From the NCBI RefSeq assembly GCF_001514065.1, contig NZ_KQ948435.1, positions 186,001 to 250,000 on the forward strand: 64,000 nt of DNA. Reading direction: 5' to 3'. Position 1 is the first letter of the stretch. Every line of letters starts with the position of its first letter. A program made the translations under genes and the position numbers. This document shows positions 1 to 64,000 of the stretch, piece after piece. The stretch comes from Streptomyces antibioticus (GTDB lineage Bacteria; Actinomycetota; Actinomycetes; Streptomycetales; Streptomycetaceae). The notes under the pieces are model-generated. The model saw nothing but the letters and a program-made list of their open reading frames with translations, was not told where the DNA came from and did not search any database.

Positions 1-784
1 AGATGACCTCGCCGTCGAGGATGAACCGGTCACCCCTCAACTCGTGTGCCGCGGCGGTCAGTTCGGGGAGGCGGTCGGTGATGTCGTCGAGGGTGCGGGT
101 GTAGACGCGGACCGTGTCGCCGTCGCGGTGCACCTGGACGCGGATGCCGTCGAGCTTCTCCTCGACCGCGCACGCACCGAGCTTCTCGACCGCCTCGGCC
201 ACGGATGTGGCGCTGTGCGCCAGCATCGGCAGGACCGGGCGGCCGACGGTGAGACGGAAGCGGTCGAGGGCCTCGGGACCGTCCGCGAGCAACGCCTCGG
301 CGACCGTCTGGAGGGAACCGGCGAGCATGACCGCGCGGCGGACGTCCGCGGGCGGCGCCTCCGTCGCCTGGGCGAGGCCCTCGGTGGCGACGGCGTCCAG
401 GGCGCCCTGCCGCACCTCGCCGCTGAGCAGGCCGAGCAGGAAGCGCTGTTCCGGCTCGGTGGCCGCGCTCATCAACTCGCCTACCAGCCTTACCCGTTCG
501 GCCTGTGAGCCGGTGCCCGACACCTTTCCGAGTTCGCTCAGCAGCGCGTCCACCGCGCGGACGGTGAGGCTGGGTTCGGCGGCCGGGGGGACCGGACGGC
601 TCAGCACCTTCCAGCCCACCCCCAGCCGTCCCTGCGGCAGTCGTCCCGCGAGGTACGGGATGACGATCGGTACGTCGTCGGGCTCGGCCTCCCGGAACAG
701 CTCCGCGAGCAGCGCGGTCTTCTTCGACCGTGCCGAGGTCGCGGCGACCTCCTGGGACACCTGGGCCAGCCGGGCAAGAAGCAT
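1..784 (-). CDS. ATP-dependent DNA ligase, N-terminal 261 residues (cut by window edge)
   Basis: Seals nicks in duplex DNA using ATP, through a ligase-AMP intermediate, in the cytoplasm. The ATG at 784 begins MLLARLAQVSQEVAATS, an archaeal/LigB-like N-terminal DNA-binding region of about 200 residues. Motif I follows as EEKLDGIR, with the adenylated lysine at residue 210. The reading frame runs off the window in the early nucleotidyltransferase domain (GDRFILDGEVI), so the OB-fold and C-terminus are not visible. Streptomyces use NAD-dependent LigA for replication; enzymes of this type are extra ligases, usually linked to repair. There is no obvious operon partner: the next gene is on the same strand and 81 bases upstream. 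The family call is firm; the physiological role is not shown here. Confidence 0.93.
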   Translation of the reverse strand, partial: MLLARLAQVSQEVAATSARSKKTALLAELFREAEPDDVPIVIPYLAGRLPQGRLGVGWKVLSRPVPPAAEPSLTVRAVDALLSELGKVSGTGSQAERVRLVGELMSAATEPEQRFLLGLLSGEVRQGALDAVATEGLAQATEAPPADVRRAVMLAGSLQTVAEALLADGPEALDRFRLTVGRPVLPMLAHSATSVAEAVEKLGACAVEEKLDGIRVQVHRDGDTVRVYTRTLDDITDRLPELTAAAHELRGDRFILDGEVI

Positions 785-865
785 GCGTCCAGAGTTACAT
801 GCCGAGGAACGCTTGTCCTTCGGCTGCGGGTGCGTCGTGGCTGGTCGCGCAGTTCCCCGCGCCCC

Positions 866-1789
866 TTAGGGGGTCGCATCCAGGTCGGCGAAGAGCAACT
901 CCCCGTTGATGGTGGCTCCAGCCCGGTACCCGCCTGCCGCCGCGTTCACTACCTGCTCGGAGAAGCCCATCGCATTGCCGACCGCCCAGACGCCCGGCAC
1001 CGAGGTAAGCCCGGTCGGGTCGACCACCGGGTACGAGCCGAAAGGGGTCTCCGTGAACTTGGCACCGAGCTTCTCCAGCAGCCCGTTCTGCGGGACCGCC
1101 CGCGGTGCGACGAACAGCGCCTCGCGTGCGTGCACCGAGCCGTCGGCCAGGCGTACGCCCGTCAGGCGGTCGTCCTCGACCCGCAGACTCGCGACTTCGC
1201 CCGGCACCACCTTCACGCCCGCCGCCGCGAGCCTGCGCAGGTCGTCGTCCGACAGTTCCTCCTCCGCGACCGTGTGCAGGAAGAACGTCACGTCCTTCGA
1301 CCACTGGGACACCATCAGCGCCTGGTGCACGCTCAAGGGCGTCGTGGCCAGGACGCCGAATGCCTGGTCGCGGACCTCCCAGCCGTGGCAGTACGGGCAG
1401 TGCAGCACGTCCTTGCCGAAGCGCTCGGCGACGCCGGGGACGGCCGGGAGCTCGTCCTTGAGGCCGGTGGCGATGACGAGGCGGCGTGCCGTGAGGGTGC
1501 GACCGCTCTCCAGGGTCACGGCGAAGCCCTCGGCCACCTCGACCACCCGGTCCCGGACCAGCTCGACGCCGTACCGGGCGATCTCCTCGCGGCCGGCCGC
1601 CAGGAACTCGGCCGGGGACATGCCGTCCCGGGTCAGGTAGCCCTGCATGTGGGCGGACGGCGCGTTGCGGGGCTCGCCCGCACCGACGACCAGCGTCCGG
1701 CGCCTCGCGCGGCCCAGGACGAGAGCCGCGGAGAGGCCGGCCGCGCCGCCACCGATCACGATCACTTCGTATGCGTGGGTGTCAGTCAT
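866..1789 (-). CDS. Thioredoxin-reductase-like FAD/NAD(P) oxidoreductase
   Basis: A flavin-dependent disulfide oxidoreductase of 307 residues. It opens with an FAD-binding VIVIGGGAAGLSAALVLGRA motif near residue 10. A redox CPYC pair sits in DVLHCPYCHGWE around residue 130, and a second dinucleotide-binding half ends in GVWAVGNA. The CPYCHGWE form is typical of small TrxR-like proteins, including dithiol oxidases of natural-product pathways, rather than housekeeping TrxB, and no thioredoxin gene is adjacent. The frame stays open upstream to 2131, but ATG 1789 fits the family start. It diverges from the XRE-cupin gene with 64 bases between, so the regulator may control it. The partner dithiol is unknown. 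Confidence 0.9.
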   Translation of the reverse strand: MTDTHAYEVIVIGGGAAGLSAALVLGRARRRTLVVGAGEPRNAPSAHMQGYLTRDGMSPAEFLAAGREEIARYGVELVRDRVVEVAEGFAVTLESGRTLTARRLVIATGLKDELPAVPGVAERFGKDVLHCPYCHGWEVRDQAFGVLATTPLSVHQALMVSQWSKDVTFFLHTVAEEELSDDDLRRLAAAGVKVVPGEVASLRVEDDRLTGVRLADGSVHAREALFVAPRAVPQNGLLEKLGAKFTETPFGSYPVVDPTGLTSVPGVWAVGNAMGFSEQVVNAAAGGYRAGATINGELLFADLDATP

Positions 1790-1853
1790 GCCGCCACGGT
1801 TGCGCTGCGGGTGCGGGATTGACAAACGTCTTTGCCGATTCTGCAATACGGGC

Positions 1854-2435
1854 ATGAGTGCAGAAGAAGTAGAGGGCGTGCTGGCGGATGTCGGTCCCCG
1901 GCTGCGTCGGATCCGCAAAGAGCGCGAGGTGACCCTCGCCGCGCTGTCCGAGGTGACCGGCATCTCCGTGAGCACCCTGTCCCGGCTGGAGTCGGGGCTG
2001 CGCAAGCCCAGCCTGGAGCTGCTGCTGCCGATCGCGCAGGCGCACCAGGTGCCGCTGGACGAGCTGGTCGGGACGCCGCCGGTGGGCGATCCTCGGGTGC
2101 GGGCCGCGCCGATGGTGCGGCACGGGCGCACCTACTGGCCGCTGACCCGGCAGCCGGGCGGCCTCCAGGCCTACAAGGTGCTGGTGCCGCAGCGCACCGA
2201 GGAGCCCGAGCTGCGTACCCACGAGGGCTACGAGTGGTTGTACGTGCTGGCGGGGCGGCTGCGGGTCGTCCTCGGGGAGCATGACGTGGTGATGAGCGCG
2301 GGGGAGGCCGCCGAGTTCGACACGCGGGTGCCGCACTGGTTCGGGTCCACGGGGGAGGGGCCGGCGGAGTTCCTCAGTCTGTTCGGGCCGCAGGGCGAGC
2401 GGATGCATGTGCGGGCGAAGCCGAAGCGGTCGTGA
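1854..2435 (+). CDS. XRE-family regulator with C-terminal cupin domain
   Basis: A 193-residue DNA-binding regulator. An N-terminal helix-turn-helix of XRE/Cro type (residues about 13-67, LAALSEVTGISVSTLSRLES) is followed by a cupin fold (about 105-180, with THEGYEWLYVLAGRLRVVLG and DTRVPHWF). Such proteins bind DNA as dimers and sense a small ligand through the cupin. The frame is open back to 1647, but that part overlaps the divergent reductase gene, so ATG 1854 is preferred. The 64-base divergent gap suggests control of the reductase and of itself. The last codons include an AAGCGGTCG string that resembles the palindrome just downstream at 2461-2472; this could be chance. Confidence 0.88.
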   Translation: MSAEEVEGVLADVGPRLRRIRKEREVTLAALSEVTGISVSTLSRLESGLRKPSLELLLPIAQAHQVPLDELVGTPPVGDPRVRAAPMVRHGRTYWPLTRQPGGLQAYKVLVPQRTEEPELRTHEGYEWLYVLAGRLRVVLGEHDVVMSAGEAAEFDTRVPHWFGSTGEGPAEFLSLFGPQGERMHVRAKPKRS

Positions 2436-2460
2436 CGGACGCTACTGTTCCCTGAATGGC

Positions 2461-2472
2461 AAGCGACCGCTT
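2461..2472. promoter_or_regulatory. Short inverted repeat upstream of the quinone oxidoreductase operon
   Basis: AAGCG-AC-CGCTT, arms of 5 bases with a 2-base centre, lies 50 bases before the ATG of the quinone oxidoreductase gene, where an operator for that operon would sit. The match is short and the binding protein is unknown; the XRE-cupin protein or an unlinked TetR-type regulator are candidates. Confidence 0.3.
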
Positions 2473-2521
2473 AGTATGCGACTACCCCAGGTCGTACGAC
2501 GTAGTCGCGTGGAGGCATCGC

Positions 2522-3499
2522 ATGCAGGCATGGCAAGTGCACGAGAACGGTGAGCCGGGTGAGGTGATGCGGCTCGCGGACGTCGAGACGCCCACGCCCG
2601 GCGACGGCCAGGTCCTGCTGAAGGTGCGTGCCGCCAACATCAACTTCCCGGACGTGCTGATGTGCCGCGGCCACTACCAGGTCAGGCCGCCGCTGCCGTT
2701 CACGCCGGGCGTGGAGATCTGCGGCGAGACCGAGGACGGACGCCGGGTGCTCGCCAACCCCGCCCTGCCGTACGGCGGTTTCGCCGAGTACGCCGTCGCG
2801 GACGCCGCCGCTCTGCTGCCCGCGCCCGACTCGCTGGACGACGCCGAGGCCGCCGCGCTGCACATCGGCTACCAGACGGGGTGGTTCGGACTGCACCGGC
2901 GGGCCGGCCTGGAGGCCGGGGAGACGCTGCTCGTCCATGCCGCCGCCGGTGGCGTCGGCAGCGCCGCCGTGCAGCTCGGCAAGGCGGCCGGGGCCACCGT
3001 CATCGGTGTCGTCGGCGGGGCCGACAAGGCCGCCGTGGCCCGGGAGCTGGGCTGCGACGTCGTGATCGACCGGCGTGCGCAGGACGTCGTCGCCGCGGCC
3101 AAGGAGGCCACCGGCGGGCGGGGCGCCGACGTGATCTACGACCCGGTCGGCGGCGACGCCTACACCCAGTCCACGAAGGTCGTCGCCTTCGAGGGCCGGA
3201 TCGTGGTCGTCGGGTTCGCGAGCGGGACCATCCCCAGCCCCGGCCTCAACCACGCCCTGGTGAAGAACTACTCGATCCTCGGCCTGCACTGGGGCCTGTA
3301 CAACACCAAGAACCCCAAGCTGGTCCAGCACTGCCACGAGCAGCTCACCGAACTCGCCGCCCGGGGCGCCATCAAGCCGCTGGTCAGCGAGCGGGTGCCG
3401 CTGACGGAGGCCGCCGCCGCGGTGCAGCGCGTCGGCGACGGGGTGACCACCGGCCGGGTCGCCGTCGTCCCCGCCCTCGGCAAGGGAGCCGCCGCATGA
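2522..3499 (+). CDS. NADPH:quinone oxidoreductase family (zinc-less MDR) protein
   Basis: A medium-chain reductase of 325 residues that would reduce a quinone or an enoyl/unsaturated carbonyl with NADPH in the cytoplasm. ATG 2522 gives MQAWQVHENGEPGEVMRLADVETP. An earlier ATG at 2456 would add 22 unconserved residues. Visible marks are the GroES-like N-terminal domain (VRAANINFPDVLMCRGHYQ) and the nucleotide-binding stretch LLVHAAAGGVGSAAVQLGKAAGATVIG near residue 140. The structural-zinc cysteine cluster is missing, as usual for quinone oxidoreductases. Its stop overlaps the start of the next acyl-CoA dehydrogenase (ATGA). This points to a fatty- or branched-acyl degradation operon, where the enzyme might act on an enoyl intermediate; that role is inferred from context. 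Confidence 0.88.
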   Translation: MQAWQVHENGEPGEVMRLADVETPTPGDGQVLLKVRAANINFPDVLMCRGHYQVRPPLPFTPGVEICGETEDGRRVLANPALPYGGFAEYAVADAAALLPAPDSLDDAEAAALHIGYQTGWFGLHRRAGLEAGETLLVHAAAGGVGSAAVQLGKAAGATVIGVVGGADKAAVARELGCDVVIDRRAQDVVAAAKEATGGRGADVIYDPVGGDAYTQSTKVVAFEGRIVVVGFASGTIPSPGLNHALVKNYSILGLHWGLYNTKNPKLVQHCHEQLTELAARGAIKPLVSERVPLTEAAAAVQRVGDGVTTGRVAVVPALGKGAAA

Positions 3500-4680
3500 C
3501 CGACGCAGCCGAACTCAAGCGCCGCGCAGCGGAGTTGCTGGCCGCGCACCCGCCGGCCGCCACCGACCGGTTGGACTTCCTGCGGGCCCGCTTCGACGCG
3601 GGGCTCGCCTGGGTGCACTACCCCGAGGGCCTCGGCGGCCTCGGCGCCGCACGCTCCCTCCAGGCCGTCGTGGACGCCGAGTTGGAAGCGGCGGGCGCCC
3701 CCGACAACGACCCCCGGCGCAACGGCATCGGCCTCGGCATGGCCGCGCCGACCATCCTCAAGTACGGGACCGAGGAGCAGAAGCAGCGCTATCTGCGCCC
3801 CCTGTGGACCGGCGAGGAGGTGTGGTGCCAGCTCTTCAGCGAGCCCGGCGCCGGCTCCGACCTGGCCGGGCTCGGCACCCGGGCCGTCCGTGAGGGCGAC
3901 GGGGACTGGGTGGTCAACGGGCAGAAGGTGTGGACGTCCAGCGCCCACAACGCCCGCTGGGCCATCCTGATCGCCCGCACCGACCCGGACGTGCCCAAGC
4001 ACGCGGGCATCACGTACTTCCTGTGCGACATGACCGACCCGGGCGTGGACGTCCGGCCGCTGCGCCAGATCACCGGCGAGGCCGAGTTCAACGAGGTCTT
4101 CCTCACCGACGTCCGCATCCCCGACTCCCGCCGCCTCGGCGCGATCGGCGACGGCTGGAAGGTCGCGCAGACCACCCTCAACAACGAGCGCGTCGCCATC
4201 GGCGGCATGCGACTGCCCCGCGAGGGCGGGATGATCGGCCCGGTCTCCAGGACCTGGCGCGAACGCCCCGAACTGCGCACCCACGACCTGCACCAGCGGC
4301 TGCTGGGGCTCTGGGTCGAGGCCGAGGTCGCCCGCCTCACCGGCGAACGCCTGCGCCAGCAGCTCGCCCTCGGCCAGCCCGGCCCGGAGGGCGCCGGCAT
4401 GAAGCTCGCCTTCGCCCGCCTCAACCAGGAGATCAGCGGCCTGGAGGTCGAACTCCGCGGCGAGGAAGGCCTGTTGTACGACGACTGGACCATGCGTCGG
4501 CCCGAGCTGGTGGACTTCGTCGGCCGCGACGCCGGCTACCGCTACCTCCGCTCCAAGGGCAACAGCATCGAGGGCGGGACCAGCGAGGTCCTGCTGAACA
4601 TCGTCGCCGAGCGCGTCCTGGGCCTGCCGTCCGAGCCGCGCACCGACAAGGACGTCGCATGGAAGGACCTGGCCCGATGA
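3496..4680 (+). CDS. Acyl-CoA dehydrogenase (first of a pair)
   Basis: A FAD-dependent enzyme of 394 residues that would introduce an alpha-beta double bond into an acyl-CoA. Signatures are the central domain motif WCQLFSEPGAGSDLAGL (about residues 113-129), DGDWVVNGQKVWTSSAH, and the C-terminal GGTSEVLLNIVAERVLGLP that holds FAD. The start is the ATG overlapping the previous stop, and its own stop overlaps the next start. Two unlike acyl-CoA dehydrogenases in tandem recall the heteromeric FadE pairs of actinobacteria that act on steroid or branched side chains. A heterotetramer with the next gene product is therefore plausible. The substrate is not determined by the sequence. Confidence 0.93.
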   Translation: MTDAAELKRRAAELLAAHPPAATDRLDFLRARFDAGLAWVHYPEGLGGLGAARSLQAVVDAELEAAGAPDNDPRRNGIGLGMAAPTILKYGTEEQKQRYLRPLWTGEEVWCQLFSEPGAGSDLAGLGTRAVREGDGDWVVNGQKVWTSSAHNARWAILIARTDPDVPKHAGITYFLCDMTDPGVDVRPLRQITGEAEFNEVFLTDVRIPDSRRLGAIGDGWKVAQTTLNNERVAIGGMRLPREGGMIGPVSRTWRERPELRTHDLHQRLLGLWVEAEVARLTGERLRQQLALGQPGPEGAGMKLAFARLNQEISGLEVELRGEEGLLYDDWTMRRPELVDFVGRDAGYRYLRSKGNSIEGGTSEVLLNIVAERVLGLPSEPRTDKDVAWKDLAR

Positions 4681-5750
4681 GCGACCTGCTGTACTCCGAG
4701 GAGGAAGAGGCGCTCCGGTCCGCCGTACGGGACCTGCTCGCCGACCACTGCGACGCCCCCGGCGTCATCGCCCGCACCGAGTCGGACACCCCGCACGACC
4801 TCGCCGCCTGGAAGGCGCTCACCGACGGCATGGGCCTCGCCGGCCTGCTGGTGCCGGAGGCGCAGGGCGGCCAGGGCGCCACACATCGCGAAGTCGCCGT
4901 GGTGCTGGAGGAGTTGGGGCGCGCGGTGGCTCCCGTCCCGTATCTCACCAGCGCGGTCGTCGCCACCGAGGCCCTGCTGGAGACCGGGGACGAGGCCCTC
5001 CTCGCCGAGCTGGCCGCAGGGCGGAAGATCGGCGCCCTCGCCGTCGCCCTCAACGTCGCCGTGGGCGGCGCCTACAAGGTCGTACGGCACGAAGGCGGAG
5101 CCCTGCACGGGGAGTTGACCGGCGTCGCGGATGCCACGGTCGCCGATGTGCTGCTCGTGCCCGCGGACGACGGCGGACTGTACGCGGTCGACACCGCCGA
5201 CGCGACCGTCACCCCGCAGGTGTCCTTCGACCTGACCCGGCCGCTCGCGACCGTGACCCTGGACGGCGCCCCCGGGCGGCTCCTCGGCGACGCCGAACCC
5301 GCCGTGCGCCGCGCCCTGCGCGCCGGGGCCGGGCTGCTCGCCTCCGAGCAACTGGGCGCTGCCGACTGGCTGATGACCGAGACCGTGCGCTATCTCAAGG
5401 AGCGCAAGCAGTTCAACCGTCCCGTCGGCGGCTTCCAGGCGCTCAAGCACCGGCTCGCCCAGCTGTGGCTGGAGATCGTCAACCTCCGGGCCGCCGCCCG
5501 CAACGCCGCCGACGCGCTGACCACCGGCACGGACGCCGACGTGGCGGTCGCCGTCGCACAGGCCTACGCGGCGCCCGTCGCGGTGCACGCCGCCGAGGAG
5601 GCGCTCCAGCTGCACGCCGGGATCGGCATGACGTGGGAGCACCCGATCCACCTGTACCTCAAGCGGGCCAAGTCCGACTCGATCGCGTACGGCACGGCGG
5701 GTGTCCACCGCGAGGCCCTGGCCGCACTCGTGGACCTGCAAGCCCCCTGA
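4677..5750 (+). CDS. Acyl-CoA dehydrogenase (second of a pair)
   Basis: Shorter (357 residues) and more divergent than its partner, as expected for the second subunit of an actinobacterial FadE-type heterocomplex. It begins MSDLLYSEEEEALRSAVRDLLADH. It keeps the middle and C-terminal four-helix region (LKERKQFNRPVGGFQALKHRLAQLWLE; AAEEALQLHAGIGMTWEHPIHLYLKRAK), but its middle beta domain lacks the clear SEPGAGSD motif. Reduced flavin or substrate contacts in one subunit are known in such complexes. It is translationally coupled to the gene before it (ATGA overlap at 4677) and followed by a strong terminator. The family is secure; pairing is inferred from coupling. Confidence 0.92.
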   Translation: MSDLLYSEEEEALRSAVRDLLADHCDAPGVIARTESDTPHDLAAWKALTDGMGLAGLLVPEAQGGQGATHREVAVVLEELGRAVAPVPYLTSAVVATEALLETGDEALLAELAAGRKIGALAVALNVAVGGAYKVVRHEGGALHGELTGVADATVADVLLVPADDGGLYAVDTADATVTPQVSFDLTRPLATVTLDGAPGRLLGDAEPAVRRALRAGAGLLASEQLGAADWLMTETVRYLKERKQFNRPVGGFQALKHRLAQLWLEIVNLRAAARNAADALTTGTDADVAVAVAQAYAAPVAVHAAEEALQLHAGIGMTWEHPIHLYLKRAKSDSIAYGTAGVHREALAALVDLQAP

Positions 5751-5762
5751 CGTTCACCGAAC

Positions 5763-5792
5763 AAAGCCCGCCCCACCTGGGGCGGGCTTTTT
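5763..5792 (+). terminator. Intrinsic terminator of the acyl-CoA dehydrogenase operon
   Basis: A textbook hairpin. The stem AAAGCCCGCCCC pairs with GGGGCGGGCTTT across a 4-base ACCT loop and runs into five Ts (5788-5792), 12 bases after the operon's stop codon. It is one of the few terminators in the window with a T tract. Confidence 0.93.
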
Positions 5793-5922
5793 CGTGCGCC
5801 CTTCGCGGGGGCGATGAACAGAGGGCGGCACTCCGGCCAACTCCTGTCACGGCCATGCCCATTGGGGTGCGGGCGACCGCATACTCGCCCATGTCTCGTA
5901 CCGCCCCAAAGGGAGGCAGAGC

Positions 5923-6780
5923 ATGGCCCTCACCACCCGTCGCAGAGCCCTCACCACCATCGGCGCCGCCCTCGCGGGCGCGGTCGCCCTGCCCGCCACG
6001 CAGGCCCTCGCGGGCGAACGGAAGCACCGGCCACGGCCGTTGTGGCGCGCCCACGCCCACAACGACTACGAGCATCCCCGGCCGCTCTTCGACGCCCTCG
6101 ACCACCGCTTCGGCAGCGTCGAGGCCGACATCTTCCTCGTCGGCGACCAGCTCCTCATCGGCCACACCGTGGACGACCTCGACCCGAGCCGCACGCTGGA
6201 GTCCCTCTACCTGGACCCGCTGGCCAGGATCGTCAGGGCCAACCACGGCTCCGTGTACCGGGGTTGGCGCAGGCCGGTGCAGTTGCTCATCGACATCAAG
6301 ACCGAGGGCTCGTCGACGTACCTGGAGCTGGACCGCCATCTCCGGCGCTACAAGCACCTGTTCACCACCTACGCCCACGGCAAGGTGTTCCCCGGGCCGG
6401 TCACCGCCGTCATCTCCGGTGACCGCGCGGCCCGTACGCCCATGGAGGCGCAGACCGTCCGACGCGCCTTCTACGACGGCCGCCTCACCGACCTCGGCTC
6501 CTCGGCGCCCGCCTCCTTCATCTCGCTGATCAGCGACAACTGGACGCTCAACTTCACCTGGCAGGGCGTCGGCGCCTTCCCCGAAGCCGAGCGGCAGAAG
6601 CTGCACGGAATCGTCGACGCCGCCCACGCGCGTGGCCAGCAGGTGCGCTTCTGGGCCACCCCGGACCTGGCGGGACCCGCCCGTGACGCGCTGTGGGGCG
6701 AACTGCTCGACGCGGGCGTCGACTACCTCAACACCGACGACCTGGCGGGCCTGGAGGCCTTCCTCGACGCCCGTCGCTAG
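5923..6780 (+). CDS. Secreted PLC/GDPD-like phosphodiesterase family protein
   Basis: A 285-residue exported protein. The leader TTRRRALTTIGAALAGAVALPATQALA is a twin-arginine-type signal with cleavage near residue 30. The mature part starts RAHAHNDYEHPRPLFDALDHRFGSVEADIFLV, with histidine, asparagine and acidic residues placed as in the phosphatidylinositol-phospholipase C / glycerophosphodiester phosphodiesterase TIM-barrel superfamily. Later strands end in LLIDIKTEG and VDYLNTDDLAGL. It resembles the poorly characterised PI-PLC/GDPD-like branch that also contains yeast AIM6. The substrate is unknown, and the protein acts outside the membrane. It stands alone, with 130 bases on its left after the previous terminator. 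Confidence 0.8.
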   Translation: MALTTRRRALTTIGAALAGAVALPATQALAGERKHRPRPLWRAHAHNDYEHPRPLFDALDHRFGSVEADIFLVGDQLLIGHTVDDLDPSRTLESLYLDPLARIVRANHGSVYRGWRRPVQLLIDIKTEGSSTYLELDRHLRRYKHLFTTYAHGKVFPGPVTAVISGDRAARTPMEAQTVRRAFYDGRLTDLGSSAPASFISLISDNWTLNFTWQGVGAFPEAERQKLHGIVDAAHARGQQVRFWATPDLAGPARDALWGELLDAGVDYLNTDDLAGLEAFLDARR

Positions 6781-6897
6781 GGCCGGAAACCACACGTTCG
6801 GCGGACAGGTCAGCCGCCCGGACGAACCCTCCGCTACGCCACACTTACGGCCGAACGCCGTGAACCGGACGGAACGGCGTGGCGGAGGAGGTTGGCG

Positions 6898-7092
6898 ATG
6901 GCGATTTCCATCTCAGTGGTGCTGCTGCTCCTGATCCTGGCGGTGATCTTCCTGCGCAACGGCGGGCTGAAGGTCTCCCACGCCCTGGTGTGCGCGCTGC
7001 TCGGGTTCTTCCTGGCCGGTACGAGCATCGCGCCCACCATCAGCAGCGGCCTGACGGCCACCGCGGACATCGTCAGCAGCCTCAGACCCTGA
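6898..7092 (+). CDS. Small two-helix membrane protein, function unknown
   Basis: A 64-residue protein beginning MAISISVVLLLLILAVIFLRNGG. It has one transmembrane helix at residues 2-19, a short polar turn (RNGGLKVSH), and a second helix at about 27-46 (ALVCALLGFFLAGTSIA). The rest (PTISSGLTATADIVSSLRP) is soluble. A GGAGGAGG ribosome site at 6883-6890 is well placed for ATG 6898, so the TTG at 6892 is less likely. Small genes of this shape recur in Streptomyces, but I know no function. It ends 23 bases before the convergent phosphodiester-glycosidase gene. Confidence 0.72.
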   Translation: MAISISVVLLLLILAVIFLRNGGLKVSHALVCALLGFFLAGTSIAPTISSGLTATADIVSSLRP

Positions 7093-7115
7093 GGCTGTCT
7101 TCTGAACTCCGAGGC

Positions 7116-8354
7116 TCAGCCGGTTGAGAAGACCCCGATGCCGTTCGGGACGGGGCGTTCCGCGCCGCCCGTGGGGTGATTGCGCACCGTCACGACGGTC
7201 GCGCCGGGATCGCGGGCGACCAGCGTGGACGAGCCGCCGCCGTCCAGGCTGAAGCCGTCGGTGGCGCCCAAGTCTCGCAAAGTGCCGGCCATTTCGGCGA
7301 TCGTCATGCCGGTGCGGTACTCAGCTGCTCCGTCCAGCGCGAGTAGCAGGACCTGTCGGCCTCCGGCTGTGATCCCCACCGCGGTGCGTACCGCCGAGGC
7401 TGTGGTGTCGAGGCCGGGCACGATCTGTCCGGCCCGCAGTACCGGATAGCCCCCGAGCGTGAAGCGATAGGGGATCCGGGATGCAGACGCCAAGAGGCGG
7501 TGTCGAACGGTGACGCGCTCGCCCTCGTAGAACTTCCGCAGCTGCTGGGCGCCGGCCTCGCGGCCCACGAGCACGACGGTGTGCGCGTCGATGGGTCCGC
7601 TGCCGGGCCGGTCGGCCGTGGCGGTGACCCGTCCGTCGCGAACCGTCACTTCGAAGGTGTCCGTACTGCAGGGCGCGGCTCTCTCGGTGTCCGTACCACA
7701 GGTGGCTCGCACTCGGGAGACACTGCCCCAGTCATGGGTGAACGCGCCCACGGCATCCACGGGAAGGGCGTATTGATTGAGCCCGCCCAGGGGCAAAGTG
7801 CCCTCCCCTGTGGTGACCGTGCCCTCCAGCTGCAGACGATCCAGCCGTGCCCGCCGGTCTTTGCCGACGCCTACGACATCCTCGGTGCTCGCCCCAGGTG
7901 GCAACGCAGGCCCGAACCGCTGGCCGTTCGGCACCGCTGCCTTCAGGACCCGGCCCTCCGCCACGGCCGGGCCCACGCTCGCGCCCGTGGCCTCGACGCC
8001 CGGGTGCTGCGCCTCCGTGATGTTGAAGAAGTCTCCGTTCACACCGCCGACCGCCGTGCGCGCGTCGGCCATGGCCGAGACCGGGGCCCGAGCCGCCACG
8101 GCGCCCGGATACAGAAGCTCCAGGTGGACGTGAGGGCTACGCAGATCCACACGGAGAAGGTGGAGCCGTACCGGGCCGTGCTCTGCCTCTTCGTCCAACT
8201 GTTCGTAGACGACGCCGGAAGCCAGCCGGGACAGATCCTGGGCCGCGTGGGAGGGGCTCGCTCCGACAAGGGTGAGAGAGGTCAGGATGGTGAGCGTCGT
8301 GAGGAACGTGAGGACCGCTCTGGAGCTCTCGAACCACTTCTGACTATGAGTCAC
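7116..8354 (-). CDS. Secreted phosphodiester glycosidase (NAGPA-like) family protein
   Basis: A 412-residue exported protein. It has a signal peptide (VTHSQKWFESSRAVLTFLTT, core to about residue 38, ending SPSHAAQ) and a phosphodiester-glycosidase domain. Marks of that family are VGGVNGDFFNI (about residues 102-112) and, near the C-terminus, LLLALDGAAEY and GFSLDGGGSSTLVAR. Animal members remove GlcNAc from mannose-6-phosphate diesters; bacterial ones are linked to cell-wall sugar phosphodiesters. GTG 8354 with an AGGGAG site upstream is favoured over ATG 8393. It is divergent from the TIR gene with about 130 bases between. Codon use looks slightly less GC-rich than the operons around it, hinting at acquired DNA. 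Confidence 0.82.
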   Translation of the reverse strand: MTHSQKWFESSRAVLTFLTTLTILTSLTLVGASPSHAAQDLSRLASGVVYEQLDEEAEHGPVRLHLLRVDLRSPHVHLELLYPGAVAARAPVSAMADARTAVGGVNGDFFNITEAQHPGVEATGASVGPAVAEGRVLKAAVPNGQRFGPALPPGASTEDVVGVGKDRRARLDRLQLEGTVTTGEGTLPLGGLNQYALPVDAVGAFTHDWGSVSRVRATCGTDTERAAPCSTDTFEVTVRDGRVTATADRPGSGPIDAHTVVLVGREAGAQQLRKFYEGERVTVRHRLLASASRIPYRFTLGGYPVLRAGQIVPGLDTTASAVRTAVGITAGGRQVLLLALDGAAEYRTGMTIAEMAGTLRDLGATDGFSLDGGGSSTLVARDPGATVVTVRNHPTGGAERPVPNGIGVFSTG

Positions 8355-8483
8355 ATCACTCCCTGAGATCGCGTCAACTCTCTCAGGGCACATCGGCTAC
8401 GCGCCAGACGACAGCCGAGGGGACGGCGATCCGCTCGCGACCAGGGCTGGTCGACGGGGAAGTCGTCTGGAACCGTAAGGGGT

Positions 8484-10196
8484 ATGACAGTTGCGGCAGG
8501 GCCGACGGTCTTCCTCAGTTACTCCCGGGAGGATCAGCAGACGGCCGTACGGCTCGCCGCCGAACTGCGACGTCTCGGCGCCGAGGTGTGGCTCGACATC
8601 GACAATCTGCTGCCCGGCGACAACTGGAAGTCCGCGGTGTCGGACGCCATCGAGCGGAGCGACTACTTCGTCGCCCTGCTCTCCGCCTCTTCTGTCGGCA
8701 AGCGGGGCTATGTCCACAAGGAGCTCCGGGAGGCCCTGGACATCCTGGACGAGACTCCGGACGATCAGCGATTTGTGATCCCCTGCCGGATCGACAACTG
8801 CACCATTCCGCGTCGGCTGCGCGATCGCAACACCCTCGACCTGTTCCCTTCGTGGGACAGCGCCCTCTCCCGGTTGGCGCACCTGTTCCGTCCGTCCGAG
8901 CCGACGGCCGACATCGGATGCGCCCTGTGCGGGGCCGACGAGCACGTGGATCAGGGACGACTGACAGCGATGCTCGAGTTCGGCTATCTGTTCACACGCT
9001 TGGACCAACTCGGCAGCGGGTCCTGGGGGAGGAGTGTGGCCTCCTGGATGACCGAGGTCGGCAAGGAGCGGGCCGACTTCGAACTGCACAGCGCCATCGG
9101 TGTCGAGGGCGGGATAGAGACCACGGCGCTCTGCTGCCAAGGTCTGGCGCACGTATGGTCGTCAGTGGACGGCCCTGTCGCGGCCACGCCGTGGGCGACA
9201 CGGAGCCGCGAGTACTTCAGGGTTCGGCAGTCCTCGAGAGACGGATCCATAGGCTATCTGCGGAACGCCTTCCGGGATGCGACACCTCTCATCGAGTCCA
9301 CATGCCGGCACACGGCTCAAGCGGGCTTCGCGTTGGCGGAGTTGCGGCGCTGCAACACGGTGTTGGTGGACGCGCTGCGTTTTGCGCTGGAAAGGCTCGT
9401 CGGCTCCGGCGGGTGGAACGCGGTGACGCTGGCGTCGAACGCTGTCCGAGAGGACCGCTATCCGGGCATGGTCCTCGCCGCGACGCTGAGTGCCTCGCGC
9501 AGCTGTGAGCGGAACGCGGGCGTGGAGCCGGGTGCCGGGTGGCCCCGCCCCTTGCCGCCTGGTGCCGACCTCGAGATGCTGGGCGCCCTGGCGCGCATCG
9601 ACCCGGAGCACTACCCCTTCTTCCGGCCGTACGGGTCGCTCGACAGGATGCGTTGGTACTCCTTCCTCGCTGTCGTCGACCTAGTGTGCGACCGGGAGCT
9701 CGCTTTCCTCGGCGACAGGGTTCGAGACGGCGTCAGCACACTTCTTGAGGCTGTCGACGACGACGGGGCACTGGGATTCTGGTCCGGAGCGGGGAGCGCC
9801 GACTTTGGGCTCGTCGCCCTCATGCTGTCGGTGCTGCACGCCGAGCCCGTCCTGGAGGTGCTCGATTCAGACACTCGGAGCAATGCGCTGAAGGTCCGGG
9901 CCCGCTCGCTGCGGTGGCTCGTGTCCCACGTCGACCGATATGACGATGAGCCGGGCCTGTTCGACTACGTGGTCTCCGGGAACATGAGCCGGCTGTTGGT
10001 GCTGCCCGGGTGTCGGCGTGCCCCGTGGACAAGTGTCCGGCTTCGCGAACTCGACGTGGTCGCGGACCGGGTTCGGGAGGCGTTCTCGGCGGGAGACCGT
10101 GAGATGGCCGGGCGCATTCTTGCCGCGGAACTGGGAAGGCATGGCGTGAAGACTGCAGCTCTGATCGCACTGCTGGGGGACAAGGTGATCAATTGA
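8484..10196 (+). CDS. TIR-domain protein with probable alpha-toroid C-terminal domain
   Basis: A 570-residue protein. Residues 8-115 form a TIR domain: VFLSYSREDQQTAVRLAAEL (strand A), VWLDIDNLLPGDNWKSAV (BB loop), SDYFVALLSASS, then GYVHKELREAL with a glutamate at residue 80. That glutamate sits where NAD-cleaving TIRs such as SARM1 carry theirs (WVHKE). The remaining 450 residues contain spaced segments such as DGSIGYLRNAFRDAT, GSGGWNAVTLASN and DGALGFWSGAGSADFGLVALMLSVL. These look like an alpha/alpha toroid of the terpenoid-cyclase/prenyltransferase fold; this is a weak, by-eye assignment. The TIR could degrade NAD or make a cyclic-ADP-ribose signal once the toroid senses a ligand. The stop overlaps the TTG start of a methyltransferase, so the two are probably co-translated. 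Codon use is less GC-biased than in the flanks. Confidence 0.82.
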   Translation: MTVAAGPTVFLSYSREDQQTAVRLAAELRRLGAEVWLDIDNLLPGDNWKSAVSDAIERSDYFVALLSASSVGKRGYVHKELREALDILDETPDDQRFVIPCRIDNCTIPRRLRDRNTLDLFPSWDSALSRLAHLFRPSEPTADIGCALCGADEHVDQGRLTAMLEFGYLFTRLDQLGSGSWGRSVASWMTEVGKERADFELHSAIGVEGGIETTALCCQGLAHVWSSVDGPVAATPWATRSREYFRVRQSSRDGSIGYLRNAFRDATPLIESTCRHTAQAGFALAELRRCNTVLVDALRFALERLVGSGGWNAVTLASNAVREDRYPGMVLAATLSASRSCERNAGVEPGAGWPRPLPPGADLEMLGALARIDPEHYPFFRPYGSLDRMRWYSFLAVVDLVCDRELAFLGDRVRDGVSTLLEAVDDDGALGFWSGAGSADFGLVALMLSVLHAEPVLEVLDSDTRSNALKVRARSLRWLVSHVDRYDDEPGLFDYVVSGNMSRLLVLPGCRRAPWTSVRLRELDVVADRVREAFSAGDREMAGRILAAELGRHGVKTAALIALLGDKVIN

Positions 10197-10921
10197 GCGT
10201 CGCGGCCGACGACGAGTGCTCCGCGACGGCCGCAGTCGGCGCAAGCCATGTGGCGCGGGTCAGTTCCGAGCAGCATACGGCCAGGGCCTACGACCTGCTC
10301 GCGGAGCGGTATGCGGAGGTCTGGTTCGGCCGACCCAGTGTCCCGCTGGCCGAGAGGTTCCTCCAGTACGTGCCCGCGGGGTCCCGTGTCCTGGACGTCG
10401 GGTGCGGGCCGGGGCAGTACACCCGGTACTTCAGATCCTGTGGGCGTGTGGCGATGGGAGTGGACATCTCCCAGAAGACCGTGGCGGGTGCGATGACCCG
10501 GTGCGACGCCAAGGTCTTCGCCAGAATGACCATGACGAATCTCGCCTTCTCCGACGGGGTCTTCAGAGGGGTCTGGGCATGTGCCTCGCTGCCCCACATC
10601 TCGTCAGCAGGAGTGGGAGGGGCACTGGACGAGTTCCGTCGGGTCCTCGAGCCGGGTGGAGTGCTCTTCGCCAACGTGCCGCTCGGCGAGGGACACCGGA
10701 TCGAGTCCCCCGACGAGTTCGGACTGTCTGGTTCGTACGGTCGGTTCTTCGAGCGCTACTCCGATGCCCGGTCGTTCCTGTCGGTGTTGGAAGCCTCGGG
10801 TTTCGAGGCCGTCGACAGCTGGACGGACGTCGTGCGCAGTGAGGTTCTGGTACGCAGGTCATTCGTCACGACGAGCTGGCTCAACGTGATCGCTAGGTGC
10901 CGAGCACACGCGAGCGGATGA
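10193..10921 (+). CDS. Class I SAM-dependent methyltransferase coupled to the TIR gene
   Basis: A 242-residue enzyme with a Rossmann methyltransferase core: SRVLDVGCGPGQYTRYF (motif I, near residue 65), VAMGVDIS (acidic residue binding the ribose), FRGVWACASLPHIS and EFRRVLEPGGVLFANVP. This is the Methyltransf_11/UbiE-like group, whose substrates are usually small molecules. The start is the TTG inside ATTGA that overlaps the TIR stop, indicating translational coupling; no alternative start with a good ribosome site is evident. Its last 29 bases overlap the convergent DUF779 gene. A modification partner for the TIR signal or an immunity role are possible but unproven. Confidence 0.83.
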   Translation: MSVAADDECSATAAVGASHVARVSSEQHTARAYDLLAERYAEVWFGRPSVPLAERFLQYVPAGSRVLDVGCGPGQYTRYFRSCGRVAMGVDISQKTVAGAMTRCDAKVFARMTMTNLAFSDGVFRGVWACASLPHISSAGVGGALDEFRRVLEPGGVLFANVPLGEGHRIESPDEFGLSGSYGRFFERYSDARSFLSVLEASGFEAVDSWTDVVRSEVLVRRSFVTTSWLNVIARCRAHASG

Positions 10922-11252
10922 GGAACCGTACGCCCTCGGGCGCCTCCAGGGAGAAGCCGCTGCCGCGGCCCTCGACGACGTCCACGATGAGGCGGGTGTG
11001 GCTCCAGGCCGCGTACTGGCTGCGGGACATCCAGAACGTCACCGGCTCCGCGACGCCCTCGACCGCCAGCTCCGCGAGCAGCACGTCCGAGCCGCCGGTG
11101 CGGAACTCGCCCTCGGGGTAGCACATCGGGGCGCTGCCGTCGCAGCAGCCGCCGGACTGGTGGAACATCAGCGGGCCGTGGGCCTCGCGCAGTCTGCGCA
11201 GCAGGTCGGCGGCAGCGGGGGTGAGCTCGACGCGCGGGATCTCCTCATCCAT
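10893..11252 (-). CDS. DUF779 domain protein
   Basis: A 119-residue protein matching the DUF779 family (PF05610). It has LTPAAADLLRRLREAHGPLMFHQSGGCCDGSAPMCYP with its cysteine pair, then WSHTRLIVDVVEGRGSGFSLEAPEGVRFLIRSRVL. Genes of this family normally lie beside an NAD-dependent aldehyde dehydrogenase. The likely partner here is 37 kb away (47940-49463). The biochemical role is unknown; the conserved cysteines suggest metal or redox chemistry. Its 3' end overlaps the TIR-linked methyltransferase gene tail to tail. Confidence 0.88.
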   Translation of the reverse strand: MDEEIPRVELTPAAADLLRRLREAHGPLMFHQSGGCCDGSAPMCYPEGEFRTGGSDVLLAELAVEGVAEPVTFWMSRSQYAAWSHTRLIVDVVEGRGSGFSLEAPEGVRFLIRSRVLGT

Positions 11253-11333
11253 ACGACCCAGCGCAGCACACGGGAGGTTGCGACCAGGTTGCAGCGCTCG
11301 CCAAGTGGCGGCCAGCCGGTGGTGGGTTGAGCC

Positions 11334-12647
11334 TCACGCGGGCTGTGGCGTCAGGCGCCGGTGGCCCTTGCGGTCGTAGTAGCGGGTCATCGCGAAGCCG
11401 AACAGCAGCCCCACGGCGGTGCCGATCGCGATCATCAGCCAGGAGCGGCTCAGACCGGCGTCCCCGCGCGCGTCGAAGTAGAGGATCGCGCGGACGCCGT
11501 CGCTGAGCTGGCGCATGGGCTCGAAGTGGGACAGGAAGCGGTAGAAGCCCGGGACCGCCTGGAGCGGCACGGTGGCGCCCGAGGACGGCAGGCCCAGGAC
11601 GATGAACACGAACATGGAGACCAGCTGGCCGATGCCGCCGAACGCGGCGTTGATGGCCTGCACGCCGATGCCGACGGCCAGCGACGCGCAGTACGAGTAG
11701 ATCCACAGCAGCGGCAGATGGGTCGCGTCCATGTCGAGGAGCGTGACGCAGGCCAGCATCACCAGGGACACGGTGATCAGGGTGATGCCCGCGGTCATCG
11801 CCATCTTCAGCAGCAGCGTCTGGGTGCGGCTGATGGGCACCGTGGGCAGCCGGGTGTGCCAGGGGCCGATCTCGTTGTCGGCGTAGCCGAGCGAGGTGTC
11901 GACGCCGTTGCTGATGACGTTGGCGCCCATGAACCCGGCCAGCACCAGCAGCAGCGTGTAGTAGAACGCGGTCAGCCCGAGCCCGCTGTGGGTGCCGAGG
12001 GGATGGCCGACCTGGGTGGCGACGGCCACGGGGTCGGCGAGGAGCAGCTTGTCGGTCGCGGTGGCCTGTGGTGCCGCCTGGACGAGCTGCTTGCCGATGG
12101 TCTGCGAGGCCTGGTGCGCCGCCTGGGTGTTGATCTGACTGGCGAGGGACGAGCCGAGGCTGCCCTTGCCGGGGTTGGTGAGCACGGTGATCGTCGGCCG
12201 TTCGGCGGCGCCGGTGGTGGTGAGCGCGGCGACCGAGTCCGTGAAGTCGGCGGGGATGACGAGCGCGCCGTAGACCTTGCCGGAGTCCAGCTCGTCCTTG
12301 GCCTCGGCCCGGCTCAGCTGCCGCCACTCGGCCTTGTCGTTCGACGTGTCGGCGAGGATCGACCGGGTGATCTGCGTGCCCAGGTTCTGCCGCTGGCCGG
12401 GCAGCGGCTTGCCGGTGTCGCCGTTGACCAGGGCGATCGGCAGGTTCTTGAGATCGCCCTGCGGGTTGACGATGCCGCCCATGTAGAGGAGGGACAGCAG
12501 CAGGGCGAGCAGTCCGCTCAGGACCGTGGGGACGATCCAGAGCTTGGGGACCCGCAGCAGGGTGGCGGCACGGGCCTGGGGAGCGGCGGGGGCACGGTCC
12601 TCCGGGGGATCGGCCGGGGCGGGGGCCTTGGGGTCTGCGTCGGTCAT
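11334..12647 (-). CDS. DUF3533 / YhgE-Pip-like integral membrane protein
   Basis: A 437-residue membrane protein resembling the permease half of ABC-2 systems, without an ATPase. After a 30-residue Pro/Ala-rich cytoplasmic start comes a first helix (LWIVPTVLSGLLALLLSLLYMGG). A large extracytoplasmic domain of about 150 residues (LPIALVNGDTGKPLPG; VYGALVIPADFTDSV) follows, then about five helices (TAFYYTLLLVLAGFMGANVIS to WLMIAIGTAVGLLFGFAMTRYYD). This matches the SNG1/YhgE/Pip families, implicated in drug or lipid-like compound tolerance. ATG 12647 is the family-like start, though the frame stays open further upstream. No regulator is adjacent, but two palindromes lie just upstream. Confidence 0.8.
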   Translation of the reverse strand: MTDADPKAPAPADPPEDRAPAAPQARAATLLRVPKLWIVPTVLSGLLALLLSLLYMGGIVNPQGDLKNLPIALVNGDTGKPLPGQRQNLGTQITRSILADTSNDKAEWRQLSRAEAKDELDSGKVYGALVIPADFTDSVAALTTTGAAERPTITVLTNPGKGSLGSSLASQINTQAAHQASQTIGKQLVQAAPQATATDKLLLADPVAVATQVGHPLGTHSGLGLTAFYYTLLLVLAGFMGANVISNGVDTSLGYADNEIGPWHTRLPTVPISRTQTLLLKMAMTAGITLITVSLVMLACVTLLDMDATHLPLLWIYSYCASLAVGIGVQAINAAFGGIGQLVSMFVFIVLGLPSSGATVPLQAVPGFYRFLSHFEPMRQLSDGVRAILYFDARGDAGLSRSWLMIAIGTAVGLLFGFAMTRYYDRKGHRRLTPQPA

Positions 12648-12687
12648 GGCTCTCCGTCGGGTCGCGGCGACGCGGTGCCTTTCACAG

Positions 12688-12721
12688 GGACACGGTGTCC
12701 TCATGAAGGGCGTGTCCTTCA
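12688..12721. promoter_or_regulatory. Two palindromes upstream of the DUF3533 gene
   Basis: GGACAC-G-GTGTCC (12688-12700) is followed at once by TGAAGG-N6-CCTTCA (12704-12721), 40-75 bases before the start of the minus-strand membrane protein. Perfect 6-base arms in such a position suggest an operator, plausibly for a TetR-type repressor encoded elsewhere. Confidence 0.42.
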
Positions 12722-12761
12722 TAGGTACGCGACCACGGGCCCGGCCGCACCCAGACGGTGA

Positions 12762-13730
<969 letters not shown>

Positions 13731-13758
13731 GGTCGCGACGTCGCCGGCCGGCCTGTGA

Positions 13759-14502
13759 TCACCACGCGATCGTCACGGCCATGGCCACGGCGATCGTCAG
13801 GAGCACGGCCCCGAAGGCCCGCTGAAGCACCGCGGGGGACACCTTCGCGGCCAGCCGTCTGCCGTCCCACGCTCCCAGCACGGCGGTCGCCAGGAACGGC
13901 ATGATCAGCGCCCAGTCCAGCTGGACCGCCGACTGCGCCCGGGCCATGAGCGCCACCAGCGCGTTGGCGACGATGACCAGCAGACTCGTCCCCACGGCAG
14001 CGCTCATCGGCACCGCCAGCACCGTCACCAGCGCCGGCACGGCGAGAAAGCCGCCGCCGACCCCGAGGAACCCGGTCACCGCCCCGAGCCCGGACCCGGC
14101 AGCCGCCGCCCGGCCGGTCGACACGCTTCCGGTTCCCCGTGGCGTACGACGACGCAGCATGCGTACGGCGGCCAGGGCGGCCAGTGCCGCGAACATCAGC
14201 GTCAGCAGGGCCTCGGGGAGCCGCGCGGCGAGAGCGCCGGCCACGGCGGCGGGCAGCAGACCGGCCGCCGCGAACAGCAGCCCGGCCCGCCAGCGCACCG
14301 CCCCGGCCCGGGCGTGGGCCACCAGGGCGGTGACCGACGTGACGATCACGATGACCAGACTGCCCGTCGCCGCTGCGGCGGGGCTGAAGCCGAGCAGATA
14401 GATCAGCGCCGGGACGGTCAGGATGCTCCCGCCCGCCCCCAGCGCGCCCAGCGCGAGCCCGACCAGGCCGCCCGCGATCAGGGCGAGGGCGAGGGCCGTC
14501 AT
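13759..14502 (-). CDS. TauE/SafE-family sulfite/sulfur-anion exporter
   Basis: A 247-residue membrane protein with about eight helices in two halves, each opening with a glycine-rich helix: GGLVGLALGALGAGGSILTVPALIYLLG, and GAVTGFLGVGGGFLAVPALV. This internal duplication is the hallmark of TauE/SafE permeases, which export sulfite or related anions. It lies 87 bases downstream of the persulfide dioxygenase gene on the same strand. It would remove the sulfite made by that enzyme and the rhodanese, as in the staphylococcal cst system. Confidence 0.88.
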   Translation of the reverse strand: MTALALALIAGGLVGLALGALGAGGSILTVPALIYLLGFSPAAAATGSLVIVIVTSVTALVAHARAGAVRWRAGLLFAAAGLLPAAVAGALAARLPEALLTLMFAALAALAAVRMLRRRTPRGTGSVSTGRAAAAGSGLGAVTGFLGVGGGFLAVPALVTVLAVPMSAAVGTSLLVIVANALVALMARAQSAVQLDWALIMPFLATAVLGAWDGRRLAAKVSPAVLQRAFGAVLLTIAVAMAVTIAW

Positions 14503-14589
14503 ATGACGGTCCCGGCGGACCGGTGGCGGCGGTGCGGGGGGTGGGCGCCATGGGAGTCGTACCTCATACGTGTTCCCTGATCCCGCGCG

Positions 14590-15957
14590 TCACTCGGAAG
14601 TACAGAGCGTGAGCCCGGCCTCGGCGGCCGCCGTGTAGCCGTCGTCCACGGCCACCACCTCGCGGCCGGCCGCGTCGAGCACGGACGCGGCGATGGCGGC
14701 GCGCAGGCCGCCCGCGCAGTGCACCCACACCGTGCCCTCGGGCACCTCGTCCAGCCGGCGGTGGAGCTGGTGGACGGGGAGGTGGACGCTGCCCTCGATC
14801 CAGCCGCCCGCGCGTTCGCCGTCCCGGCGCACGTCGACGATCACCACGTCCTCGCCGCGCTCGCGGGCGGCGGCCAGGTCGGCGAACGTGGCCCGGCGGA
14901 AGGCGGCGGGCGCGGTCCCGTCGGCGATCCAGTCGACAGGGGTGCCGACGGACGCCGCGGCCGGGCGGTCGATGCCGACCCGGGTCAGTTCCCGCTGGGC
15001 GCGGGCCAGGTCCGCGGCGCTCTCCGCGAGCAGCGTCACCGGCTTGCCCCACGGGATCATCCAGGCGAGATATGTGGCGAGCTGCCCGTCGACCTCGAAG
15101 TTGAACGCCCCGGCGACATGCCCGGCGGCGAAGGCGACCCGGCCGCGCAGGTCCACGACCCACTCGCCGGCCGCGAGCCGCCGGCCGATCTCCTCGGCGT
15201 CGGCGCGGCGCGGCGCCGTCAGGTCCACGGGAGCGGGGCCGCCGGTGTTGGCCGGGCCCATGTGGGCGTAGTAGGCGGGTATGTCGTCGAGCCCGGCCAG
15301 GAGCTCCTTCACGAAGGTGTCCGCGTCCTGGAGGAGCCCCGGGTTGGCGGCCTTCTCGCCGCCGATCGTGCCGCCCTCGCCGCCCGCGGCGGAGGAGGAG
15401 CAGAAGCTGCCGAAGCCGTGCGTGGGCAGGACGGGGACCTCGTCGGCCAGTTCCGCGGCGAGCCGGTGCACGGAGGCGTGCTGGGCCCGCGCCAGCCGTT
15501 CGGTGAGCCGGGGTTCGACCAGGTCGGGGCGGCCCACGCCGCCGATGAGCAGCGAACCGCCGGTGAAGGCGGCCACCGCGTGCCCCGCCTCCTGGAGGAC
15601 GTACGAGGTGTGGTGCGGGGTGTGCCCGGGCGTGGCCACCGCCCGCAGGGTCAGGTCCTCGTCGACCGGTTCCAGGTCCCCGTCGTCGACCGGGACGCGG
15701 CTGTACGCCACCTCGGCGCCGGCCGGCACCAGATAGCGGGCGCCGGTCAGGCGGGCCAGCTCCAGGCCGCCGGAGACGTAGTCGTTGTGCACATGGGTCT
15801 CGGTGACGGCCACGATCCGCACCCCGCGCCGTGCCGCCCGGGCGAGCACGCGGTCGATGTCGCGGGGCGGGTCCACGGCCACCGCGGTCCGGGCGCCGCC
15901 CGCCAGATAGCTGCGGTTGCCCAGCCCTTCGGTCTCCAGGGTGTCGACAAAGAACAC
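14590..15957 (-). CDS. CstB-type persulfide dioxygenase-rhodanese fusion
   Basis: A 455-residue enzyme that oxidises low-molecular-weight persulfides to sulfite or thiosulfate with non-haem iron. The N-terminal metallo-beta-lactamase domain (1-240) has THVHNDYVSGG (metal ligands), ATPGHTPHHTSY and VLPTHGFGSFC, as in ETHE1/CstB. A first rhodanese-like domain (about 260-350) has no catalytic cysteine in its loop (VTLLAESAADLA). The second (about 365-455) keeps it in VWVHCAGGLRAAIA. This MBL / pseudo-rhodanese / rhodanese order is that described for CstB. GTG 15957 has an AAGGAG site and lies just after the twin operators. The frame is open upstream, but the extra part reads through those operators. 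Confidence 0.9.
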   Translation of the reverse strand: MFFVDTLETEGLGNRSYLAGGARTAVAVDPPRDIDRVLARAARRGVRIVAVTETHVHNDYVSGGLELARLTGARYLVPAGAEVAYSRVPVDDGDLEPVDEDLTLRAVATPGHTPHHTSYVLQEAGHAVAAFTGGSLLIGGVGRPDLVEPRLTERLARAQHASVHRLAAELADEVPVLPTHGFGSFCSSSAAGGEGGTIGGEKAANPGLLQDADTFVKELLAGLDDIPAYYAHMGPANTGGPAPVDLTAPRRADAEEIGRRLAAGEWVVDLRGRVAFAAGHVAGAFNFEVDGQLATYLAWMIPWGKPVTLLAESAADLARAQRELTRVGIDRPAAASVGTPVDWIADGTAPAAFRRATFADLAAARERGEDVVIVDVRRDGERAGGWIEGSVHLPVHQLHRRLDEVPEGTVWVHCAGGLRAAIAASVLDAAGREVVAVDDGYTAAAEAGLTLCTSE

Positions 15958-15980
15958 GGCACTTCTCCTTCGCGGGAAAT

Positions 15981-15994
15981 TACCCCCGGGGGTA
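15981..15994. promoter_or_regulatory. CstR-type operator 1 upstream of persulfide dioxygenase
   Basis: TACCCCC-GGGGGTA, a 14-base perfect palindrome, lies 24 bases before the GTG start and just upstream of its ribosome site. It shares its half-site with 13421-13436 and 16016-16031. Confidence 0.72.
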
Positions 15995-16015
15995 TCTGCT
16001 CTCTCAAGGTAACAG

Positions 16016-16031
16016 ATACCCCTGGGGGTAT
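16016..16031. promoter_or_regulatory. CstR-type operator 2 upstream of persulfide dioxygenase
   Basis: ATACCCC-TG-GGGGTAT, with 7-base arms, is centred about 36 bases (3.4 turns) from operator 1. Two sites allow two repressor tetramers to straddle the promoter of the dioxygenase-exporter operon. Confidence 0.7.
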
Positions 16032-16147
16032 TGATCAGGCGAGGTGGAGCCGCCGCCGGCCGGTCCACGGGCCGTCGGGCAACTCCGTCCGCTCGGGCAG
16101 AAGTTGATGTGTGAAACTGTCGTCAGCCGATCAAAATGGAGTGCAAC

Positions 16148-16936
16148 GTGACGCAGGACGGCATGGTCGAGGAGATCGACACCAGCAGGCCGCACCCCGC
16201 CCGGATCTACGACTACCTGCTGGGCGGCAAGGACCACTACGAGGTGGACGAGGAGGCGGGGGAGCGGCTGATCTCCGTCGCGCCCGAGGCGCGCATCGGT
16301 GTCCGCGCCAACCGTGCCTTCCTCCGGCGCGCGGTCCAGTACGTCGTCGGCAGCGGCGTCCGCCAGATCCTCGACATCGGCACCGGGCTGCCCACCTCGC
16401 CGAACGTGCACGAGATCGCCAACGCGGCGGCCCCCGACGTCCGGGTCGCCTACGTCGACAACGACCCGATCGTGAAGGCGCACGGCGACGCGCTGCTCAG
16501 CCGCTCGGGCTCCACCAGCATCGTGCTGGCCGACCTGCGCGACCCGCGGAGCATCGTGGACCACCCGGACGTCCGGAGGGTCATCGACTTCGACGAGCCG
16601 GTCGCTCTGCTGCTCGTCGCGATCCTGCACTTCGTCACCGCGGCGGAGAGGCCCGCCGAGATCGTCGCCGCCCTGCGCGACGTGCTCCCGGCCGGCAGCT
16701 TCCTGGTGCTCTCCCACGCCACGGGCGACTTCGCCGAGCGCAGCGACGCCCAGGCCGTCTACAAGAACGCGAGCGCCACCATGAACCTGCGCACCCGCGC
16801 CGAGGTCGAGCGGCTCTTCGACGGCTTCGAGCTCGTCGAGCCCGGCCTGACCCAGGTCCCGTTCTGGCGCCCGGACACCCCGCCGCCCGCCGGGGCCGAG
16901 CAGATCGGCTTCTACGGGGGAGTCGGCCGGAAGTAG
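16148..16936 (+). CDS. DUF574-type SAM-dependent methyltransferase
   Basis: A 262-residue protein of the Methyltransf_19/DUF574 family, abundant in Streptomyces. The N-terminal signature is DTSRPHPARIYDYLLGGKDHYEVDEEAGERL. Next come ILDIGTGLPTSPNVHEIA (SAM-binding), VAYVDNDPIVKAHGDALL and a C-terminal FWRPDTPPP segment. The reaction is unknown for nearly all members; many sit near regulators and secondary-metabolism genes. GTG 16148 follows GGAG at 16138-16141 by 6 bases; ATG 16136 is an in-frame alternative. It is transcribed away from the sulfur operon and ends 26 bases before the convergent CoA-transferase gene. Confidence 0.88.
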   Translation: MTQDGMVEEIDTSRPHPARIYDYLLGGKDHYEVDEEAGERLISVAPEARIGVRANRAFLRRAVQYVVGSGVRQILDIGTGLPTSPNVHEIANAAAPDVRVAYVDNDPIVKAHGDALLSRSGSTSIVLADLRDPRSIVDHPDVRRVIDFDEPVALLLVAILHFVTAAERPAEIVAALRDVLPAGSFLVLSHATGDFAERSDAQAVYKNASATMNLRTRAEVERLFDGFELVEPGLTQVPFWRPDTPPPAGAEQIGFYGGVGRK

Positions 16937-16961
16937 CTCGTCCAGGGAGGCGGCAGTCGGG

Positions 16962-17612
16962 CTACACGGCCGTGTGACGCTCGGGTCGTGCCATCGGCGC
17001 GTCCGTCCGTTCGGCGATGTCCTCGGCGGTGACGCCCGGCGCGCACTCCACGAGGACGAGGCCGGTGGGTGTGACGTCGAGGACGCCCAGGTCGGTGATG
17101 ATGCGCTGCACGCAGGCCCTGCCGGTGAGGGGGAGGGTGCACTCCTTGACGATCTTCGGGGTGCCGTCCTTGGCGGAGTGCTCCATCAGGACGATGACGC
17201 GGCGGGCGCCGTGGACCAGGTCCATCGCGCCGCCCATGCCCTTGACCATCTTGCCGGGGATCATCCAGTTCGCCAGGTCGCCGAGCTCGGAGACCTGCAT
17301 GGCGCCGAGGACGGCGGTGTCGATGTGGCCGCCGCGGATCATGCCGAAGGAGAGCGCCGAGTCGAAGAAGGACGCCCCCGGCAGCACGGTGACGGTCTCC
17401 TTGCCCGCGTTGATGAGATCCGGGTCGACCTCGGCCTCCGTGGGGTAGGGGCCGGTGCCGAGGATGCCGTTCTCGGAGTGCAGGACGACCTGGACGCCGG
17501 GCGGGAGATGGCCGGGGATCAGGGTGGGCAGGCCGATGCCGAGGTTGACGTAGGAGCCGTCGGTCAGTTCGGCGGCGGCGCGGGCGGCCATCTGGTCGCG
17601 GGTCCAGCTCAT
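16962..17612 (-). CDS. CoA-transferase subunit B
   Basis: The beta subunit (216 residues) of a family I 3-oxoacid CoA-transferase. It shows [21 protein letters not shown], then [16 protein letters not shown], where the glutamate of SENG forms the covalent CoA thioester, and [18 protein letters not shown]. It would move CoA from succinyl-CoA to a 3-oxo acid released at the end of a catabolic path. Its start overlaps the subunit A stop (17609-17612), as usual for this pair. It is the last gene of the LysR-divergent operon, so the pathway probably ends in a CoA-activated acid feeding central metabolism. The substrate (3-oxoadipate, acetoacetate or other) is not resolved. Confidence 0.93.
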
Positions 17613-18364
17613 GCGCGTACCGTCCTCTTCTCCACGTGCTTGTCGGCGGCCTGACGTGCCGTCAACTCGACCACTCGCTGGACGAAGACGCCGGGGACGT
17701 GCACGTCGTCGGGGCTCAACTCGCCCGGTTCCACCAGTTCTTCGACCTCGGCGACCGTGATCCGGCCCGCCGTGGCGGCGAGCGGGTTGAAGTTCGCGGC
17801 GGACCTGCGGAACACCAGGTTTCCGTGGCGGTCGCCGCGCCAGGCCCGGACGAGGGCGAAGTCGGTGGTGATGCCGTGCTCCAGGACGTGCGGGCGGCCC
17901 CGGAACGTGCGGATCTCCTTCGCGGGGGACGTGACGGCCACCGAGCCGTCGGCCGCGTGGCGCCAGGGCAGCCCGCCGTCGGCGACCTGGGTGCCGACGC
18001 CCGCCGGGGTGTAGAACGCGGGGATGCCCGCCCCGCCGGCCCGCAGCCGCTCGGCCAGCGTGCCCTGCGGCACCAGCTCCACCTCCAGTTCGCCGGACAG
18101 GTACTGGCGGGCGAACTCCTTGTTCTCGCCCACGTAGGAGCCCGTGACGCGGGCGATCCGGCCGGCGGCCAGCAGGACGCCGAGGCCGCGGCCGTCCACA
18201 CCGCAGTTGTTCGAGACGACCGCCAGGCCGCGGGCGCCCTGGGCGTGCAGGGCCCGGATGAGCACCTCGGGGACGCCGCTGAGGCCGAAGCCGCCGACGG
18301 CCAGCGACGCGCCGTCGGGGATGTCGGCGACCGCATCGGCGGCGCCGGCGCTGACCTTGTCCAT
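17609..18364 (-). CDS. CoA-transferase subunit A
   Basis: The alpha subunit (251 residues) partnering the gene downstream. It has the CoA-binding glycine loop [22 protein letters not shown], then [14 protein letters not shown] and [43 protein letters not shown], typical of ScoA/PcaI proteins. ATG 18364 is supported by GGGAG just upstream. A 7-base-arm inverted repeat lies 20 bases before the start, in the only sizeable gap (58 bases) between this gene and the SDR gene. The transferase pair may thus also have its own promoter. Confidence 0.93.
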
Positions 18365-18383
18365 GGGAGCTTTCCGATCGTGC

Positions 18384-18403
18384 GGTTCTGCTGTTTCAGA
18401 ACC
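18384..18403. promoter_or_regulatory. Inverted repeat in the SDR/CoA-transferase gap
   Basis: GGTTCTG-N6-CAGAACC, with perfect 7-base arms, is placed 20 bases upstream of the CoA-transferase A start. It may be an internal operator (IclR or similar) or an attenuating hairpin. Nothing in the window identifies the protein that would bind it. Confidence 0.45.
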
Positions 18404-18422
18404 TCTTGGGGATTTGGGGGCT

Positions 18423-19154
18423 TCAGTGCTTCTTCAGGGCCTCGGAGACCGACTTGACCCCGCCGTGCGCGGTGAGGCCGCCGTCGACCGGGATCTCGGC
18501 GCCGGTGATGAAGGACGCCGCGTCGGAGAGGAGGAACACGACGAGCGGGGTGATCTCCTCGACGGTCCCGGTGCGGCCGAGCGGCGTCTCGCGGATGTTC
18601 GCCTCGCGGAAGGCGGGCGCGGCGGACGCGGTCATCTCGGTCTCGATGAACCCGGGATGGATGGTGTTGACCCGGATGCCCCGCGGGCCGAGCTCCAGGG
18701 CGGACGCCTTGGACAGGCCTCTGAGCGCCCATTTGCTCGCCGTGTACGCCACCGGGTAGTGGCCGGTGAGGGCCGCGGTGGAGCCGACGTTGACGATCGA
18801 GGCACCCGGTCGCATCAGCGGGGCGAGGTACTGGATGCCGAGGAGCGGTCCGGTGACGTTCACGGCGTGCACGCGTGCGAAGTCCTCGGGGCGTACGTCG
18901 TCCAGGCGGGCCCGCCAGGTGATGCCCGCGTTGTTGACCAGGCCGTGCACCTGGCCGTACGACTCCCCGAGCGCGGCGGCGAGTTCGGCCCACTCCTTCT
19001 CGCTGGTGACGTCGAGGCGGCGGCAGCCCGGGGCGTCCGTCACGTCGGTGGCGATGACCCGGGCGCCCTCCCGGGTGAGGGCCTCCGCCTCCGCCGCACC
19101 CTGGCCGCGGGCGGCGCCGGTGACGACGACCACCTTGCCCAGCAGGCGCTTCAC
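18423..19154 (-). CDS. Short-chain dehydrogenase/reductase
   Basis: A 243-residue NAD(P)-dependent enzyme: Rossmann VVVTGAARGQGAAEAEAL, LVNNAGITW (structural NNAG), catalytic serine in IVNVGSTAAL, YTASKWALRG (Tyr-x-x-x-Lys) and HPGFIETEM. A C-terminal GAEIPVDGGLTAHGG is typical. It probably oxidises a hydroxy-acid or diol intermediate of the same catabolic route, giving the 3-oxo acid that the CoA-transferase needs; that order is inferred. GTG 19154 overlaps the upstream FAH gene stop (GTGA). Confidence 0.92.
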   Translation of the reverse strand: MKRLLGKVVVVTGAARGQGAAEAEALTREGARVIATDVTDAPGCRRLDVTSEKEWAELAAALGESYGQVHGLVNNAGITWRARLDDVRPEDFARVHAVNVTGPLLGIQYLAPLMRPGASIVNVGSTAALTGHYPVAYTASKWALRGLSKASALELGPRGIRVNTIHPGFIETEMTASAAPAFREANIRETPLGRTGTVEEITPLVVFLLSDAASFITGAEIPVDGGLTAHGGVKSVSEALKKH

Positions 19155-20122
19155 GGCCGCTCCCGGCCCCGGCGCCGACCGGTCGGGAGCGGCACCGGTG
19201 CGGCGCCGGCGACGACCGTGTTGGAGACGGCGCCGATGCCCTCGACGGCGAGCGTGACCGTGTCACCCGGCTTCAGCGGCGGCGGGTCCTGGCGGCCGCG
19301 TACGCCCCACAGCTCGGCAAGGCAGCCGCCGTTGCCGCAGGTGCCCGAGCCGAGGACGTCACCCGGGCGCACCCAGGTGCCGCGCGAGGCGTAGGCCGCC
19401 ATCTCCTCGAAGGTCCAACTCATGTGGGACAGCAGGTCCTTGCCCACCACCTCGCCGTTGACCGAGGCGGTGAGGGCGAGACGCAGGAAGCCGTCCGGGT
19501 CGCGGTACCGCTCCATCTCGTCGGCCGTGACGAGGTACGGGCCGGGGGTGGTGGCGGTGTCCTTGCCCTTGCACGGGCCGAGGTTGACCTTCATCTCGGC
19601 GGACTGCAGATCGCGCGCGGACCAGTCGTTGAAGACGGTGTAGCCGACGATGTGCCCGCGGGCTTCCTCCGGGGTGAGGTCCCGGCCCTCCCGGCCGATC
19701 ACGGCGGCGACCTCCAGCTCGAAGTCGAGGACGGCCGACCCGGGCGGCACCGGGATGTCGTCGTGAGGGCCGTACATCGCATAGGGGTTGGTGAAGTAGA
19801 ACGTCGGCGCGGCGTACCACTGCTCCGGTACGCCCGCGTTCCCGTCGACGGACCGGCGTACCCCTTCCACGTGCTCCTCGAAGGTCACGAAGTCCCGCAC
19901 GGTGGGCGGCTGGAGCGGCGGCAGCAGCCGTACCTCGGAGACGTGCGGGCCGGGCGGCACGTCGAGCGCGGTCGCGCCCGCGTCGAGCAGCCGGTCCAGG
20001 CCGCCCGTCTCGGCGAGCAGCCCGGTCAGGGAGCGCACGGCGGGCAGCGGGTACAGCGTGCCGTCCGCCTCGACGACGGCCACCTGCCGCCGGCTGCGGA
20101 ACTCGTAGCTTGCGAAACGCAT
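19151..20122 (-). CDS. Fumarylacetoacetate hydrolase-family protein (first copy)
   Basis: A 323-residue enzyme with an FAH fold. Metal-binding acidic residues lie in VLDFELEVAAVIG, followed by IVGYTVFNDWSARDLQSAEM and the C-terminal GTCGNGGCLAELWG. The family includes C-C bond hydrolases, isomerases and decarboxylases of meta-cleavage and homogentisate/gentisate routes. Its length and N-terminal extension (MRFASYEFRSRRQVAVV) are closer to fumarylacetoacetase-like hydrolases than to the short decarboxylases. The operon has a second, different FAH protein (24415-25395), so two successive steps may use this fold. ATG 20122 is clear. Confidence 0.9.
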   Translation of the reverse strand: MRFASYEFRSRRQVAVVEADGTLYPLPAVRSLTGLLAETGGLDRLLDAGATALDVPPGPHVSEVRLLPPLQPPTVRDFVTFEEHVEGVRRSVDGNAGVPEQWYAAPTFYFTNPYAMYGPHDDIPVPPGSAVLDFELEVAAVIGREGRDLTPEEARGHIVGYTVFNDWSARDLQSAEMKVNLGPCKGKDTATTPGPYLVTADEMERYRDPDGFLRLALTASVNGEVVGKDLLSHMSWTFEEMAAYASRGTWVRPGDVLGSGTCGNGGCLAELWGVRGRQDPPPLKPGDTVTLAVEGIGAVSNTVVAGAAPVPLPTGRRRGRERP

Positions 20123-20146
20123 GGAAGGGGTCCTGTCGGGAGGGTC

Positions 20147-20202
20147 GGATCAGACCGGGGTGGGTCAGACCGGGCGGGTCAGACCGGGTCGGGTCAGACC
20201 GG
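20147..20202. repeat. Four short tandem repeats between VOC and FAH genes
   Basis: Four copies of a 12-base core, GGRTCAGACCGG, start at 20147, 20162, 20176 and 20191 with 2-3-base spacers (periods 15, 14, 15). The last copy contains the TGA stop of the VOC gene (20194-20196). The array fills most of the intergenic gap. Confidence 0.85.
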
Positions 20203-21126
20203 CGGGGCGACGAAGCAGCCGCGGTCGACGTCGTTGAACGACTCCTTGGCGACCAGCTCGTTCATCGGATTGGCCGTGCCCCACTGGTCGGTGACCTCGG
20301 GCTGCGAGAAGTCGTAGACGTGCGGGTGCCAGGTGTCCTCGTCGAGGTTCTCCAACTCTGTCGTGTACTCGACGGTGTTGCCGTGCGGGTCGAGGAAGTA
20401 CGTGAACGTGTTGTCGCCCGCCATGTGCCGGCCCGGACCCCAGACCTTGCGAGCCCCGGAGCGCATCACACGGCCCGAGCCGCGCATGTACTCGTCGATG
20501 CCGCGCATCTCGAAGGAGACGTGGTGCAGCGCGGTGTGCGGTCCCTGCGCGATCGCCATCGAGTGGTGCTGGTTGCTGATCCGCATGAAGTGCATGACCT
20601 CGCCCATGTGGGGTGAGGAGAGGGTGTCGGAGAGCCGGAAGCCCAGATGGGTCTCGTACCACTCCCGTGTGCGGTTCAGATCGGGGGAGTTGAGCACGAC
20701 GTGCGACAGCTTGACCGGGATCGACTCCTTCTCCTCGATCCTGCGGTGCTGTCGCACCTCCACGTCCGCCGAGACCTCGATGGTGCGGCCGTCGACGTCG
20801 AAGAAGCGGAAGCCGTAGCCGCCTCCGGGGGTGTCGACCTTGTCCGGCTGGGAGATCAACTGGACGCCCCCGGCGAGGAGTTGCCCGGCGAGCGTGTCCA
20901 CGTCGGCGGCCGAGGCCGCCCCGTAGGACACCAGGTCGAGGCGCTTCTCCTCGGCCTTGCGCAGCCGGATCACATAGCGCTCGGGGCTGCCCTCGGCGGC
21001 CAGGAAGGAAATCCCCGAGTCCTCCTCGACCTTGGTCAGGCCCCAGACGCCGGCATAGAAGTCGAGCTGCTTGTCGTAGTCGGGCACGGCGAGGTCGACG
21101 TGCCGAAGGTGGGTGAGCAGGCGCAT
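20194..21126 (-). CDS. VOC-family extradiol-type dioxygenase
   Basis: A 310-residue, two-module vicinal-oxygen-chelate protein like catechol 2,3-dioxygenase / 2,3-dihydroxybiphenyl dioxygenase. Module one: THLRHVDLAVPDYDKQLDFYAGVWGL. Module two: KLSHVVLNSPDLNRTREWYETHLGFRLSD. Probable iron ligands are the histidine of SHVVL, a histidine in TALHHVSFEM and the glutamate of NTVEYTTE. It would open a catechol ring next to the diol using O2. ATG 21126 lies four bases past the stop of the amidohydrolase gene. With the flavin monooxygenase this makes a hydroxylate-then-cleave pair. The exact phenolic substrate is unknown. Confidence 0.88.
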   Translation of the reverse strand: MRLLTHLRHVDLAVPDYDKQLDFYAGVWGLTKVEEDSGISFLAAEGSPERYVIRLRKAEEKRLDLVSYGAASAADVDTLAGQLLAGGVQLISQPDKVDTPGGGYGFRFFDVDGRTIEVSADVEVRQHRRIEEKESIPVKLSHVVLNSPDLNRTREWYETHLGFRLSDTLSSPHMGEVMHFMRISNQHHSMAIAQGPHTALHHVSFEMRGIDEYMRGSGRVMRSGARKVWGPGRHMAGDNTFTYFLDPHGNTVEYTTELENLDEDTWHPHVYDFSQPEVTDQWGTANPMNELVAKESFNDVDRGCFVAPPV

Positions 21127-21130
21127 GATG

Positions 21131-22141
21131 TCAGTCCTTCCGGAGGAGGGCGGCCGCGTTTCCGCCCCGTACGGCGTCGAAGTCGGTGTCGGGCAGGCCC
21201 GCCGCGCGCAGCGCGCCCAGCGGATCGTCCGTGCCCATGTCGAAGGGGAAGTCGGAGCCGAGCAGGACACGGTCGGCGCCGGCGGCGGCCATCAGCGCGC
21301 GCAGCACGGCCGGGTCGTGGACGAGGGAGTCGAAGTAGAGCTGCGGCAGATAGCTGCTCGGTTCCCGTGCGCAGCGCCGTGCGTCGGGGCGGACCCGCCA
21401 GGCGTGGTCGGAGCGGCCGATGTGGGTGGGCAGGTAGCCGCCGCCGTGTGCCGCGATCAGCTTCAGGCCCGGACGGCGGTCCAGGACGCCGGAGAAGATC
21501 AGGTGCGACAGTGCGATCGCGTTCTCGGTGGGCTGGCCGACGGTGTTGGACAGGTACCACCGGTCCAGGCGCTCGTCGAGCGTGCACCCGAAGGGGTGCA
21601 GGAAGACCAGGGCGCCCGTCTCCTCCGCCCGGGACCAGAAGGGTTCGTACGCCTCGTCCGACAGCTCGTGACCGGGGGCGTGCGAGGAGATCTCGACGCC
21701 CCGGAGGCCGAGGTCCAGTGCGTGATCGAGCAACTCGACCGCGAGGTCCGGGTGTTGGAGCGGGGCGAGACCGAGGCCGAGGAGGCGGTCGGGGGCCTTG
21801 GCGCAGTGCTCGGCGATGCCGGTGTTCGCCAACCTGCCCATCGTCGCGGCCAGTTCCGGGGGCGCCCAGTAGTGGTAGTGCGAGGGGGAGGGGCTGATCA
21901 GCTGGACGTCCACGCCCTGTTCGTCCATCGCCGCGAGGCGCACGGCGGCGTCCGTCAGGCTCGGGATGCGGGCGCCGACCATGGGGCCGTTCACCGCCAG
22001 GGCGGCGGGGCCGTTGCGGCGGGCGTCCAGGGCGCGGGCCTCGGCGAGACCGGGGTGAGCGGCGGCTGCCTCGTCGACCTCCGGGAGCAGGAGGTGGGCG
22101 TGGACGTCGATCGTGGGAGGCCGGGGTGCGGGCGTGGTCAC
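21131..22141 (-). CDS. Amidohydrolase-2 (ACMSD-like decarboxylase) family protein
   Basis: A 336-residue metal-dependent TIM-barrel enzyme: N-terminal IDVHAHLLLPE (HxH metal motif), ISSHAPGHEL, LVFLHPFGCTLD, LIAAHGGGYLP and LLGSDFPFDMG (metal aspartate). This group holds aminocarboxymuconate-semialdehyde and gamma-resorcylate-type decarboxylases and related hydrolases. In a ring-cleavage operon a decarboxylation is the likeliest step. GTG 22141 overlaps the upstream monooxygenase stop (GTGA). No frame defects are visible. Confidence 0.9.
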   Translation of the reverse strand: MTTPAPRPPTIDVHAHLLLPEVDEAAAAHPGLAEARALDARRNGPAALAVNGPMVGARIPSLTDAAVRLAAMDEQGVDVQLISPSPSHYHYWAPPELAATMGRLANTGIAEHCAKAPDRLLGLGLAPLQHPDLAVELLDHALDLGLRGVEISSHAPGHELSDEAYEPFWSRAEETGALVFLHPFGCTLDERLDRWYLSNTVGQPTENAIALSHLIFSGVLDRRPGLKLIAAHGGGYLPTHIGRSDHAWRVRPDARRCAREPSSYLPQLYFDSLVHDPAVLRALMAAAGADRVLLGSDFPFDMGTDDPLGALRAAGLPDTDFDAVRGGNAAALLRKD

Positions 22142-23286
22142 GGGAGTTCCTTGAGGACGGTCATGGTGCGGTGCATCAGGCCCGGCACGTCCGCGTCGCG
22201 CACCCCGTCCAGCAGCCACTGGCCGAGCTGGACGGAGGCGTCGACGACCAGACGCACGCGGGGCAGCCGCCGGGCGTGGTAGTCGGTCAGGATCCGGTCG
22301 AGGGGGCCGGCGGCCCAGGCGTCGAGGCCGGTCAGCAGTTCGGCGAGGACGAGCACGTCCTCCAGGGACATCGCGGCGCCCTGGGCGAGGGTCGGCGGAC
22401 AGCAGTGCGCGGCGTCGCCGACCAGCACGACCCGGCCGCGGTGCCAGGGCCCCTCCACCAAGTGCCGGTCGAACCATGTGTAGTTGACGACCGCCGGATC
22501 GGTCAGCGCCGGACGTATCTCGTCCCACGCCCCGCCGTAGCCCGCACTGAGCGCCCGCATCTCGTCGGCGTAGGCCGCCGGGTCGATCGCGGCCCGGTCG
22601 CGGGCGGGCTCGACGAGGTACACGTAGACCGTGTCCTCGCTGGTCGGGCAGTAGCCGGCGATGAAACACCGGCCGCCGTAGACCATCTCGGTACGGCGCA
22701 CGCCGGCCGGCCGGGGCGCGGGGGCGCGCCAGATGCCCATGCCGGTGGGACGGGGTTCCTCGGTGACGCCGATCATCCGGCGGGTGGCGGAGCCGAGGCC
22801 GTCGGCGCCGACGACCAGGTCGTAGCGGCCGCTCGTGCCGTCCGTGAAGGTGACGTCCACGCCCTCGGCGTCCTGCTCGAAGGCGGTGGCCCGGGTACCG
22901 AGGCGGACGCCGGCGCCCGAGGCGCGGACGGCGTCGATCAGGAGCTGCTGGAGCCGGGGTCGCTGCATGCCCATGTGCGCGGGCAGGTCGTCGCCGCCGG
23001 TGCGGAACTCCTCGTGGGCGGCCAGCACCGTGCCGTCCGGGGCGAGGATGGCGACACCCTCCGCCTTGTAGCCCTCCTTCTCGATCGTGTCTAGGACCCC
23101 GACCTCGCGCAGCACGCGCAGGGCGTTGCCCTGAAGGGTGATGCCCGAGCCGGCGGCGGCCTTCCAGTCGGCGCTCGCCTCGACGAGGTCGACGGCGATC
23201 CCGGCCCGGCGCAGCAGCACGGTCAGGGCGTTTCCGGAGGTGCCTCCGCCGATGATGAGGACGGAAGGGGTGCGTCTGTCAGCCAT
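22138..23286 (-). CDS. FAD-dependent aromatic monooxygenase (group A)
   Basis: A 382-residue class A flavoprotein hydroxylase like salicylate or 6-hydroxynicotinate hydroxylases. FAD-binding VLIIGGGTSGNALTVLLRRAG lies at residues 9-29. YDLVVGADGLGSATRRMIG is the DG fingerprint, and GRVVLVGDAAHCCPPTLAQGAAMSLEDVLVLAELL is the GD motif near residue 290. It would add a hydroxyl group ortho to an existing one with NAD(P)H and O2, making the diol for the VOC dioxygenase. ATG 23286 is preceded by an unusually long, G-rich 175-base gap, unlike the overlapping junctions elsewhere in the operon. Confidence 0.92.
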   Translation of the reverse strand: MADRRTPSVLIIGGGTSGNALTVLLRRAGIAVDLVEASADWKAAAGSGITLQGNALRVLREVGVLDTIEKEGYKAEGVAILAPDGTVLAAHEEFRTGGDDLPAHMGMQRPRLQQLLIDAVRASGAGVRLGTRATAFEQDAEGVDVTFTDGTSGRYDLVVGADGLGSATRRMIGVTEEPRPTGMGIWRAPAPRPAGVRRTEMVYGGRCFIAGYCPTSEDTVYVYLVEPARDRAAIDPAAYADEMRALSAGYGGAWDEIRPALTDPAVVNYTWFDRHLVEGPWHRGRVVLVGDAAHCCPPTLAQGAAMSLEDVLVLAELLTGLDAWAAGPLDRILTDYHARRLPRVRLVVDASVQLGQWLLDGVRDADVPGLMHRTMTVLKELP

Positions 23287-23461
23287 GTCGGGGATACCTC
23301 CCGGGTGGGGCCGCGCGACATCGGGCGGCGGGGGTGCGGCTCGCCCGCGGGGTGCGGGCCAAGGTGGTGCGGGGGTGGGGGGGGAGGGGGCGGCTGTGGG
23401 GTGCGGTTGTCGTACGCGGCTGTCGTGTGCCGCTGATGGGTGAACTGGCCCAGGGACCCGG
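23287..23461. other. 175-base G-tract leader before the monooxygenase gene
   Basis: No reading frame is convincing here. The plus strand has a GGGGGTGGGGGGGGAGGGGG tract (23371-23390) within wider G runs. The minus-strand transcript would be C-rich, and the template strand could form a G-quadruplex. This is the largest gap inside the catabolic operon and may hold a second promoter or a pause site. Confidence 0.4.
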
Positions 23462-24418
23462 TTACTTGACGGCGATCGGGTTGACCGGGGAGCCGACGGC
23501 GCCGGTGATGGGCAGCGGTGCCGCGGTGAGCCAGAACTCGTACACGCCGTCGTCGGCACAGTCCGCCGCGAGCGCGTCTAGGTCCCACATCTCGCCGATC
23601 AGCAGACCCATGTTGGGGATGACGACCTGGTGCAGCGGCTGGAAGGCGTTCTCGAACTCGTTGGGCCGGACCTCGAACCCCCAGGTGTCGGTGGCGACCG
23701 CGGCGATCTCGGTGCGGTGCAGCCAGCCGGCACTGGTGAACGACAACCCGGGCGCGGGTCCGCCCGCGTAGTCTCCCCAGCCGTCGCGCCGCACCCGGGC
23801 GAGCTGTCCGGTCCGTACGAGGACGATGTCACCGCGGCCCACGGTCACCCCGTGGGCTGCGGCGGTCGCGCTGAGATGCTCCTCCGTGATGGCGAAGGCG
23901 TCCGGCAACTCGCCCCCGTCACCGCAGACTTGGCCGACGTCCAGCAGGACGCCGCGTCCGGCGACGTGGGGTGCCATGTGCTCGATGCCGGTGACGAGGT
24001 CGCCGTCGGAGGTGACGACCTGCTCCGCCGGGCGCCCGTTCCAGGCCTTGCCGTGGTCGAAGATGTGCCCGAGCCCGTCCCATTGGGTCGAGCACTGCAA
24101 CGGCATCGCGATCACGTCGTCGGCGCCGCCGATGCCGTGCGGGAAGCCCTGGTTGCCGAGGGCGGCGTCGGTGCCCGTGTCGAGCATGGTGTGGACCGGG
24201 TTGGTCCGCCGGCGCCAGCCCTTCTGCGGGCCGTTCATGTCGAAGCGCTGCGAGAGCGAGAAGCTGACACCCCGGCGGACCAGGGCGGCGCCCGCACGCC
24301 GCTTGGCCTCGTCGAGGAAGTTGAGGGTGCCGAGGACGTCGTCCGCGCCCCAACGCCCCCAGTTCGAGAACTTCTTGGCGGCCTCGGCGATCGCGCCCTC
24401 GGGGTCGTGGCGGTTCAC
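23462..24418 (-). CDS. Cyclase-family (kynurenine formamidase-like) metal hydrolase
   Basis: A 318-residue protein of the bacterial cyclase/KynB-like family (PF04199). The usual HxGTHxDxPxH signature appears in the variant form seen in long members: LQCSTQWDGLGHIFDHGKAWNG. Further blocks are GRGVLLDVGQV, RGDIVLVRTGQLAR and PNMGLLIGEMWDLDALAADC. Such enzymes hydrolyse amide, ester or lactone bonds of aromatic metabolites. GTG 24418 overlaps the stop of the gene before it (GTGA), which fixes the start better than ATG 24436. It probably opens a lactone or amide early in the pathway; that step is inferred. Confidence 0.87.
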   Translation of the reverse strand: MNRHDPEGAIAEAAKKFSNWGRWGADDVLGTLNFLDEAKRRAGAALVRRGVSFSLSQRFDMNGPQKGWRRRTNPVHTMLDTGTDAALGNQGFPHGIGGADDVIAMPLQCSTQWDGLGHIFDHGKAWNGRPAEQVVTSDGDLVTGIEHMAPHVAGRGVLLDVGQVCGDGGELPDAFAITEEHLSATAAAHGVTVGRGDIVLVRTGQLARVRRDGWGDYAGGPAPGLSFTSAGWLHRTEIAAVATDTWGFEVRPNEFENAFQPLHQVVIPNMGLLIGEMWDLDALAADCADDGVYEFWLTAAPLPITGAVGSPVNPIAVK

Positions 24419-25395
24419 GCTCTCACCCCGACACATCGCGTGCGCTGCACGCCGAGACCCGTGATCGAGCCCTCCATGAGGTCGCCGTCCCGCAGCAACC
24501 GGCCCCAGTGCAGGCCGTTCCCGGCAGGGCTGCCGGTCAACACCAGGTCACCGGGCAGGAGTCGGGAGGTCTGCGAGATGTACGACACCAGCCGGGCGAC
24601 GCCGAACAGCATGTCCTTGGTGGACTCGTCCTGCATGGTGTCGCCGTTGAGCTTGAGGGTCACCCGCAGATCACCCGGGTCGGCGATCGACTCCGCCGGC
24701 ACCAGCCAGGGGCCCAGCGGCGTGAACCCGGGCGCGTTCTTGCAGCGCAGCCAGTCGGTGCCGATGGCCTTCATGTCCCGGCGGAACACGGTCGCCCGGT
24801 CGGTGAGATCGTTGGCGATCGTATACCCGGCGACGTGGTCCAAGGCCTCCTCGACGGTCACCCGATACGCCGGCTTCGCGATCACGGCGGCCAACTCCAG
24901 CTCCCAGTCCGGCTGTTCGGCCCAGGAGGGGAGCACGACATCGTCGTACGGCCCCGAGATCGTGCTCGGCAGGCCGATGAAGACGTACGGGAGATCCTCG
25001 GCGGCCCTGCGGTCCATGATCGCGGCGATCTCCGCGCGGGCCTCCTCCACCGTGCGCGGGTCCTCGGGGGAGCGGTGGGCGACCTCCAGATCGATCACGT
25101 GCTGCCGGTAATTGGCGCCGGACTGGAAGATCTGCCGGGGTTCCAGCGGGGCGTGCACGCGCAGCCCCTCCAGCGGCAGCCGGTCGAGGGCGTCGTCGGC
25201 CGCGAGGCCGTGCAGCAGGGGCAGCGCCTCGTCCCACCGCTCCACCACGGCCCGCACGTCGGACGGCGTCCACGGCAGGGTCCGGCTCAGGTCGAGCACC
25301 CGCTCCCGGGCCAGGAGGCCGGGGAAGGGAGCCCCGCCCGGGGTGGAGAACGTGCCGAGCGCGAAGGGGCCGGCAGGTTGCGCGAAGGTTGACAT
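24415..25395 (-). CDS. Fumarylacetoacetate hydrolase-family protein (second copy)
   Basis: A 326-residue FAH-fold enzyme and the first gene of the catabolic operon. The core includes IFQSGANYRQHVID, DWELELAAVIAKPAYRV (metal acid residues), HVAGYTIANDLTDRATVFR and LVLTGSPAGNGLHWGRLLRDGD. The TGSPAGNG block is typical of 2-hydroxyhepta-2,4-diene-1,7-dioate isomerase / acylpyruvase relatives. It is therefore a good candidate for hydrolysing or isomerising the ring-cleavage product. It differs clearly from the copy at 19151-20122, so the two are not a recent duplication. ATG 25395 lies 36 bases from the palindrome shared with the LysR gene. Confidence 0.9.
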   Translation of the reverse strand: MSTFAQPAGPFALGTFSTPGGAPFPGLLARERVLDLSRTLPWTPSDVRAVVERWDEALPLLHGLAADDALDRLPLEGLRVHAPLEPRQIFQSGANYRQHVIDLEVAHRSPEDPRTVEEARAEIAAIMDRRAAEDLPYVFIGLPSTISGPYDDVVLPSWAEQPDWELELAAVIAKPAYRVTVEEALDHVAGYTIANDLTDRATVFRRDMKAIGTDWLRCKNAPGFTPLGPWLVPAESIADPGDLRVTLKLNGDTMQDESTKDMLFGVARLVSYISQTSRLLPGDLVLTGSPAGNGLHWGRLLRDGDLMEGSITGLGVQRTRCVGVRA

Positions 25396-25430
25396 CAGAT
25401 TTCCTCCTGCTGGGATGCGGTCTACTCTGA

Positions 25431-25450
25431 CCGTGATCGGCAAATCACGG
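25431..25450. promoter_or_regulatory. Probable LysR-regulator binding palindrome
   Basis: CCGTGAT-N6-ATCACGG has perfect 7-base arms and is the only such symmetry in the divergent gap between the LysR gene and the nine-gene operon. Its size and placement fit a LysR-type recognition site. Confidence 0.72.
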
Positions 25451-25531
25451 AAATAGATCCTGCGGATGAGCCACATCCATGCCATGGATAGCCCTTCATG
25501 GATCAGCCCCAGACGTCCCAGGTGGTGCCCG

Positions 25532-26443
25532 GTGAACCTGTCCCGACTCGACCTCAACCTCGTCCTCGCCCTGCGCGCCCTGCTGGAGGAGCGCAACGTC
25601 ACCCGGGCCGGCGAGCGGGTCGGGCTCAGCCAGCCCGCGATGAGCGCCGCGCTGTCCCGGCTGCGCCGGCATTTCGGTGACGACCTGCTGGCGCGGACGG
25701 GAAACGCGTACGAGCTCACCCCGCTCGGCGTCGCCCTGCGCGACCGCAGTGCCAGCGCCTGTGACCTGCTCGAACGCCTCTTCTCCAGCCAGGCAGACTT
25801 CGACCCGGCGGCCGAGACCCGCGAGTTCACGCTGCTCGCCTCGGACTACGGCGCCGCCGTCTTCGGCGCCGCGCTGGCCCGCGCGCTGCACGACGAGGCC
25901 CCCGGCGTCCGGCTCACCTTCCAGCACCCGGCGCCCTCGGTCGTCGAGAACACCGCGACCGTGCTCAGCACCGTCGACGGACTGCTGATGCCGCACGGCG
26001 TCATCGACGGCTTCCCCGCGGTCGAGCTCTATCAGGACCGCTGGCTGTGCCTGCTCGCCGACGACCACCCGGACGTCGGCGACGCGCTCACCCTCGACGA
26101 CCTCGCGCAGCTTCCCTGGGCCGTCTACCAGCGCCCTTACGACGCCCCCGTCGCCCGGCAGCTCAGCATGCTCGGCATCAGCCCTCGTGTGGAGGTCTCC
26201 GTGCAGACCTTCCAGCTGCTCCCGCACATGGTCGAGGGCACCCGCCGGATCGCGATGATCCAGGAACGCCTGGCCCACCGGGCGGTCCGGTCGGCGGCGG
26301 TACGGGTCCTGCCGTGCCCCTTCGAGGCGGTCCCGGTGAGCCAGGCGATGTGGTGGCACCCGGTGCACACGCAGGACGCGGCGCACATCTGGCTGCGGGG
26401 GAAGGCGGAGGAGGTGGGGGCGGAGCTGACGGCGACGCGTTAG
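25532..26443 (+). CDS. LysR-family regulator of the catabolic operon
   Basis: A 303-residue LysR-type activator. The N-terminal winged helix-turn-helix is LNLVLALRALLEERNVTRAGERVGLSQPAMSAALSRLRRHFGDDLLARTGNAYELTPLG. The effector domain follows (ETREFTLLASDYGAAVFGAALARAL; DGLLMPHGVIDGFPAVELYQDRWLCLLADDHP). It resembles the NodD/PcaQ-like group that responds to aromatic inducers. GTG 25532 fits the family start; upstream ATGs at 25466 and 25484 give an unconserved leader. It is divergent from the operon with the palindrome 25431-25450 between, the classic LysR arrangement, so it most likely activates the operon with a pathway metabolite as inducer. Confidence 0.92.
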   Translation: MNLSRLDLNLVLALRALLEERNVTRAGERVGLSQPAMSAALSRLRRHFGDDLLARTGNAYELTPLGVALRDRSASACDLLERLFSSQADFDPAAETREFTLLASDYGAAVFGAALARALHDEAPGVRLTFQHPAPSVVENTATVLSTVDGLLMPHGVIDGFPAVELYQDRWLCLLADDHPDVGDALTLDDLAQLPWAVYQRPYDAPVARQLSMLGISPRVEVSVQTFQLLPHMVEGTRRIAMIQERLAHRAVRSAAVRVLPCPFEAVPVSQAMWWHPVHTQDAAHIWLRGKAEEVGAELTATR

Positions 26444-26485
26444 GACGGTGGCTGCTGGTCAGGACAACGGCCGCGGTCCGATGCC

Positions 26486-26626
26486 CGGGCCTTCCCGCGG
26501 ACGCGTCAGGACACGGGTTGCGGCTCGGTCCTCGGGCCTTCCCGCGGACGCGTCAGGACACCGGTTGCGGCTCGGTCCTCGGGCCTTCCCGCGGACGCGT
26601 CAGGACACCGGTTGCGGCTCGGTCCT
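26486..26626. repeat. 47-base direct repeat, three copies, ending inside the MFS gene
   Basis: Units start at 26486, 26533 and 26580, each opening CGGGCCTTCCCGCGGACGCG; a further CGGGCCT at 26627 begins the next partial. The third unit carries the stop codon (26600-26602) and last codons of the minus-strand MFS gene, so the first two are extra copies of that gene's 3' end. The first copy differs from the others at one visible position (ACACGGG against ACACCGG). Confidence 0.93.
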
Positions 26627-27847
26627 CGGGCCTCGGCGCCGGGCCGTCAGCAGGCCGCCCGCGACCACCGCCGCGGCGGCTCCCAACACCCCCACCGCGC
26701 CCGCGAGACTCCCCACCACGGCCTCGCCGCCCAGCAGCACCAGCGGGCAGACGAACTCCCCGCCGAAGAACGCGGCCGTCCACAGCCCCGTCCCGCGCCC
26801 GCGATCCTCGAACGCCAGCCGGGACATCGCGCTCGTGAGCAGGGCCGGCAGCAGCATCCCCGTACCTACGCAGTTGATCACCGCCCCGACCACCAGCAGC
26901 GCCGGATTCCCGGCCACGGCCATCACGCCGAAGCCGACCGCGCACACCGCCAGCACCCCCGGCAGCAGGGGCCCGGGCGCCCGCTTCAGCCGCGCGAAGG
27001 TGACGGCCCCGACCACGGTCGCCGCGCTGGCGACGGCGGTGGCCAGCCCGATCACGCCGGAGCTCTCCACACCGAGGTCGTCGAGGAGGTACGACATCTC
27101 GACCGGCACGGTGTAGAAGACCATCGCGCCGAAGAAGGTGAGCGCACAGATGCCGCCCAACTGCCGCCAGGGGAAGGCGCGTCGCGGTTCGATGACCGTC
27201 ACGGTGCCCACGGCCACCGGTGCCGGCAACGCCGAGGCCATCAGCGGCGCCAGGACCAGGCTGACGGCGTACACCCAGAACGGCACCCGCCAGCCCGCCG
27301 CGCCGACGGCCCCGCCGAGGACGAAGAAGACGGTGGCCGACGCGGAGGCGCACATGGTCTGGAGGGCGAGGTACTTCACGCGCTGCTGCCCGCTGTAGTA
27401 GTCGCCGATCAGCGTGGTGCAGCACGTCATGATCGCGGCCTCGGCGACCCCGACGAGCGCCCGGCTCGCGATGATCGCGCCGAGGGACTCCAGCCACAGC
27501 GGGGCCGTACCGAACACGGCGTACAGCAGGGTCGCCCCGATCAGCAGCCGTCTGCGGCCCAGGCGGTCCACGATCACCCCGGCGAACGGCGCGAGCAGCG
27601 CGAGCGCCAGCGCCGGGACGGTCAGGGCCAGCGGCACGAGTGCCTTGGCGCCGGGGACGGCCGCGAAGTGGTCCTGCATCTTCGGCAGGACCGGGGCGAT
27701 GAGCACCGCGCCCAGGATCGGCAGACAGCTGCCCGCCATGAGGAGGGAGACGCGCAGCAGATGGGCAGGGCCCGCGACGGCGATGGGGGACGCCGGCGGT
27801 GTGTCGTCGTCCGTCAGGGCGGGGGACCGGGGTACGGAAGCGGGCAT
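26600..27847 (-). CDS. MFS transporter (Bcr/CflA- or AraJ-like)
   Basis: A 415-residue protein with 12 predicted helices. Helix 1 is LLRVSLLMAGSCLPILGAVLIAPVLPKM, the loop 2-3 motif is GVIVDRLGRRRLLIGATLLY, and helices continue to LAGAVGVLGAAAAVVAGGLLTAR. It would export a drug or metabolite by proton antiport. ATG 27847 has GGAG six bases upstream and is preferred to ATG 27880. It ends inside a 47-base tandem repeat. It is convergent with the LysR gene, so it is not clearly part of the catabolic cluster, although export or uptake of the aromatic substrate is conceivable. Confidence 0.9.
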   Translation of the reverse strand: MPASVPRSPALTDDDTPPASPIAVAGPAHLLRVSLLMAGSCLPILGAVLIAPVLPKMQDHFAAVPGAKALVPLALTVPALALALLAPFAGVIVDRLGRRRLLIGATLLYAVFGTAPLWLESLGAIIASRALVGVAEAAIMTCCTTLIGDYYSGQQRVKYLALQTMCASASATVFFVLGGAVGAAGWRVPFWVYAVSLVLAPLMASALPAPVAVGTVTVIEPRRAFPWRQLGGICALTFFGAMVFYTVPVEMSYLLDDLGVESSGVIGLATAVASAATVVGAVTFARLKRAPGPLLPGVLAVCAVGFGVMAVAGNPALLVVGAVINCVGTGMLLPALLTSAMSRLAFEDRGRGTGLWTAAFFGGEFVCPLVLLGGEAVVGSLAGAVGVLGAAAAVVAGGLLTARRRGPRTEPQPVS

Positions 27848-28067
27848 GGCGACTCCAGGGACGGGTGCGGGAGCGGGCATGCCGGGCGGGGCGCCGACGG
27901 CGCAGGCATGCGGAGGACGTCCACCGATGGCTGCCCCGCTGGAGCAGACCAGCGGGGTGTGGTGGGGGCGGCCAGGTGGGGACGACTATGAGCGGCCGGG
28001 CCCGGCCACCGCCATCCCTCCCGCGATCCGAATCCCGTATCCGGCTCATCCACCCGATGAATGGGCC
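27848..28067. other. Gene-free stretch upstream of the MFS gene
   Basis: This 220-base stretch lies between the MFS start and the 15-base repeat array at 28068-28186; together they make a 340-base gap. Frames are open on both strands, but their composition is Pro/Gly/Arg-rich without family features. I see nothing identifiable in it. It should contain the MFS promoter. Confidence 0.4.
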
Positions 28068-28186
28068 GCCCTGTGCCGCGCCACCTTGGACCGCGCTGCC
28101 CTGAGCCGCGCCGCCCTGTGCCGCGCTGCCCTGTGCGCGCTGCCCTGTGCCGCGCCGCCCTGAGCCGCGCAGCCCCGCGCCGTCGC
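28068..28186. repeat. 15-base tandem repeat array, eight units
   Basis: Units of GCCCTGTGCCGCGCC type start at 28068, 28083, 28098, 28113, 28128, 28142, 28157 and 28172. All are 15 bases except the fifth (14). The array ends two bases before the stop codon of the sensor-kinase gene. On the plus strand part of it would read as repeated AALxR pentapeptides, but the 14-base unit breaks the frame. No start or ribosome site supports translation. Confidence 0.9.
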
Positions 28187-28187
28187 G

Positions 28188-30209
28188 TCAGAGGGTGGTG
28201 TACGCGGCGGGTGCCCCTTCGTCCGCCAGCGTGGTGTACGGCAGCATGACCAGCGCGATGGCCCCGTGCTCCGCCCGGGCGGGCCGCAACTGGACCCGGA
28301 TGCCGTGCCGTTCGGCCAGCCTGCCGACCACGAAGAGCCCCATGCGCCGGGAGATCGCGGCGTCCACGGTCGGCGGGTCGGCGAGTTTGCGGTTGAGCTC
28401 GGCGAAGTCCTGTGGGGTCAGGCCGACTCCCTCGTCGTGGATCTCCACCATGGCGCGCCCGTCCGGGAGTTGGGCCGCGGTGACCCGGACCGGGCTACGC
28501 GGCGGGGAGAACGCGGTCGCGTTCTCCAGGAGTTCGGCCAGCAGATGTACGAGGTCGCTCGCGGCGCGGCCGTGGACGAGCGTCTCGGGGATGCCGGAGA
28601 TCTGGACCCGCTCGTACTGCTCGACCTCGGACGCGGCGGCCCGCACGGTGTCGATCAGCGGCATCGGCTGATCCCAGCGGTGCCGGGGTTCCTCCCCGGC
28701 GAGGACGAGCAGGTTCTCGCCGTTGCGGCGCATACGCGTCGCCAGGTGGTCCAGTCGGAAGAGGTTCTCCAGCTGCTCGGGGTCCGCCTCGTTCTTCTCC
28801 AGGTCGGTGAGCAGATGCAGCTGTCCCTCGACGAGCGCCTCCGACCGGCGCGAGAGGCTGGTGAAGATGGCGCTGATGTTGCCGCGCAACAGGGCCTGTT
28901 CGGCGGCGAGCTGGACGGCCTCGCGGTGGACCTGGTCGAAGGCCCTGGCGACCTCGCCGATCTCGTCCCTGGTGTCGATGGGGATGGGGGCGACGCGGGT
29001 GTTCACCGGATGCGGACGCGGCTGGGACAACTTCTCGACCAGTGCGGGCAGTTGCGTCTGGGCGATGTCCAGAGCGGCCCCGCGCAGCCGGCGCATGCTG
29101 CCGGTCATCGAGCGCGCGACCCACATGGCCAGCAGGAAGGCCAGCACGACCGCGGCCACGACGACCGCGGAGTTGACGATCGCGTCCCGCCGGGCGCCGT
29201 CGGAGATGTCCTCGGCCTTGGCGAGCGCGGTGTCCGAGAGCTCTACCTCGACGCTGCGGTAGGCGTCGAAGGCGAGCGTCGAGGCGGTGAAGAACGACTC
29301 CCGGGTGATGCCCGCGGCCGCCAGCTTCTCGGCCGTGGCGCCGGACGAGATCCGCTCGATCATCTCCGCCAGCGGCGGCGGGGCGACGAACGGCTTCCCG
29401 GCGTCCGCGGCCTGCTGCGCCGCCTTGGCCGCGAGGGCCTGGCCCTTCTTCTGGGCGGTGTCCATGGCCCGTTCGAGGCGGTCCATGTCCGCGCTGGTGC
29501 CGGCGCCGGCGAACTCCTGGAGCGCGACCTGCTGAAGGTAGGCGTAGGAGCGGAACGTGGCGAGCTGGACGTCCAGTTCACCGTCCGCGAGGTCGTCGCG
29601 GTCCTGGACGAGGACGCGCTGGCCGATGGCCCGGGTCAGCGACTCGGCGGCCTGGGTCAGGGAGAGGGCGTACAGGGTGCGGCCGAAGCTCGCCTGGTTG
29701 TTGCTGCCGAACCCCAGCTCGTTGGAGAGCTCCATGAGGGGATGCTGGATCAGGTGGTACTTCTCCTCGGTCTGGACGCCCGGGAGTTTGTCCGTGAAGG
29801 CGTTCGCGCGCAGTTCCGTCAGCGCCTTCTCGCCGGCGCGGACCGCCGCGACGCGCTTGAGCAGGCGCGTCGAGCGCGGCATGTTCGCCACCGCCCTGTC
29901 GAAGTCCTCGCGGTCCTGGTCGGTGATCGCGCGGGCCTTGGTGATCGCGCTGTCCGACCGCTTCCCCTTGAGGAGCGGGACGACCGAGACGTCCCGCTCG
30001 TTGATGACGTCACTGGCGTATTTGTTGGCCGTCTGCACCAGTTGGGCGACCCGCACGGCGTCTTCGGCGTCCTGCACCGTGTCGATCGAGCGTTTCACCC
30101 GGAAGGCACCGAGGGACAGCGCGACGAGCACGGGGATGAGAAGGACGACGTACAGGCGCTTCGCCATGCGCCAGTTCCGCATGGAGGGGGCCCGGCTTGC
30201 TGTTCTCAC
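28188..30209 (-). CDS. CvnA-like sensor kinase with nitrate/nitrite-sensing-type domain
   Basis: A 673-residue membrane sensor. Helix 1 (about residues 18-36, RLYVVLLIPVLVALSLGAF) precedes a 270-residue extracellular all-helical region resembling the NIT domain (AVRVAQLVQTANKYASDVINERDVSVVPLLKGK). Helix 2 is AIVNSAVVVAAVVLAFLLAMWVA (about 340-362), followed by a HAMP-like linker. A degenerate phospho-acceptor helix (LENLFRLDHLATRMRRNGENLLVLAG) and a HATPase_c domain (LLAELLENATAFSPP, MVEIHDEGVGLTP, GLFVVGRLAERHGIRVQL) complete it. This is the layout of CvnA proteins of Streptomyces conservons. The roadblock, DUF742 and GTPase genes (cvnB-D) that should follow are absent; a 15-base repeat array abuts the stop instead. 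GTG 30209 is the likely start. Confidence 0.87.
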   Translation of the reverse strand: MRTASRAPSMRNWRMAKRLYVVLLIPVLVALSLGAFRVKRSIDTVQDAEDAVRVAQLVQTANKYASDVINERDVSVVPLLKGKRSDSAITKARAITDQDREDFDRAVANMPRSTRLLKRVAAVRAGEKALTELRANAFTDKLPGVQTEEKYHLIQHPLMELSNELGFGSNNQASFGRTLYALSLTQAAESLTRAIGQRVLVQDRDDLADGELDVQLATFRSYAYLQQVALQEFAGAGTSADMDRLERAMDTAQKKGQALAAKAAQQAADAGKPFVAPPPLAEMIERISSGATAEKLAAAGITRESFFTASTLAFDAYRSVEVELSDTALAKAEDISDGARRDAIVNSAVVVAAVVLAFLLAMWVARSMTGSMRRLRGAALDIAQTQLPALVEKLSQPRPHPVNTRVAPIPIDTRDEIGEVARAFDQVHREAVQLAAEQALLRGNISAIFTSLSRRSEALVEGQLHLLTDLEKNEADPEQLENLFRLDHLATRMRRNGENLLVLAGEEPRHRWDQPMPLIDTVRAAASEVEQYERVQISGIPETLVHGRAASDLVHLLAELLENATAFSPPRSPVRVTAAQLPDGRAMVEIHDEGVGLTPQDFAELNRKLADPPTVDAAISRRMGLFVVGRLAERHGIRVQLRPARAEHGAIALVMLPYTTLADEGAPAAYTTL

Positions 30210-30235
30210 GTGCGTGACGGCCTTTCTCGGTCAGG

Positions 30236-31636
30236 TCAGGTGAACCGGCGCAGCAGCCGGTCCTTGCCGCGGGTGAACGGCGGATAGGCCAGCCGCAGGG
30301 TGTCCGGCAGCCGCGGCTTGTCGAGTACGGCCTTGACGTGGCTGAACGTGTCGATGGAGTACGTCCCGTGGTAGCGGCCCAGGCCGCTCTCCCCGACGCC
30401 GCCGAACGGCAGCCCCGGCACGGCGAGATGGGCGTTGGGCACCCCGAAAGCCAGCGCGCCGGAGGATGTTTCCGCCGTCAGCCGGCGCTTGGACGCCGCC
30501 GAGGCGGTGAACGCGTAGAGCGCGAGCGGCTTTTCCCGCGCGGTGATGAACGCGATCGCCGCGTCCAGGTCGGGGACCCGCACGACGGGCAGGATCGGTC
30601 CGAAGATCTCCTCCCGCATCACGGGGGAGTCGAGGTCGACGTCGGCGAGGACGGTGGGCGCGAAGTAGAGCCGGGAGCGGTCGTGTTCGCCGCCGACCAC
30701 GACCTTGCCGCCGGCCGGCAGCGCGGCGAGCCGGTCGAAGTGACGCTCGTTGACGATCCGGCCGTAGTCCTCGCTCGCGGCCGGGTCCGCGCCGTACATC
30801 TCCCGGATCGCGGCGGCGAGCGCGTCCTGGAGGCCGTCGGCGGTGTCGCCGACGGCCAGGACGTAGTCGGGTGCGACGCAGGTCTGCCCGGCGTTCATGA
30901 ACTTGCCCCAAGCGAGGCGGCGGGCGGCCGCGGTGAGGTCGGTGCCGGGTTCGACGACGGCGGGACTCTTGCCGCCGAGCTCCAGCGTGACGGGGGTGAG
31001 GTGCCGGGCCGCGGCGGCCATGACGATGCGCCCCACGGTGCCGTTGCCGGTGTAGAAGACATGGTCGAACCGTTGTTCCAGCAGGGCTGTCGTCTCTGCC
31101 ACTCCCCCTTCTACGACGGCGACGGCCTCGGGGTTCAGCGTCCGGGGCAGCCATTCGGCCAGGGCGGCCGAGGTCGCGGGTGCCAGCTCGCTCGGTTTGA
31201 CGACCGCGCAGTTGCCCGCCGCGAGCGCGCCGACCAGCGGGGCCAGGGCCAGCTGGAGGGGGTAGTTCCAGGGGCTGATGATCAGGACCGTGCCCAGCGG
31301 CTCGCGCACGGTGCGGGCCCGGGCCGGAGCGAGAGCGAGGGGCACGCCGACCCGGCGCGGACGCAGCCGGCGGTCCAGATGGCGCAGGGTGTGGTCGATC
31401 TCGTTGACCAGGAACCCGATCTCGGTGGTGTACGCCTCCGTGCGGCTCTTGCCGAGATCGGCGCGCAGGGCCGCCGCGAACACCTCCTCGTGCTCGGTCA
31501 CCATCCGGCGCAGCGCCCGGAGTTGGGACTTGCGCCAGGCCACGGGGCGGGTCAGGCCGGTGGCGAAGGCGGCGTTCAGACGGGAGACGGTGTCGGCCGC
31601 CGTGTCGGGGCGTGCCAGGTCTGTGGTGGAGGACAT
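30236..31636 (-). CDS. NAD(P)-dependent aldehyde dehydrogenase
   Basis: A 466-residue enzyme oxidising an aldehyde to its acid. Seen are ISPWNYPLQLALAPLVGALAAGN (cofactor entry), [13 protein letters not shown] (general-base glutamate), GKFMNAGQTCVAPDYVL (nucleophilic cysteine) and EEIFGPILPVV. Its length and C-terminus (PFTRGKDRLLRRF) match the class 3 / coniferyl-type aldehyde dehydrogenases. ATG 31636 is used; ATG 31648 immediately upstream is also possible and would begin almost at the palindrome 31652-31674. Control by the TetR protein encoded across the divergent gap is likely. Confidence 0.92.
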   Translation of the reverse strand: MSSTTDLARPDTAADTVSRLNAAFATGLTRPVAWRKSQLRALRRMVTEHEEVFAAALRADLGKSRTEAYTTEIGFLVNEIDHTLRHLDRRLRPRRVGVPLALAPARARTVREPLGTVLIISPWNYPLQLALAPLVGALAAGNCAVVKPSELAPATSAALAEWLPRTLNPEAVAVVEGGVAETTALLEQRFDHVFYTGNGTVGRIVMAAAARHLTPVTLELGGKSPAVVEPGTDLTAAARRLAWGKFMNAGQTCVAPDYVLAVGDTADGLQDALAAAIREMYGADPAASEDYGRIVNERHFDRLAALPAGGKVVVGGEHDRSRLYFAPTVLADVDLDSPVMREEIFGPILPVVRVPDLDAAIAFITAREKPLALYAFTASAASKRRLTAETSSGALAFGVPNAHLAVPGLPFGGVGESGLGRYHGTYSIDTFSHVKAVLDKPRLPDTLRLAYPPFTRGKDRLLRRFT

Positions 31637-31651
31637 GCGGGGGAGCATAAA

Positions 31652-31674
31652 CGAAACGAAAGCTTTTCGTTTCG
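31652..31674. promoter_or_regulatory. Perfect palindromic operator between ALDH and DUF1569-TetR genes
   Basis: CGAAACGAAA-GCT-TTTCGTTTCG, with 10-base perfect arms and a 3-base centre, is AT-rich against the genome background. It lies 15 bases before the ALDH ATG and 22 before the divergent DUF1569 start. It is the obvious binding site for the TetR-family protein at 32160-32777. Confidence 0.82.
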
Positions 31675-31696
31675 GTATTGGGTTATTCTGTGACCC

Positions 31697-32167
31697 ATGA
31701 GTTCGGCCACTTCCTCCAGTCCTCCCGCCCTCCACGAGTCGGCGGCGCTCCTCCGCGGCGCCCTCGACCGCCCCGAGCGGGAGCTGCTCGCCCCCGGCGG
31801 TCCGTGGAACCTCTCCCAGACGCTCCAGCACTGCGCCCAGACCGTGCGCTACTCCGTCGTCGGCTACCCGCGCCTCCAGCCCGCCCTGTTCCGGGCCACC
31901 GCCGGAGCGCTCGCCAAGCGGCTCTTCCTGCGCCGCGGCGCGATGAAGCACCCGCTCGGCGCGGAGATCGACGGCGCCCCGCCGCTGGTGGCGGACCGGC
32001 CGGTGGCGGACGCCGTCGCCGACTTCGAGGACGCCGTGGCCCTGTTCACCGCGCACACCGCGGAGCACGCACCGCATCCGGCGTACGGCCGCTGCACACA
32101 CGAGGAGTTCGCACGCCTGCACGCCCTGCACCTCGCCGAGCACCTCCCGGGGCTGACGCGTGGCTGA
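31697..32167 (+). CDS. DUF1569 / DinB-like protein
   Basis: A 156-residue protein with a DinB-like four-helix-bundle pattern: WNLSQTLQHCAQTVRYSVVGY near residue 40 and a C-terminal FARLHALHLAEHLPGL, whose spaced histidines could bind a metal. It resembles DUF1569 proteins. The family includes thiol-dependent metalloenzymes, but the reaction here is unknown. Its 3' end overlaps the TetR gene by eight bases, so they form one transcript that is divergent from, and shares an operator with, the aldehyde dehydrogenase gene. Confidence 0.78.
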   Translation: MSSATSSSPPALHESAALLRGALDRPERELLAPGGPWNLSQTLQHCAQTVRYSVVGYPRLQPALFRATAGALAKRLFLRRGAMKHPLGAEIDGAPPLVADRPVADAVADFEDAVALFTAHTAEHAPHPAYGRCTHEEFARLHALHLAEHLPGLTRG

Positions 32168-32777
32168 CGCCGTACCGCAGCGGGGCCGGCCCCGTGACGC
32201 CGCGCGCGACCGGGCCCTGCTGGAGGCCGCGCTCGCCGTCCTGGCCGAGAGCGGGTACGGCGGGCTGACCACGGCCGCCGTCGCCACCCGCGCCGGTGTC
32301 TCCACGGCCACCCTCTACCGCCGCTGGTCCTCCAAGGAGGACCTGGTGATCGCCGCCGTGGCCGCCTACGCCGGGGACCTCGGGGCGCAGCCCGACACCG
32401 GCACGCTCGAAGGCGATCTGCGGGACCTCCTGCGGGACAAGGCCGTCGCGCTGACCGGCCGCAGCGGCCAGCTGATCCGCACCCTGATCGGCGAGGCCGC
32501 CCACAACGACGCCCTGGCCGAGGCGCTCACGGCCGCGCTGATGGCGCCGGTGCGGGAGCGCGTGGACGTGATCGTCGAGCGTGCGCTCGCCCGCGGTGAG
32601 ATCCCGCCCCTCAAGGACCGCGACCTGGTCGGCGACCTGGTCATAGGCCCGGTCGTCAGCATGTTCACCCTCGCCCCGCAACCGCCCCACGAGGTCGCCG
32701 AGACCACGGCACGGGCGGCGGCGGACCGGCTGCTGCCGTTCGTGCTGCGCGCGGTGGGCGGAGAGACGAAGACATAG
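32160..32777 (+). CDS. TetR/AcrR-family regulator
   Basis: A 205-residue repressor. The helix-turn-helix at residues about 12-60 includes LLEAALAVLAESGYGGLTTAAVATRAGVSTATLYRRWSSKEDLVIAAV; a TetR_C-type ligand domain follows (TLEGDLRDLLRDKAVALTG; ALARGEIPPLKDRDLVGDLVIGPVV). The GTG start lies inside the end of the DUF1569 gene. It should bind the palindrome 31652-31674 and so repress both itself and the aldehyde dehydrogenase, with an aldehyde or related lipophilic compound as a plausible inducer. Confidence 0.92.
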   Translation: MADAVPQRGRPRDAARDRALLEAALAVLAESGYGGLTTAAVATRAGVSTATLYRRWSSKEDLVIAAVAAYAGDLGAQPDTGTLEGDLRDLLRDKAVALTGRSGQLIRTLIGEAAHNDALAEALTAALMAPVRERVDVIVERALARGEIPPLKDRDLVGDLVIGPVVSMFTLAPQPPHEVAETTARAAADRLLPFVLRAVGGETKT

Positions 32778-32880
32778 GGCCTGGTGGCGTGCGACGGGTG
32801 TGAAAACCCTGTGGAAGCGGTGTCGGTGGTGCCGTTTATGCTGCACCGAACGATCAGGCGGGGCCAGGGGAGGGCACGGC

Positions 32881-33870
32881 ATGTTGGGGAAGCTGTTCGG
32901 GAGAAGCGCGGCGTCGGCGGAGGATCCGCACGCGCTTCCCGTCCCGCGCAGGCCGCGGGGCGGGGTGTACAAACTGGAGGCCCTCGGGGACGCGCGGGTG
33001 CTCGCGCTGGTCGAGGCGGCCCGCGCGCGTGACTGGACGGCGGTCAAGACCGCCCTGGCCCCCTTCGACCTCGGCCACGAGCAGGCGGTCCTGGGGCAAC
33101 TGTCCGACGTGGACGGTCTGGAGGAGTGGATCGTCAAGGCCGCCGACGAGGACAAGGGCGACGACGAACTCCGGGCCACCGCCCTGCTGATATCGGGTGC
33201 GCGCCACATCTCCTGGGGCTGGGACGCACGCACCTCCGCCCGTGCCGTGGACGTCAGCCGCGACCAGTGGCAGACCTTCTACGAGCGGCTGAACATCGCC
33301 GAGGAACACCTGCTGGAGGCCGCCGAGCTGCGACCCGACTGGGTCACGCCCTGGCGTCAACTGCTCACCTCCGGACGCGGCATGTCCCTCGACGACCACG
33401 TCCAGGACGCCCGGCTCGCGGCCGGTCTGCGCCGCGACCCGCTGAACCTGGACATCCACCTGGAATGGGTGTCGCACCTCCAGCCCCGCTGGGGCGGAAA
33501 GCCGGGCCAGGCCCTGGAGTTCGCCCAGAAGGCCTTCGCCGCCGCCCCCGACGGGCACCGGCTCGGCTGTGTCGTCGCCATGGCCCGGATCGAGGAGTGG
33601 GTGGAGTCCGACCGCCGCGACTGCCTCCAGGACCCGCGGATCCGCACCGAGTTGAGAGAGGCCGCGGAGCGCAGCATCCTGCACCACGCCTACGAGCGCC
33701 GCCTGGGCTGGCAGGGCGACTACAACATCTTCGCCATGGCCCTCGCGCTGGCCGGCAGCAGCACGGCCTCCAATGTCTTCCGCGAGCTGGAGGGCGTGTA
33801 CACCGAGTGGCCGTGGGTCTTCATGTCGGACCCGCAGAAGGTGTACTCCCGCCTGCGCAAGGCCTTCTGA
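32881..33870 (+). CDS. Helical-repeat (TPR-like) protein of unknown function
   Basis: A 329-residue soluble protein with no signal or membrane segment. After a basic start (MLGKLFGRSAAS) it is almost wholly helical, with TPR-like pairs such as AEEHLLEAAELRPDWVTPWRQLL, DARLAAGLRRDPLNLDIHLEWVSHLQP and ALEFAQKAFAAAPDGHRLGCVVAMARIEEW. I do not recognise a named family. It precedes the HSP90-family gene by 147 bases on the same strand, and a second TPR-like gene follows HSP90. All three may form a chaperone module, but the gap holds repeats of this gene's own 3' end rather than a tight junction. Confidence 0.72.
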   Translation: MLGKLFGRSAASAEDPHALPVPRRPRGGVYKLEALGDARVLALVEAARARDWTAVKTALAPFDLGHEQAVLGQLSDVDGLEEWIVKAADEDKGDDELRATALLISGARHISWGWDARTSARAVDVSRDQWQTFYERLNIAEEHLLEAAELRPDWVTPWRQLLTSGRGMSLDDHVQDARLAAGLRRDPLNLDIHLEWVSHLQPRWGGKPGQALEFAQKAFAAAPDGHRLGCVVAMARIEEWVESDRRDCLQDPRIRTELREAAERSILHHAYERRLGWQGDYNIFAMALALAGSSTASNVFRELEGVYTEWPWVFMSDPQKVYSRLRKAF

Positions 33871-33975
33871 GCCACCGGCCACGCAGGAAGGGCACACCCG
33901 CCTGCGCAAGGCCTTCTTGGCCACCGCGAAGGCGAACAGGCACCTCCGCAAGGCCCCCTGAGTCACAGGCCACCG
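33850..33975. repeat. Degenerate repeats of the 3' end of the preceding gene
   Basis: CGCCTGCGCAAGGCCTTCTG with GCCACCG after it (33850-33877) contains the stop of the gene at 32881-33870. It recurs at 33899-33926 as CGCCTGCGCAAGGCCTTCTT plus GGCCACCG. It recurs more weakly from 33941 as CACCTCCGCAAGGCCCCCTG plus AGTCACAGGCCACC. The copies lie in the gap before the HSP90 gene. Confidence 0.85.
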
Positions 33976-34017
33976 GCCACCGCCCACCTCCGCCGTTCCT
34001 TCACCCCGGACTGACCC

Positions 34018-35856
34018 ATGCCCCTGCGTCACAACGCCGCCGACCCCGCCGCCACCGACCGCACCTTCCAGGTCGACCTCCGCGGACTCGTCGACCTGCT
34101 CTCCCACCACCTCTACTCCAGCCCCCGCGTCTACCTGCGCGAACTGATGCAGAACGCGGTCGACGCCCTCACCGCACGGCACGCCATCGAGCCCGCCGGC
34201 GGCTTCGGCATCCGCCTGTACGCGGACGGCACGACGGTCCGCGTCGAGGACGACGGCGTCGGTCTCACCGAGGCCGACGTGCACACCTTCCTCGCCACGA
34301 TCGGCCGCAGCAGCAAGCGCGCCGACCAGGTCGCCGAGCAACGCGCCGACTTCATCGGCCAGTTCGGCATCGGCCTGCTCTCCTGCTTCCTGGTCGCCGA
34401 CGAGATCCACGTCGTCAGCCGCTCCGCCCGCACCCCCGACGCCCCCGCCGTGGAATGGCGCGGCCGCGGCGACGGCAGCTACACCGTCCGCACCCTGCCC
34501 GCCTCCGCCCGCCCCCGGCCCGGCACGACCGTCACGCTGACGCCGCGCGCCGACGCGGACGAGTGGACCCGCCCCACCCAAGTGCACGCGCTGGCCCGCC
34601 ACTTCGGCTCCCTGCTGCGCCACCCGGTGACCTTCCACGACGGCTCGGGCGGCGCGGCCGTACCGGTGAACCCCGAGCCCGCGCCCTGGGCGAGCACGTA
34701 CCCCACCCCGGGAGCCCGCTCCCGCGCGCTGGCCGCGTACGGCGAAGAGGTCTTCGGATTCACGCCGTTGGACACCATCGAGCTCGACCTCCCGGCCGTG
34801 GGCCTCAAGGGCATCGCCTGTGTGCTGCCCGAGGCGGTGCCCGCCGGGCGGCGCCACGGCCACCGCGTGCACGTCAAGGGCATGCTGCTGTCCGAGCAGG
34901 CCGAGGAGATCCTGCCCGAGTGGGCCTTCTTCGTCCGCTGTGTCGTCGACGCCGAGAGCCTGCGCCCGACCGCGTCCCGCGAGGCGCTCTACGAGGACGA
35001 CACCCTCGCCGCCGTCCGCGACGCCCTCGCCGAACGGCTGCGCGAGTGGATCGCCCGCGCCGCCGCCAGCGACCCCGAACTGCTCGGCCGCTTCCTCCAG
35101 GCCCACCACCTGGCCGTGAAGTCCCTCGCCGTGCACGACGACGAGATCCTGCAGATGCTGCTGCCGTGGCTGCCGTTCGAGACCACCGCCGGGCACTGCA
35201 CCCTCGACGAGTTCGCCCGCACCCACCGCACCGTCCTCGTGACGTCCAGCGTCGAGGAGTTCCGCCAGGTCGCGGCCATCGCCTCGGCCGCCGGACTCGG
35301 TGTCGTCAACGGCGGCTACACCTACGACCGTCAACTGGTCCACCGGCTGCCCGAGATCAGGCCCGAGGTCACCGTCGCCGACCTCGACCCGGCCACCCTC
35401 ACCGCCCACCTCGACCCCGTCGACCGGGAGACGGAACTGGCCGCCGCGGCCTATCTGGCCCAGGCCCGCGACGCCCTCGCCGTCTTCGACTGCGACGTCG
35501 CCCTGCGCACCTTCCAGCCCGCGTCCGCCCCGGCGCTCCTCGTCGACAGCCGCGAGGCCCGGCACGAACGCACCCGCTCCCAGCTCGCCCGCGAGCAGGA
35601 GGGCGGCCTGTGGGGCGACATCCTCGGCGCCCTGCGCCAGGAGGCGCCGCGCGCCCAGCTGATCCTCAACCAGCTCAACCCGCTGGTCCGCACCGCCGTC
35701 ACCATCGACGAACCCGAACTGGCCCGCACCAGCGCCGAAGCCCTCTACGGCCAGGCCGCGATGCTGTCCCGGCGCCCGCTGCGGCCCGCCGAGTCGAGCC
35801 TCATCAACCGCTCCTTCCTCGACCTCCTCGCCCACGCCCTCCGCAAGGACAGCTGA
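34018..35856 (+). CDS. HSP90-family molecular chaperone (divergent HtpG-like)
   Basis: A 612-residue GHKL ATPase chaperone. The N-terminal ATP site is intact: ELMQNAVDAL (E42, N46, D49), VEDDGVGL (D79, G82), TIGRSSKRADQ lid segment and IGQFGIGLLSCFLVADEI (114-131). The middle domain has the catalytic-loop arginine motif RPTASREAL (about residues 320-328). The C-terminal region is shorter and unlike HtpG, ending FLDLLAHALRKDS with no MEEVD tail. It is clearly more diverged than canonical HtpG, so it is probably a second, dedicated Hsp90. It sits two bases upstream of a 979-residue TPR-like gene, a pairing that echoes eukaryotic Hsp90 and its TPR co-chaperones. Its clients are unknown. Confidence 0.92.
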   Translation: MPLRHNAADPAATDRTFQVDLRGLVDLLSHHLYSSPRVYLRELMQNAVDALTARHAIEPAGGFGIRLYADGTTVRVEDDGVGLTEADVHTFLATIGRSSKRADQVAEQRADFIGQFGIGLLSCFLVADEIHVVSRSARTPDAPAVEWRGRGDGSYTVRTLPASARPRPGTTVTLTPRADADEWTRPTQVHALARHFGSLLRHPVTFHDGSGGAAVPVNPEPAPWASTYPTPGARSRALAAYGEEVFGFTPLDTIELDLPAVGLKGIACVLPEAVPAGRRHGHRVHVKGMLLSEQAEEILPEWAFFVRCVVDAESLRPTASREALYEDDTLAAVRDALAERLREWIARAAASDPELLGRFLQAHHLAVKSLAVHDDEILQMLLPWLPFETTAGHCTLDEFARTHRTVLVTSSVEEFRQVAAIASAAGLGVVNGGYTYDRQLVHRLPEIRPEVTVADLDPATLTAHLDPVDRETELAAAAYLAQARDALAVFDCDVALRTFQPASAPALLVDSREARHERTRSQLAREQEGGLWGDILGALRQEAPRAQLILNQLNPLVRTAVTIDEPELARTSAEALYGQAAMLSRRPLRPAESSLINRSFLDLLAHALRKDS

Positions 35857-35858
35857 CG

Positions 35859-38798
35859 ATGACGACCGCACCCCAGCCCCAGAGCACGGACGAGCTGTAC
35901 CAGGCGCTCCAGGAGAACGACCGGCGCCCCTACGGCCGCACCCGCACCGTCACCGCCGAGGAACTCGTAGACGCCGCCGAGCAGTTCGGCGAGCCCGGCC
36001 CGCTCATCGACGCGCTCCTCGAACTCCAGGAGGCGTACACCTACGGCTCCGAACCCCGTAAGTCCCCTGTCGTCTTCGCGCGCCTGCTCACCCTCTTCGA
36101 CGAGCAGCCCGACGTCTTCGACGAGCGCCTGCGCCACCAGCTGTTCTGGCGGTTCAAGTGGGTGGCCCATGCCCTGCGCCAGCTCCCCGAGATCCCGCTG
36201 ACCAGCCTGCGCCAGTGGCTCACGGAGATGCGCGAGCGGTACGAGAAGGCCGACCTCGGCCTCCAGCCGTACTACGGACAGGCGTACCAACTCGCCGCGC
36301 ACGTAGGGGAGGACACCGCCCTCGCCTACGACCTCTGGGCGGCCCGCCCCCGCACCCGGCTGAGCGACTGCGAGGCCTGCGAGACCTGCCAGCGCGCCCA
36401 CTACCTGCTCCGGGCGGGCGACGACGAAGGGGCCCTGCGCGCCTTCGAGCCGGTCCTCGCCGGGAAGGAGTCCTGCAAGGAGGAGCCCGCCCGCTCCGCC
36501 TCGTACGCGCTGCTGCCGCTGCTGCGCACCGGCGACACCGACCGCGCCCGCGCGCTGCACCTCACCGGCTACCGCGCCTGCCGCCGCAACCCCTCGATGT
36601 CCGAAGAGGCCGGCCGGCACCTGGAGTTCTGCGCGCTCACCGGCAACGAGGCACGCGGCCTGGAACTGCTCGCCGAGAACCGGAACCTCTTCGACGAGGT
36701 CGACTCGCCGCTGGACCAACTCGGCTTCCTCACCGGTGTGGAGGTCCTCCTCCAGCGTGTCGAGGCCCTCGGCCACGGCGACCTGCCCGCCGCCGGATAC
36801 CCGGGCCGCACCTGGACGGTGGCCGGGCTGCGCGCCGAGGTGCGCGGCCGCGCCGACGACCTCGCCGCCCGCTTCGACGCCCGCAACGGGACCACCACCC
36901 ACGCCGACCACCGCAGGGCCCGCCTCGACAGGGCCCCGCTGCTGGAGCGACTCGAACTGACCCTGCGCACGCGGGAGCTGGACGACGTGGCCCAGGCCGC
37001 CCCGGTAGCGGCGCCCGCCACCCCGGCGGCACCCGCCGTCCCCGAGTCCCTGCCCGAACTCATCCTCCGGGCAAGGGCGTTGGACGAGGTGGGACACCCG
37101 GACGCACAGACCTGCTGGGCCCGCCTGCGCACACTCGTCGCCGACCCCGGCTACAGCCACCCCGACGACCCGGCCGTGGGCCCGCTCGCCCGCCTGCGCG
37201 CGGACCTGCTGGCCGAAGAAGCCCACCGGGCGGGCGTCAAGGAGGAGTACGCCGACTCCGCCGCCCTCCACGAGGAGGCCGCGGCCCTGTACGACGACGC
37301 CGGCGAACCGGCCGACGCCGCCGTATCCCGCGCCTGCGCGCTGCTCGCCACCGCCGAGATCCCCCCGCAGGGCGAGGACGCCGCCGAGGTGCGGGTCGCC
37401 GGGCTGACCGACGCCCACGCCGCCATGGTCCGGCTCCACGAGGAGACGCCCGACCTCGCTCCGTTCCAGGAGGCCCGACTGCTGCGGCTGCGGGCCACCA
37501 CGCTCGCCGTACGCCTCCAGACGTCGGGGAACGAGGAGCACATCGCGCCGGTCCACGCCGAGATCGACCTGCTGCACACGTTCGCCACCCGGCACGGGCT
37601 CGACGGGCAGATCTCCGGGGCGCTCCTGCTGCGGGCCAGCACCCACGCCGTCTCCGGCGACCTGCCCACCGCGGTCACCGAGATCGACGCCCTTCTCCGC
37701 CTGCTGAAGGAGCACGGCCCCGCCTGGCATCTGCCGCGAACGCTCGGGCTGCGCGGCCGGCTCCAGCTCGGCCTCCGGGACGCCGAGGCCGCGTACGCGG
37801 ACCTGAGCGAGGGCCTGCGGCTGGCCGCCGACTGGCCGGCCGACACCGTCGACACCACCCGGCTCCTCGGCGACCTGGCCGAGACCTGCATGCGTCTGGG
37901 CCGCCCCGAGGAGGCCCTGCGGCACCTGACGCGCTCGGCCGAGGCGGACCTGCGCCGCGGCAGCCGGACGGACGCCTTCTGCTCCTACAGCAACGCGGCC
38001 CAGCTCAGCCTCGACCTGGGCCGCGTGGAGGACTGCATCGCGCTGCTCGACTCCCTGCTGATCGAACCGGACGTGGTCTCCGGCGAGTTGGACGACCGGC
38101 TCGTCGCCCAGCTGCGACTGACCCGCGCCCGCGCGCTGCGCACGGGGGAGGACCTCAAGGCGGCCACGGCCGAGTTCGTCGCCCTCGCGGCCGAGTCGGC
38201 GGGCTGGGACGACGACCCGGGCAGCCACGCCATGATCGCCGCGGAGACGGCCGTACTCCTCGGCGAGTCCGGCGAGTTCGACCAGGCGCGTGCGGTCGCG
38301 GACCAGGCACTCGCCGCCCACGCCAAGGCGCCGCGCTACGAGATGCTCAGCAACTGCCTGCGCGAACTGGCCCGCCTCCAGGCCCAGCAGCAGGGCGCCG
38401 ACGGTCTCGCCGACGCCCGCGCCTTTCTCGCCGACGCCGGCCGGGTCGCCGACGAGGCCCGCGCCGCCCGCTACGAGGCCCACGGCCGCTCCCTGGACAG
38501 CGCCCTGGCCTACGAGCACGGCCGGATCAACGCCTACGCCGGCGAGTACGAGGACGCGCTGATCGCCCTGGACAAGACCCTCGCCCTGCTCGGCGAGCCG
38601 GGCCAGGACCAGGACCACGCCGGGGAGTGGGCCGAGAGTGTTCGCCTCGCCGGCGCCGTCGAGGGCCTCTACCTGGAACGCCCCGCCCCTGCCCTCACCC
38701 GCCTCGACGCGGCGATCACCCGCCTGACCGCCCTGGGCCACACCGAGGAGACGCAGTCCCTCACCGCCCTGGCGGCCCGCCTGCGCGACGAGGCGTGA
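35859..38798 (+). CDS. Large TPR-like repeat protein coupled to HSP90
   Basis: A 979-residue soluble protein built of helical repeats along almost its whole length. Clear TPR-like pairs include ALLLRASTHAVSGDLPTAVTEIDALLRLL, LAETCMRLGRPEEALRHLTRSAEADL, NAAQLSLDLGRVEDCIALLDSLL and YEHGRINAYAGEYEDALIALDKTL. Near residue 170 is a cysteine cluster, CEACETCQRAHYLL, with another cysteine at ESCKEE, a possible zinc or redox site. The middle has an Ala/Pro-rich linker (AAPVAAPATPAAPAVPESL). It lacks catalytic or DNA-binding domains. It starts two bases after the HSP90 stop and ends at a strong hairpin. A co-chaperone or client-docking role is inferred from that coupling. Confidence 0.85.
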   Translation: MTTAPQPQSTDELYQALQENDRRPYGRTRTVTAEELVDAAEQFGEPGPLIDALLELQEAYTYGSEPRKSPVVFARLLTLFDEQPDVFDERLRHQLFWRFKWVAHALRQLPEIPLTSLRQWLTEMRERYEKADLGLQPYYGQAYQLAAHVGEDTALAYDLWAARPRTRLSDCEACETCQRAHYLLRAGDDEGALRAFEPVLAGKESCKEEPARSASYALLPLLRTGDTDRARALHLTGYRACRRNPSMSEEAGRHLEFCALTGNEARGLELLAENRNLFDEVDSPLDQLGFLTGVEVLLQRVEALGHGDLPAAGYPGRTWTVAGLRAEVRGRADDLAARFDARNGTTTHADHRRARLDRAPLLERLELTLRTRELDDVAQAAPVAAPATPAAPAVPESLPELILRARALDEVGHPDAQTCWARLRTLVADPGYSHPDDPAVGPLARLRADLLAEEAHRAGVKEEYADSAALHEEAAALYDDAGEPADAAVSRACALLATAEIPPQGEDAAEVRVAGLTDAHAAMVRLHEETPDLAPFQEARLLRLRATTLAVRLQTSGNEEHIAPVHAEIDLLHTFATRHGLDGQISGALLLRASTHAVSGDLPTAVTEIDALLRLLKEHGPAWHLPRTLGLRGRLQLGLRDAEAAYADLSEGLRLAADWPADTVDTTRLLGDLAETCMRLGRPEEALRHLTRSAEADLRRGSRTDAFCSYSNAAQLSLDLGRVEDCIALLDSLLIEPDVVSGELDDRLVAQLRLTRARALRTGEDLKAATAEFVALAAESAGWDDDPGSHAMIAAETAVLLGESGEFDQARAVADQALAAHAKAPRYEMLSNCLRELARLQAQQQGADGLADARAFLADAGRVADEARAARYEAHGRSLDSALAYEHGRINAYAGEYEDALIALDKTLALLGEPGQDQDHAGEWAESVRLAGAVEGLYLERPAPALTRLDAAITRLTALGHTEETQSLTALAARLRDEA

Positions 38799-38802
38799 CA
38801 CA

Positions 38803-38835
38803 CCGGTGCCGGGGCCACATCCGCCCCGGCACCGG
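38803..38835 (+). terminator. Hairpin terminator of the HSP90-TPR operon
   Basis: A 13-base perfect stem, CCGGTGCCGGGGC with GCCCCGGCACCGG, and a 7-base loop, five bases after the TPR gene stop. There is no T tract, as for many Streptomyces terminators. It separates the module from the convergent MFS gene. Confidence 0.85.
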
Positions 38836-38878
38836 AATCCCCTCCGCGTGCGGAGTCCTGACGGACAGAGGGCCCCGC

Positions 38879-40306
38879 TCAGTGGCGGCCCTGCGCGGGT
38901 GCCTCGCGGGGAAGGAGCCACACGAACGCGAAGCAGAGGACGAGGACTGCGCCTATGGCGCCGAGCGCGGTGAGAAACCCGTGCCGTTGCCCGCCTGTGG
39001 ACACCGCGTCGAAGTAGACGGTGGTGACGATCGCCGCTCCCAAGGCGTTGGCGAGCTGTTGAACCGCGGAGAGTGAGCCGCCGGCGCTGCCGGCCTCCTC
39101 CCTGCGGACGTCGCCGATGGTCACGTCGTAGATGCTCGCGAGGCACGCGCCCATGCCGAGACCCAGGACGAGCACGGAGGGAGCGAGCGCCCACGCGGAG
39201 ACCCCGTCGCCCAGCGCGACGCCGGTGATGAACATGCCCGCGACCGCCGCGATCGTGACGACCAGCCCCGCGATGACGAGCCGGCGCCCGAGTCTCGGGA
39301 TCAGGGGCCGCGCGGCGAACGACGACACGATGATGCCCAGCATCATGGGCGACATCGCGAGAGCGGCACGGGCGGGTGCGAAGCCGAGTCCGAGCTGGAA
39401 GTACAGCGACACGACGTAGGCGAACCCGTTGACGGCGGCGAAGTAGGCGAGTCCGACGAGCAGCCCGCTGACGAATCCCCGGTTGCCCAGGAGCGACGGC
39501 AGGATGAGCGGATTGCTCGCTCGCCGCTGGCGCCACACGAACAGGCCCAGGAAGACGAGGCCGACGAAGAGGGCGAGCAGGGGGGTCGGGCCCCACCCCG
39601 CTGTCGATCCCTCGATGAGGCCGTAGATGAAGCCGACCATGGTGACGGCGAGAAGGCCCGAACCGAGTCCGTCGATCGCCACGGGCTGAAGGGCTGTGTC
39701 CTTGGGCAGGATGAGCCACCCCGCGATCAGACCGGCGGCGCACAGCAGGATGTTGATGAGGAACATCGGCCTCCAGGTGAGACCCCACAGGTCGGCGCCG
39801 ATGAGGAAGCCGGCGAAGATCGGCCCGACGAGGGCCGCGCCGCCGAGCACGGGCCCGAACATGCTGGCCGCTGTGGGGAATTGGGCCCGTGAGAACGTGC
39901 TGATCAGGATGCCGATCCCTTGAGGGATGAGCAGTGCCCCGAAGGCCCCCTGGAGGAAGCGGGCGCCGATGAGCATGGCCGGGTCGAACGAGATCGCGCA
40001 CAGCAGCGAGGTGATGCCGAATCCGGCCATCCCGATGAGGAACACCCGGCGCTTGCCGAACCGGTCGCCGAGACGTCCTCCGACCACGAGCAGGACACCC
40101 AGGGCGAGTGCGTAGGAGGCGCCGAGCCATTTCACGAGGCTTTCGCCGCCGCCCAGTTCTCGGACGATGGTGGGGGCGGCGATGTTGGTGATGGTGGAGT
40201 CCATCAGGTCGAGGGCGGCCGCGGCCAGGATGACCGAGAGGATCGCCCAGAGTCTGGGGGTGAGACGCGATTCCTCGCGGCCCGGGTGAGTTGCTGTCGA
40301 TGACAT
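38879..40306 (-). CDS. DHA2-type MFS drug exporter
   Basis: A 475-residue, 14-helix exporter (EmrB/QacA group): ILSVILAAAALDLMDSTITNIAAPTI (helix 1 with the DxT motif), KWLGASYALALGVLLVVGGRLGDRFGKRRVFLIG (motif A) and GPVLGGAALVGPIFAGFL (motif C of antiporters). It lies 86 bases downstream of the PadR gene on the same strand, so PadR probably represses it together with itself. The exported compounds are unknown. Confidence 0.93.
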   Translation of the reverse strand: MSSTATHPGREESRLTPRLWAILSVILAAAALDLMDSTITNIAAPTIVRELGGGESLVKWLGASYALALGVLLVVGGRLGDRFGKRRVFLIGMAGFGITSLLCAISFDPAMLIGARFLQGAFGALLIPQGIGILISTFSRAQFPTAASMFGPVLGGAALVGPIFAGFLIGADLWGLTWRPMFLINILLCAAGLIAGWLILPKDTALQPVAIDGLGSGLLAVTMVGFIYGLIEGSTAGWGPTPLLALFVGLVFLGLFVWRQRRASNPLILPSLLGNRGFVSGLLVGLAYFAAVNGFAYVVSLYFQLGLGFAPARAALAMSPMMLGIIVSSFAARPLIPRLGRRLVIAGLVVTIAAVAGMFITGVALGDGVSAWALAPSVLVLGLGMGACLASIYDVTIGDVRREEAGSAGGSLSAVQQLANALGAAIVTTVYFDAVSTGGQRHGFLTALGAIGAVLVLCFAFVWLLPREAPAQGRH

Positions 40307-40392
40307 CGGCTGTTTCTTTCAGCTCGGATGACGGGGCGCGTGGCTGCACCCGGTGCGGCGCAGGGGGCAGCGTTTCGGGAGGCTGAGCCGTA

Positions 40393-40941
40393 TCAGCTGT
40401 TCGCGGGCGTCTCTCCGGCGAGCAGCAGATACAGCGAGCGGCGGGCCTCGTCGAGGATCTCCGCGGCGGCCACGACCTGGTCGTCCGTGCCTCCGCGCGC
40501 GACCTGCCGGGTTGCGTCGTGCAGTCGTCCCAGAAGGGACCTGAGGTCGGGGGCGCCGTCGTGCGGTTCCGTGGCGGCGAAGAGGTCGCCGGCCTGGTCG
40601 GCCTGGGTCCGGGCCGCCTCCCGCCCGGCCTCGGTCAACTCGGCGAGTTTGCGGCCGGACTGCGCGGTGACGGTGACCAGGCCCTCGTCCTCCAGCTGGC
40701 TGATCGCGGGGTAGACCGCGCCGGGGCTCGGCGTCCAGCGGCCGTTGCCGCGTTCGGTGATCGCCTGCATGAGCTGGTACCCGTGCATGGGCTGTTCGGC
40801 GAGAAGGGCCAGGATCGCGACCCGTACGTCACCACGACGCATGCGGGACCGCCCCCAGCCTCCTTCATGGCCGTGGTGGTGATGCCATCCACCCTCGTAG
40901 TGGCCGCGGTGGCCGTGGTCGTGACGGCCGTGACTGTTCAC
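40393..40941 (-). CDS. PadR-family repressor with His-rich N-terminus
   Basis: A 182-residue repressor. The first 34 residues are histidine/glycine-rich (HGRHDHGHRGHYEGGWHHHH), then the PadR winged helix: VRVAILALLAEQPMHGYQLMQAITERGNGRWTPSPGAVYPAISQLEDEGLV. A C-terminal dimer helix follows. GTG 40941 has an excellent AAGGAGG ribosome site. Upstream, CGAT-GT-ATCG (40970-40979) is a candidate operator. The His-rich tail could bind a metal and is not needed for the PadR fold. The MFS exporter follows, the usual PadR target. Confidence 0.92.
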   Translation of the reverse strand: MNSHGRHDHGHRGHYEGGWHHHHGHEGGWGRSRMRRGDVRVAILALLAEQPMHGYQLMQAITERGNGRWTPSPGAVYPAISQLEDEGLVTVTAQSGRKLAELTEAGREAARTQADQAGDLFAATEPHDGAPDLRSLLGRLHDATRQVARGGTDDQVVAAAEILDEARRSLYLLLAGETPANS

Positions 40942-40969
40942 AATGACCTCCTTCGGGCTCAGGCGGTAA

Positions 40970-40979
40970 CGATGTATCG
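40970..40979. promoter_or_regulatory. Candidate PadR operator
   Basis: CGAT-GT-ATCG lies 29 bases upstream of the padR-type start. It resembles the ATAC/GTAT-type dyads bound by PadR repressors, but the symmetry is short. Confidence 0.4.
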
Positions 40980-41080
40980 AGACTGTTCCGCAGGCTTGGA
41001 GAGGAGGCCTTGTTGCAAGAAACCGTCAGTCGAGAGTCATGAAATGAAGCAATCCGTCGACGTCTTCGGGGCGGTGCAGG

Positions 41081-42052
41081 TCAGCGAGTGAGTCGTTTGA
41101 TCTGCCGCAGAGCCGGGGCGGTCTCGACGTACTGCACGCCCGGCAGCGTGCCGACGTGGTCGGCCAGGTAGCGGTAGAGGCCGCCGGTGTTGCGGGTCAT
41201 CGCGGTGGCGACCATGTTGTGCGGCCCGGTGACCGCCGCGGCGAAGCTGATCGGCGCGTGCGCGGCGAGGGCGGTGCCCACCTCTTCGAGCCGGGCGGGG
41301 TCCACCCGAAGCCAGAGGTACGACATGAGGCGAAAGCCGAGCCGGCTCGGCGGGAACTCGGTGCAGATCAGCACGACACCCTCGGCCACCAGACGGTCCA
41401 CCCGTCGTTTCGCGGTGGAGTTCGTGAGCCCCGTGATCGCGGCGAGCTGCGGGTAGGTCGCCCGGGCGTCCTCGGCCAGTGCCGCGATGAGTGCGTGGTC
41501 GGCCTCGTCGAGGTCCGCGATGTCGGCGTCCGGTTCCACGGTGCGCGGCACCGCAGGCGCCAGGGCGGCATGCTGCTCGGGTGCGAGGGGGTGGTGCTTG
41601 GTGGCCCAGACCGGGGGATCGCCTTCGTAGACATGCAGCAGACAGTGAGCGTTGATGGCGGTGACGCGGTTCATCCGGTGCAGGCTCGGCAGCAGCGGCG
41701 CGTCGTTCTCCTCGGTGGCCGGCGCGGTGATGCCGCAGTGAAGCTCGGTGCCGGCGCCGCCGATGGACACGTACGCCGTCTCCGGGCGCTTCGCCAGCGC
41801 CTCGGCCAGCGGTGTCGCGGCGTCGGGCGTGACCTGGATGCGCACGATCCATTCGGTCCGGCCCAGCCGTGCCGGCACGGGACGGGCGACGGTCCGCAGA
41901 CCCAGCTCGCGGAGGTTGCGAAAGCGGCGGGCGGCCGTGTTCTCCGAGACGTCCAGGACCTGGCCGATCCGTCGGAAGGACGCCCGTCCGTCGAGCTGGA
42001 GGGCCTGCAGCACCTTCCGATCCAGCTCGTCCAAGGTGACGGATTCCAGCAT
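41081..42052 (-). CDS. Lrp/AsnC-family regulator with two AsnC-type units
   Basis: A 323-residue protein, about twice the length of a standard Lrp. Unit 1: LDRKVLQALQLDGRASFRRIGQVLDVSENTAARRFRNLRELGL (HTH), then IVRIQVTPDAATPLAEALAKRPETAYVS. Unit 2: LDEADHALIAALAEDARATYPQLAAITGLTNSTAKRRVDRLVAEGVV (HTH), then YLWLRVDPARLEEVGTAL and a RAM-like ligand domain. Such double Lrp proteins are common in Streptomyces. It diverges from an MFS exporter 145 bases away, which is the likely target. Confidence 0.92.
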   Translation of the reverse strand: MLESVTLDELDRKVLQALQLDGRASFRRIGQVLDVSENTAARRFRNLRELGLRTVARPVPARLGRTEWIVRIQVTPDAATPLAEALAKRPETAYVSIGGAGTELHCGITAPATEENDAPLLPSLHRMNRVTAINAHCLLHVYEGDPPVWATKHHPLAPEQHAALAPAVPRTVEPDADIADLDEADHALIAALAEDARATYPQLAAITGLTNSTAKRRVDRLVAEGVVLICTEFPPSRLGFRLMSYLWLRVDPARLEEVGTALAAHAPISFAAAVTGPHNMVATAMTRNTGGLYRYLADHVGTLPGVQYVETAPALRQIKRLTR

Positions 42053-42197
42053 GAACTGCCTCCAGCGTGTCGGTTAACTCCATCATCCACGCCCTGGTGA
42101 CGTCATCGCGAGCGGGGGAGCGGGATGGTGGAGCGAACGAACCGGCACACCAGCACACCGTGATCACCGCCGGTCCTGGCTACGGAAGGTACAGATC

Positions 42198-43736
42198 ATG
42201 CGCAAGTGGGCGCCGCTGCTCGCGGTCGGCCTGGGCACATTCATGCTGATCATGGACGTCACCATCACCTTGGTCGCCCTGCCCGACATCTCCTCCTCTC
42301 TGCACACGTCCCTGGACGCGCTGGCCTGGGTCATCGACGGCTACGCCCTGGCCCTCGCGGCGGCGCTGCTCGCGGCCGGCACCCTGGCCGACCGGTGGGG
42401 CCAGCGCCGGGTCTACCTCGCGGGGCTGGCGGTGTTCACCATCGCCTCACTGATCTGCGGACTGTCCGACACGCCGGGCCTGCTGATCACGATGCGGATC
42501 GTGCAGGGCGCAGGGGCGGCGGGGATGTTCGCCACCTCCGTCTCTCTGCTGCGCCACACCTATCAGGGACGCGACTACGGAATCGCCATGGGCGTGTGGG
42601 GCGCGGTCGCCTCCGGCGCGGCCGCCCTCGGCCCGCTGGCCGGTGGCGTCCTGACCCAGGGCCTGGGCTGGGGGTGGATCTTCTTCGTCAACGTCCCGAT
42701 CGGCATCGCGGCGATCGCGCTGACGGTGCGCGTGGTGCCCAAGCCGGCACACCGGCCCGGCAGCGCAGCGCCGAACCTGGACGTGGCGGGCATGCTGCTG
42801 TTCGCGCTCTTCGCAAGCTCCCTGCTCTACGGCACCATCCGCTCCCACGCCGCGGGCTGGACCGGGTCGCAGACCCTCATCGCCTTCGGCGTCTCCGCCC
42901 TCACCCTGCTCGCGTTCGTGCTGCGGCAGCGCGCGACCGCCCACCCGTTGTTCGATCTGTCGCTGCTGCGCCGACCCGCCTTCGCCGCCGCTCTGGTCGC
43001 CATGTTCGTCGGCGAGTTCACCGCCTACGGCTTCATGGCGTACACCTCCATCTGGCTGCAGTCCCTGACCGGCCTGTCCCCGCTGGGCGCGGGCCTGATC
43101 ATGCTGCCCAGTGCCGCCGCGTCGATGATCGTCTCGATGATGGCCGGTCGCTGGCTACGGCGCTTCCTCCCGCGCTACTCGCTGCCCGTCGCCCTCCTGC
43201 TGGTCGCCCTCGGCGCCCTCGCACAGGCGGGCCTGACCCCCGGCTCCACCGGCAGCCGCGTCATCGCCGGGCTGTTCATCGGCGGCCTGGGCATGGGCAT
43301 GGTCTTCCCGGTCGCCACCACGCTCGCGATCGAATCCGTCCCGCACCGCCGCGCCGGCATGGCCGCGGGGGCGTTCACCACCTTCCAGCAGCTCGGCTAC
43401 GCCGTCGGCGTCGCCGTCTTCGCCGGTGTGATGGCCGCCGCCGCGAAGTCCGCACTGACCGGGCACGTCGCCGACGCCCACGCGACCGCCCAGCAACTCA
43501 CCGGAGGCGGCGCCCAAGCGATCACCGCTCAGGCTCCGGTCACCGCCCGGCCCGCCCTTGAACACCTCTTGAGCACCGCGTTCGTCCACGGACTCAACAC
43601 CGTCGCCGTCGTCGGCGCGGCCCTGGCGGCGGTCACGGCACTCATCACCGGGCTCGTCCTGCGCCGAGAGACATGGGCCGCGGCTGACTACGCCGCACCT
43701 GCCGACGAAGACGCGAACGCCCTGGCCCATACCTAG
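42198..43736 (+). CDS. DHA2-type MFS drug exporter
   Basis: A 512-residue, 14-helix exporter. Helix 1 is LLAVGLGTFMLIMDVTITLVALPDI; DALAWVIDGYALALAAALLAAGTLADRWGQRRVYLAGLAVF carries motif A; GAVASGAAALGPLAGGVLTQGLGWGWIFFVNVPIG carries motif C. The C-terminal tail is acidic. It differs from the MFS protein at 38879-40306. Divergence from the double-Lrp gene suggests control by it. It ends 37 bases before the aldehyde-dehydrogenase 3'-end remnant that marks the left edge of the LodA island. Confidence 0.93.
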   Translation: MRKWAPLLAVGLGTFMLIMDVTITLVALPDISSSLHTSLDALAWVIDGYALALAAALLAAGTLADRWGQRRVYLAGLAVFTIASLICGLSDTPGLLITMRIVQGAGAAGMFATSVSLLRHTYQGRDYGIAMGVWGAVASGAAALGPLAGGVLTQGLGWGWIFFVNVPIGIAAIALTVRVVPKPAHRPGSAAPNLDVAGMLLFALFASSLLYGTIRSHAAGWTGSQTLIAFGVSALTLLAFVLRQRATAHPLFDLSLLRRPAFAAALVAMFVGEFTAYGFMAYTSIWLQSLTGLSPLGAGLIMLPSAAASMIVSMMAGRWLRRFLPRYSLPVALLLVALGALAQAGLTPGSTGSRVIAGLFIGGLGMGMVFPVATTLAIESVPHRRAGMAAGAFTTFQQLGYAVGVAVFAGVMAAAAKSALTGHVADAHATAQQLTGGGAQAITAQAPVTARPALEHLLSTAFVHGLNTVAVVGAALAAVTALITGLVLRRETWAAADYAAPADEDANALAHT

Positions 43737-43772
43737 GGAGAAGACACAGGGCGCTGTCGACTCGGTTGTCCG

Positions 43773-43841
43773 GAGCGCCATCAGCACTTCGGTACAACCG
43801 ACTTCAGGCTCTAGAAGAATCCGAGCTTCGTCGGGCTGTAG
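43773..43841 (-). pseudogene. Remnant 3' end of an aldehyde dehydrogenase gene with its terminator
   Basis: On the minus strand 43811-43843 reads S-Y-S-P-T-K-L-G-F-F-stop; the intact aldehyde dehydrogenase at 47940 ends [10 protein letters not shown]-stop. By eye, 40 of 46 bases match between 43795-43840 and 47924-47969. Upstream (to the right) the similarity ends, so only the last 11 residues survive. The following CGGTTGT...ACAACCG hairpin (43773-43800) corresponds to the terminator after the intact gene. Together the two copies bracket the LodA/LodB island, as an attachment-site duplication or relic of a tandem gene would. Confidence 0.72.
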
Positions 43842-43862
43842 GAGTCTTCGGTCGGGAGCTGG

Positions 43863-43879
43863 TCCGGACATGGTCCGGA
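43863..43879. promoter_or_regulatory. Palindrome upstream of the LodA-like gene
   Basis: TCCGGAC-ATG-GTCCGGA, with perfect 7-base arms, lies about 120 bases before the LodA-like start, in a stretch of lower GC content than the flanks. It is a likely operator for the oxidase operon; the regulator is not encoded beside it. Confidence 0.5.
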
Positions 43880-43998
43880 TCTTGCTCTGGACCCCAGGAT
43901 GCATCCGCACAGCCATTCGGCAATCTCGATGTTCGGCCGAAATCGCGAGATCTTCCGCTTAAGATCGAACTGGCGATCCCGAAACGGAAGGCTGTTCG

Positions 43999-46020
43999 AT
44001 GGACGTTAAAATCGTGCAGGTAAAAATTCACCCTGCCATTGGTGTCGCCCGGGTCGGCAACAGTAAAGAAGCACCCTTCATCGGCCCGGAATCACCGGAC
44101 CAGAAACCCGCGGACGCCGGCGCGTACAAGGACGCTTCCGGGGCGATCCGGAGGCAGGCCGCCCGCTTCCGGGTATACGGCTACAACGCCGCGGGAGAGG
44201 TCGTACGGGAGCTGAAGCCGGGCGAAGGGGGTGTTTCCGAGATTCAGTGGACCGTGCACCTGGCCAACAAGAAGGCCGCCTGGTACCAGTTCCATCTGCC
44301 GCTGGACATTCCCGAGGGCAAGGCGCTCGCGCCGGAGCAGTACGGCCTGCGGAACGCCGACGTCACGGGCGCCAACCGGAAGAAGCTGGTCATCGACCCC
44401 GGAAGCCGCACCGTTCACGGCTCGATGACCGAGACGCAGAAATTCGATACCGGCAAGATCATGGACAAGGCGGTATATCTCGGAGAGATTTCCACCAAAT
44501 CCGACGGCCGCCTGCTGGTGCTCGGCGGAAGAGGAAATTCCGCCTCCTACAAGAACAAGCCGATCACCGGAGTCACGAACAACGACACCTGGTACGACGA
44601 CGTGTCCGACGGCCCGGTCACGGCGAAGGTCCGTATCGACGGCACCGATCTCACCGCCACCCCTGCCTGGGTCGTGGTGGGACCTCCCCATTACGCCCCT
44701 GGCGTGAAATCCGTCCGCACCCTCTACGACCTGCTTTTCGATGTTTTCGTCAAGGCCGGTTCGCTGACCCGCCCGTCGCAGATCTCGTTCGCCGACCATA
44801 TTGAACCGATACTGCGCCGGTTCTGCGATCTGCAATGGGTCAACCATGGCTTCGCAACGCAGTTCGGCTGGAACGGCCCCAACTACTTCCTCTCCCCTCA
44901 GATGCGGAAGCGGCTCGCCGATCCGTCCCCACGCAACCGGGAACTGCGCCGCCAGACGTACGTCTCCCTGCGCGACTACGACCGCGACGGCACGTCCCCG
45001 GTGCCGTGGCCGTGGCTCTACGGCGACGCCATGGCCAGCAAGCCCAAGTCCGTGCGTCAGCACAGCAAACTGTCCCCGACCCAGGACTGGATGCTGAGCC
45101 GTTGGGCCGACGGCGCCTTCCAGGCCGGACCGCTTCGGCCCTCCCGACCGAACGTGGACGCCGCCCCCGTCGCCGAGCAGCCGGGACTGCTGGACCGGGC
45201 TGCCCTGGAGAGCTGCGCCGCCGACGCGTTCCACCCGGGGATCGAAGTCACCTGGCCGATCAGGACCCCGAGCATGTACAGCGCGCCCTTCCGCATCAAG
45301 CACCGATCCCCGAACACCGCGGAACCCGACTACGGGCCCACCCTCACCCCCCAGGAGGCGACCGCCGCGAACGGCCCGCTGTTCGCACAGGGGCCCGGCG
45401 ACCTCACCCGCTGGATGGCCGCCCCCTGGCAGACGGACACCGCGAGCTGCCGCTCCGGCTACGAGGTGCTGGCCAACCTCGGCCCCCGCTACAGCCCGTA
45501 CCTTCCGACCTTCTGGCCCGCCCAGGTACCGAACCACGTGCTGAAGCTCGAGGACTTCGAGAAGGTCAACGCGCCGTCGGCCGACGCCGACGACAGCGCC
45601 CGGGAGGAGGCGTTCGAGCGGCGGGCGACCTGGCTGCGCGGGCTCATGGGCGATATGAACGCGCAGCGCACACAGATGATCAAGGACTGGCCGAAGCTCG
45701 GCATCGTCGAGGTGCGCGACTACACCGTGGGCGACGGCAGGTTCCCCGCACGGATACAGGTCGAATCGCGCCCGGCAGCCCCGCTCGACCAGGCACTGGA
45801 CACGGCGAACCTCGTCAACCTCCAGGTACCCGAGGCGGGTCCGTCCGTGCGGGCCGCAGCGGCCGGAACCCGGCCCACCGACAGGCTCGCCCCCGAGACC
45901 GTCGAGGCCGACCACGTGGCACAGGCGGTCAGGGCGGCGGCGCAGGCGACCGGCTACTCCGAGGAGGAGATCGCGGCCGGATACCTGGAGCGACTCGACC
46001 CGTTCCGCGAGAACCAGTGA
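43999..46020 (+). CDS. LodA/GoxA-type quinoprotein (CTQ) amino-acid oxidase
   Basis: A 673-residue oxidase of the LodA family. These enzymes deaminate an amino acid (lysine or glycine in known members) to an oxo-acid, ammonia and H2O2, with a cysteine tryptophylquinone cofactor made from their own residues. The start KIHPAIGVARVGNS is the family signature. The cofactor pair is C406 in ESCAADAFHPGIE and probably W477 in MAAPWQTDTASC (W472 is an alternative). Further conserved parts are TATPAWVVVGPPHYAPG and LVNLQVPEAG. No signal peptide is visible, though family members can be secreted by other routes. The GGAAGG site lies 7 bases before ATG 43999. It is coupled by GTGA overlap to the flavoprotein that would mature it. 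The H2O2 produced can be antimicrobial. Confidence 0.92.
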   Translation: MDVKIVQVKIHPAIGVARVGNSKEAPFIGPESPDQKPADAGAYKDASGAIRRQAARFRVYGYNAAGEVVRELKPGEGGVSEIQWTVHLANKKAAWYQFHLPLDIPEGKALAPEQYGLRNADVTGANRKKLVIDPGSRTVHGSMTETQKFDTGKIMDKAVYLGEISTKSDGRLLVLGGRGNSASYKNKPITGVTNNDTWYDDVSDGPVTAKVRIDGTDLTATPAWVVVGPPHYAPGVKSVRTLYDLLFDVFVKAGSLTRPSQISFADHIEPILRRFCDLQWVNHGFATQFGWNGPNYFLSPQMRKRLADPSPRNRELRRQTYVSLRDYDRDGTSPVPWPWLYGDAMASKPKSVRQHSKLSPTQDWMLSRWADGAFQAGPLRPSRPNVDAAPVAEQPGLLDRAALESCAADAFHPGIEVTWPIRTPSMYSAPFRIKHRSPNTAEPDYGPTLTPQEATAANGPLFAQGPGDLTRWMAAPWQTDTASCRSGYEVLANLGPRYSPYLPTFWPAQVPNHVLKLEDFEKVNAPSADADDSAREEAFERRATWLRGLMGDMNAQRTQMIKDWPKLGIVEVRDYTVGDGRFPARIQVESRPAAPLDQALDTANLVNLQVPEAGPSVRAAAAGTRPTDRLAPETVEADHVAQAVRAAAQATGYSEEEIAAGYLERLDPFRENQ

Positions 46021-47192
46021 GCGCCGATTCCGCATCGGAAGGCGCGGAAACGTACGACGTGGTGGTGGCGGGCGGCGGCCCGGCCGGCGCCGCCGCCGCG
46101 ATCACCCTCGCCCGGGCCGGCCGTACGGTCCTGCTGGCGGATGCCGGCACCGGGCCGCCGAAGATCGGCGAGACCCTCGTCCCCGCCGCACGGGTCCTGC
46201 TGGGTGACCTCGGCGTCGCCGACCATGTCCTCGGGTCCGGCCATCTGCCCTGCTACGGGAGCCTCTCGGCATGGGGTTCGGCCGACTTGCACGCCGTGGA
46301 CTTCATCAACGATCCGCACGGCCACGGCTGGCATCTCGACCGGCGGCTCTTCGACCGTCGACTGCGCGACGCCTCCCGCGCGGCGGGAGCCGAGGTCGCC
46401 GAGGGCACGGCCGTACGCGGCACGACCCGGAGGCCGGAGGGCGGTTGGACCCTGGCTCTGCGCCGCGGGACGGGCCCAGCCGGTGATCCTGGGGCGGGTG
46501 GCGAGCGCACGGTGTGCTGCCGCTGGGTGATCGACGCCACCGGCCGCGCTGCCGCGATCGCCGTCCGGCACGGGGCCCGGCGGTGGGTCCGGGACCGGCT
46601 CACAGCCCTTTACGCGCACCTGGAGACGGACCCGCGGGACACCGACCGCCGCTCCCTCGTCGAATCAGACGAAGACGGCTGGTGGTACACCGCCCCACAG
46701 CCCTCCGGCGGGCGCCTCGTCGCCTACTTCACCGACACCGACCTGTCTGCCGCCCCGTACACCGCGCGCCACTTCCACCGACGGTTGTCGGCCACCAGGC
46801 ACGTGTCCCGGTGGACCCACAGGCACGGGCCCCCGCCTGCGCCACCAGTCGCGCCACGCCGGGCCGCTGCGCACACAGCGCACCTGGACCGGGTGTACGG
46901 GGACGGCTGGACCGCCGCCGGGGACGCGGCGATCGCCTTCGACCCGCTCTCCTCCCAGGGCGTCCTCACCGCCCTCTACACCGGGATGAGCGCGGGCCTG
47001 GCCGTCGACGCCCACCTGAGTCGTGTGCATCGCGGCGCGGACTCCGGCCTCGCCGCCTATGCGCACGAGGTCGAGGCCGCGCGGACTGCGTATCTGCGGG
47101 GCCACCGACTCGTCCACGCCCAGGAAGTCCGCTGGACCCACCACCCCTTCTGGGCACGGCGCCTGGCCGACCTGCCCACATCCCCCTTCTGA
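46017..47192 (+). CDS. LodB-type FAD protein for CTQ maturation
   Basis: A 391-residue flavoprotein: FAD-binding TYDVVVAGGGPAGAAAAITLARAGRTVLLAD, GWHLDRRLFDRRLRDASRAAG, WVIDATGRAAAIAVRHGA and GDAAIAFDPLSSQGVLTALYTGM, the pattern of halogenase/geranylgeranyl-reductase-like flavoproteins and of LodB. In known lodAB operons the LodB partner is required to hydroxylate the tryptophan that becomes the quinone cofactor, and is specific to its LodA. GTG 46017 overlaps the LodA stop. It is followed by 750 bases without an intact gene, so the operon probably consists of these two genes. Confidence 0.9.
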   Translation: MSADSASEGAETYDVVVAGGGPAGAAAAITLARAGRTVLLADAGTGPPKIGETLVPAARVLLGDLGVADHVLGSGHLPCYGSLSAWGSADLHAVDFINDPHGHGWHLDRRLFDRRLRDASRAAGAEVAEGTAVRGTTRRPEGGWTLALRRGTGPAGDPGAGGERTVCCRWVIDATGRAAAIAVRHGARRWVRDRLTALYAHLETDPRDTDRRSLVESDEDGWWYTAPQPSGGRLVAYFTDTDLSAAPYTARHFHRRLSATRHVSRWTHRHGPPPAPPVAPRRAAAHTAHLDRVYGDGWTAAGDAAIAFDPLSSQGVLTALYTGMSAGLAVDAHLSRVHRGADSGLAAYAHEVEAARTAYLRGHRLVHAQEVRWTHHPFWARRLADLPTSPF

Positions 47193-47289
47193 ACGCAGTC
47201 GGAGCACCCGGCGACGGCCCGCCCACCGACCGATGTGGTCCCTGGACATCGAAGTCCCGACTCGGTTCGCCCCACCTGGTCGGGGCACT

Positions 47290-47427
47290 CACCCGGCAGC
47301 GCTGTACGGGCACGCATACCCCGCCGACCTGCCACGGATCGTCGAACTGGCCGCGGAGCACGCCGCCTTCGAACCTGCCTTCCCGCCCGCTCCCGACCTC
47401 GCGCAACGGCTCCCGGGGCTGTGTGCA
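47290..47427 (+). pseudogene. Possible N-terminal fragment of a GNAT acetyltransferase
   Basis: About 45 codons read HPAALYGHAYPADLPRIVEL and then AAEHAAFEPAFPPAPDLAQR, matching the first helices of GNAT proteins, which often start with ADLPxIVEL and continue PPDLxxRL. There is no acceptable start or ribosome site, and the acetyl-CoA-binding motif is missing downstream. Confidence 0.4.
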
Positions 47428-47893
47428 GGGACCCGTCGGCAGACGCACCGGGAGGCCGGCCATCAGGCGGGCGCCGGTCTGGGTCGAGCCCGCGCCCACT
47501 CCTGCGATCAGCGGCAGGACGAGTCCGAAGGCGGGCAGGAGCACGCTCGGGCCGCAGAGCCACCCCGCAACCACCCGCTGACCGGCCGACGCCCGGGAGG
47601 TGGCCCAGCCGCCACTACCGGCTGCGCTCGCTGGCGCTGCTGACCGGAGCCAGATCGTACTGGTGGGGAGCCACCACGATCCGGCGGTACGGGACCGGTG
47701 GATCGCCGCGGCCCCCGCCCGGCACTCCACGGCCGGCGCGCTCGCCACGACGGGTCGTCACCCGGCCCGCGTCCGCCACCGCCGCGCGGTTTCCGGACTC
47801 ACGCAAGCAGCCTCGCGGACCGGCCTGGGCGCGAGCCGTTCGCGTAGCGCTCTCGCTCAGCCGCCAGCCACGTCGACGCGCCGGAGTTCCAGA

Positions 47894-47928
47894 GGTTGCC
47901 TGGAGCGGAACGGAGTCTCCAGGCAACC
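47894..47928 (-). terminator. Hairpin terminator of the aldehyde dehydrogenase gene
   Basis: GGTTGCCTGGAG and CTCCAGGCAACC form a 12-base perfect stem with an 11-base loop, 11 bases past the minus-strand stop. A weaker relative of this hairpin follows the 3'-end remnant at 43773-43800. Confidence 0.8.
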
Positions 47929-47939
47929 GACTTGAGCCT

Positions 47940-49463
<1,524 letters not shown>

Positions 49464-49540
49464 GCTGCTCTGCCTCCCTGCGAAGCGCTGCCCGCCGTTG
49501 GGCAGCTCTCGGCGCGAGGCTAGGCAGGCGGACGTTGCAA

Positions 49541-50842
49541 CTACGTTGCCGCCGGCCGCCGCCAGGCCAGCTCGGACTCCAGGGCCGCGAGCCGGGCCCG
49601 CACCGCCGCTGTCGGCCGCACCGCCGCCAGTGCCCGCCATACGTCGAAGTCGTCCTCGCCCCAGGGTGTGTGCACCCAGTCCGTCAGCAGGTCGGGGTCG
49701 CCGCGGGCGATCAGCGCCGTACGGAGCCCGTCGGCGAGCCGCTCCCGCAGCCGCACCACCGCCGGGGCCTGCGAGGAGGGCAGCAGCGGACCGGAGTACG
49801 CCGTCGCCGCGGCCGTCACCGCGCCGGTACCCAGCCGTCGCTCCACCACGGCCACGTCCGACTCCACCGGCACCGTGAGCCGGTACGGGCGGGACTCCAG
49901 CAGCCCCGGCCCGAGCACCCGGCGCAGCCGCGCCAGTTCGGCCCGGAGCGTCACCGGTGTCACCGACTCGTCCTCGTACAGCGCGCACAGCAGCTCGTCG
50001 CCGGTCAGCCCCTCCGGATGGCGGGCCAGCAACACGACCAGCTCGCTGTGCCGGCGGCTGAGCCGGATCGCACGCCCGCCGACCAGCAGCCGCGCCTCGT
50101 CCCGGCCCAGCGCGCTGAGCTCCGCCAGGTCGGCGGCGGGCATCTCGGGCGCGAGCAGCGCCAGCTGGGACTCGGCGGCGCGCGCGACCGCCTGCACGAA
50201 CCCCAAGCTGTGCGGATGAGCGAGTCCGTCGCCGCCGGTGATGTCGACGGCACCGAGCACCCGGCCCGTGCGCGGATCGTGCACCGGGGCCGCCGCGCAG
50301 GTCCACGGCTGCACCTGCCGGATGAAGTGCTCGGCCGCGAACACCTGCACCGGCCGGTCCACGGCCACCGCCGTACCCGGCGCGTTCGTCCCGACCGCCG
50401 TCTCCGCCCAGCGCGCACCCGGCACGAAGTTCATCCGGTCCGCCCGCCGCCGGGTCGACGCATGCCCTTCGACCCACAGCAGCCGGCCGTGCGCGTCGCA
50501 CACCGCGAGGAGATGCTCGCCGTCCGCCGCGAACGTGCCCAGCAGTTCACGGAACAGTGGCATCACCCGCGCCAGCGGATGCTCGGCCCGGTAGGCACCG
50601 AGGTCGCCGTCCAGGAGTTCCACGCTCGGGGTGGCGTCCGGACCGACGCCGGCCCGCGCGGAACGCCGCCACGAGTCCGCCACCACCGGACGCACCGGCC
50701 GCGGCACGGTACCCCACTCGGTGAACGCCTCGTGGGCCCGGCGCAGCATGCGCACGTGCTCGGCAGGGTCGGCCCCCGGCTCCAGGGCCACCCACGGATC
50801 GGTCAAGTCGGCCTCCCCGAAAGACGATGCGGCTGGTGCCAT
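49541..50842 (-). CDS. GAF-domain transcriptional regulator (AcoR-like N-terminus)
   Basis: A 433-residue regulator. The N-terminal two-thirds resembles the sensory part of AcoR-type activators: [24 protein letters not shown], then a GAF domain ([58 protein letters not shown]). Instead of an AAA+ sigma54 module it ends in a winged-helix-like region ([51 protein letters not shown]). This design is typical of actinobacteria, which lack sigma54. ATG 50842 has GGGAG five bases upstream. It lies directly upstream of the aldehyde dehydrogenase and probably activates it. Confidence 0.87.
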
Positions 50843-50898
50843 CGTCACTCCCGGTAGGCGCCCCGACAACCTTTTCGACCGCAGTCACTCGAACGACG

Positions 50899-51504
50899 TC
50901 ACCGGGCGGCCTGTTCGACCGATCTCAGGTAGTGCCTCCAGTCCCAGTACGGCCCCGGGTCGGTGTGGTCCGTGCCCGGCACCTCGTGGTGGCCGATGAT
51001 GTGCGCCCGGTCGATCGGGATGCCGTGCCGGACGCAGATGTCCGCCGTGAGTGCCGCCGACTGCTCGTACAGGGCGCCGGTGAAGTACGCCGGCCGGTCC
51101 ACCCACCCTTCGTGCTCGATGCCGATACTGCGCGTGTTGTACTCCCAGTTCCCCGCGTGCCAGGCGATGTCGGCCTCCCGGACGCACTGCGCGATGTTCC
51201 CGTCCCGCGAGCGGACCACGTAGTGCGCGGAGACCTTCTTCGCGGCGCTCCGGAAGACCCCCAGGGTGTTGCGGTAACTGGACTGCGTGACATGGATGAT
51301 CACCAGATCGACCGGGCGGGGCGTGGAGCGGTCCGCAGCGGTGAAGTTGGCGGAGGTCGCGGGCTGCCATTCGGCGGTGGTGTGGTCGACGGCGTGGGTC
51401 TCCGCGCCCGCCGGCGGGTCGGGCAGCAGGGCGTACGGGACAGCCGCGAGGGCGGCGCCCTTGAGTAATCGGCGTCTGCTGGGCAGGGGTCTTGCCCGTT
51501 CCAT
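50899..51504 (-). CDS. Secreted N-acetylmuramoyl-L-alanine amidase (Amidase_2)
   Basis: A 201-residue exported zinc amidase. The leader RARPLPSRRRLLKGAALAAVPYALLPDPPAGA has a twin-arginine-type motif. The domain shows IIHVTQSSYRNTLGVF (zinc His), AWHAGNWEYNTRSIGIEHEGW and IIGHHEVPGTDHTDPGPYWDW (zinc His plus catalytic residues), as in PGRP/AmpD enzymes that cut the muramoyl-peptide bond. It probably acts on peptidoglycan outside the cell. It shares strand with the acetamidase upstream (44-base gap), but the functions are unrelated. Confidence 0.92.
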   Translation of the reverse strand: MERARPLPSRRRLLKGAALAAVPYALLPDPPAGAETHAVDHTTAEWQPATSANFTAADRSTPRPVDLVIIHVTQSSYRNTLGVFRSAAKKVSAHYVVRSRDGNIAQCVREADIAWHAGNWEYNTRSIGIEHEGWVDRPAYFTGALYEQSAALTADICVRHGIPIDRAHIIGHHEVPGTDHTDPGPYWDWRHYLRSVEQAAR

Positions 51505-51548
51505 GGTCGAAGAGCCTCTCGCTGGTGCGGTGTTGATCGAGACGCGGC

Positions 51549-52562
51549 TCAGGCGAGCAGGGTTGCGGCCGTCTCCTTGAGTCGGGCGTGTACGCCTCGG
51601 TGGGTCTCCCGCGCGGGCAGCCACTCCTTGCGGATCTTCGCCACGCATGTGTAGTTGGTGTCGCACACGTTGGCCAGCGGCGACTCGACGGCCTGGGTGG
51701 CGAACTGGTACGCGTCCAGCTCGCTGAACCCGTAGTCCCGCACCAGCCACCGCACCAGGTCGAGCTGGGATATCCGGAACGCATCCTCCAACGGGCGTGC
51801 CGATCCCGTCGAGATGATGTGGGTGTCCGACTCGATGCGCGGCCAGGGTGTGGCGAGCCCCTTCAGCAGCTCCACGATCACCACCGTGTTCATCGCGCAC
51901 TCGACGGCGACCCCGCAGGTCTCGCCCTCGCCCTGCCGGGCGTGCCCGTCGCCGAGGCTGAGCAGCGCGCCCTCCACGTTGACCCCGAGGTAGCAGGTGA
52001 CGCCCGCCCGCATCTCCGGTGTGTCCATGTTCCCGCCGTGCGCGTCCGGCACCAGCGCCGAGCGGACCTCCAGATTGGCCGGGGCCACGCCCACCGTGCC
52101 GTGCATCGGGTCCATCGGCAGCTCGACCTCGATGTCGCTGTCGCGCGCCCGGAACAACGCCGTGCGACGTGTCCGGTCCAGCTGCCAGAGCCACACCGTC
52201 TCGGGGAGCGGCGGTTGCAGGGTGGCCGTGGTGTGTGTGGAGGTGAGCGCGCCGAACAGGGGGACCGTGGTGGACGCGGCCCAGTCCCTCGCCGGTTCGA
52301 TCGACACGAAGTGCACGGCGACCGTGTCGCCCGGCTCGGCGCCCTCGATGTGGAAGGGGCCGGTCTGCGGATTCAGGAACGGGAACTCGCACACCTCGGA
52401 CACCAGGTCCTTCTCGGACCGCACCCGGCCGGCGAAGCAGTCCTCGGTGTACAGGTCGAGGACGGTACCGGGCGCGATCCGCGCCACGGGTGGCGCGCCG
52501 CCGAACGTCCAGGCGTACTCGCCCGGTTCGGGTCGGACGGTGAGGATCCGGGGCTCGCTCAT
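51549..52562 (-). CDS. Acetamidase/formamidase-family protein
   Basis: A 337-residue amidase of the FmdA/AmdA family, which releases ammonia from small amides in the cytoplasm: RIAPGTVLDLYTEDCFAGRV, NPQTGPFHIEGAEPGDTVAVHFVSIEPARDW, GNMDTPEMRAGVTCYLGVNVEGALLSLGDGHARQGEGE. The length and the GNMD...GDGHA blocks match the family well. ATG 52562 is preceded by a 169-base gap that should hold its promoter. The amide used is not predictable. Confidence 0.93.
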   Translation of the reverse strand: MSEPRILTVRPEPGEYAWTFGGAPPVARIAPGTVLDLYTEDCFAGRVRSEKDLVSEVCEFPFLNPQTGPFHIEGAEPGDTVAVHFVSIEPARDWAASTTVPLFGALTSTHTTATLQPPLPETVWLWQLDRTRRTALFRARDSDIEVELPMDPMHGTVGVAPANLEVRSALVPDAHGGNMDTPEMRAGVTCYLGVNVEGALLSLGDGHARQGEGETCGVAVECAMNTVVIVELLKGLATPWPRIESDTHIISTGSARPLEDAFRISQLDLVRWLVRDYGFSELDAYQFATQAVESPLANVCDTNYTCVAKIRKEWLPARETHRGVHARLKETAATLLA

Positions 52563-52731
52563 TGCTGCACTGCTCCGTTCTGCTCAGGGGGCCCGCTGTC
52601 ATGGCGGTTGCGCCTCGCGTGAATCACGGTACGGCGCGGGCGGGGTGGGCAGCGGGGCGAGGCGGGTTTCGGTGGACGACGACCGAGCTGTGGATATCTC
52701 ACTCACCCGTGAGGGTGAAGTAGGCCTGGGA

Positions 52732-53940
52732 TCAGGCCCGTTCGGCAACCGCGGCGGGGTCGTCCAGCACCGCGCGGACCACCGAGTGCGCGGCGCCCAG
52801 CAGCGGTCCTTCGGGGCCGAGCCGCGACACCGACACCGGACAGGCGGGGCCCGCGGTACGCCGGTCCAACTCGGCCTCCAGCGCGGGCAGCAGCCAGGGC
52901 GCGAGCCCGGACAGCGCGCCGCCGAGCACGACGCTCTGCGGGTCCAGCAGGTTCACCGCTCCCGTCAGCGCGACCCCGAGCGCCGCCCCCGCCTCCCGCA
53001 GCGCACGCCGTACGGCCTCGTCACCGTCGGCGGCCCGGCCCGCGAGGAGCCCGACACGGTCCTCGCCCGGTTCGAGCCCCGCGGCCCGCAGCACGGCCTC
53101 CTCACCGGCGTACTGCTCCAGACACCCGCGCCCCCCGCACGGGCAGGGCGGACCCTCCGGCTGCACCGGCACATGCCCCAGCTCGCCCGCGAAGCCGCGG
53201 GTCCCGCGCAGCAGGCCGCCGGCGACGACGAGCGCCGCACCGATACCGATCTCCGCCGACACATGCAGGAAGTCGTGCGGTGTGGCGTCCCCGAGCCAGA
53301 GCTCCGCGAGCGCGCCGAAGTTCGCCTCGTTGTCCACGGTCAGCGGGTACGTGGAGGGCAGCAGGGCGCCGAGATCGATGTCGTGCCAGTCGAGGTTCGG
53401 GGCGCGGACGACGGTGCGGGCGTCCCGGGCGACGAGGCCCGGCACGGCCACCGCGAGCCCCGCCGGCCACAGCCCCTCGTCCTGTGCCTCGGCGACGACC
53501 CGGTGCACGAGCTCGGTCAGTTCCTCGATCACGGGCCCGGGGGCGCGGCCGCGGTTCGCCACGTGCCGCTCGGCCCGCGCCCGCACCCGTCCGCGTAGGT
53601 CGACCGCGCAGACCGCGAGATGGTCGACGCCGATCTCGGCGCCGATCCCGGCGGGGCCGTGCCCGCTGACGGCGAGTGCCGACCCGGGGCGGCCCACCCG
53701 GCCCGGCCGCTCGGGGCCCAGCTCCTCCAGCAGGCCGGAGCGTATGAGCTCGTCGACGAGGCTGGACACGGCGGCCCGGGTCAGCCCGATCCGGGAGGCG
53801 ACCGCGGCCCGGGACAGCGGGCCCTCGGCGCTGACCGCGTGCAGCACCCGGGCCAGGTTGCGGCGGCGCATGCCCTGCTGGGTGTCGGGCAGCGCGCGCC
53901 CCGGACCGGCCGCGTGGGTGTCGTGCAGCGGTGCGGTCAT
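52732..53940 (-). CDS. ROK-family transcriptional repressor (probable xylose regulator)
   Basis: A 402-residue ROK protein. The N-terminal winged helix (RNLARVLHAVSAEGPLSRAAVASRIGLTRAAVSSLVDELI) is followed by a sugar-kinase-like domain with IGAEIGVDHLAVCAVDLRG and the zinc motif CPCGGRGCLEQY. ROK repressors of xyl operons release DNA on binding xylose. It lies 50 bases downstream of xylB on the same strand, with xylA divergent, so it is the likely local regulator acting at the 55428-55566 gap. Confidence 0.9.
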   Translation of the reverse strand: MTAPLHDTHAAGPGRALPDTQQGMRRRNLARVLHAVSAEGPLSRAAVASRIGLTRAAVSSLVDELIRSGLLEELGPERPGRVGRPGSALAVSGHGPAGIGAEIGVDHLAVCAVDLRGRVRARAERHVANRGRAPGPVIEELTELVHRVVAEAQDEGLWPAGLAVAVPGLVARDARTVVRAPNLDWHDIDLGALLPSTYPLTVDNEANFGALAELWLGDATPHDFLHVSAEIGIGAALVVAGGLLRGTRGFAGELGHVPVQPEGPPCPCGGRGCLEQYAGEEAVLRAAGLEPGEDRVGLLAGRAADGDEAVRRALREAGAALGVALTGAVNLLDPQSVVLGGALSGLAPWLLPALEAELDRRTAGPACPVSVSRLGPEGPLLGAAHSVVRAVLDDPAAVAERA

Positions 53941-53990
53941 GCCTCCCTCAGTCCCTCAGTGACGCAGTCCTCGGCCATCGGGTGTGCTTC

Positions 53991-55427
53991 TCAATGACCG
54001 CCCGCCAGCAGCGGAGCCGCGTCGGAGAGTACCCCGGAGATCCTCGCCATCGTCGCCTCGTCCCGCTCCACGGCTTCCAGCACCGGACCGGCGGTCGTGT
54101 TCCAGCGCCGGGCGACCGCGGCCGGGTCCTCGCCGGTCAGCAGGCCGGCGGCCTGCGCGGCGGCGCCGAGCGCGACCAGCTCCTTGGCCTCCGGGATCTG
54201 CACGGGACGCCCCGACAACCGTCGTACGGTCTCCTGCCAGGCCCGGCCCCGGGCGCCGCCGCCGATCAGCAGCAGCGGCGTCGAACGGTCCGCGTCCTCG
54301 TCCAGGACCAGGTCGAGCGCGCCGAGGAGCGCGTGCACGGCACCGTCGTAGGCGGCCTGGAGCAGCTGGCCGCCGGTCGTGTCGTGGCGCAGACCGTGCA
54401 GCAGACCCGAGGCGTTCGGCAGGTTCGGGGTGCGCTCGCCGTCCAGGTACGGCAGGAGCGTGACGTCGGAGGTGGGTTCCACGGCCTCGCGGTCCAGGCC
54501 GAGGAGGGCGGCGACCCGGTCGACGGCGAGGGTGCAGTTCAGGGTGCAGGCCAGCGGCAGCCAGTCGCCGTGCGCGTCGGCGAAGCCGGCCACCGTGCCG
54601 GTCGGGTCGGCGGGACGCCGCTTGGACACCGCGTACACCACGCCGGAGGTGCCGAGACTCAGCACCGGGGTGCCGGGGCGCAGGCCGAGGCCCAGGGCGG
54701 CGGCGGCGTTGTCGCCGGTGCCGGGGGCGACCAGGGTGCCCTTGGAGAACGGCAGGTCGTGGCTGTCGCGCACGGTGCCCGCCACCTCGCCGGGGCGGAC
54801 CACGCGCGGGAGGAGCGCCGGGTCGAGACCCACGTGGCTGAGGATCTCGGCGTCGTACGACTCGATCGCCGACGCCCACCAGCCCGTGCCGGAGGCGTCG
54901 CCGCGGTCGGTCGTGCCCTGGCCGGTGAGGCGCTCGGTGAGGTAGTCGTGCGGGAGGCGCACCGACTTCGTCGCGCGGATCGCGTCCGGTTCGTGCTCGG
55001 CCAGCCACGCCCACTTCGTGACCGTGAAGGAGGCGCCCGGCACGCTGCCGGTGCGCTCCGCCCAGGCCTTCGGACCGCCCAGCTCCTCGATCAGGCGGGC
55101 GGCCTGCGGCGCCGAGCGGACGTCGTTCCACAGCAGGGCCGGGCGCACCGGCTCGCCCCGCTCGTCCAGCGTGACCAGGCCGTGCTGCTGACCGCCGATC
55201 GACACCGCCGCGGCCTCGTGCGCGGCGTCGCCGCACTGGCGCAGGGCCTCGCCCAGGGCGTCCCACCACTGACGCGGGTCGCTCTCGCGGCCGGCGCCGG
55301 ACGACACGGTGTGCGGCGCCTGACCGCTCGCGACCACCCGGCCGGTCGACGCGTCGACGACCAGCGCCTTGGTGGACTGCGTGGACGTGTCCACGCCGAC
55401 GACGAGCGGACCCTCGGCAGCTGACAT
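53991..55427 (-). CDS. xylB: Xylulokinase
   Basis: Phosphorylates D-xylulose to xylulose 5-phosphate with ATP, the second step of xylose use. It is 478 residues of FGGY type: LVVGVDTSTQSTKALVVDASTGRVVASG, VSIGGQQHGLVTLDERGEPVRPALLWND (the QQHG motif of xylulokinase), GTGDNAAAALGLGLRPG and LLIGGGARGRAWQETVRRLSGRPVQIPEAKELVALGAAAQAAG. It is divergent from xylA with 139 bases between. The ROK regulator follows on the same strand. Confidence 0.95.
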   Translation of the reverse strand: MSAAEGPLVVGVDTSTQSTKALVVDASTGRVVASGQAPHTVSSGAGRESDPRQWWDALGEALRQCGDAAHEAAAVSIGGQQHGLVTLDERGEPVRPALLWNDVRSAPQAARLIEELGGPKAWAERTGSVPGASFTVTKWAWLAEHEPDAIRATKSVRLPHDYLTERLTGQGTTDRGDASGTGWWASAIESYDAEILSHVGLDPALLPRVVRPGEVAGTVRDSHDLPFSKGTLVAPGTGDNAAAALGLGLRPGTPVLSLGTSGVVYAVSKRRPADPTGTVAGFADAHGDWLPLACTLNCTLAVDRVAALLGLDREAVEPTSDVTLLPYLDGERTPNLPNASGLLHGLRHDTTGGQLLQAAYDGAVHALLGALDLVLDEDADRSTPLLLIGGGARGRAWQETVRRLSGRPVQIPEAKELVALGAAAQAAGLLTGEDPAAVARRWNTTAGPVLEAVERDEATMARISGVLSDAAPLLAGGH

Positions 55428-55452
55428 CGGGTTTCTCCCTCATGTGCGGCGT

Positions 55453-55489
55453 GTCTCCCTCTGGAGACATCTTGTCTCTTCCCTGAGAC
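55453..55489. promoter_or_regulatory. Two dyads in the xylB-xylA divergent promoter region
   Basis: GTCTCC-N4-GGAGAC (55453-55468) and GTCTC-N6-GAGAC (55474-55489) repeat the same GTCTC/GAGAC half-site in tandem, 21 bases apart, next to an AT-rich stretch (CTAATTTGTAAAC near 55500). This is the expected place for ROK-repressor operators and the two promoters. Confidence 0.6.
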
Positions 55490-55521
55490 GCGTGTGCATA
55501 CTAATTTGTAAACCGCCATGA

Positions 55522-56733
<1,212 letters not shown>

Positions 56734-56760
56734 CCCGTGCGCGTGCGCACGTCATGAACG

Positions 56761-56821
56761 CACGCGCGCGTGGACCCGCGGCGCATCTGCCGCCGCCGGT
56801 TTTGTCAGGCACGCGCGCGTG
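56761..56821. repeat. Pair of identical 12-base palindromes downstream of xylA
   Basis: CACGCGCGCGTG occurs at 56761-56772 and again at 56810-56821, in the 200-base gap after xylA. The same 12-mer recurs inside the SWIM gene (59559-59570) and the SNF2 gene (61559-61570). The spacer includes a TTTTG run. I see no gene in this gap. Confidence 0.85.
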
Positions 56822-56938
56822 TAGGGGCGGCCGGCCTCCGCACGGAATGCTCCGGAATCATGCCGTCCATGGCATGAGTCCGTATCAACTTCCGTGCGGG
56901 GGTCGCGCCCTGCCCGCTGCGCGGCGACTCTGGACGGT

Positions 56939-57802
56939 ATGGCCATGCCGCCCGTACCGCCTCAACCGCCCGGGCCGCCGGGTGGTACACCGCCTTCCGG
57001 CGGTGGTTTCGGACCGCCTCCTGAGGGCTTCGGCCCCGGGTCAGGAGGGGGCTACGGGCCTCCCGGAGGGTACGGCCCTCCTCCCGGAGGCAACGGCCCG
57101 CCCTCCTACGGAGGATGGCAGCCGCCGCCTCCGCCGGACCCGCCCGAGGGCCCGGGCGGGCGGCGCGGTCCGGGACGCAACCCGCTGTTCGTCCTGCTCG
57201 CCGTGCTCGCGGTGGGCGCCGCCGTGGCCGCCGTCGTCCTGATGGGTGCCGGGAACGACGACGACTCACCCGACGACAAGCCCACTGCCAGCGCGAGCAG
57301 TTCACCCCGCCCCACGCTGAGCCTGCCGAGCGAGCTGCCCAGCAAGCTCCCCAGCGAGGTGCCTACGCGGCTGCCGTCGCAGTTCCCCACCGAGCTGCCG
57401 AGCGAGTTCCCCAGCGGCCTGGAGTCGCTGATCCCGTCCCTGGCGGCCGATGAGATGCCGTACTACCTGCTCCAGGCGGGAGACTGCTTCGACACCGACG
57501 CCGCCCGGCCCGGACAGGCCGCCAAGCGCTCCTGCCGGGAACCGCATGACGCCGAGGTCGTGAAAGTGACGGAGCTGGAAGGCGACTACGCGACCGACAG
57601 CGCCCTGAAGAAGGCCGCCTCGGACCTGTGCGAGCGGACCCTGAACAGCAAGGCGGAGAGCCAGCCCGAGGACACCGTGCGCGGCATCCTCGTGCAGTAC
57701 CCGGACGCCACGAGTTACCGGGTCGGCATCGACGACGTCGCGTGCAGCCTGGCCGCCGACACGGGTGCCGGCAGCCGAAAGCTCACGCAACCCTTGACGT
57801 GA
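56939..57802 (+). CDS. Membrane protein with Pro/Gly-rich head and septum-formation-type domain
   Basis: A 287-residue, single-pass protein. Residues 1-80 are Pro/Gly-rich (GPPGGTPPSGGGFGPPPEGF). A helix at about 83-103 (PLFVLLAVLAVGAAVAAVVLMG) follows, then an acidic/Ser linker (NDDDSPDDKPTASASSS) and about seven LPSx-type four-residue repeats (ELPSKLPSEVPTRLPSQFPT). The extracytoplasmic domain (about 190-275) reads LLQAGDCFDTDAARPGQAAKRSCREPHDAEVVKV, matching the Septum_form family with paired cysteines. The role is unknown; the repeat stalk probably spans peptidoglycan. ATG 56945 is an alternative start. It is convergent with the esterase gene. Confidence 0.82.
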   Translation: MAMPPVPPQPPGPPGGTPPSGGGFGPPPEGFGPGSGGGYGPPGGYGPPPGGNGPPSYGGWQPPPPPDPPEGPGGRRGPGRNPLFVLLAVLAVGAAVAAVVLMGAGNDDDSPDDKPTASASSSPRPTLSLPSELPSKLPSEVPTRLPSQFPTELPSEFPSGLESLIPSLAADEMPYYLLQAGDCFDTDAARPGQAAKRSCREPHDAEVVKVTELEGDYATDSALKKAASDLCERTLNSKAESQPEDTVRGILVQYPDATSYRVGIDDVACSLAADTGAGSRKLTQPLT

Positions 57803-59143
57803 TCAGATCCCGCGCGGCAGCCGCACGTACGTGACCGTCGTCTCCACACCGCTGTCGACCAGCCGGCCCTGCGCGTCGAACGCGCCCGCGCCGTCGGTCA
57901 TCCCGAAGTCGTTGTCGTTGATCAGGGCGAGCGTGTCGTGGTCCACGCGCGCGATCCCCTCGATCTTCCCGGGCACCCCGTCGACCGTCCCCAGGTCGAC
58001 GACGAGCCGCTTGCCAAGAACCGGCACCCCGGCGGCGGCCGGGTCGTCGAGCTGCTCCAGCGACGGGGACGTCGTGTCGTCGTCCCAGGCGCCGCCGAGG
58101 ATGTCCGCGTCCCGCTCCAGGCGCACGAGCTGAAGCCGCGCGGCCTTGTCGGTGCGCTCCTCGACCAGCAGCCGGTCGCCGCCCACGGCGACCACCGAGG
58201 AGATCTTCAGCTCCGAGGTGTCGTCCTCGCCCGGGTCGACGACGTCCACCGGGTCGAAGCGGTACGCGTACTCGGCCGTGACGGCGTTCTTCCTGGGCGA
58301 GAACCGCAGCAGCCGGGTCGTGCGCGACGCCTCGCCCGCGGCGGTGTCCGGCAGGGACAGCGGGCTCTGCACCGCCATCACCAGGTCGCCGCACGGGAGT
58401 TGGGCGAGCCCCTCGAAACCGCGGTTGATCTTCCGGTGCAGCAGCACGGAGGGCAGCGCCTCGACCACCGGGTAGTCGGTGCCGGTGAGGTTCAGCCCCT
58501 GTGGCACGTACCGGGTGAGCACCTTCCCGCGTGCGGAGACGTGCACGAGACTCGGCCCGTACTCGTCCACGAGCCAGAAACTCCCGTCCGCGGCCCGCAC
58601 GACGCCCTCGGTGTCCAGCCCGTTCGGGTCGTACGCCAGCCGCGTCCGCGCGTCATAGGTGTACGGCGCCTCGTCGCGGCCTTCCTGGTCGGGCAACCCG
58701 GTGACGGGCTTGCCGGACGAGGTCGTGATCGGGATCGCGTCCAGGACCTCGACGGTGTTCCCGGACACTCTGATCCGCACGATCGCCGGGTCGAAGCCCG
58801 GCACGGGGAACGTGCGGCGCTTCTTGCCGTCGATCTTGATCTGGCCGTTGGGGCCGCGGTCGGTGACCGTCCAGAACTCGCCCTTGCGGCCTGCCGGGTA
58901 GAGATCGCTGCCGATGCCGCCGAGGTCCACGCCCCGGTCGTCGTCCACCGTGCCGGGCAGCAGCGTGTTGCTGAAGGTGCCCAGCGGGATGTCCCCGAGG
59001 GTCGCGGTGCGCGTCACGTGCGCTGCCTCGGGCGTGGCGCCCTCGGCGGGGGCGGCCGCCACGAGCGCGGCCAGCACGACGAGGGGCACGCCCGCCGCGA
59101 CGGAACGGTGGACGCGGCGCCGGCCGGCGGCGTGCGGGGACAT
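57803..59143 (-). CDS. Secreted esterase-like (phytase-like) beta-propeller protein
   Basis: A 446-residue exported protein. The signal peptide is RRRVHRSVAAGVPLVVLAALVAAAPAEGA (cleavage near residue 36). The mature part has the esterase-like activity of phytase pattern (PF13449): GIGSDLYPAGRKGEFWTVTDRGPNG, GLDTEGVVRAADGSFWLVDEYGPSLVHVS, RGFEGLAQLPCGDLVMAVQSPL and KIEGIARVDHDTLALINDNDFG. A phosphoesterase on extracellular organic phosphate is plausible but not proven for this family. ATG 59143 has AGGAGG five bases upstream; the open frame beyond it is unconserved. Confidence 0.87.
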   Translation of the reverse strand: MSPHAAGRRRVHRSVAAGVPLVVLAALVAAAPAEGATPEAAHVTRTATLGDIPLGTFSNTLLPGTVDDDRGVDLGGIGSDLYPAGRKGEFWTVTDRGPNGQIKIDGKKRRTFPVPGFDPAIVRIRVSGNTVEVLDAIPITTSSGKPVTGLPDQEGRDEAPYTYDARTRLAYDPNGLDTEGVVRAADGSFWLVDEYGPSLVHVSARGKVLTRYVPQGLNLTGTDYPVVEALPSVLLHRKINRGFEGLAQLPCGDLVMAVQSPLSLPDTAAGEASRTTRLLRFSPRKNAVTAEYAYRFDPVDVVDPGEDDTSELKISSVVAVGGDRLLVEERTDKAARLQLVRLERDADILGGAWDDDTTSPSLEQLDDPAAAGVPVLGKRLVVDLGTVDGVPGKIEGIARVDHDTLALINDNDFGMTDGAGAFDAQGRLVDSGVETTVTYVRLPRGI

Positions 59144-59249
59144 CGGGCCTCCTGGGGACAAGTGTGCTGACAGCGGCCAGATTTGGGCCCCGCGCGGAAC
59201 GCCGTACGACGGCCGGGTGAACGGGGCGTGGCGGGGGCTCGTCGAGCTC

Positions 59250-59367
59250 GCGTGCGGCACTTCGACGCGCCCTCCGTGTCGACCGGCGGTGGCGGCCTCC
59301 TCCGCCCAGCGTGCGGCACTTCGACGAGCCCCGGATGTCAACCGGTGGTGGCGGCCTCCTCCGCCGA
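59250..59367. repeat. 59-base direct repeat covering the 3' end of the SWIM gene
   Basis: Two copies, 59250-59308 and 59309-59367, both start GCGTGCGGCACTTCGACG and include GGTGGCGGCCTCCTCCGCC. The second contains the stop codon (TCA on this strand at 59338) and last residues of the SWIM gene. The first has TCG there, so it is an extra, stop-less copy downstream of the gene. Confidence 0.9.
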
Positions 59368-60597
59368 AGCCAGCGCCGTCGCAGGGTCGTTGGCCGGCGC
59401 GCCGACGGGCACCCAGCGTCCCCGCTCCTCCCGGTACGGCCACCAGCGGCCGTCGCGCCCCAGGCGCAGCTGGTTCCGGGTGCCGGCGACGGTCCACCGG
59501 CAGCCCCGCGCGGACAGCGACGGCCGTTCGTCCTCGTCCCATGCCGTGTCGAGGACGGCACGCGCGCGTGCGAGCTCCTCGCCCTCGACCGTGCGTTCCT
59601 CCTCCAGTACGGACAACGCGGCCACTCCGCCGTACCGCCAAGCGCGTACGGCCGTCTCCAGCTCCTGCGGGTCTCGGCCCGACCCCGCGGCCAACCGCTC
59701 GGTCACGGCCCCGCCGGGGTCGCCGAGCGCGAGCCGGACCGCGTCCTGCCCGATCGTCAGCTCCTCCTCCGCGGCTCCCTGTTCACGCAACGCCTCGATC
59801 AGCAGCCGGTGCGCCTCCGCGGCGGTCCGGGCCGCCAGGAACTCCAGAGCGGCCGGGTCGACGTCCGGCGGGGCCGGTGAACCGGTGTCCAGGGACGGCG
59901 GTATGCCCGGTTCCGCGGGGAGTTCCGGCAGCGCCGGGAGCGGCGGCAGGATGTCCCCGGCCGCGAACGCCTCCGCCGCGTCCACGCCCTCCTGGCGGGC
60001 GGGCGCCTCGACCGGTGCGGGTGCGGCGGTACGGGCCTGGAGGTCGTCCAGCACGGCCTGTTCGGACCGTCCGCGCATCAGCAGCAGGACGAAGGGGTCC
60101 TGGTCCAGCAGGCGTGCGACCTGGTAGCAGAGCGCCGCCGTGTGTCCGCAGTGGTCCCAGGCGCCGCAGTCGCACTCCGGCTCCAGATCGCCCAGGCCCG
60201 GCAGCAGGTCCACGCCCGCGGTAGCCGCGTCCTCAACCAGGTGCGGAGGCATCTCGCGGTCCAGAAGTGCCGCGATGTGACCGGCCCGCTCCGCGGCCGT
60301 CTCCAGGAAGCGGTCCCACTGTTCGCCCGACAGCTGCTCCAGCAGCACGTCCGCCCGGTGCGGGGTGCGGTCGCGGTCCTGGACGACGGCCGTGATCCGG
60401 CCCGGCCGCACCGACACCGCGCCGACGGCCCCCGCGCGCGCGAGCGCGCGCCCGGTCTTCACCTGCCGCGTGTCCAGCGCTGTGTCCTCCAGCGCCTTCA
60501 GCCAGGCCTGCCCCCACCAGGTCTGCGCGAAGCCCCGCCCCTGCGCGGGCGGGAACGCGGCGAACGTCCGCTCCGTCGTCTCGTCGTACGTGTTCAT
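59338..60597 (-). CDS. SWIM zinc-finger protein partner of the SNF2 helicase
   Basis: A 419-residue protein. The N-terminal region FAQTWWGQAWLKALEDTALDTRQVKTGRALARAG is typical of actinobacterial SWIM proteins. The SWIM finger PECDCGAWDHCGHTAALCYQVARLL (CxC...CxH) sits near residue 150. A Pro-rich linker and C-terminal helices (GVAALSVLEEERTVEGEELARARAVL; WWPYREERGRWVPVG) follow. SWIM fingers bind DNA or protein. Its ATG overlaps the SNF2 gene stop (60594-60597), and the two genes are a conserved pair in this phylum. The C-terminal coding end lies in a tandem duplication. Confidence 0.9.
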   Translation of the reverse strand: MNTYDETTERTFAAFPPAQGRGFAQTWWGQAWLKALEDTALDTRQVKTGRALARAGAVGAVSVRPGRITAVVQDRDRTPHRADVLLEQLSGEQWDRFLETAAERAGHIAALLDREMPPHLVEDAATAGVDLLPGLGDLEPECDCGAWDHCGHTAALCYQVARLLDQDPFVLLLMRGRSEQAVLDDLQARTAAPAPVEAPARQEGVDAAEAFAAGDILPPLPALPELPAEPGIPPSLDTGSPAPPDVDPAALEFLAARTAAEAHRLLIEALREQGAAEEELTIGQDAVRLALGDPGGAVTERLAAGSGRDPQELETAVRAWRYGGVAALSVLEEERTVEGEELARARAVLDTAWDEDERPSLSARGCRWTVAGTRNQLRLGRDGRWWPYREERGRWVPVGAPANDPATALASAEEAATTG

Positions 60598-63467
60598 CGC
60601 GCGCCCCCTCGCAGTTCGACCAGGTCGGCCAGCTCGGCGTCCGTCAGCTCCGTGAGCCCCGCCTCGCCCGCCCCGAGCACCGCGTCGGCCAACTCCCGCT
60701 TGCGGCTGAGCATGTCGGCGATGCGGTCCTCGATCGTGCCCTCGGCGATCAGCCGGTGCACCTGCACGGGCCGGTGCTGGCCGATGCGGTACGCGCGGTC
60801 GGTGGCCTGAGCCTCGACGGCGGGATTCCACCAGCGGTCGTAGTGCACGACATGCTCGGCCCGGGTCAGGTTCAGCCCGGTCCCGGCCGCCTTCAACGAC
60901 AGCAGGAAGACCGGCACCTCACCGTCCTGGAAGCGCTGCACCATCGCCTCGCGCGCGGCGATCGGCGTCCCTCCGTGCAGGAACTGCGAGGACACCCCGC
61001 GCCCGGCGAGGTGCTGCTCGATGAGGCGGGCCATCCGCACGTACTGCGTGAAGACCAGCACGCCCGCGCCTTCGGCGAGGATCGTGTCGAGCAGCTCGTC
61101 GAGGAGCTCCAGCTTGCCGGACCGTCCGGCGATGGCCGGCCGCTCCTCCTTGAGGAACTGCGCCGGGTGGTTGCAGATCTGCTTGAGGCCGGTGAGCAGC
61201 TTCACGATGAGTCCGCGGCGCGCCATGCTGTCGGCGCCGGAGATCTCCGCCAGTGTCTCGCGCACCACGGCCTCGTACAGACCGGCCTGTTCCGCGGTGA
61301 GCGAGACGGCGCGGTCGGTCTCCGTCTTCGGCGGCAGCTCCGGGGCGATCCCCGGATCCGACTTGCGGCGGCGCAGCAGGAAGGGGCGCACGAGCCGGGA
61401 GAGCCGTTCGGCGGCGGCCGGGTCCTGGCCGCCCTCGACGGCCTGCGCATACCGGGTGCGGAAGGTTCCGAGGCGGCCCAGCAGACCGGGCGTCGTCCAG
61501 TCGAGGATGGCCCACAGCTCGGACAGGTTGTTCTCCACCGGAGTGCCGGTGAGCGCCACACGCGCGCGTGCGTCGATGGACCGCAGCTGCCGTGCCGTCG
61601 CCGAGTACGGGTTCTTCACGTGCTGGGCCTCGTCCGTCACGACCATGCCCCAGGACACGGCGGCCAGCCGGCCCGCGTCGAGCCGCATCGTGCCGTAGGT
61701 GGTGAGGACGAACTCCCCGTCCGCGAGGGCGTCCAGGTCGCGGCGCGGCCCGTGGAAGCGGCGCACGGGCGTGCCGGGCGCGAACTTCTCGATCTCGCGC
61801 TGCCAGTTGCCCATCAGGGACGTCGGACACACCACGAGCGTGGGACCGGCGGCCGAGGGATCGGTCTGCCGGTGCAGATGCAGGGCGATGAGGGTGATGG
61901 TCTTGCCGAGTCCCATGTCGTCGGCGAGACAGCAGCCCAGCCCCAGGGAGGTCATCCGGGCCAGCCAGTCCAGGCCCCGCCGCTGGTAGTCGCGCAGGGT
62001 CGCCGCGAGCGCCGCGGGCTGCTCGACGGGCTCCTGTGCCTCCGGGTCCGCGAGACGTTCCCGCAGACTCGCCAGCCACCCCGTGGGCTGTACCTCGACC
62101 CGGCGGCCGTCGACCTCCGTGGAGCCGGTGAGAGCGGCGGCGAGCGCGTCGATCGGGGTGACCTTGCGGTCCTGCCGGTCACGGGCCCGGCGCACCTCCT
62201 GGGGATCGATGAGGACCCACTGGTCGCGCAGCCGCACGACCGGGCGGTTGGCCTCGGCGAGCCGGTCCAGTTCCTCGCGCGTGAGCCGCTGCTCGCCCAG
62301 CGCGAACGACCAGTTGAACGCCAGCAGCGCGTCGGCGGACAGGAACGACGGAGTGTCGGAGAAGGCCCTGGCGGGGCCCGACTCCTCGTCCGGTGGGCCG
62401 ACCACCGCGCGGGCCGTCAGCTTGCGGGCCAGCTCCTTGGGCCAGTGGACGTCGACCCCGGCGGCACCGAGCGCTCGGGCGCCCTCCGTGAGGAGGTCGG
62501 TGATCTCGTCGTCGGCCAGTTCGACGGCGTCCGGCACGGGAGCCGACAGCAGCGGCGCGAGCGGCGGCCAGGCGCGCGCCGCGCGGCGCAGCGCGAGCAA
62601 TGCGTCCATCCGCGCGCGCGGGCCGAAGGCGTCCTGGGCGCCGGTCCACACCGCGGCGGCGTCCGCGACCAGACCCGGATCGCTCACGCTGTGCACCTGC
62701 GGTACGGCCCGGAAGACCAGGCCCGCGCCCTCCTGTGTCGCCGTCTCCAGGCCAGGCACCTCGATCCGCAGCGACAGCCGCACACCGGCGTCATGGCCTG
62801 CGGCCACATCGGCGGCCCAGGGGCGGAGGTCGGGCAGGTGCCGAGGTTCCGGCACGGCATAGGCGGGCCCGCCCGTCACGAGCGAGGCCGCGGGGGAGCG
62901 CGGCAGGGCGTCGGCCACCGCGTCCAGGAAGGCCCGCAGCAGCCGCTCGGGGTCCGGCAGGCGCAGGGAGTCGAAGTCGCCCGCCGGCTCGCCGTCACCC
63001 AGCGGCACGGCGTGCGCCTCGGGCGGCATCGCGGCGGCGAGTGCGCGGATGCGCTCCAGGTCCTCGGCGCGCAGCGGCCCTGCCCGCCATGCGTCGTGGT
63101 CGCCCTCGGACAGGCCGGGCAGCAGCAGCCCACGGGCCGCCAGTTGGAGGGCGTGCACGGCGGCCGCGCCCCAGAACACGGCCGCCCGGTGGCCGTCGGC
63201 CACGGCACGCGCACGCGTGAGGACGGGCAGCGCCGACCGCACGGGCAGCAGCACCGCCGGTACGGTCATGGCCGCCACGCCGCCCTCGCCGGGCACGACG
63301 ACGCTCAGGTCCTCGACGGTCCCCGACGCGACGCCGGGCGGCGCGTCGGCCTCGGGGTCCCAGAAGGCGACGCGACCGGTGCGAGCCGGGTCGCCGGGTA
63401 CGAACACGGCACAGCAGCGGGCCAGTTCAGAGATCTCGGACGGTGTTGCCGCGGGAATCCTCGGCAC
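60594..63467 (-). CDS. SNF2/RapA-family DNA translocase (DEAD/DEAH ATPase)
   Basis: About 957 residues. An N-terminal region specific to bacterial SNF2 proteins (SNF2_N_2/DUF-like, to about 450) precedes a complete SF2 motor: LADDMGLGKTITLIAL (Walker A), TLVVCPTSLMGNWQREIEKF, MVVTDEAQHVKN (DEAQ box), ALTGTPVENNLSELWAILDW, VLVFTQYVRMARLIEQHL, LSLKAAGTGLNLTRAEHVVHYDRWWNPAVEAQATDRAYRIGQ. It would use ATP to slide along duplex DNA and remodel nucleoprotein, in repair or recycling of RNA polymerase. GTG 63467 (VPRIPAATPSEISELARCC) has GGAG about 11 bases upstream; GTG 63524 is an alternative. It is coupled to the SWIM gene. Confidence 0.92.
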   Translation of the reverse strand: MPRIPAATPSEISELARCCAVFVPGDPARTGRVAFWDPEADAPPGVASGTVEDLSVVVPGEGGVAAMTVPAVLLPVRSALPVLTRARAVADGHRAAVFWGAAAVHALQLAARGLLLPGLSEGDHDAWRAGPLRAEDLERIRALAAAMPPEAHAVPLGDGEPAGDFDSLRLPDPERLLRAFLDAVADALPRSPAASLVTGGPAYAVPEPRHLPDLRPWAADVAAGHDAGVRLSLRIEVPGLETATQEGAGLVFRAVPQVHSVSDPGLVADAAAVWTGAQDAFGPRARMDALLALRRAARAWPPLAPLLSAPVPDAVELADDEITDLLTEGARALGAAGVDVHWPKELARKLTARAVVGPPDEESGPARAFSDTPSFLSADALLAFNWSFALGEQRLTREELDRLAEANRPVVRLRDQWVLIDPQEVRRARDRQDRKVTPIDALAAALTGSTEVDGRRVEVQPTGWLASLRERLADPEAQEPVEQPAALAATLRDYQRRGLDWLARMTSLGLGCCLADDMGLGKTITLIALHLHRQTDPSAAGPTLVVCPTSLMGNWQREIEKFAPGTPVRRFHGPRRDLDALADGEFVLTTYGTMRLDAGRLAAVSWGMVVTDEAQHVKNPYSATARQLRSIDARARVALTGTPVENNLSELWAILDWTTPGLLGRLGTFRTRYAQAVEGGQDPAAAERLSRLVRPFLLRRRKSDPGIAPELPPKTETDRAVSLTAEQAGLYEAVVRETLAEISGADSMARRGLIVKLLTGLKQICNHPAQFLKEERPAIAGRSGKLELLDELLDTILAEGAGVLVFTQYVRMARLIEQHLAGRGVSSQFLHGGTPIAAREAMVQRFQDGEVPVFLLSLKAAGTGLNLTRAEHVVHYDRWWNPAVEAQATDRAYRIGQHRPVQVHRLIAEGTIEDRIADMLSRKRELADAVLGAGEAGLTELTDAELADLVELRGGAR

Positions 63468-63740
63468 AGGAATGCAGCACTCCTCAAGTTTGACTACTCG
63501 ACGCGATGGCCGAGGGTACAGCACCGTCAGGGGGAGCCCGGTATGACCCGGCTGTGAGCCGGGTCACTTCGGTAGGCGGATGGGTATGCCCGTCTCAGGG
63601 ACGTGGATCTCAGGGCACGTCTCTCAGGGACGCGTAGGGGGCGCTCCTCAGGGACGTCTCAGGGTCGTGGTGCGGAACCGCGGGGAGCGTGGGGCCGTTT
63701 TCAGGACAGAGAGCGGCAGTGGCCGCGAAGGAGGCGACAC

Positions 63741-63923
63741 ATGTCGAAGAACGCGAAGATCGCCGCAGGCGGTGTGGCGGTCGGCATCATCCTGCTGTTC
63801 TGGCTGCCGTGGTGGGCCGCGCTCCTGATCGTCCTGGGAGTGCCGGCCGCCGCGTACCTCACGCTGGACCCCTCGCAGCGGCGCAGGCTGCGCCGTGTCA
63901 CACGCAAGGAGCTCGGTCGCTGA
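63741..63923 (+). CDS. Small membrane protein, function unknown
   Basis: A 60-residue protein, MSKNAKIAAGGVAVGIILLFW then LPWWAALLIVLGVPAAAYLTLD and a basic tail (RRRLRRVTRKELGR). Two short hydrophobic segments (about 8-22 and 25-41) form a hairpin or one long helix. AAGGAGG lies six bases before ATG 63741. Longer open frames upstream (63580, 63603) lack support. It ends close to a convergent gene at the window edge. Confidence 0.78.
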   Translation: MSKNAKIAAGGVAVGIILLFWLPWWAALLIVLGVPAAAYLTLDPSQRRRLRRVTRKELGR

Positions 63924-63933
63924 GACCCGCGGG

Positions 63934-64000
63934 CTACCGGGCCGCCGCGGCCCGGTGGTCCAGGGCGCAGGAGTCGACCACGTCGCCGCTCGCGGGCCGG
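63934..64000 (-). CDS. C-terminal tail of a gene cut by the window edge
   Basis: On the minus strand the last 67 bases read RPASGDVVDSCALDHRAAAAR and then TAG. Codon positions are Streptomyces-like and the spacing to the convergent small gene is natural, but 21 residues do not identify a family. The stop region contains CCGGGCCGC-C-GCGGCCCGG (63937-63955), which could serve as a shared hairpin terminator. Confidence 0.35.
   Translation of the reverse strand, partial: RPASGDVVDSCALDHRAAAAR

Follow-up and report, generated by a model that had tools for sequence, protein, structure and literature searches.

A PRK14083-type HSP90 gene of Streptomyces antibioticus and the conserved partner gene that adjoins it

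Within the window, the 64,000-nucleotide stretch of Streptomyces antibioticus DNA analyzed here, a divergent HSP90-family gene is followed almost immediately by the gene for a large TPR-like protein, and the two are neighbors across the class and in another phylum. Our main reading, which we put at about 50%, is that the genes would encode a dedicated bacterial HSP90 machine in which the partner would engage the HSP90 through a constant N-terminal domain, with specificity supplied by a variable solenoid. Bacterial HSP90 is usually described without the co-chaperones that steer eukaryotic Hsp90; the retention of the pair in distant bacteria suggests dedicated, unstudied bacterial HSP90 helpers. 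The HSP90 family itself is already known and named by NCBI (NCBIfam equivalog NF010683/PRK14083, "HSP90 family protein", an entry that fits the window protein full length and names an HSP90 alone). What the literature searched does not describe is the pair and the partner domain. The features under discussion are as follows.

32800 to 32844, plus strand: promoter-like conserved block from a DNA alignment, containing TATGCTGC, with TATGCT at 32837-32842 as the likely -10 element
32881 to 33870, plus strand: upstream gene P0001, 329 aa, of no known family, accompanying only the window-type HSP90 pair
34018 to 35856, plus strand: P0002, 612 aa, HSP90-family ATPase of the PRK14083 type
35859 to 38798, plus strand: P0003, the partner, 979 aa, with its start codon 2 nt past the HSP90 stop
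35859 to 36980, plus strand: N-terminal domain of the partner (residues 1-374), whose conservation extends across phyla; recognized by an HMM trained on six Streptomyces sequences
36369 to 36476, plus strand: codons of partner Cys171 and Cys174 (CxxC) through Cys206
37089 to 38795, plus strand: partner C-terminal half, residues 411-979, with weak TPR repeats, lineage-specific
38803 to 38835, plus strand: 13-bp GC-rich hairpin between the partner gene and a convergent MFS gene, the likely end of the transcription unit

P0002 is an HSP90-family protein of the PRK14083 type and not a canonical HtpG. It matches NF010683 at 830.5 bits (cut-off 455) over residues 13-611 and reaches 186.2 bits with the canonical HtpG model NF003555, below that model's cut-off of 371; a phmmer comparison with TRAP1 gave E 1.3e-36, and identity to the canonical HtpG of the same genome is 26% over 412 aligned positions. 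The two types share their superfamily and ATP-site motifs. Every ATP-site residue named in the preliminary description was located where it had been placed, with E42, N46, and D49 in RELMQNAVDA (from residue 41), DDGVGL from 78, and GQFGIG at 114; the middle-domain SRE follows at 320. When positions are equated by eye, the HSP90-superfamily residues in the accessible part of Chen et al. 2006 (PMC1525184, Table 4: Y, REL, N, D, G..G, GQFG, G, P, and SRE) correspond in P0002 to LYS 32, REL 41, QN 45, D49, DDG 78, GQFG 114, PGT 168, LPEW 299, and SRE 320. That table, as far as accessible, lists no HTPG signature. Its motifs and family suggest that P0002 would work as an ATPase clamp, with ATP hydrolysis and dimerization predicted.

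The C-terminal tail of P0002 reads AHALRKDS, in agreement with the earlier remark that a MEEVD tail is absent, and EEVD occurs in the last five residues of none of 52 extracted homologs. In eukaryotes, the MEEVD tail of Hsp90 is bound by the TPR clamp of co-chaperones. The bacterial pair is alike in logic only, as an HSP90 with a TPR-like helper; unlike the eukaryotic system with its MEEVD and TPR clamp, it has no EEVD, and the conserved region of its partner is a cysteine domain with no recognizable TPR clamp.

The partner gene begins two bases after the HSP90 gene, as had been claimed, with TGA-CG-ATG read at the junction of the two genes. "Welded", the word chosen in the preliminary description, holds for genetic coupling but not for the proteins, which are encoded by two separate genes. 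The description of the 979-residue protein as TPR-like holds only weakly: the best Pfam match is TPR_12 over residues 666-724, at 24.2 bits against a gathering score of 30.1, and the other TPR models also fall below cut-off. No scanned partner protein exceeded a Pfam or NCBIfam cut-off except one Listeria copy, marginally, with the generic TPR_8 (26.1 versus 25.7). A PDB profile search with the partner domain retrieved only a designed helical protein (E 0.0023). The closest named relative of P0003 is from S. justiciae, at 94% identity.

The partner consists of a constant N-domain and a divergent C-terminal half. Among the four lineages compared, using at most 15 pairs per comparison and only partners of 801-1099 aa, N-domain identity was 0.32-0.50 versus 0.25-0.27 for shuffled sequences. 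The C-terminal halves were at shuffled level (mean 0.31 versus 0.30 for window-type against core lineage, 15 pairs), except between the recG-side (core) and third lineages, at 0.40 versus 0.30.

The adjacency of HSP90 and partner holds across the class. The first loci came from a phylum sample of 396 genomes, 12 of which were over the NF010683 cut-off; the HSP90 sample proper, drawn blind to the partner from 394 genomes of the class, comprised all NF010683 matches over cut-off, which amounted to 54 genes from 46 genomes. A partner profile covering the first 375 residues and trained on six Streptomyces sequences identified the domain in the next gene at 53 of 54 HSP90 loci (47/48 without the training set). 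The gap between the two genes was measured by script at 52 loci and lay between -14 and +12 nt in 48 of them. The sole exception, G325, has the lowest-scoring HSP90 of the 54 and is followed, with a 4-nt overlap, by an unrelated 297-residue open reading frame. As a control, 21 of 71 canonical HtpG genes (20 chosen plus that of the genome itself) were inspected over ~5-7 kb on each side where the contig allowed, and the partner domain was near none of them. Chance adjacency is ruled out by these two counts. Selection from the partner side, where 80 loci were kept of 121, gave the same picture: of the 78 loci with enough contig upstream, 77 have HSP90 sequence immediately before the partner, 5 of the 77 contigs starting inside the HSP90 gene. 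The remaining locus, from a single species (L076), has lost HSP90 and the first ~232 partner residues together.

Canonical htpG, about which the preliminary description had also asked, is present in this genome too. It was found in 71 of the 394 sampled genomes and 13 of the 46 that bear the pair (counted from listings), figures in which absence is a soft count because most genome searches scored only the top three to five candidates per genome. As htpG accompanies the pair in some genomes and not in others, the pair does not require htpG, nor is it a simple replacement for it.

The S. antibioticus genome encodes three HSP90s. Besides canonical HtpG and the window copy, there is one next to recG that has a partner of its own; relative to the window pair, this second pair has diverged to 61% identity in the HSP90 and 44% in the partner N-domain. 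The sample includes 40 genomes of the same genus; 26 of them have one or more pairs, including seven with two. The Streptomyces pairs fall into three lineages in different neighborhoods: the recG-side lineage (recG visible at 15 of 16 loci), the window type (an HSP90 clade of ten), and a third type, five of whose seven loci share another neighborhood. The HSP90 tree and the partner tree each recover the labeled members of these lineages as single groups; because labels were assigned from neighborhood and sequence similarity, the test lies in the agreement of the two trees and not in the existence of each group. One unlabeled locus (L123) falls with the window type, and a recG-side locus with a split HSP90 (L170) was left out of both trees. 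Pairwise distances of HSP90 and partner correlate at 0.94 over 54 loci, a value that partly reflects shared ancestry. Exchange of partners between lineages was not seen, as both trees place each lineage as one group; the paralogous pairs are co-inherited, each lineage with its cognate partner.

Records in plasmid, phage, and E. coli collections extend the pair beyond Actinomycetota. In a Listeria record (L131), an HSP90 gene (34% identity) is followed by two tandem, stand-alone partner domains of 324 and 320 residues, which the Streptomyces-trained profile matches at E 8.2e-40 and 1.9e-41, and in Paenibacillus a 353-residue partner (E 2.1e-41) directly follows the HSP90. These Bacillota partners consist of the N-domain only. 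When the plasmid collection was searched with the Listeria HSP90, the best six full-length hits (two from Listeria, three from Streptomyces, and one from Paenibacillus) all had the partner domain directly downstream by coordinates, and no other neighbor shared between the Bacillota and Streptomyces loci was found. The Listeria record, filed as "plasmid 2" (NZ_LR134399.1), looks like a piece of chromosome (fri, trmL, queG). The Listeria genes read here are presumably lmo0942 and lmo0941, judging by their position beside fri. In the accessible parts of the respective papers, lmo0942 is listed among Listeria heat-shock genes (PMC10393277), and lmo0941 appears as a hypothetical protein with selection signals in Listeria (PMC6901971).

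More distant pairs occur in Gammaproteobacteria. Related HSP90-like proteins of Pseudomonas aeruginosa, Xanthomonas vasicola, and Salmonella score 277-293 bits, below the NF010683 cut-off, and are followed after 36, 24, and 2 nt, respectively, by a gene for a weakly TPR-like protein of 764-774 residues. Of 5,426 E. coli genomes, 149 have the Salmonella-type pair, at ~77% identity; in the one genome opened, E. coli FDAARGOS_144 (L185, 8001-12144), it sits between fdhD and yiiG. There the genes are annotated merely as "ATP-binding protein" and "hypothetical protein". The Streptomyces-trained profile does not match the gammaproteobacterial partners. Profile-profile alignment with hhalign gave 44.8% (E 2.2e-4) with CxxC aligned and 19.8% with the Pseudomonas sequence alone; an unrelated TPR protein and the P0001 family, aligned for comparison, reached 0.5% and 0.2%, respectively. 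Homology of these partners to the Streptomyces domain is thus uncertain.

Phage-associated sequences also contain the genes. Both proteins have matches among the PHROGs families (phrog_32952, E 1e-86; phrog_34905, E 4e-23), the HSP90 turns up in two short Listeria records of a phage collection, and the pair lies on a 6.6-kb contig without annotation that is filed as "Bacteriophage sp." (L182). Against these, an IMG/VR scan with P0002 alone returned two loci with partial N-terminal matches, and a phage origin is not favored.

The dependence between the two genes is one-sided in this sample, HSP90 hardly ever occurring without the partner and the partner sometimes without HSP90. The same 394 genomes contain 59 partner-domain genes (60 matches, two in one open frame), of which 53 are HSP90 neighbors and six are not. 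At a recG-side locus of one genome (G743; L206, 6992-9820), the HSP90 is gone and an intact partner gene is kept. Two partner genes without HSP90 (G204 and G554, loci L209 and L211) have a YbjN gene upstream (Pfam E 2.5e-26 and 2.5e-28), and the G554 partner has a YbjN domain of its own at the C-terminus (4.6e-17). An HSP90-free homolog in Actinomyces oris (L171) also follows YbjN genes, one scoring above the Pfam cut-off and one beneath it. A further partner gene without HSP90 (G653) precedes genes for a cyclic-nucleotide-binding protein and an adenylate-cyclase-like protein, and those of G729 and G171 lie in other settings. A Priestia homolog of the partner and a Nonomuraea homolog of the gammaproteobacterial partner likewise have no HSP90 beside them. 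Partner proteins can therefore exist alone or beside YbjN. YbjN, in the accessible part of its description (PMC5398634), is another chaperone-like fold; it accompanies three of the partner-domain genes without HSP90 and has no match in the three window proteins, whose unit has an HSP90 instead. In a few loci the HSP90 gene is broken while the partner stays, at least in part: at L078, the HSP90 flanked by P0001 and the partner is missing roughly residues 35-485, and another HSP90, beside its partner, is split between frames (G659, L170). An HSP90 adjoining a partner gene at G571:C1:312527-314356 is listed with a stop. These three cases may be sequencing or assembly errors.

This asymmetry is the best argument for an alternative that we consider rather unlikely but the most serious of those weighed: the partner might be no co-chaperone but a dedicated client, a large TPR/thiol signaling or scaffold protein that would depend on an HSP90 of its own for folding or switching, as receptors depend on Hsp90. 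The G743 locus that kept only its partner would fit a client, and the lineage-specific C-terminal half would in that case serve the partner as an output region. However, the Listeria and Paenibacillus partners extend little beyond the N-domain, leaving no obvious output region, and G743 retains another HSP90 pair elsewhere.

The three cysteines of the N-domain invite a second alternative. Among 30 diverse N-domains chosen from Actinomycetota and Bacillota, Cys171, Cys174, and Cys206 are each present in 28, and all three are invariant in an eight-row alignment; L164 and Priestia are the exceptions, Priestia having a cysteine one column off position 206. On this conservation, and on the aligned CxxC of the gammaproteobacterial partner, one could propose a redox- or metal-sensing stress switch, in which the CxxC...C domain would sense thiol or metal state and gate the holdase or ATPase activity of the HSP90. 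We hold this to be improbable, as the cysteine-free L164 partner still adjoins its HSP90 and the sites could be purely structural. Least probable by far is an incidental operon, whose genes would share a promoter although their products do not work together. In its favor, neighboring genes need not encode interacting proteins, and tree agreement partly reflects shared species history. Against it, the pair persists in different Streptomyces neighborhoods and other families, as well as in a second phylum with no other shared neighbor, and is missing from all 21 canonical htpG loci inspected.

In the dedicated-machine reading, the PRK14083-lineage HSP90 would act as the ATPase clamp, and the three-cysteine N-domain would bind it as a constant coupling subunit, with no need of MEEVD. 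The cysteines would probably hold a metal ion or serve as a thiol switch. The variable TPR-like solenoid at the C-terminus would set specificity, either selecting what the HSP90 acts on or belonging to it; the near-absence of HSP90s without a partner, set beside partners without HSP90, means that the partner may itself be the client. Streptomyces has at least three lineages of the unit, each with its cognate partner retained, and P0001 is added in the window type. More tentatively, and with the odds somewhat against it, the pairs could represent a cross-phylum HSP90 class with an obligate co-chaperone: a three-cysteine, TPR-like subunit with MEEVD-free docking, a metal or thiol site, and an exchangeable specificity half. 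Such a class would have arisen independently of the eukaryotic HSP90-co-chaperone system, to which it would be the bacterial equivalent, and would extend from Streptomyces and Listeria to E. coli. A near-invariably linked partner whose cysteine domain is conserved would provide bacteria with a dedicated helper for HSP90 and would allow HSP90 specificity to be tested with just two genes; where one cell has paralogous pairs, two in this genome, swapping partner halves offers a built-in specificity test.

A two- or three-protein machine had been envisaged at the outset, and the two-protein version has fared better: the pair is adjacent almost throughout the class, recurs in Bacillota, and has a related gammaproteobacterial pair. 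P0001, by comparison, is confined to the window-type lineage, so the general unit is one of two proteins. A P0001 homolog lies upstream in 10 of 10 window-type clade members and in none of 44 others, and is present in 71 of the 72 partner-selected loci whose contig extends far enough; an S. globosus plasmid carries a 41% identical homolog at the same place. The preliminary description called this gene helical-repeat, a label that found no backing: P0001 matched no Pfam family at E<=0.1, reached a chance-level 14.6 bits against an NCBIfam cut-off of 125, and retrieved nothing below E 0.5 in a PDB profile search. Nor was any relation to the partner domain seen (hhalign 0.2%).

The three window genes are probably carried on one transcript, presumably starting from the conserved block 5' of P0001, where TATGCTGC is invariant in the DNA alignment of 16 chosen window-type loci. 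We infer a promoter from this conservation; a sigma-70 consensus scan listed none at the block. Upstream of the HSP90 start, conservation is limited to a short stretch at the start codon. At the other end, the "strong terminator" of the preliminary description proved to be a stable 13-bp hairpin that lacks a T-run, which is why the consensus terminator scan passed it over. The region 38796-38860 folds at -38.6 kcal/mol (z -4.75), with none of 200 shuffles as stable, and the convergent gene beyond it matches MFS_1; the hairpin is the likely end of the transcription unit.

Roles in stress and defense had also been suggested, and neither gained ground. Using consensus sequences, we found one HspR-type operator (HAIR) match, at 1986, a chance-level result with 0.69 expected, and no HrcA-type operator (CIRCE), and heat-shock operators were set aside. 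In PADLOC, only the N-terminal ATPase part of P0002 matched, to TmtA and REase models (best 1.8e-9), and P0001 and P0003 had no match. Because these matches are confined to a shared ATPase domain, a known anti-phage defense system was rejected.

Related HSP90s have been described before. In the accessible part of Chen et al. 2006 (PMC1525184), S. coelicolor has two HTPG copies of different groups, the second of 615 aa, and HTPG Groups A and C have members in Actinobacteria, Firmicutes, and gamma-proteobacteria; no partner gene is mentioned there for Group C or for the second S. coelicolor HTPG. Another Streptomyces HSP90 studied biochemically, S. hygroscopicus HtpG, is described as the only HSP90-family protein of its strain; geldanamycin is not bound by it (Millson et al. 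2011, as excerpted in PMC3603443 and PMC4060131). Residues 88 and 92 were tried for assigning its type, and canonical and PRK14083-type proteins overlap at 92. The literature searched, with subscription journals and bioRxiv mostly outside it, yielded no description of the pair or the partner domain.

Several further loci deserve mention as observations in their own right. A Pseudanabaena plasmid (L175, 3932-8795) encodes an 877-aa HSP90-like protein scoring 383 bits with NF010683, below cut-off, whose C-terminus has a weak, below-cut-off match to the CAP12/Pycsar TIR; a TIR-domain gene adjoins it and a TPR gene is nearby, making an HSP90-TIR defense fusion possible. Within the window, the minus strand at 28188-30209 encodes a nitrate/nitrite-sensing NIT-HAMP-HATPase sensor protein. 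At 43999-47189, a LodA-type L-lysine epsilon-oxidase gene (LodA_N 1.5e-87, LodA_C 2.3e-41) is followed by a gene for an FAD-dependent oxidoreductase, which we take to be LodB-like, so that the two would likely form a LodA/LodB-like pair.
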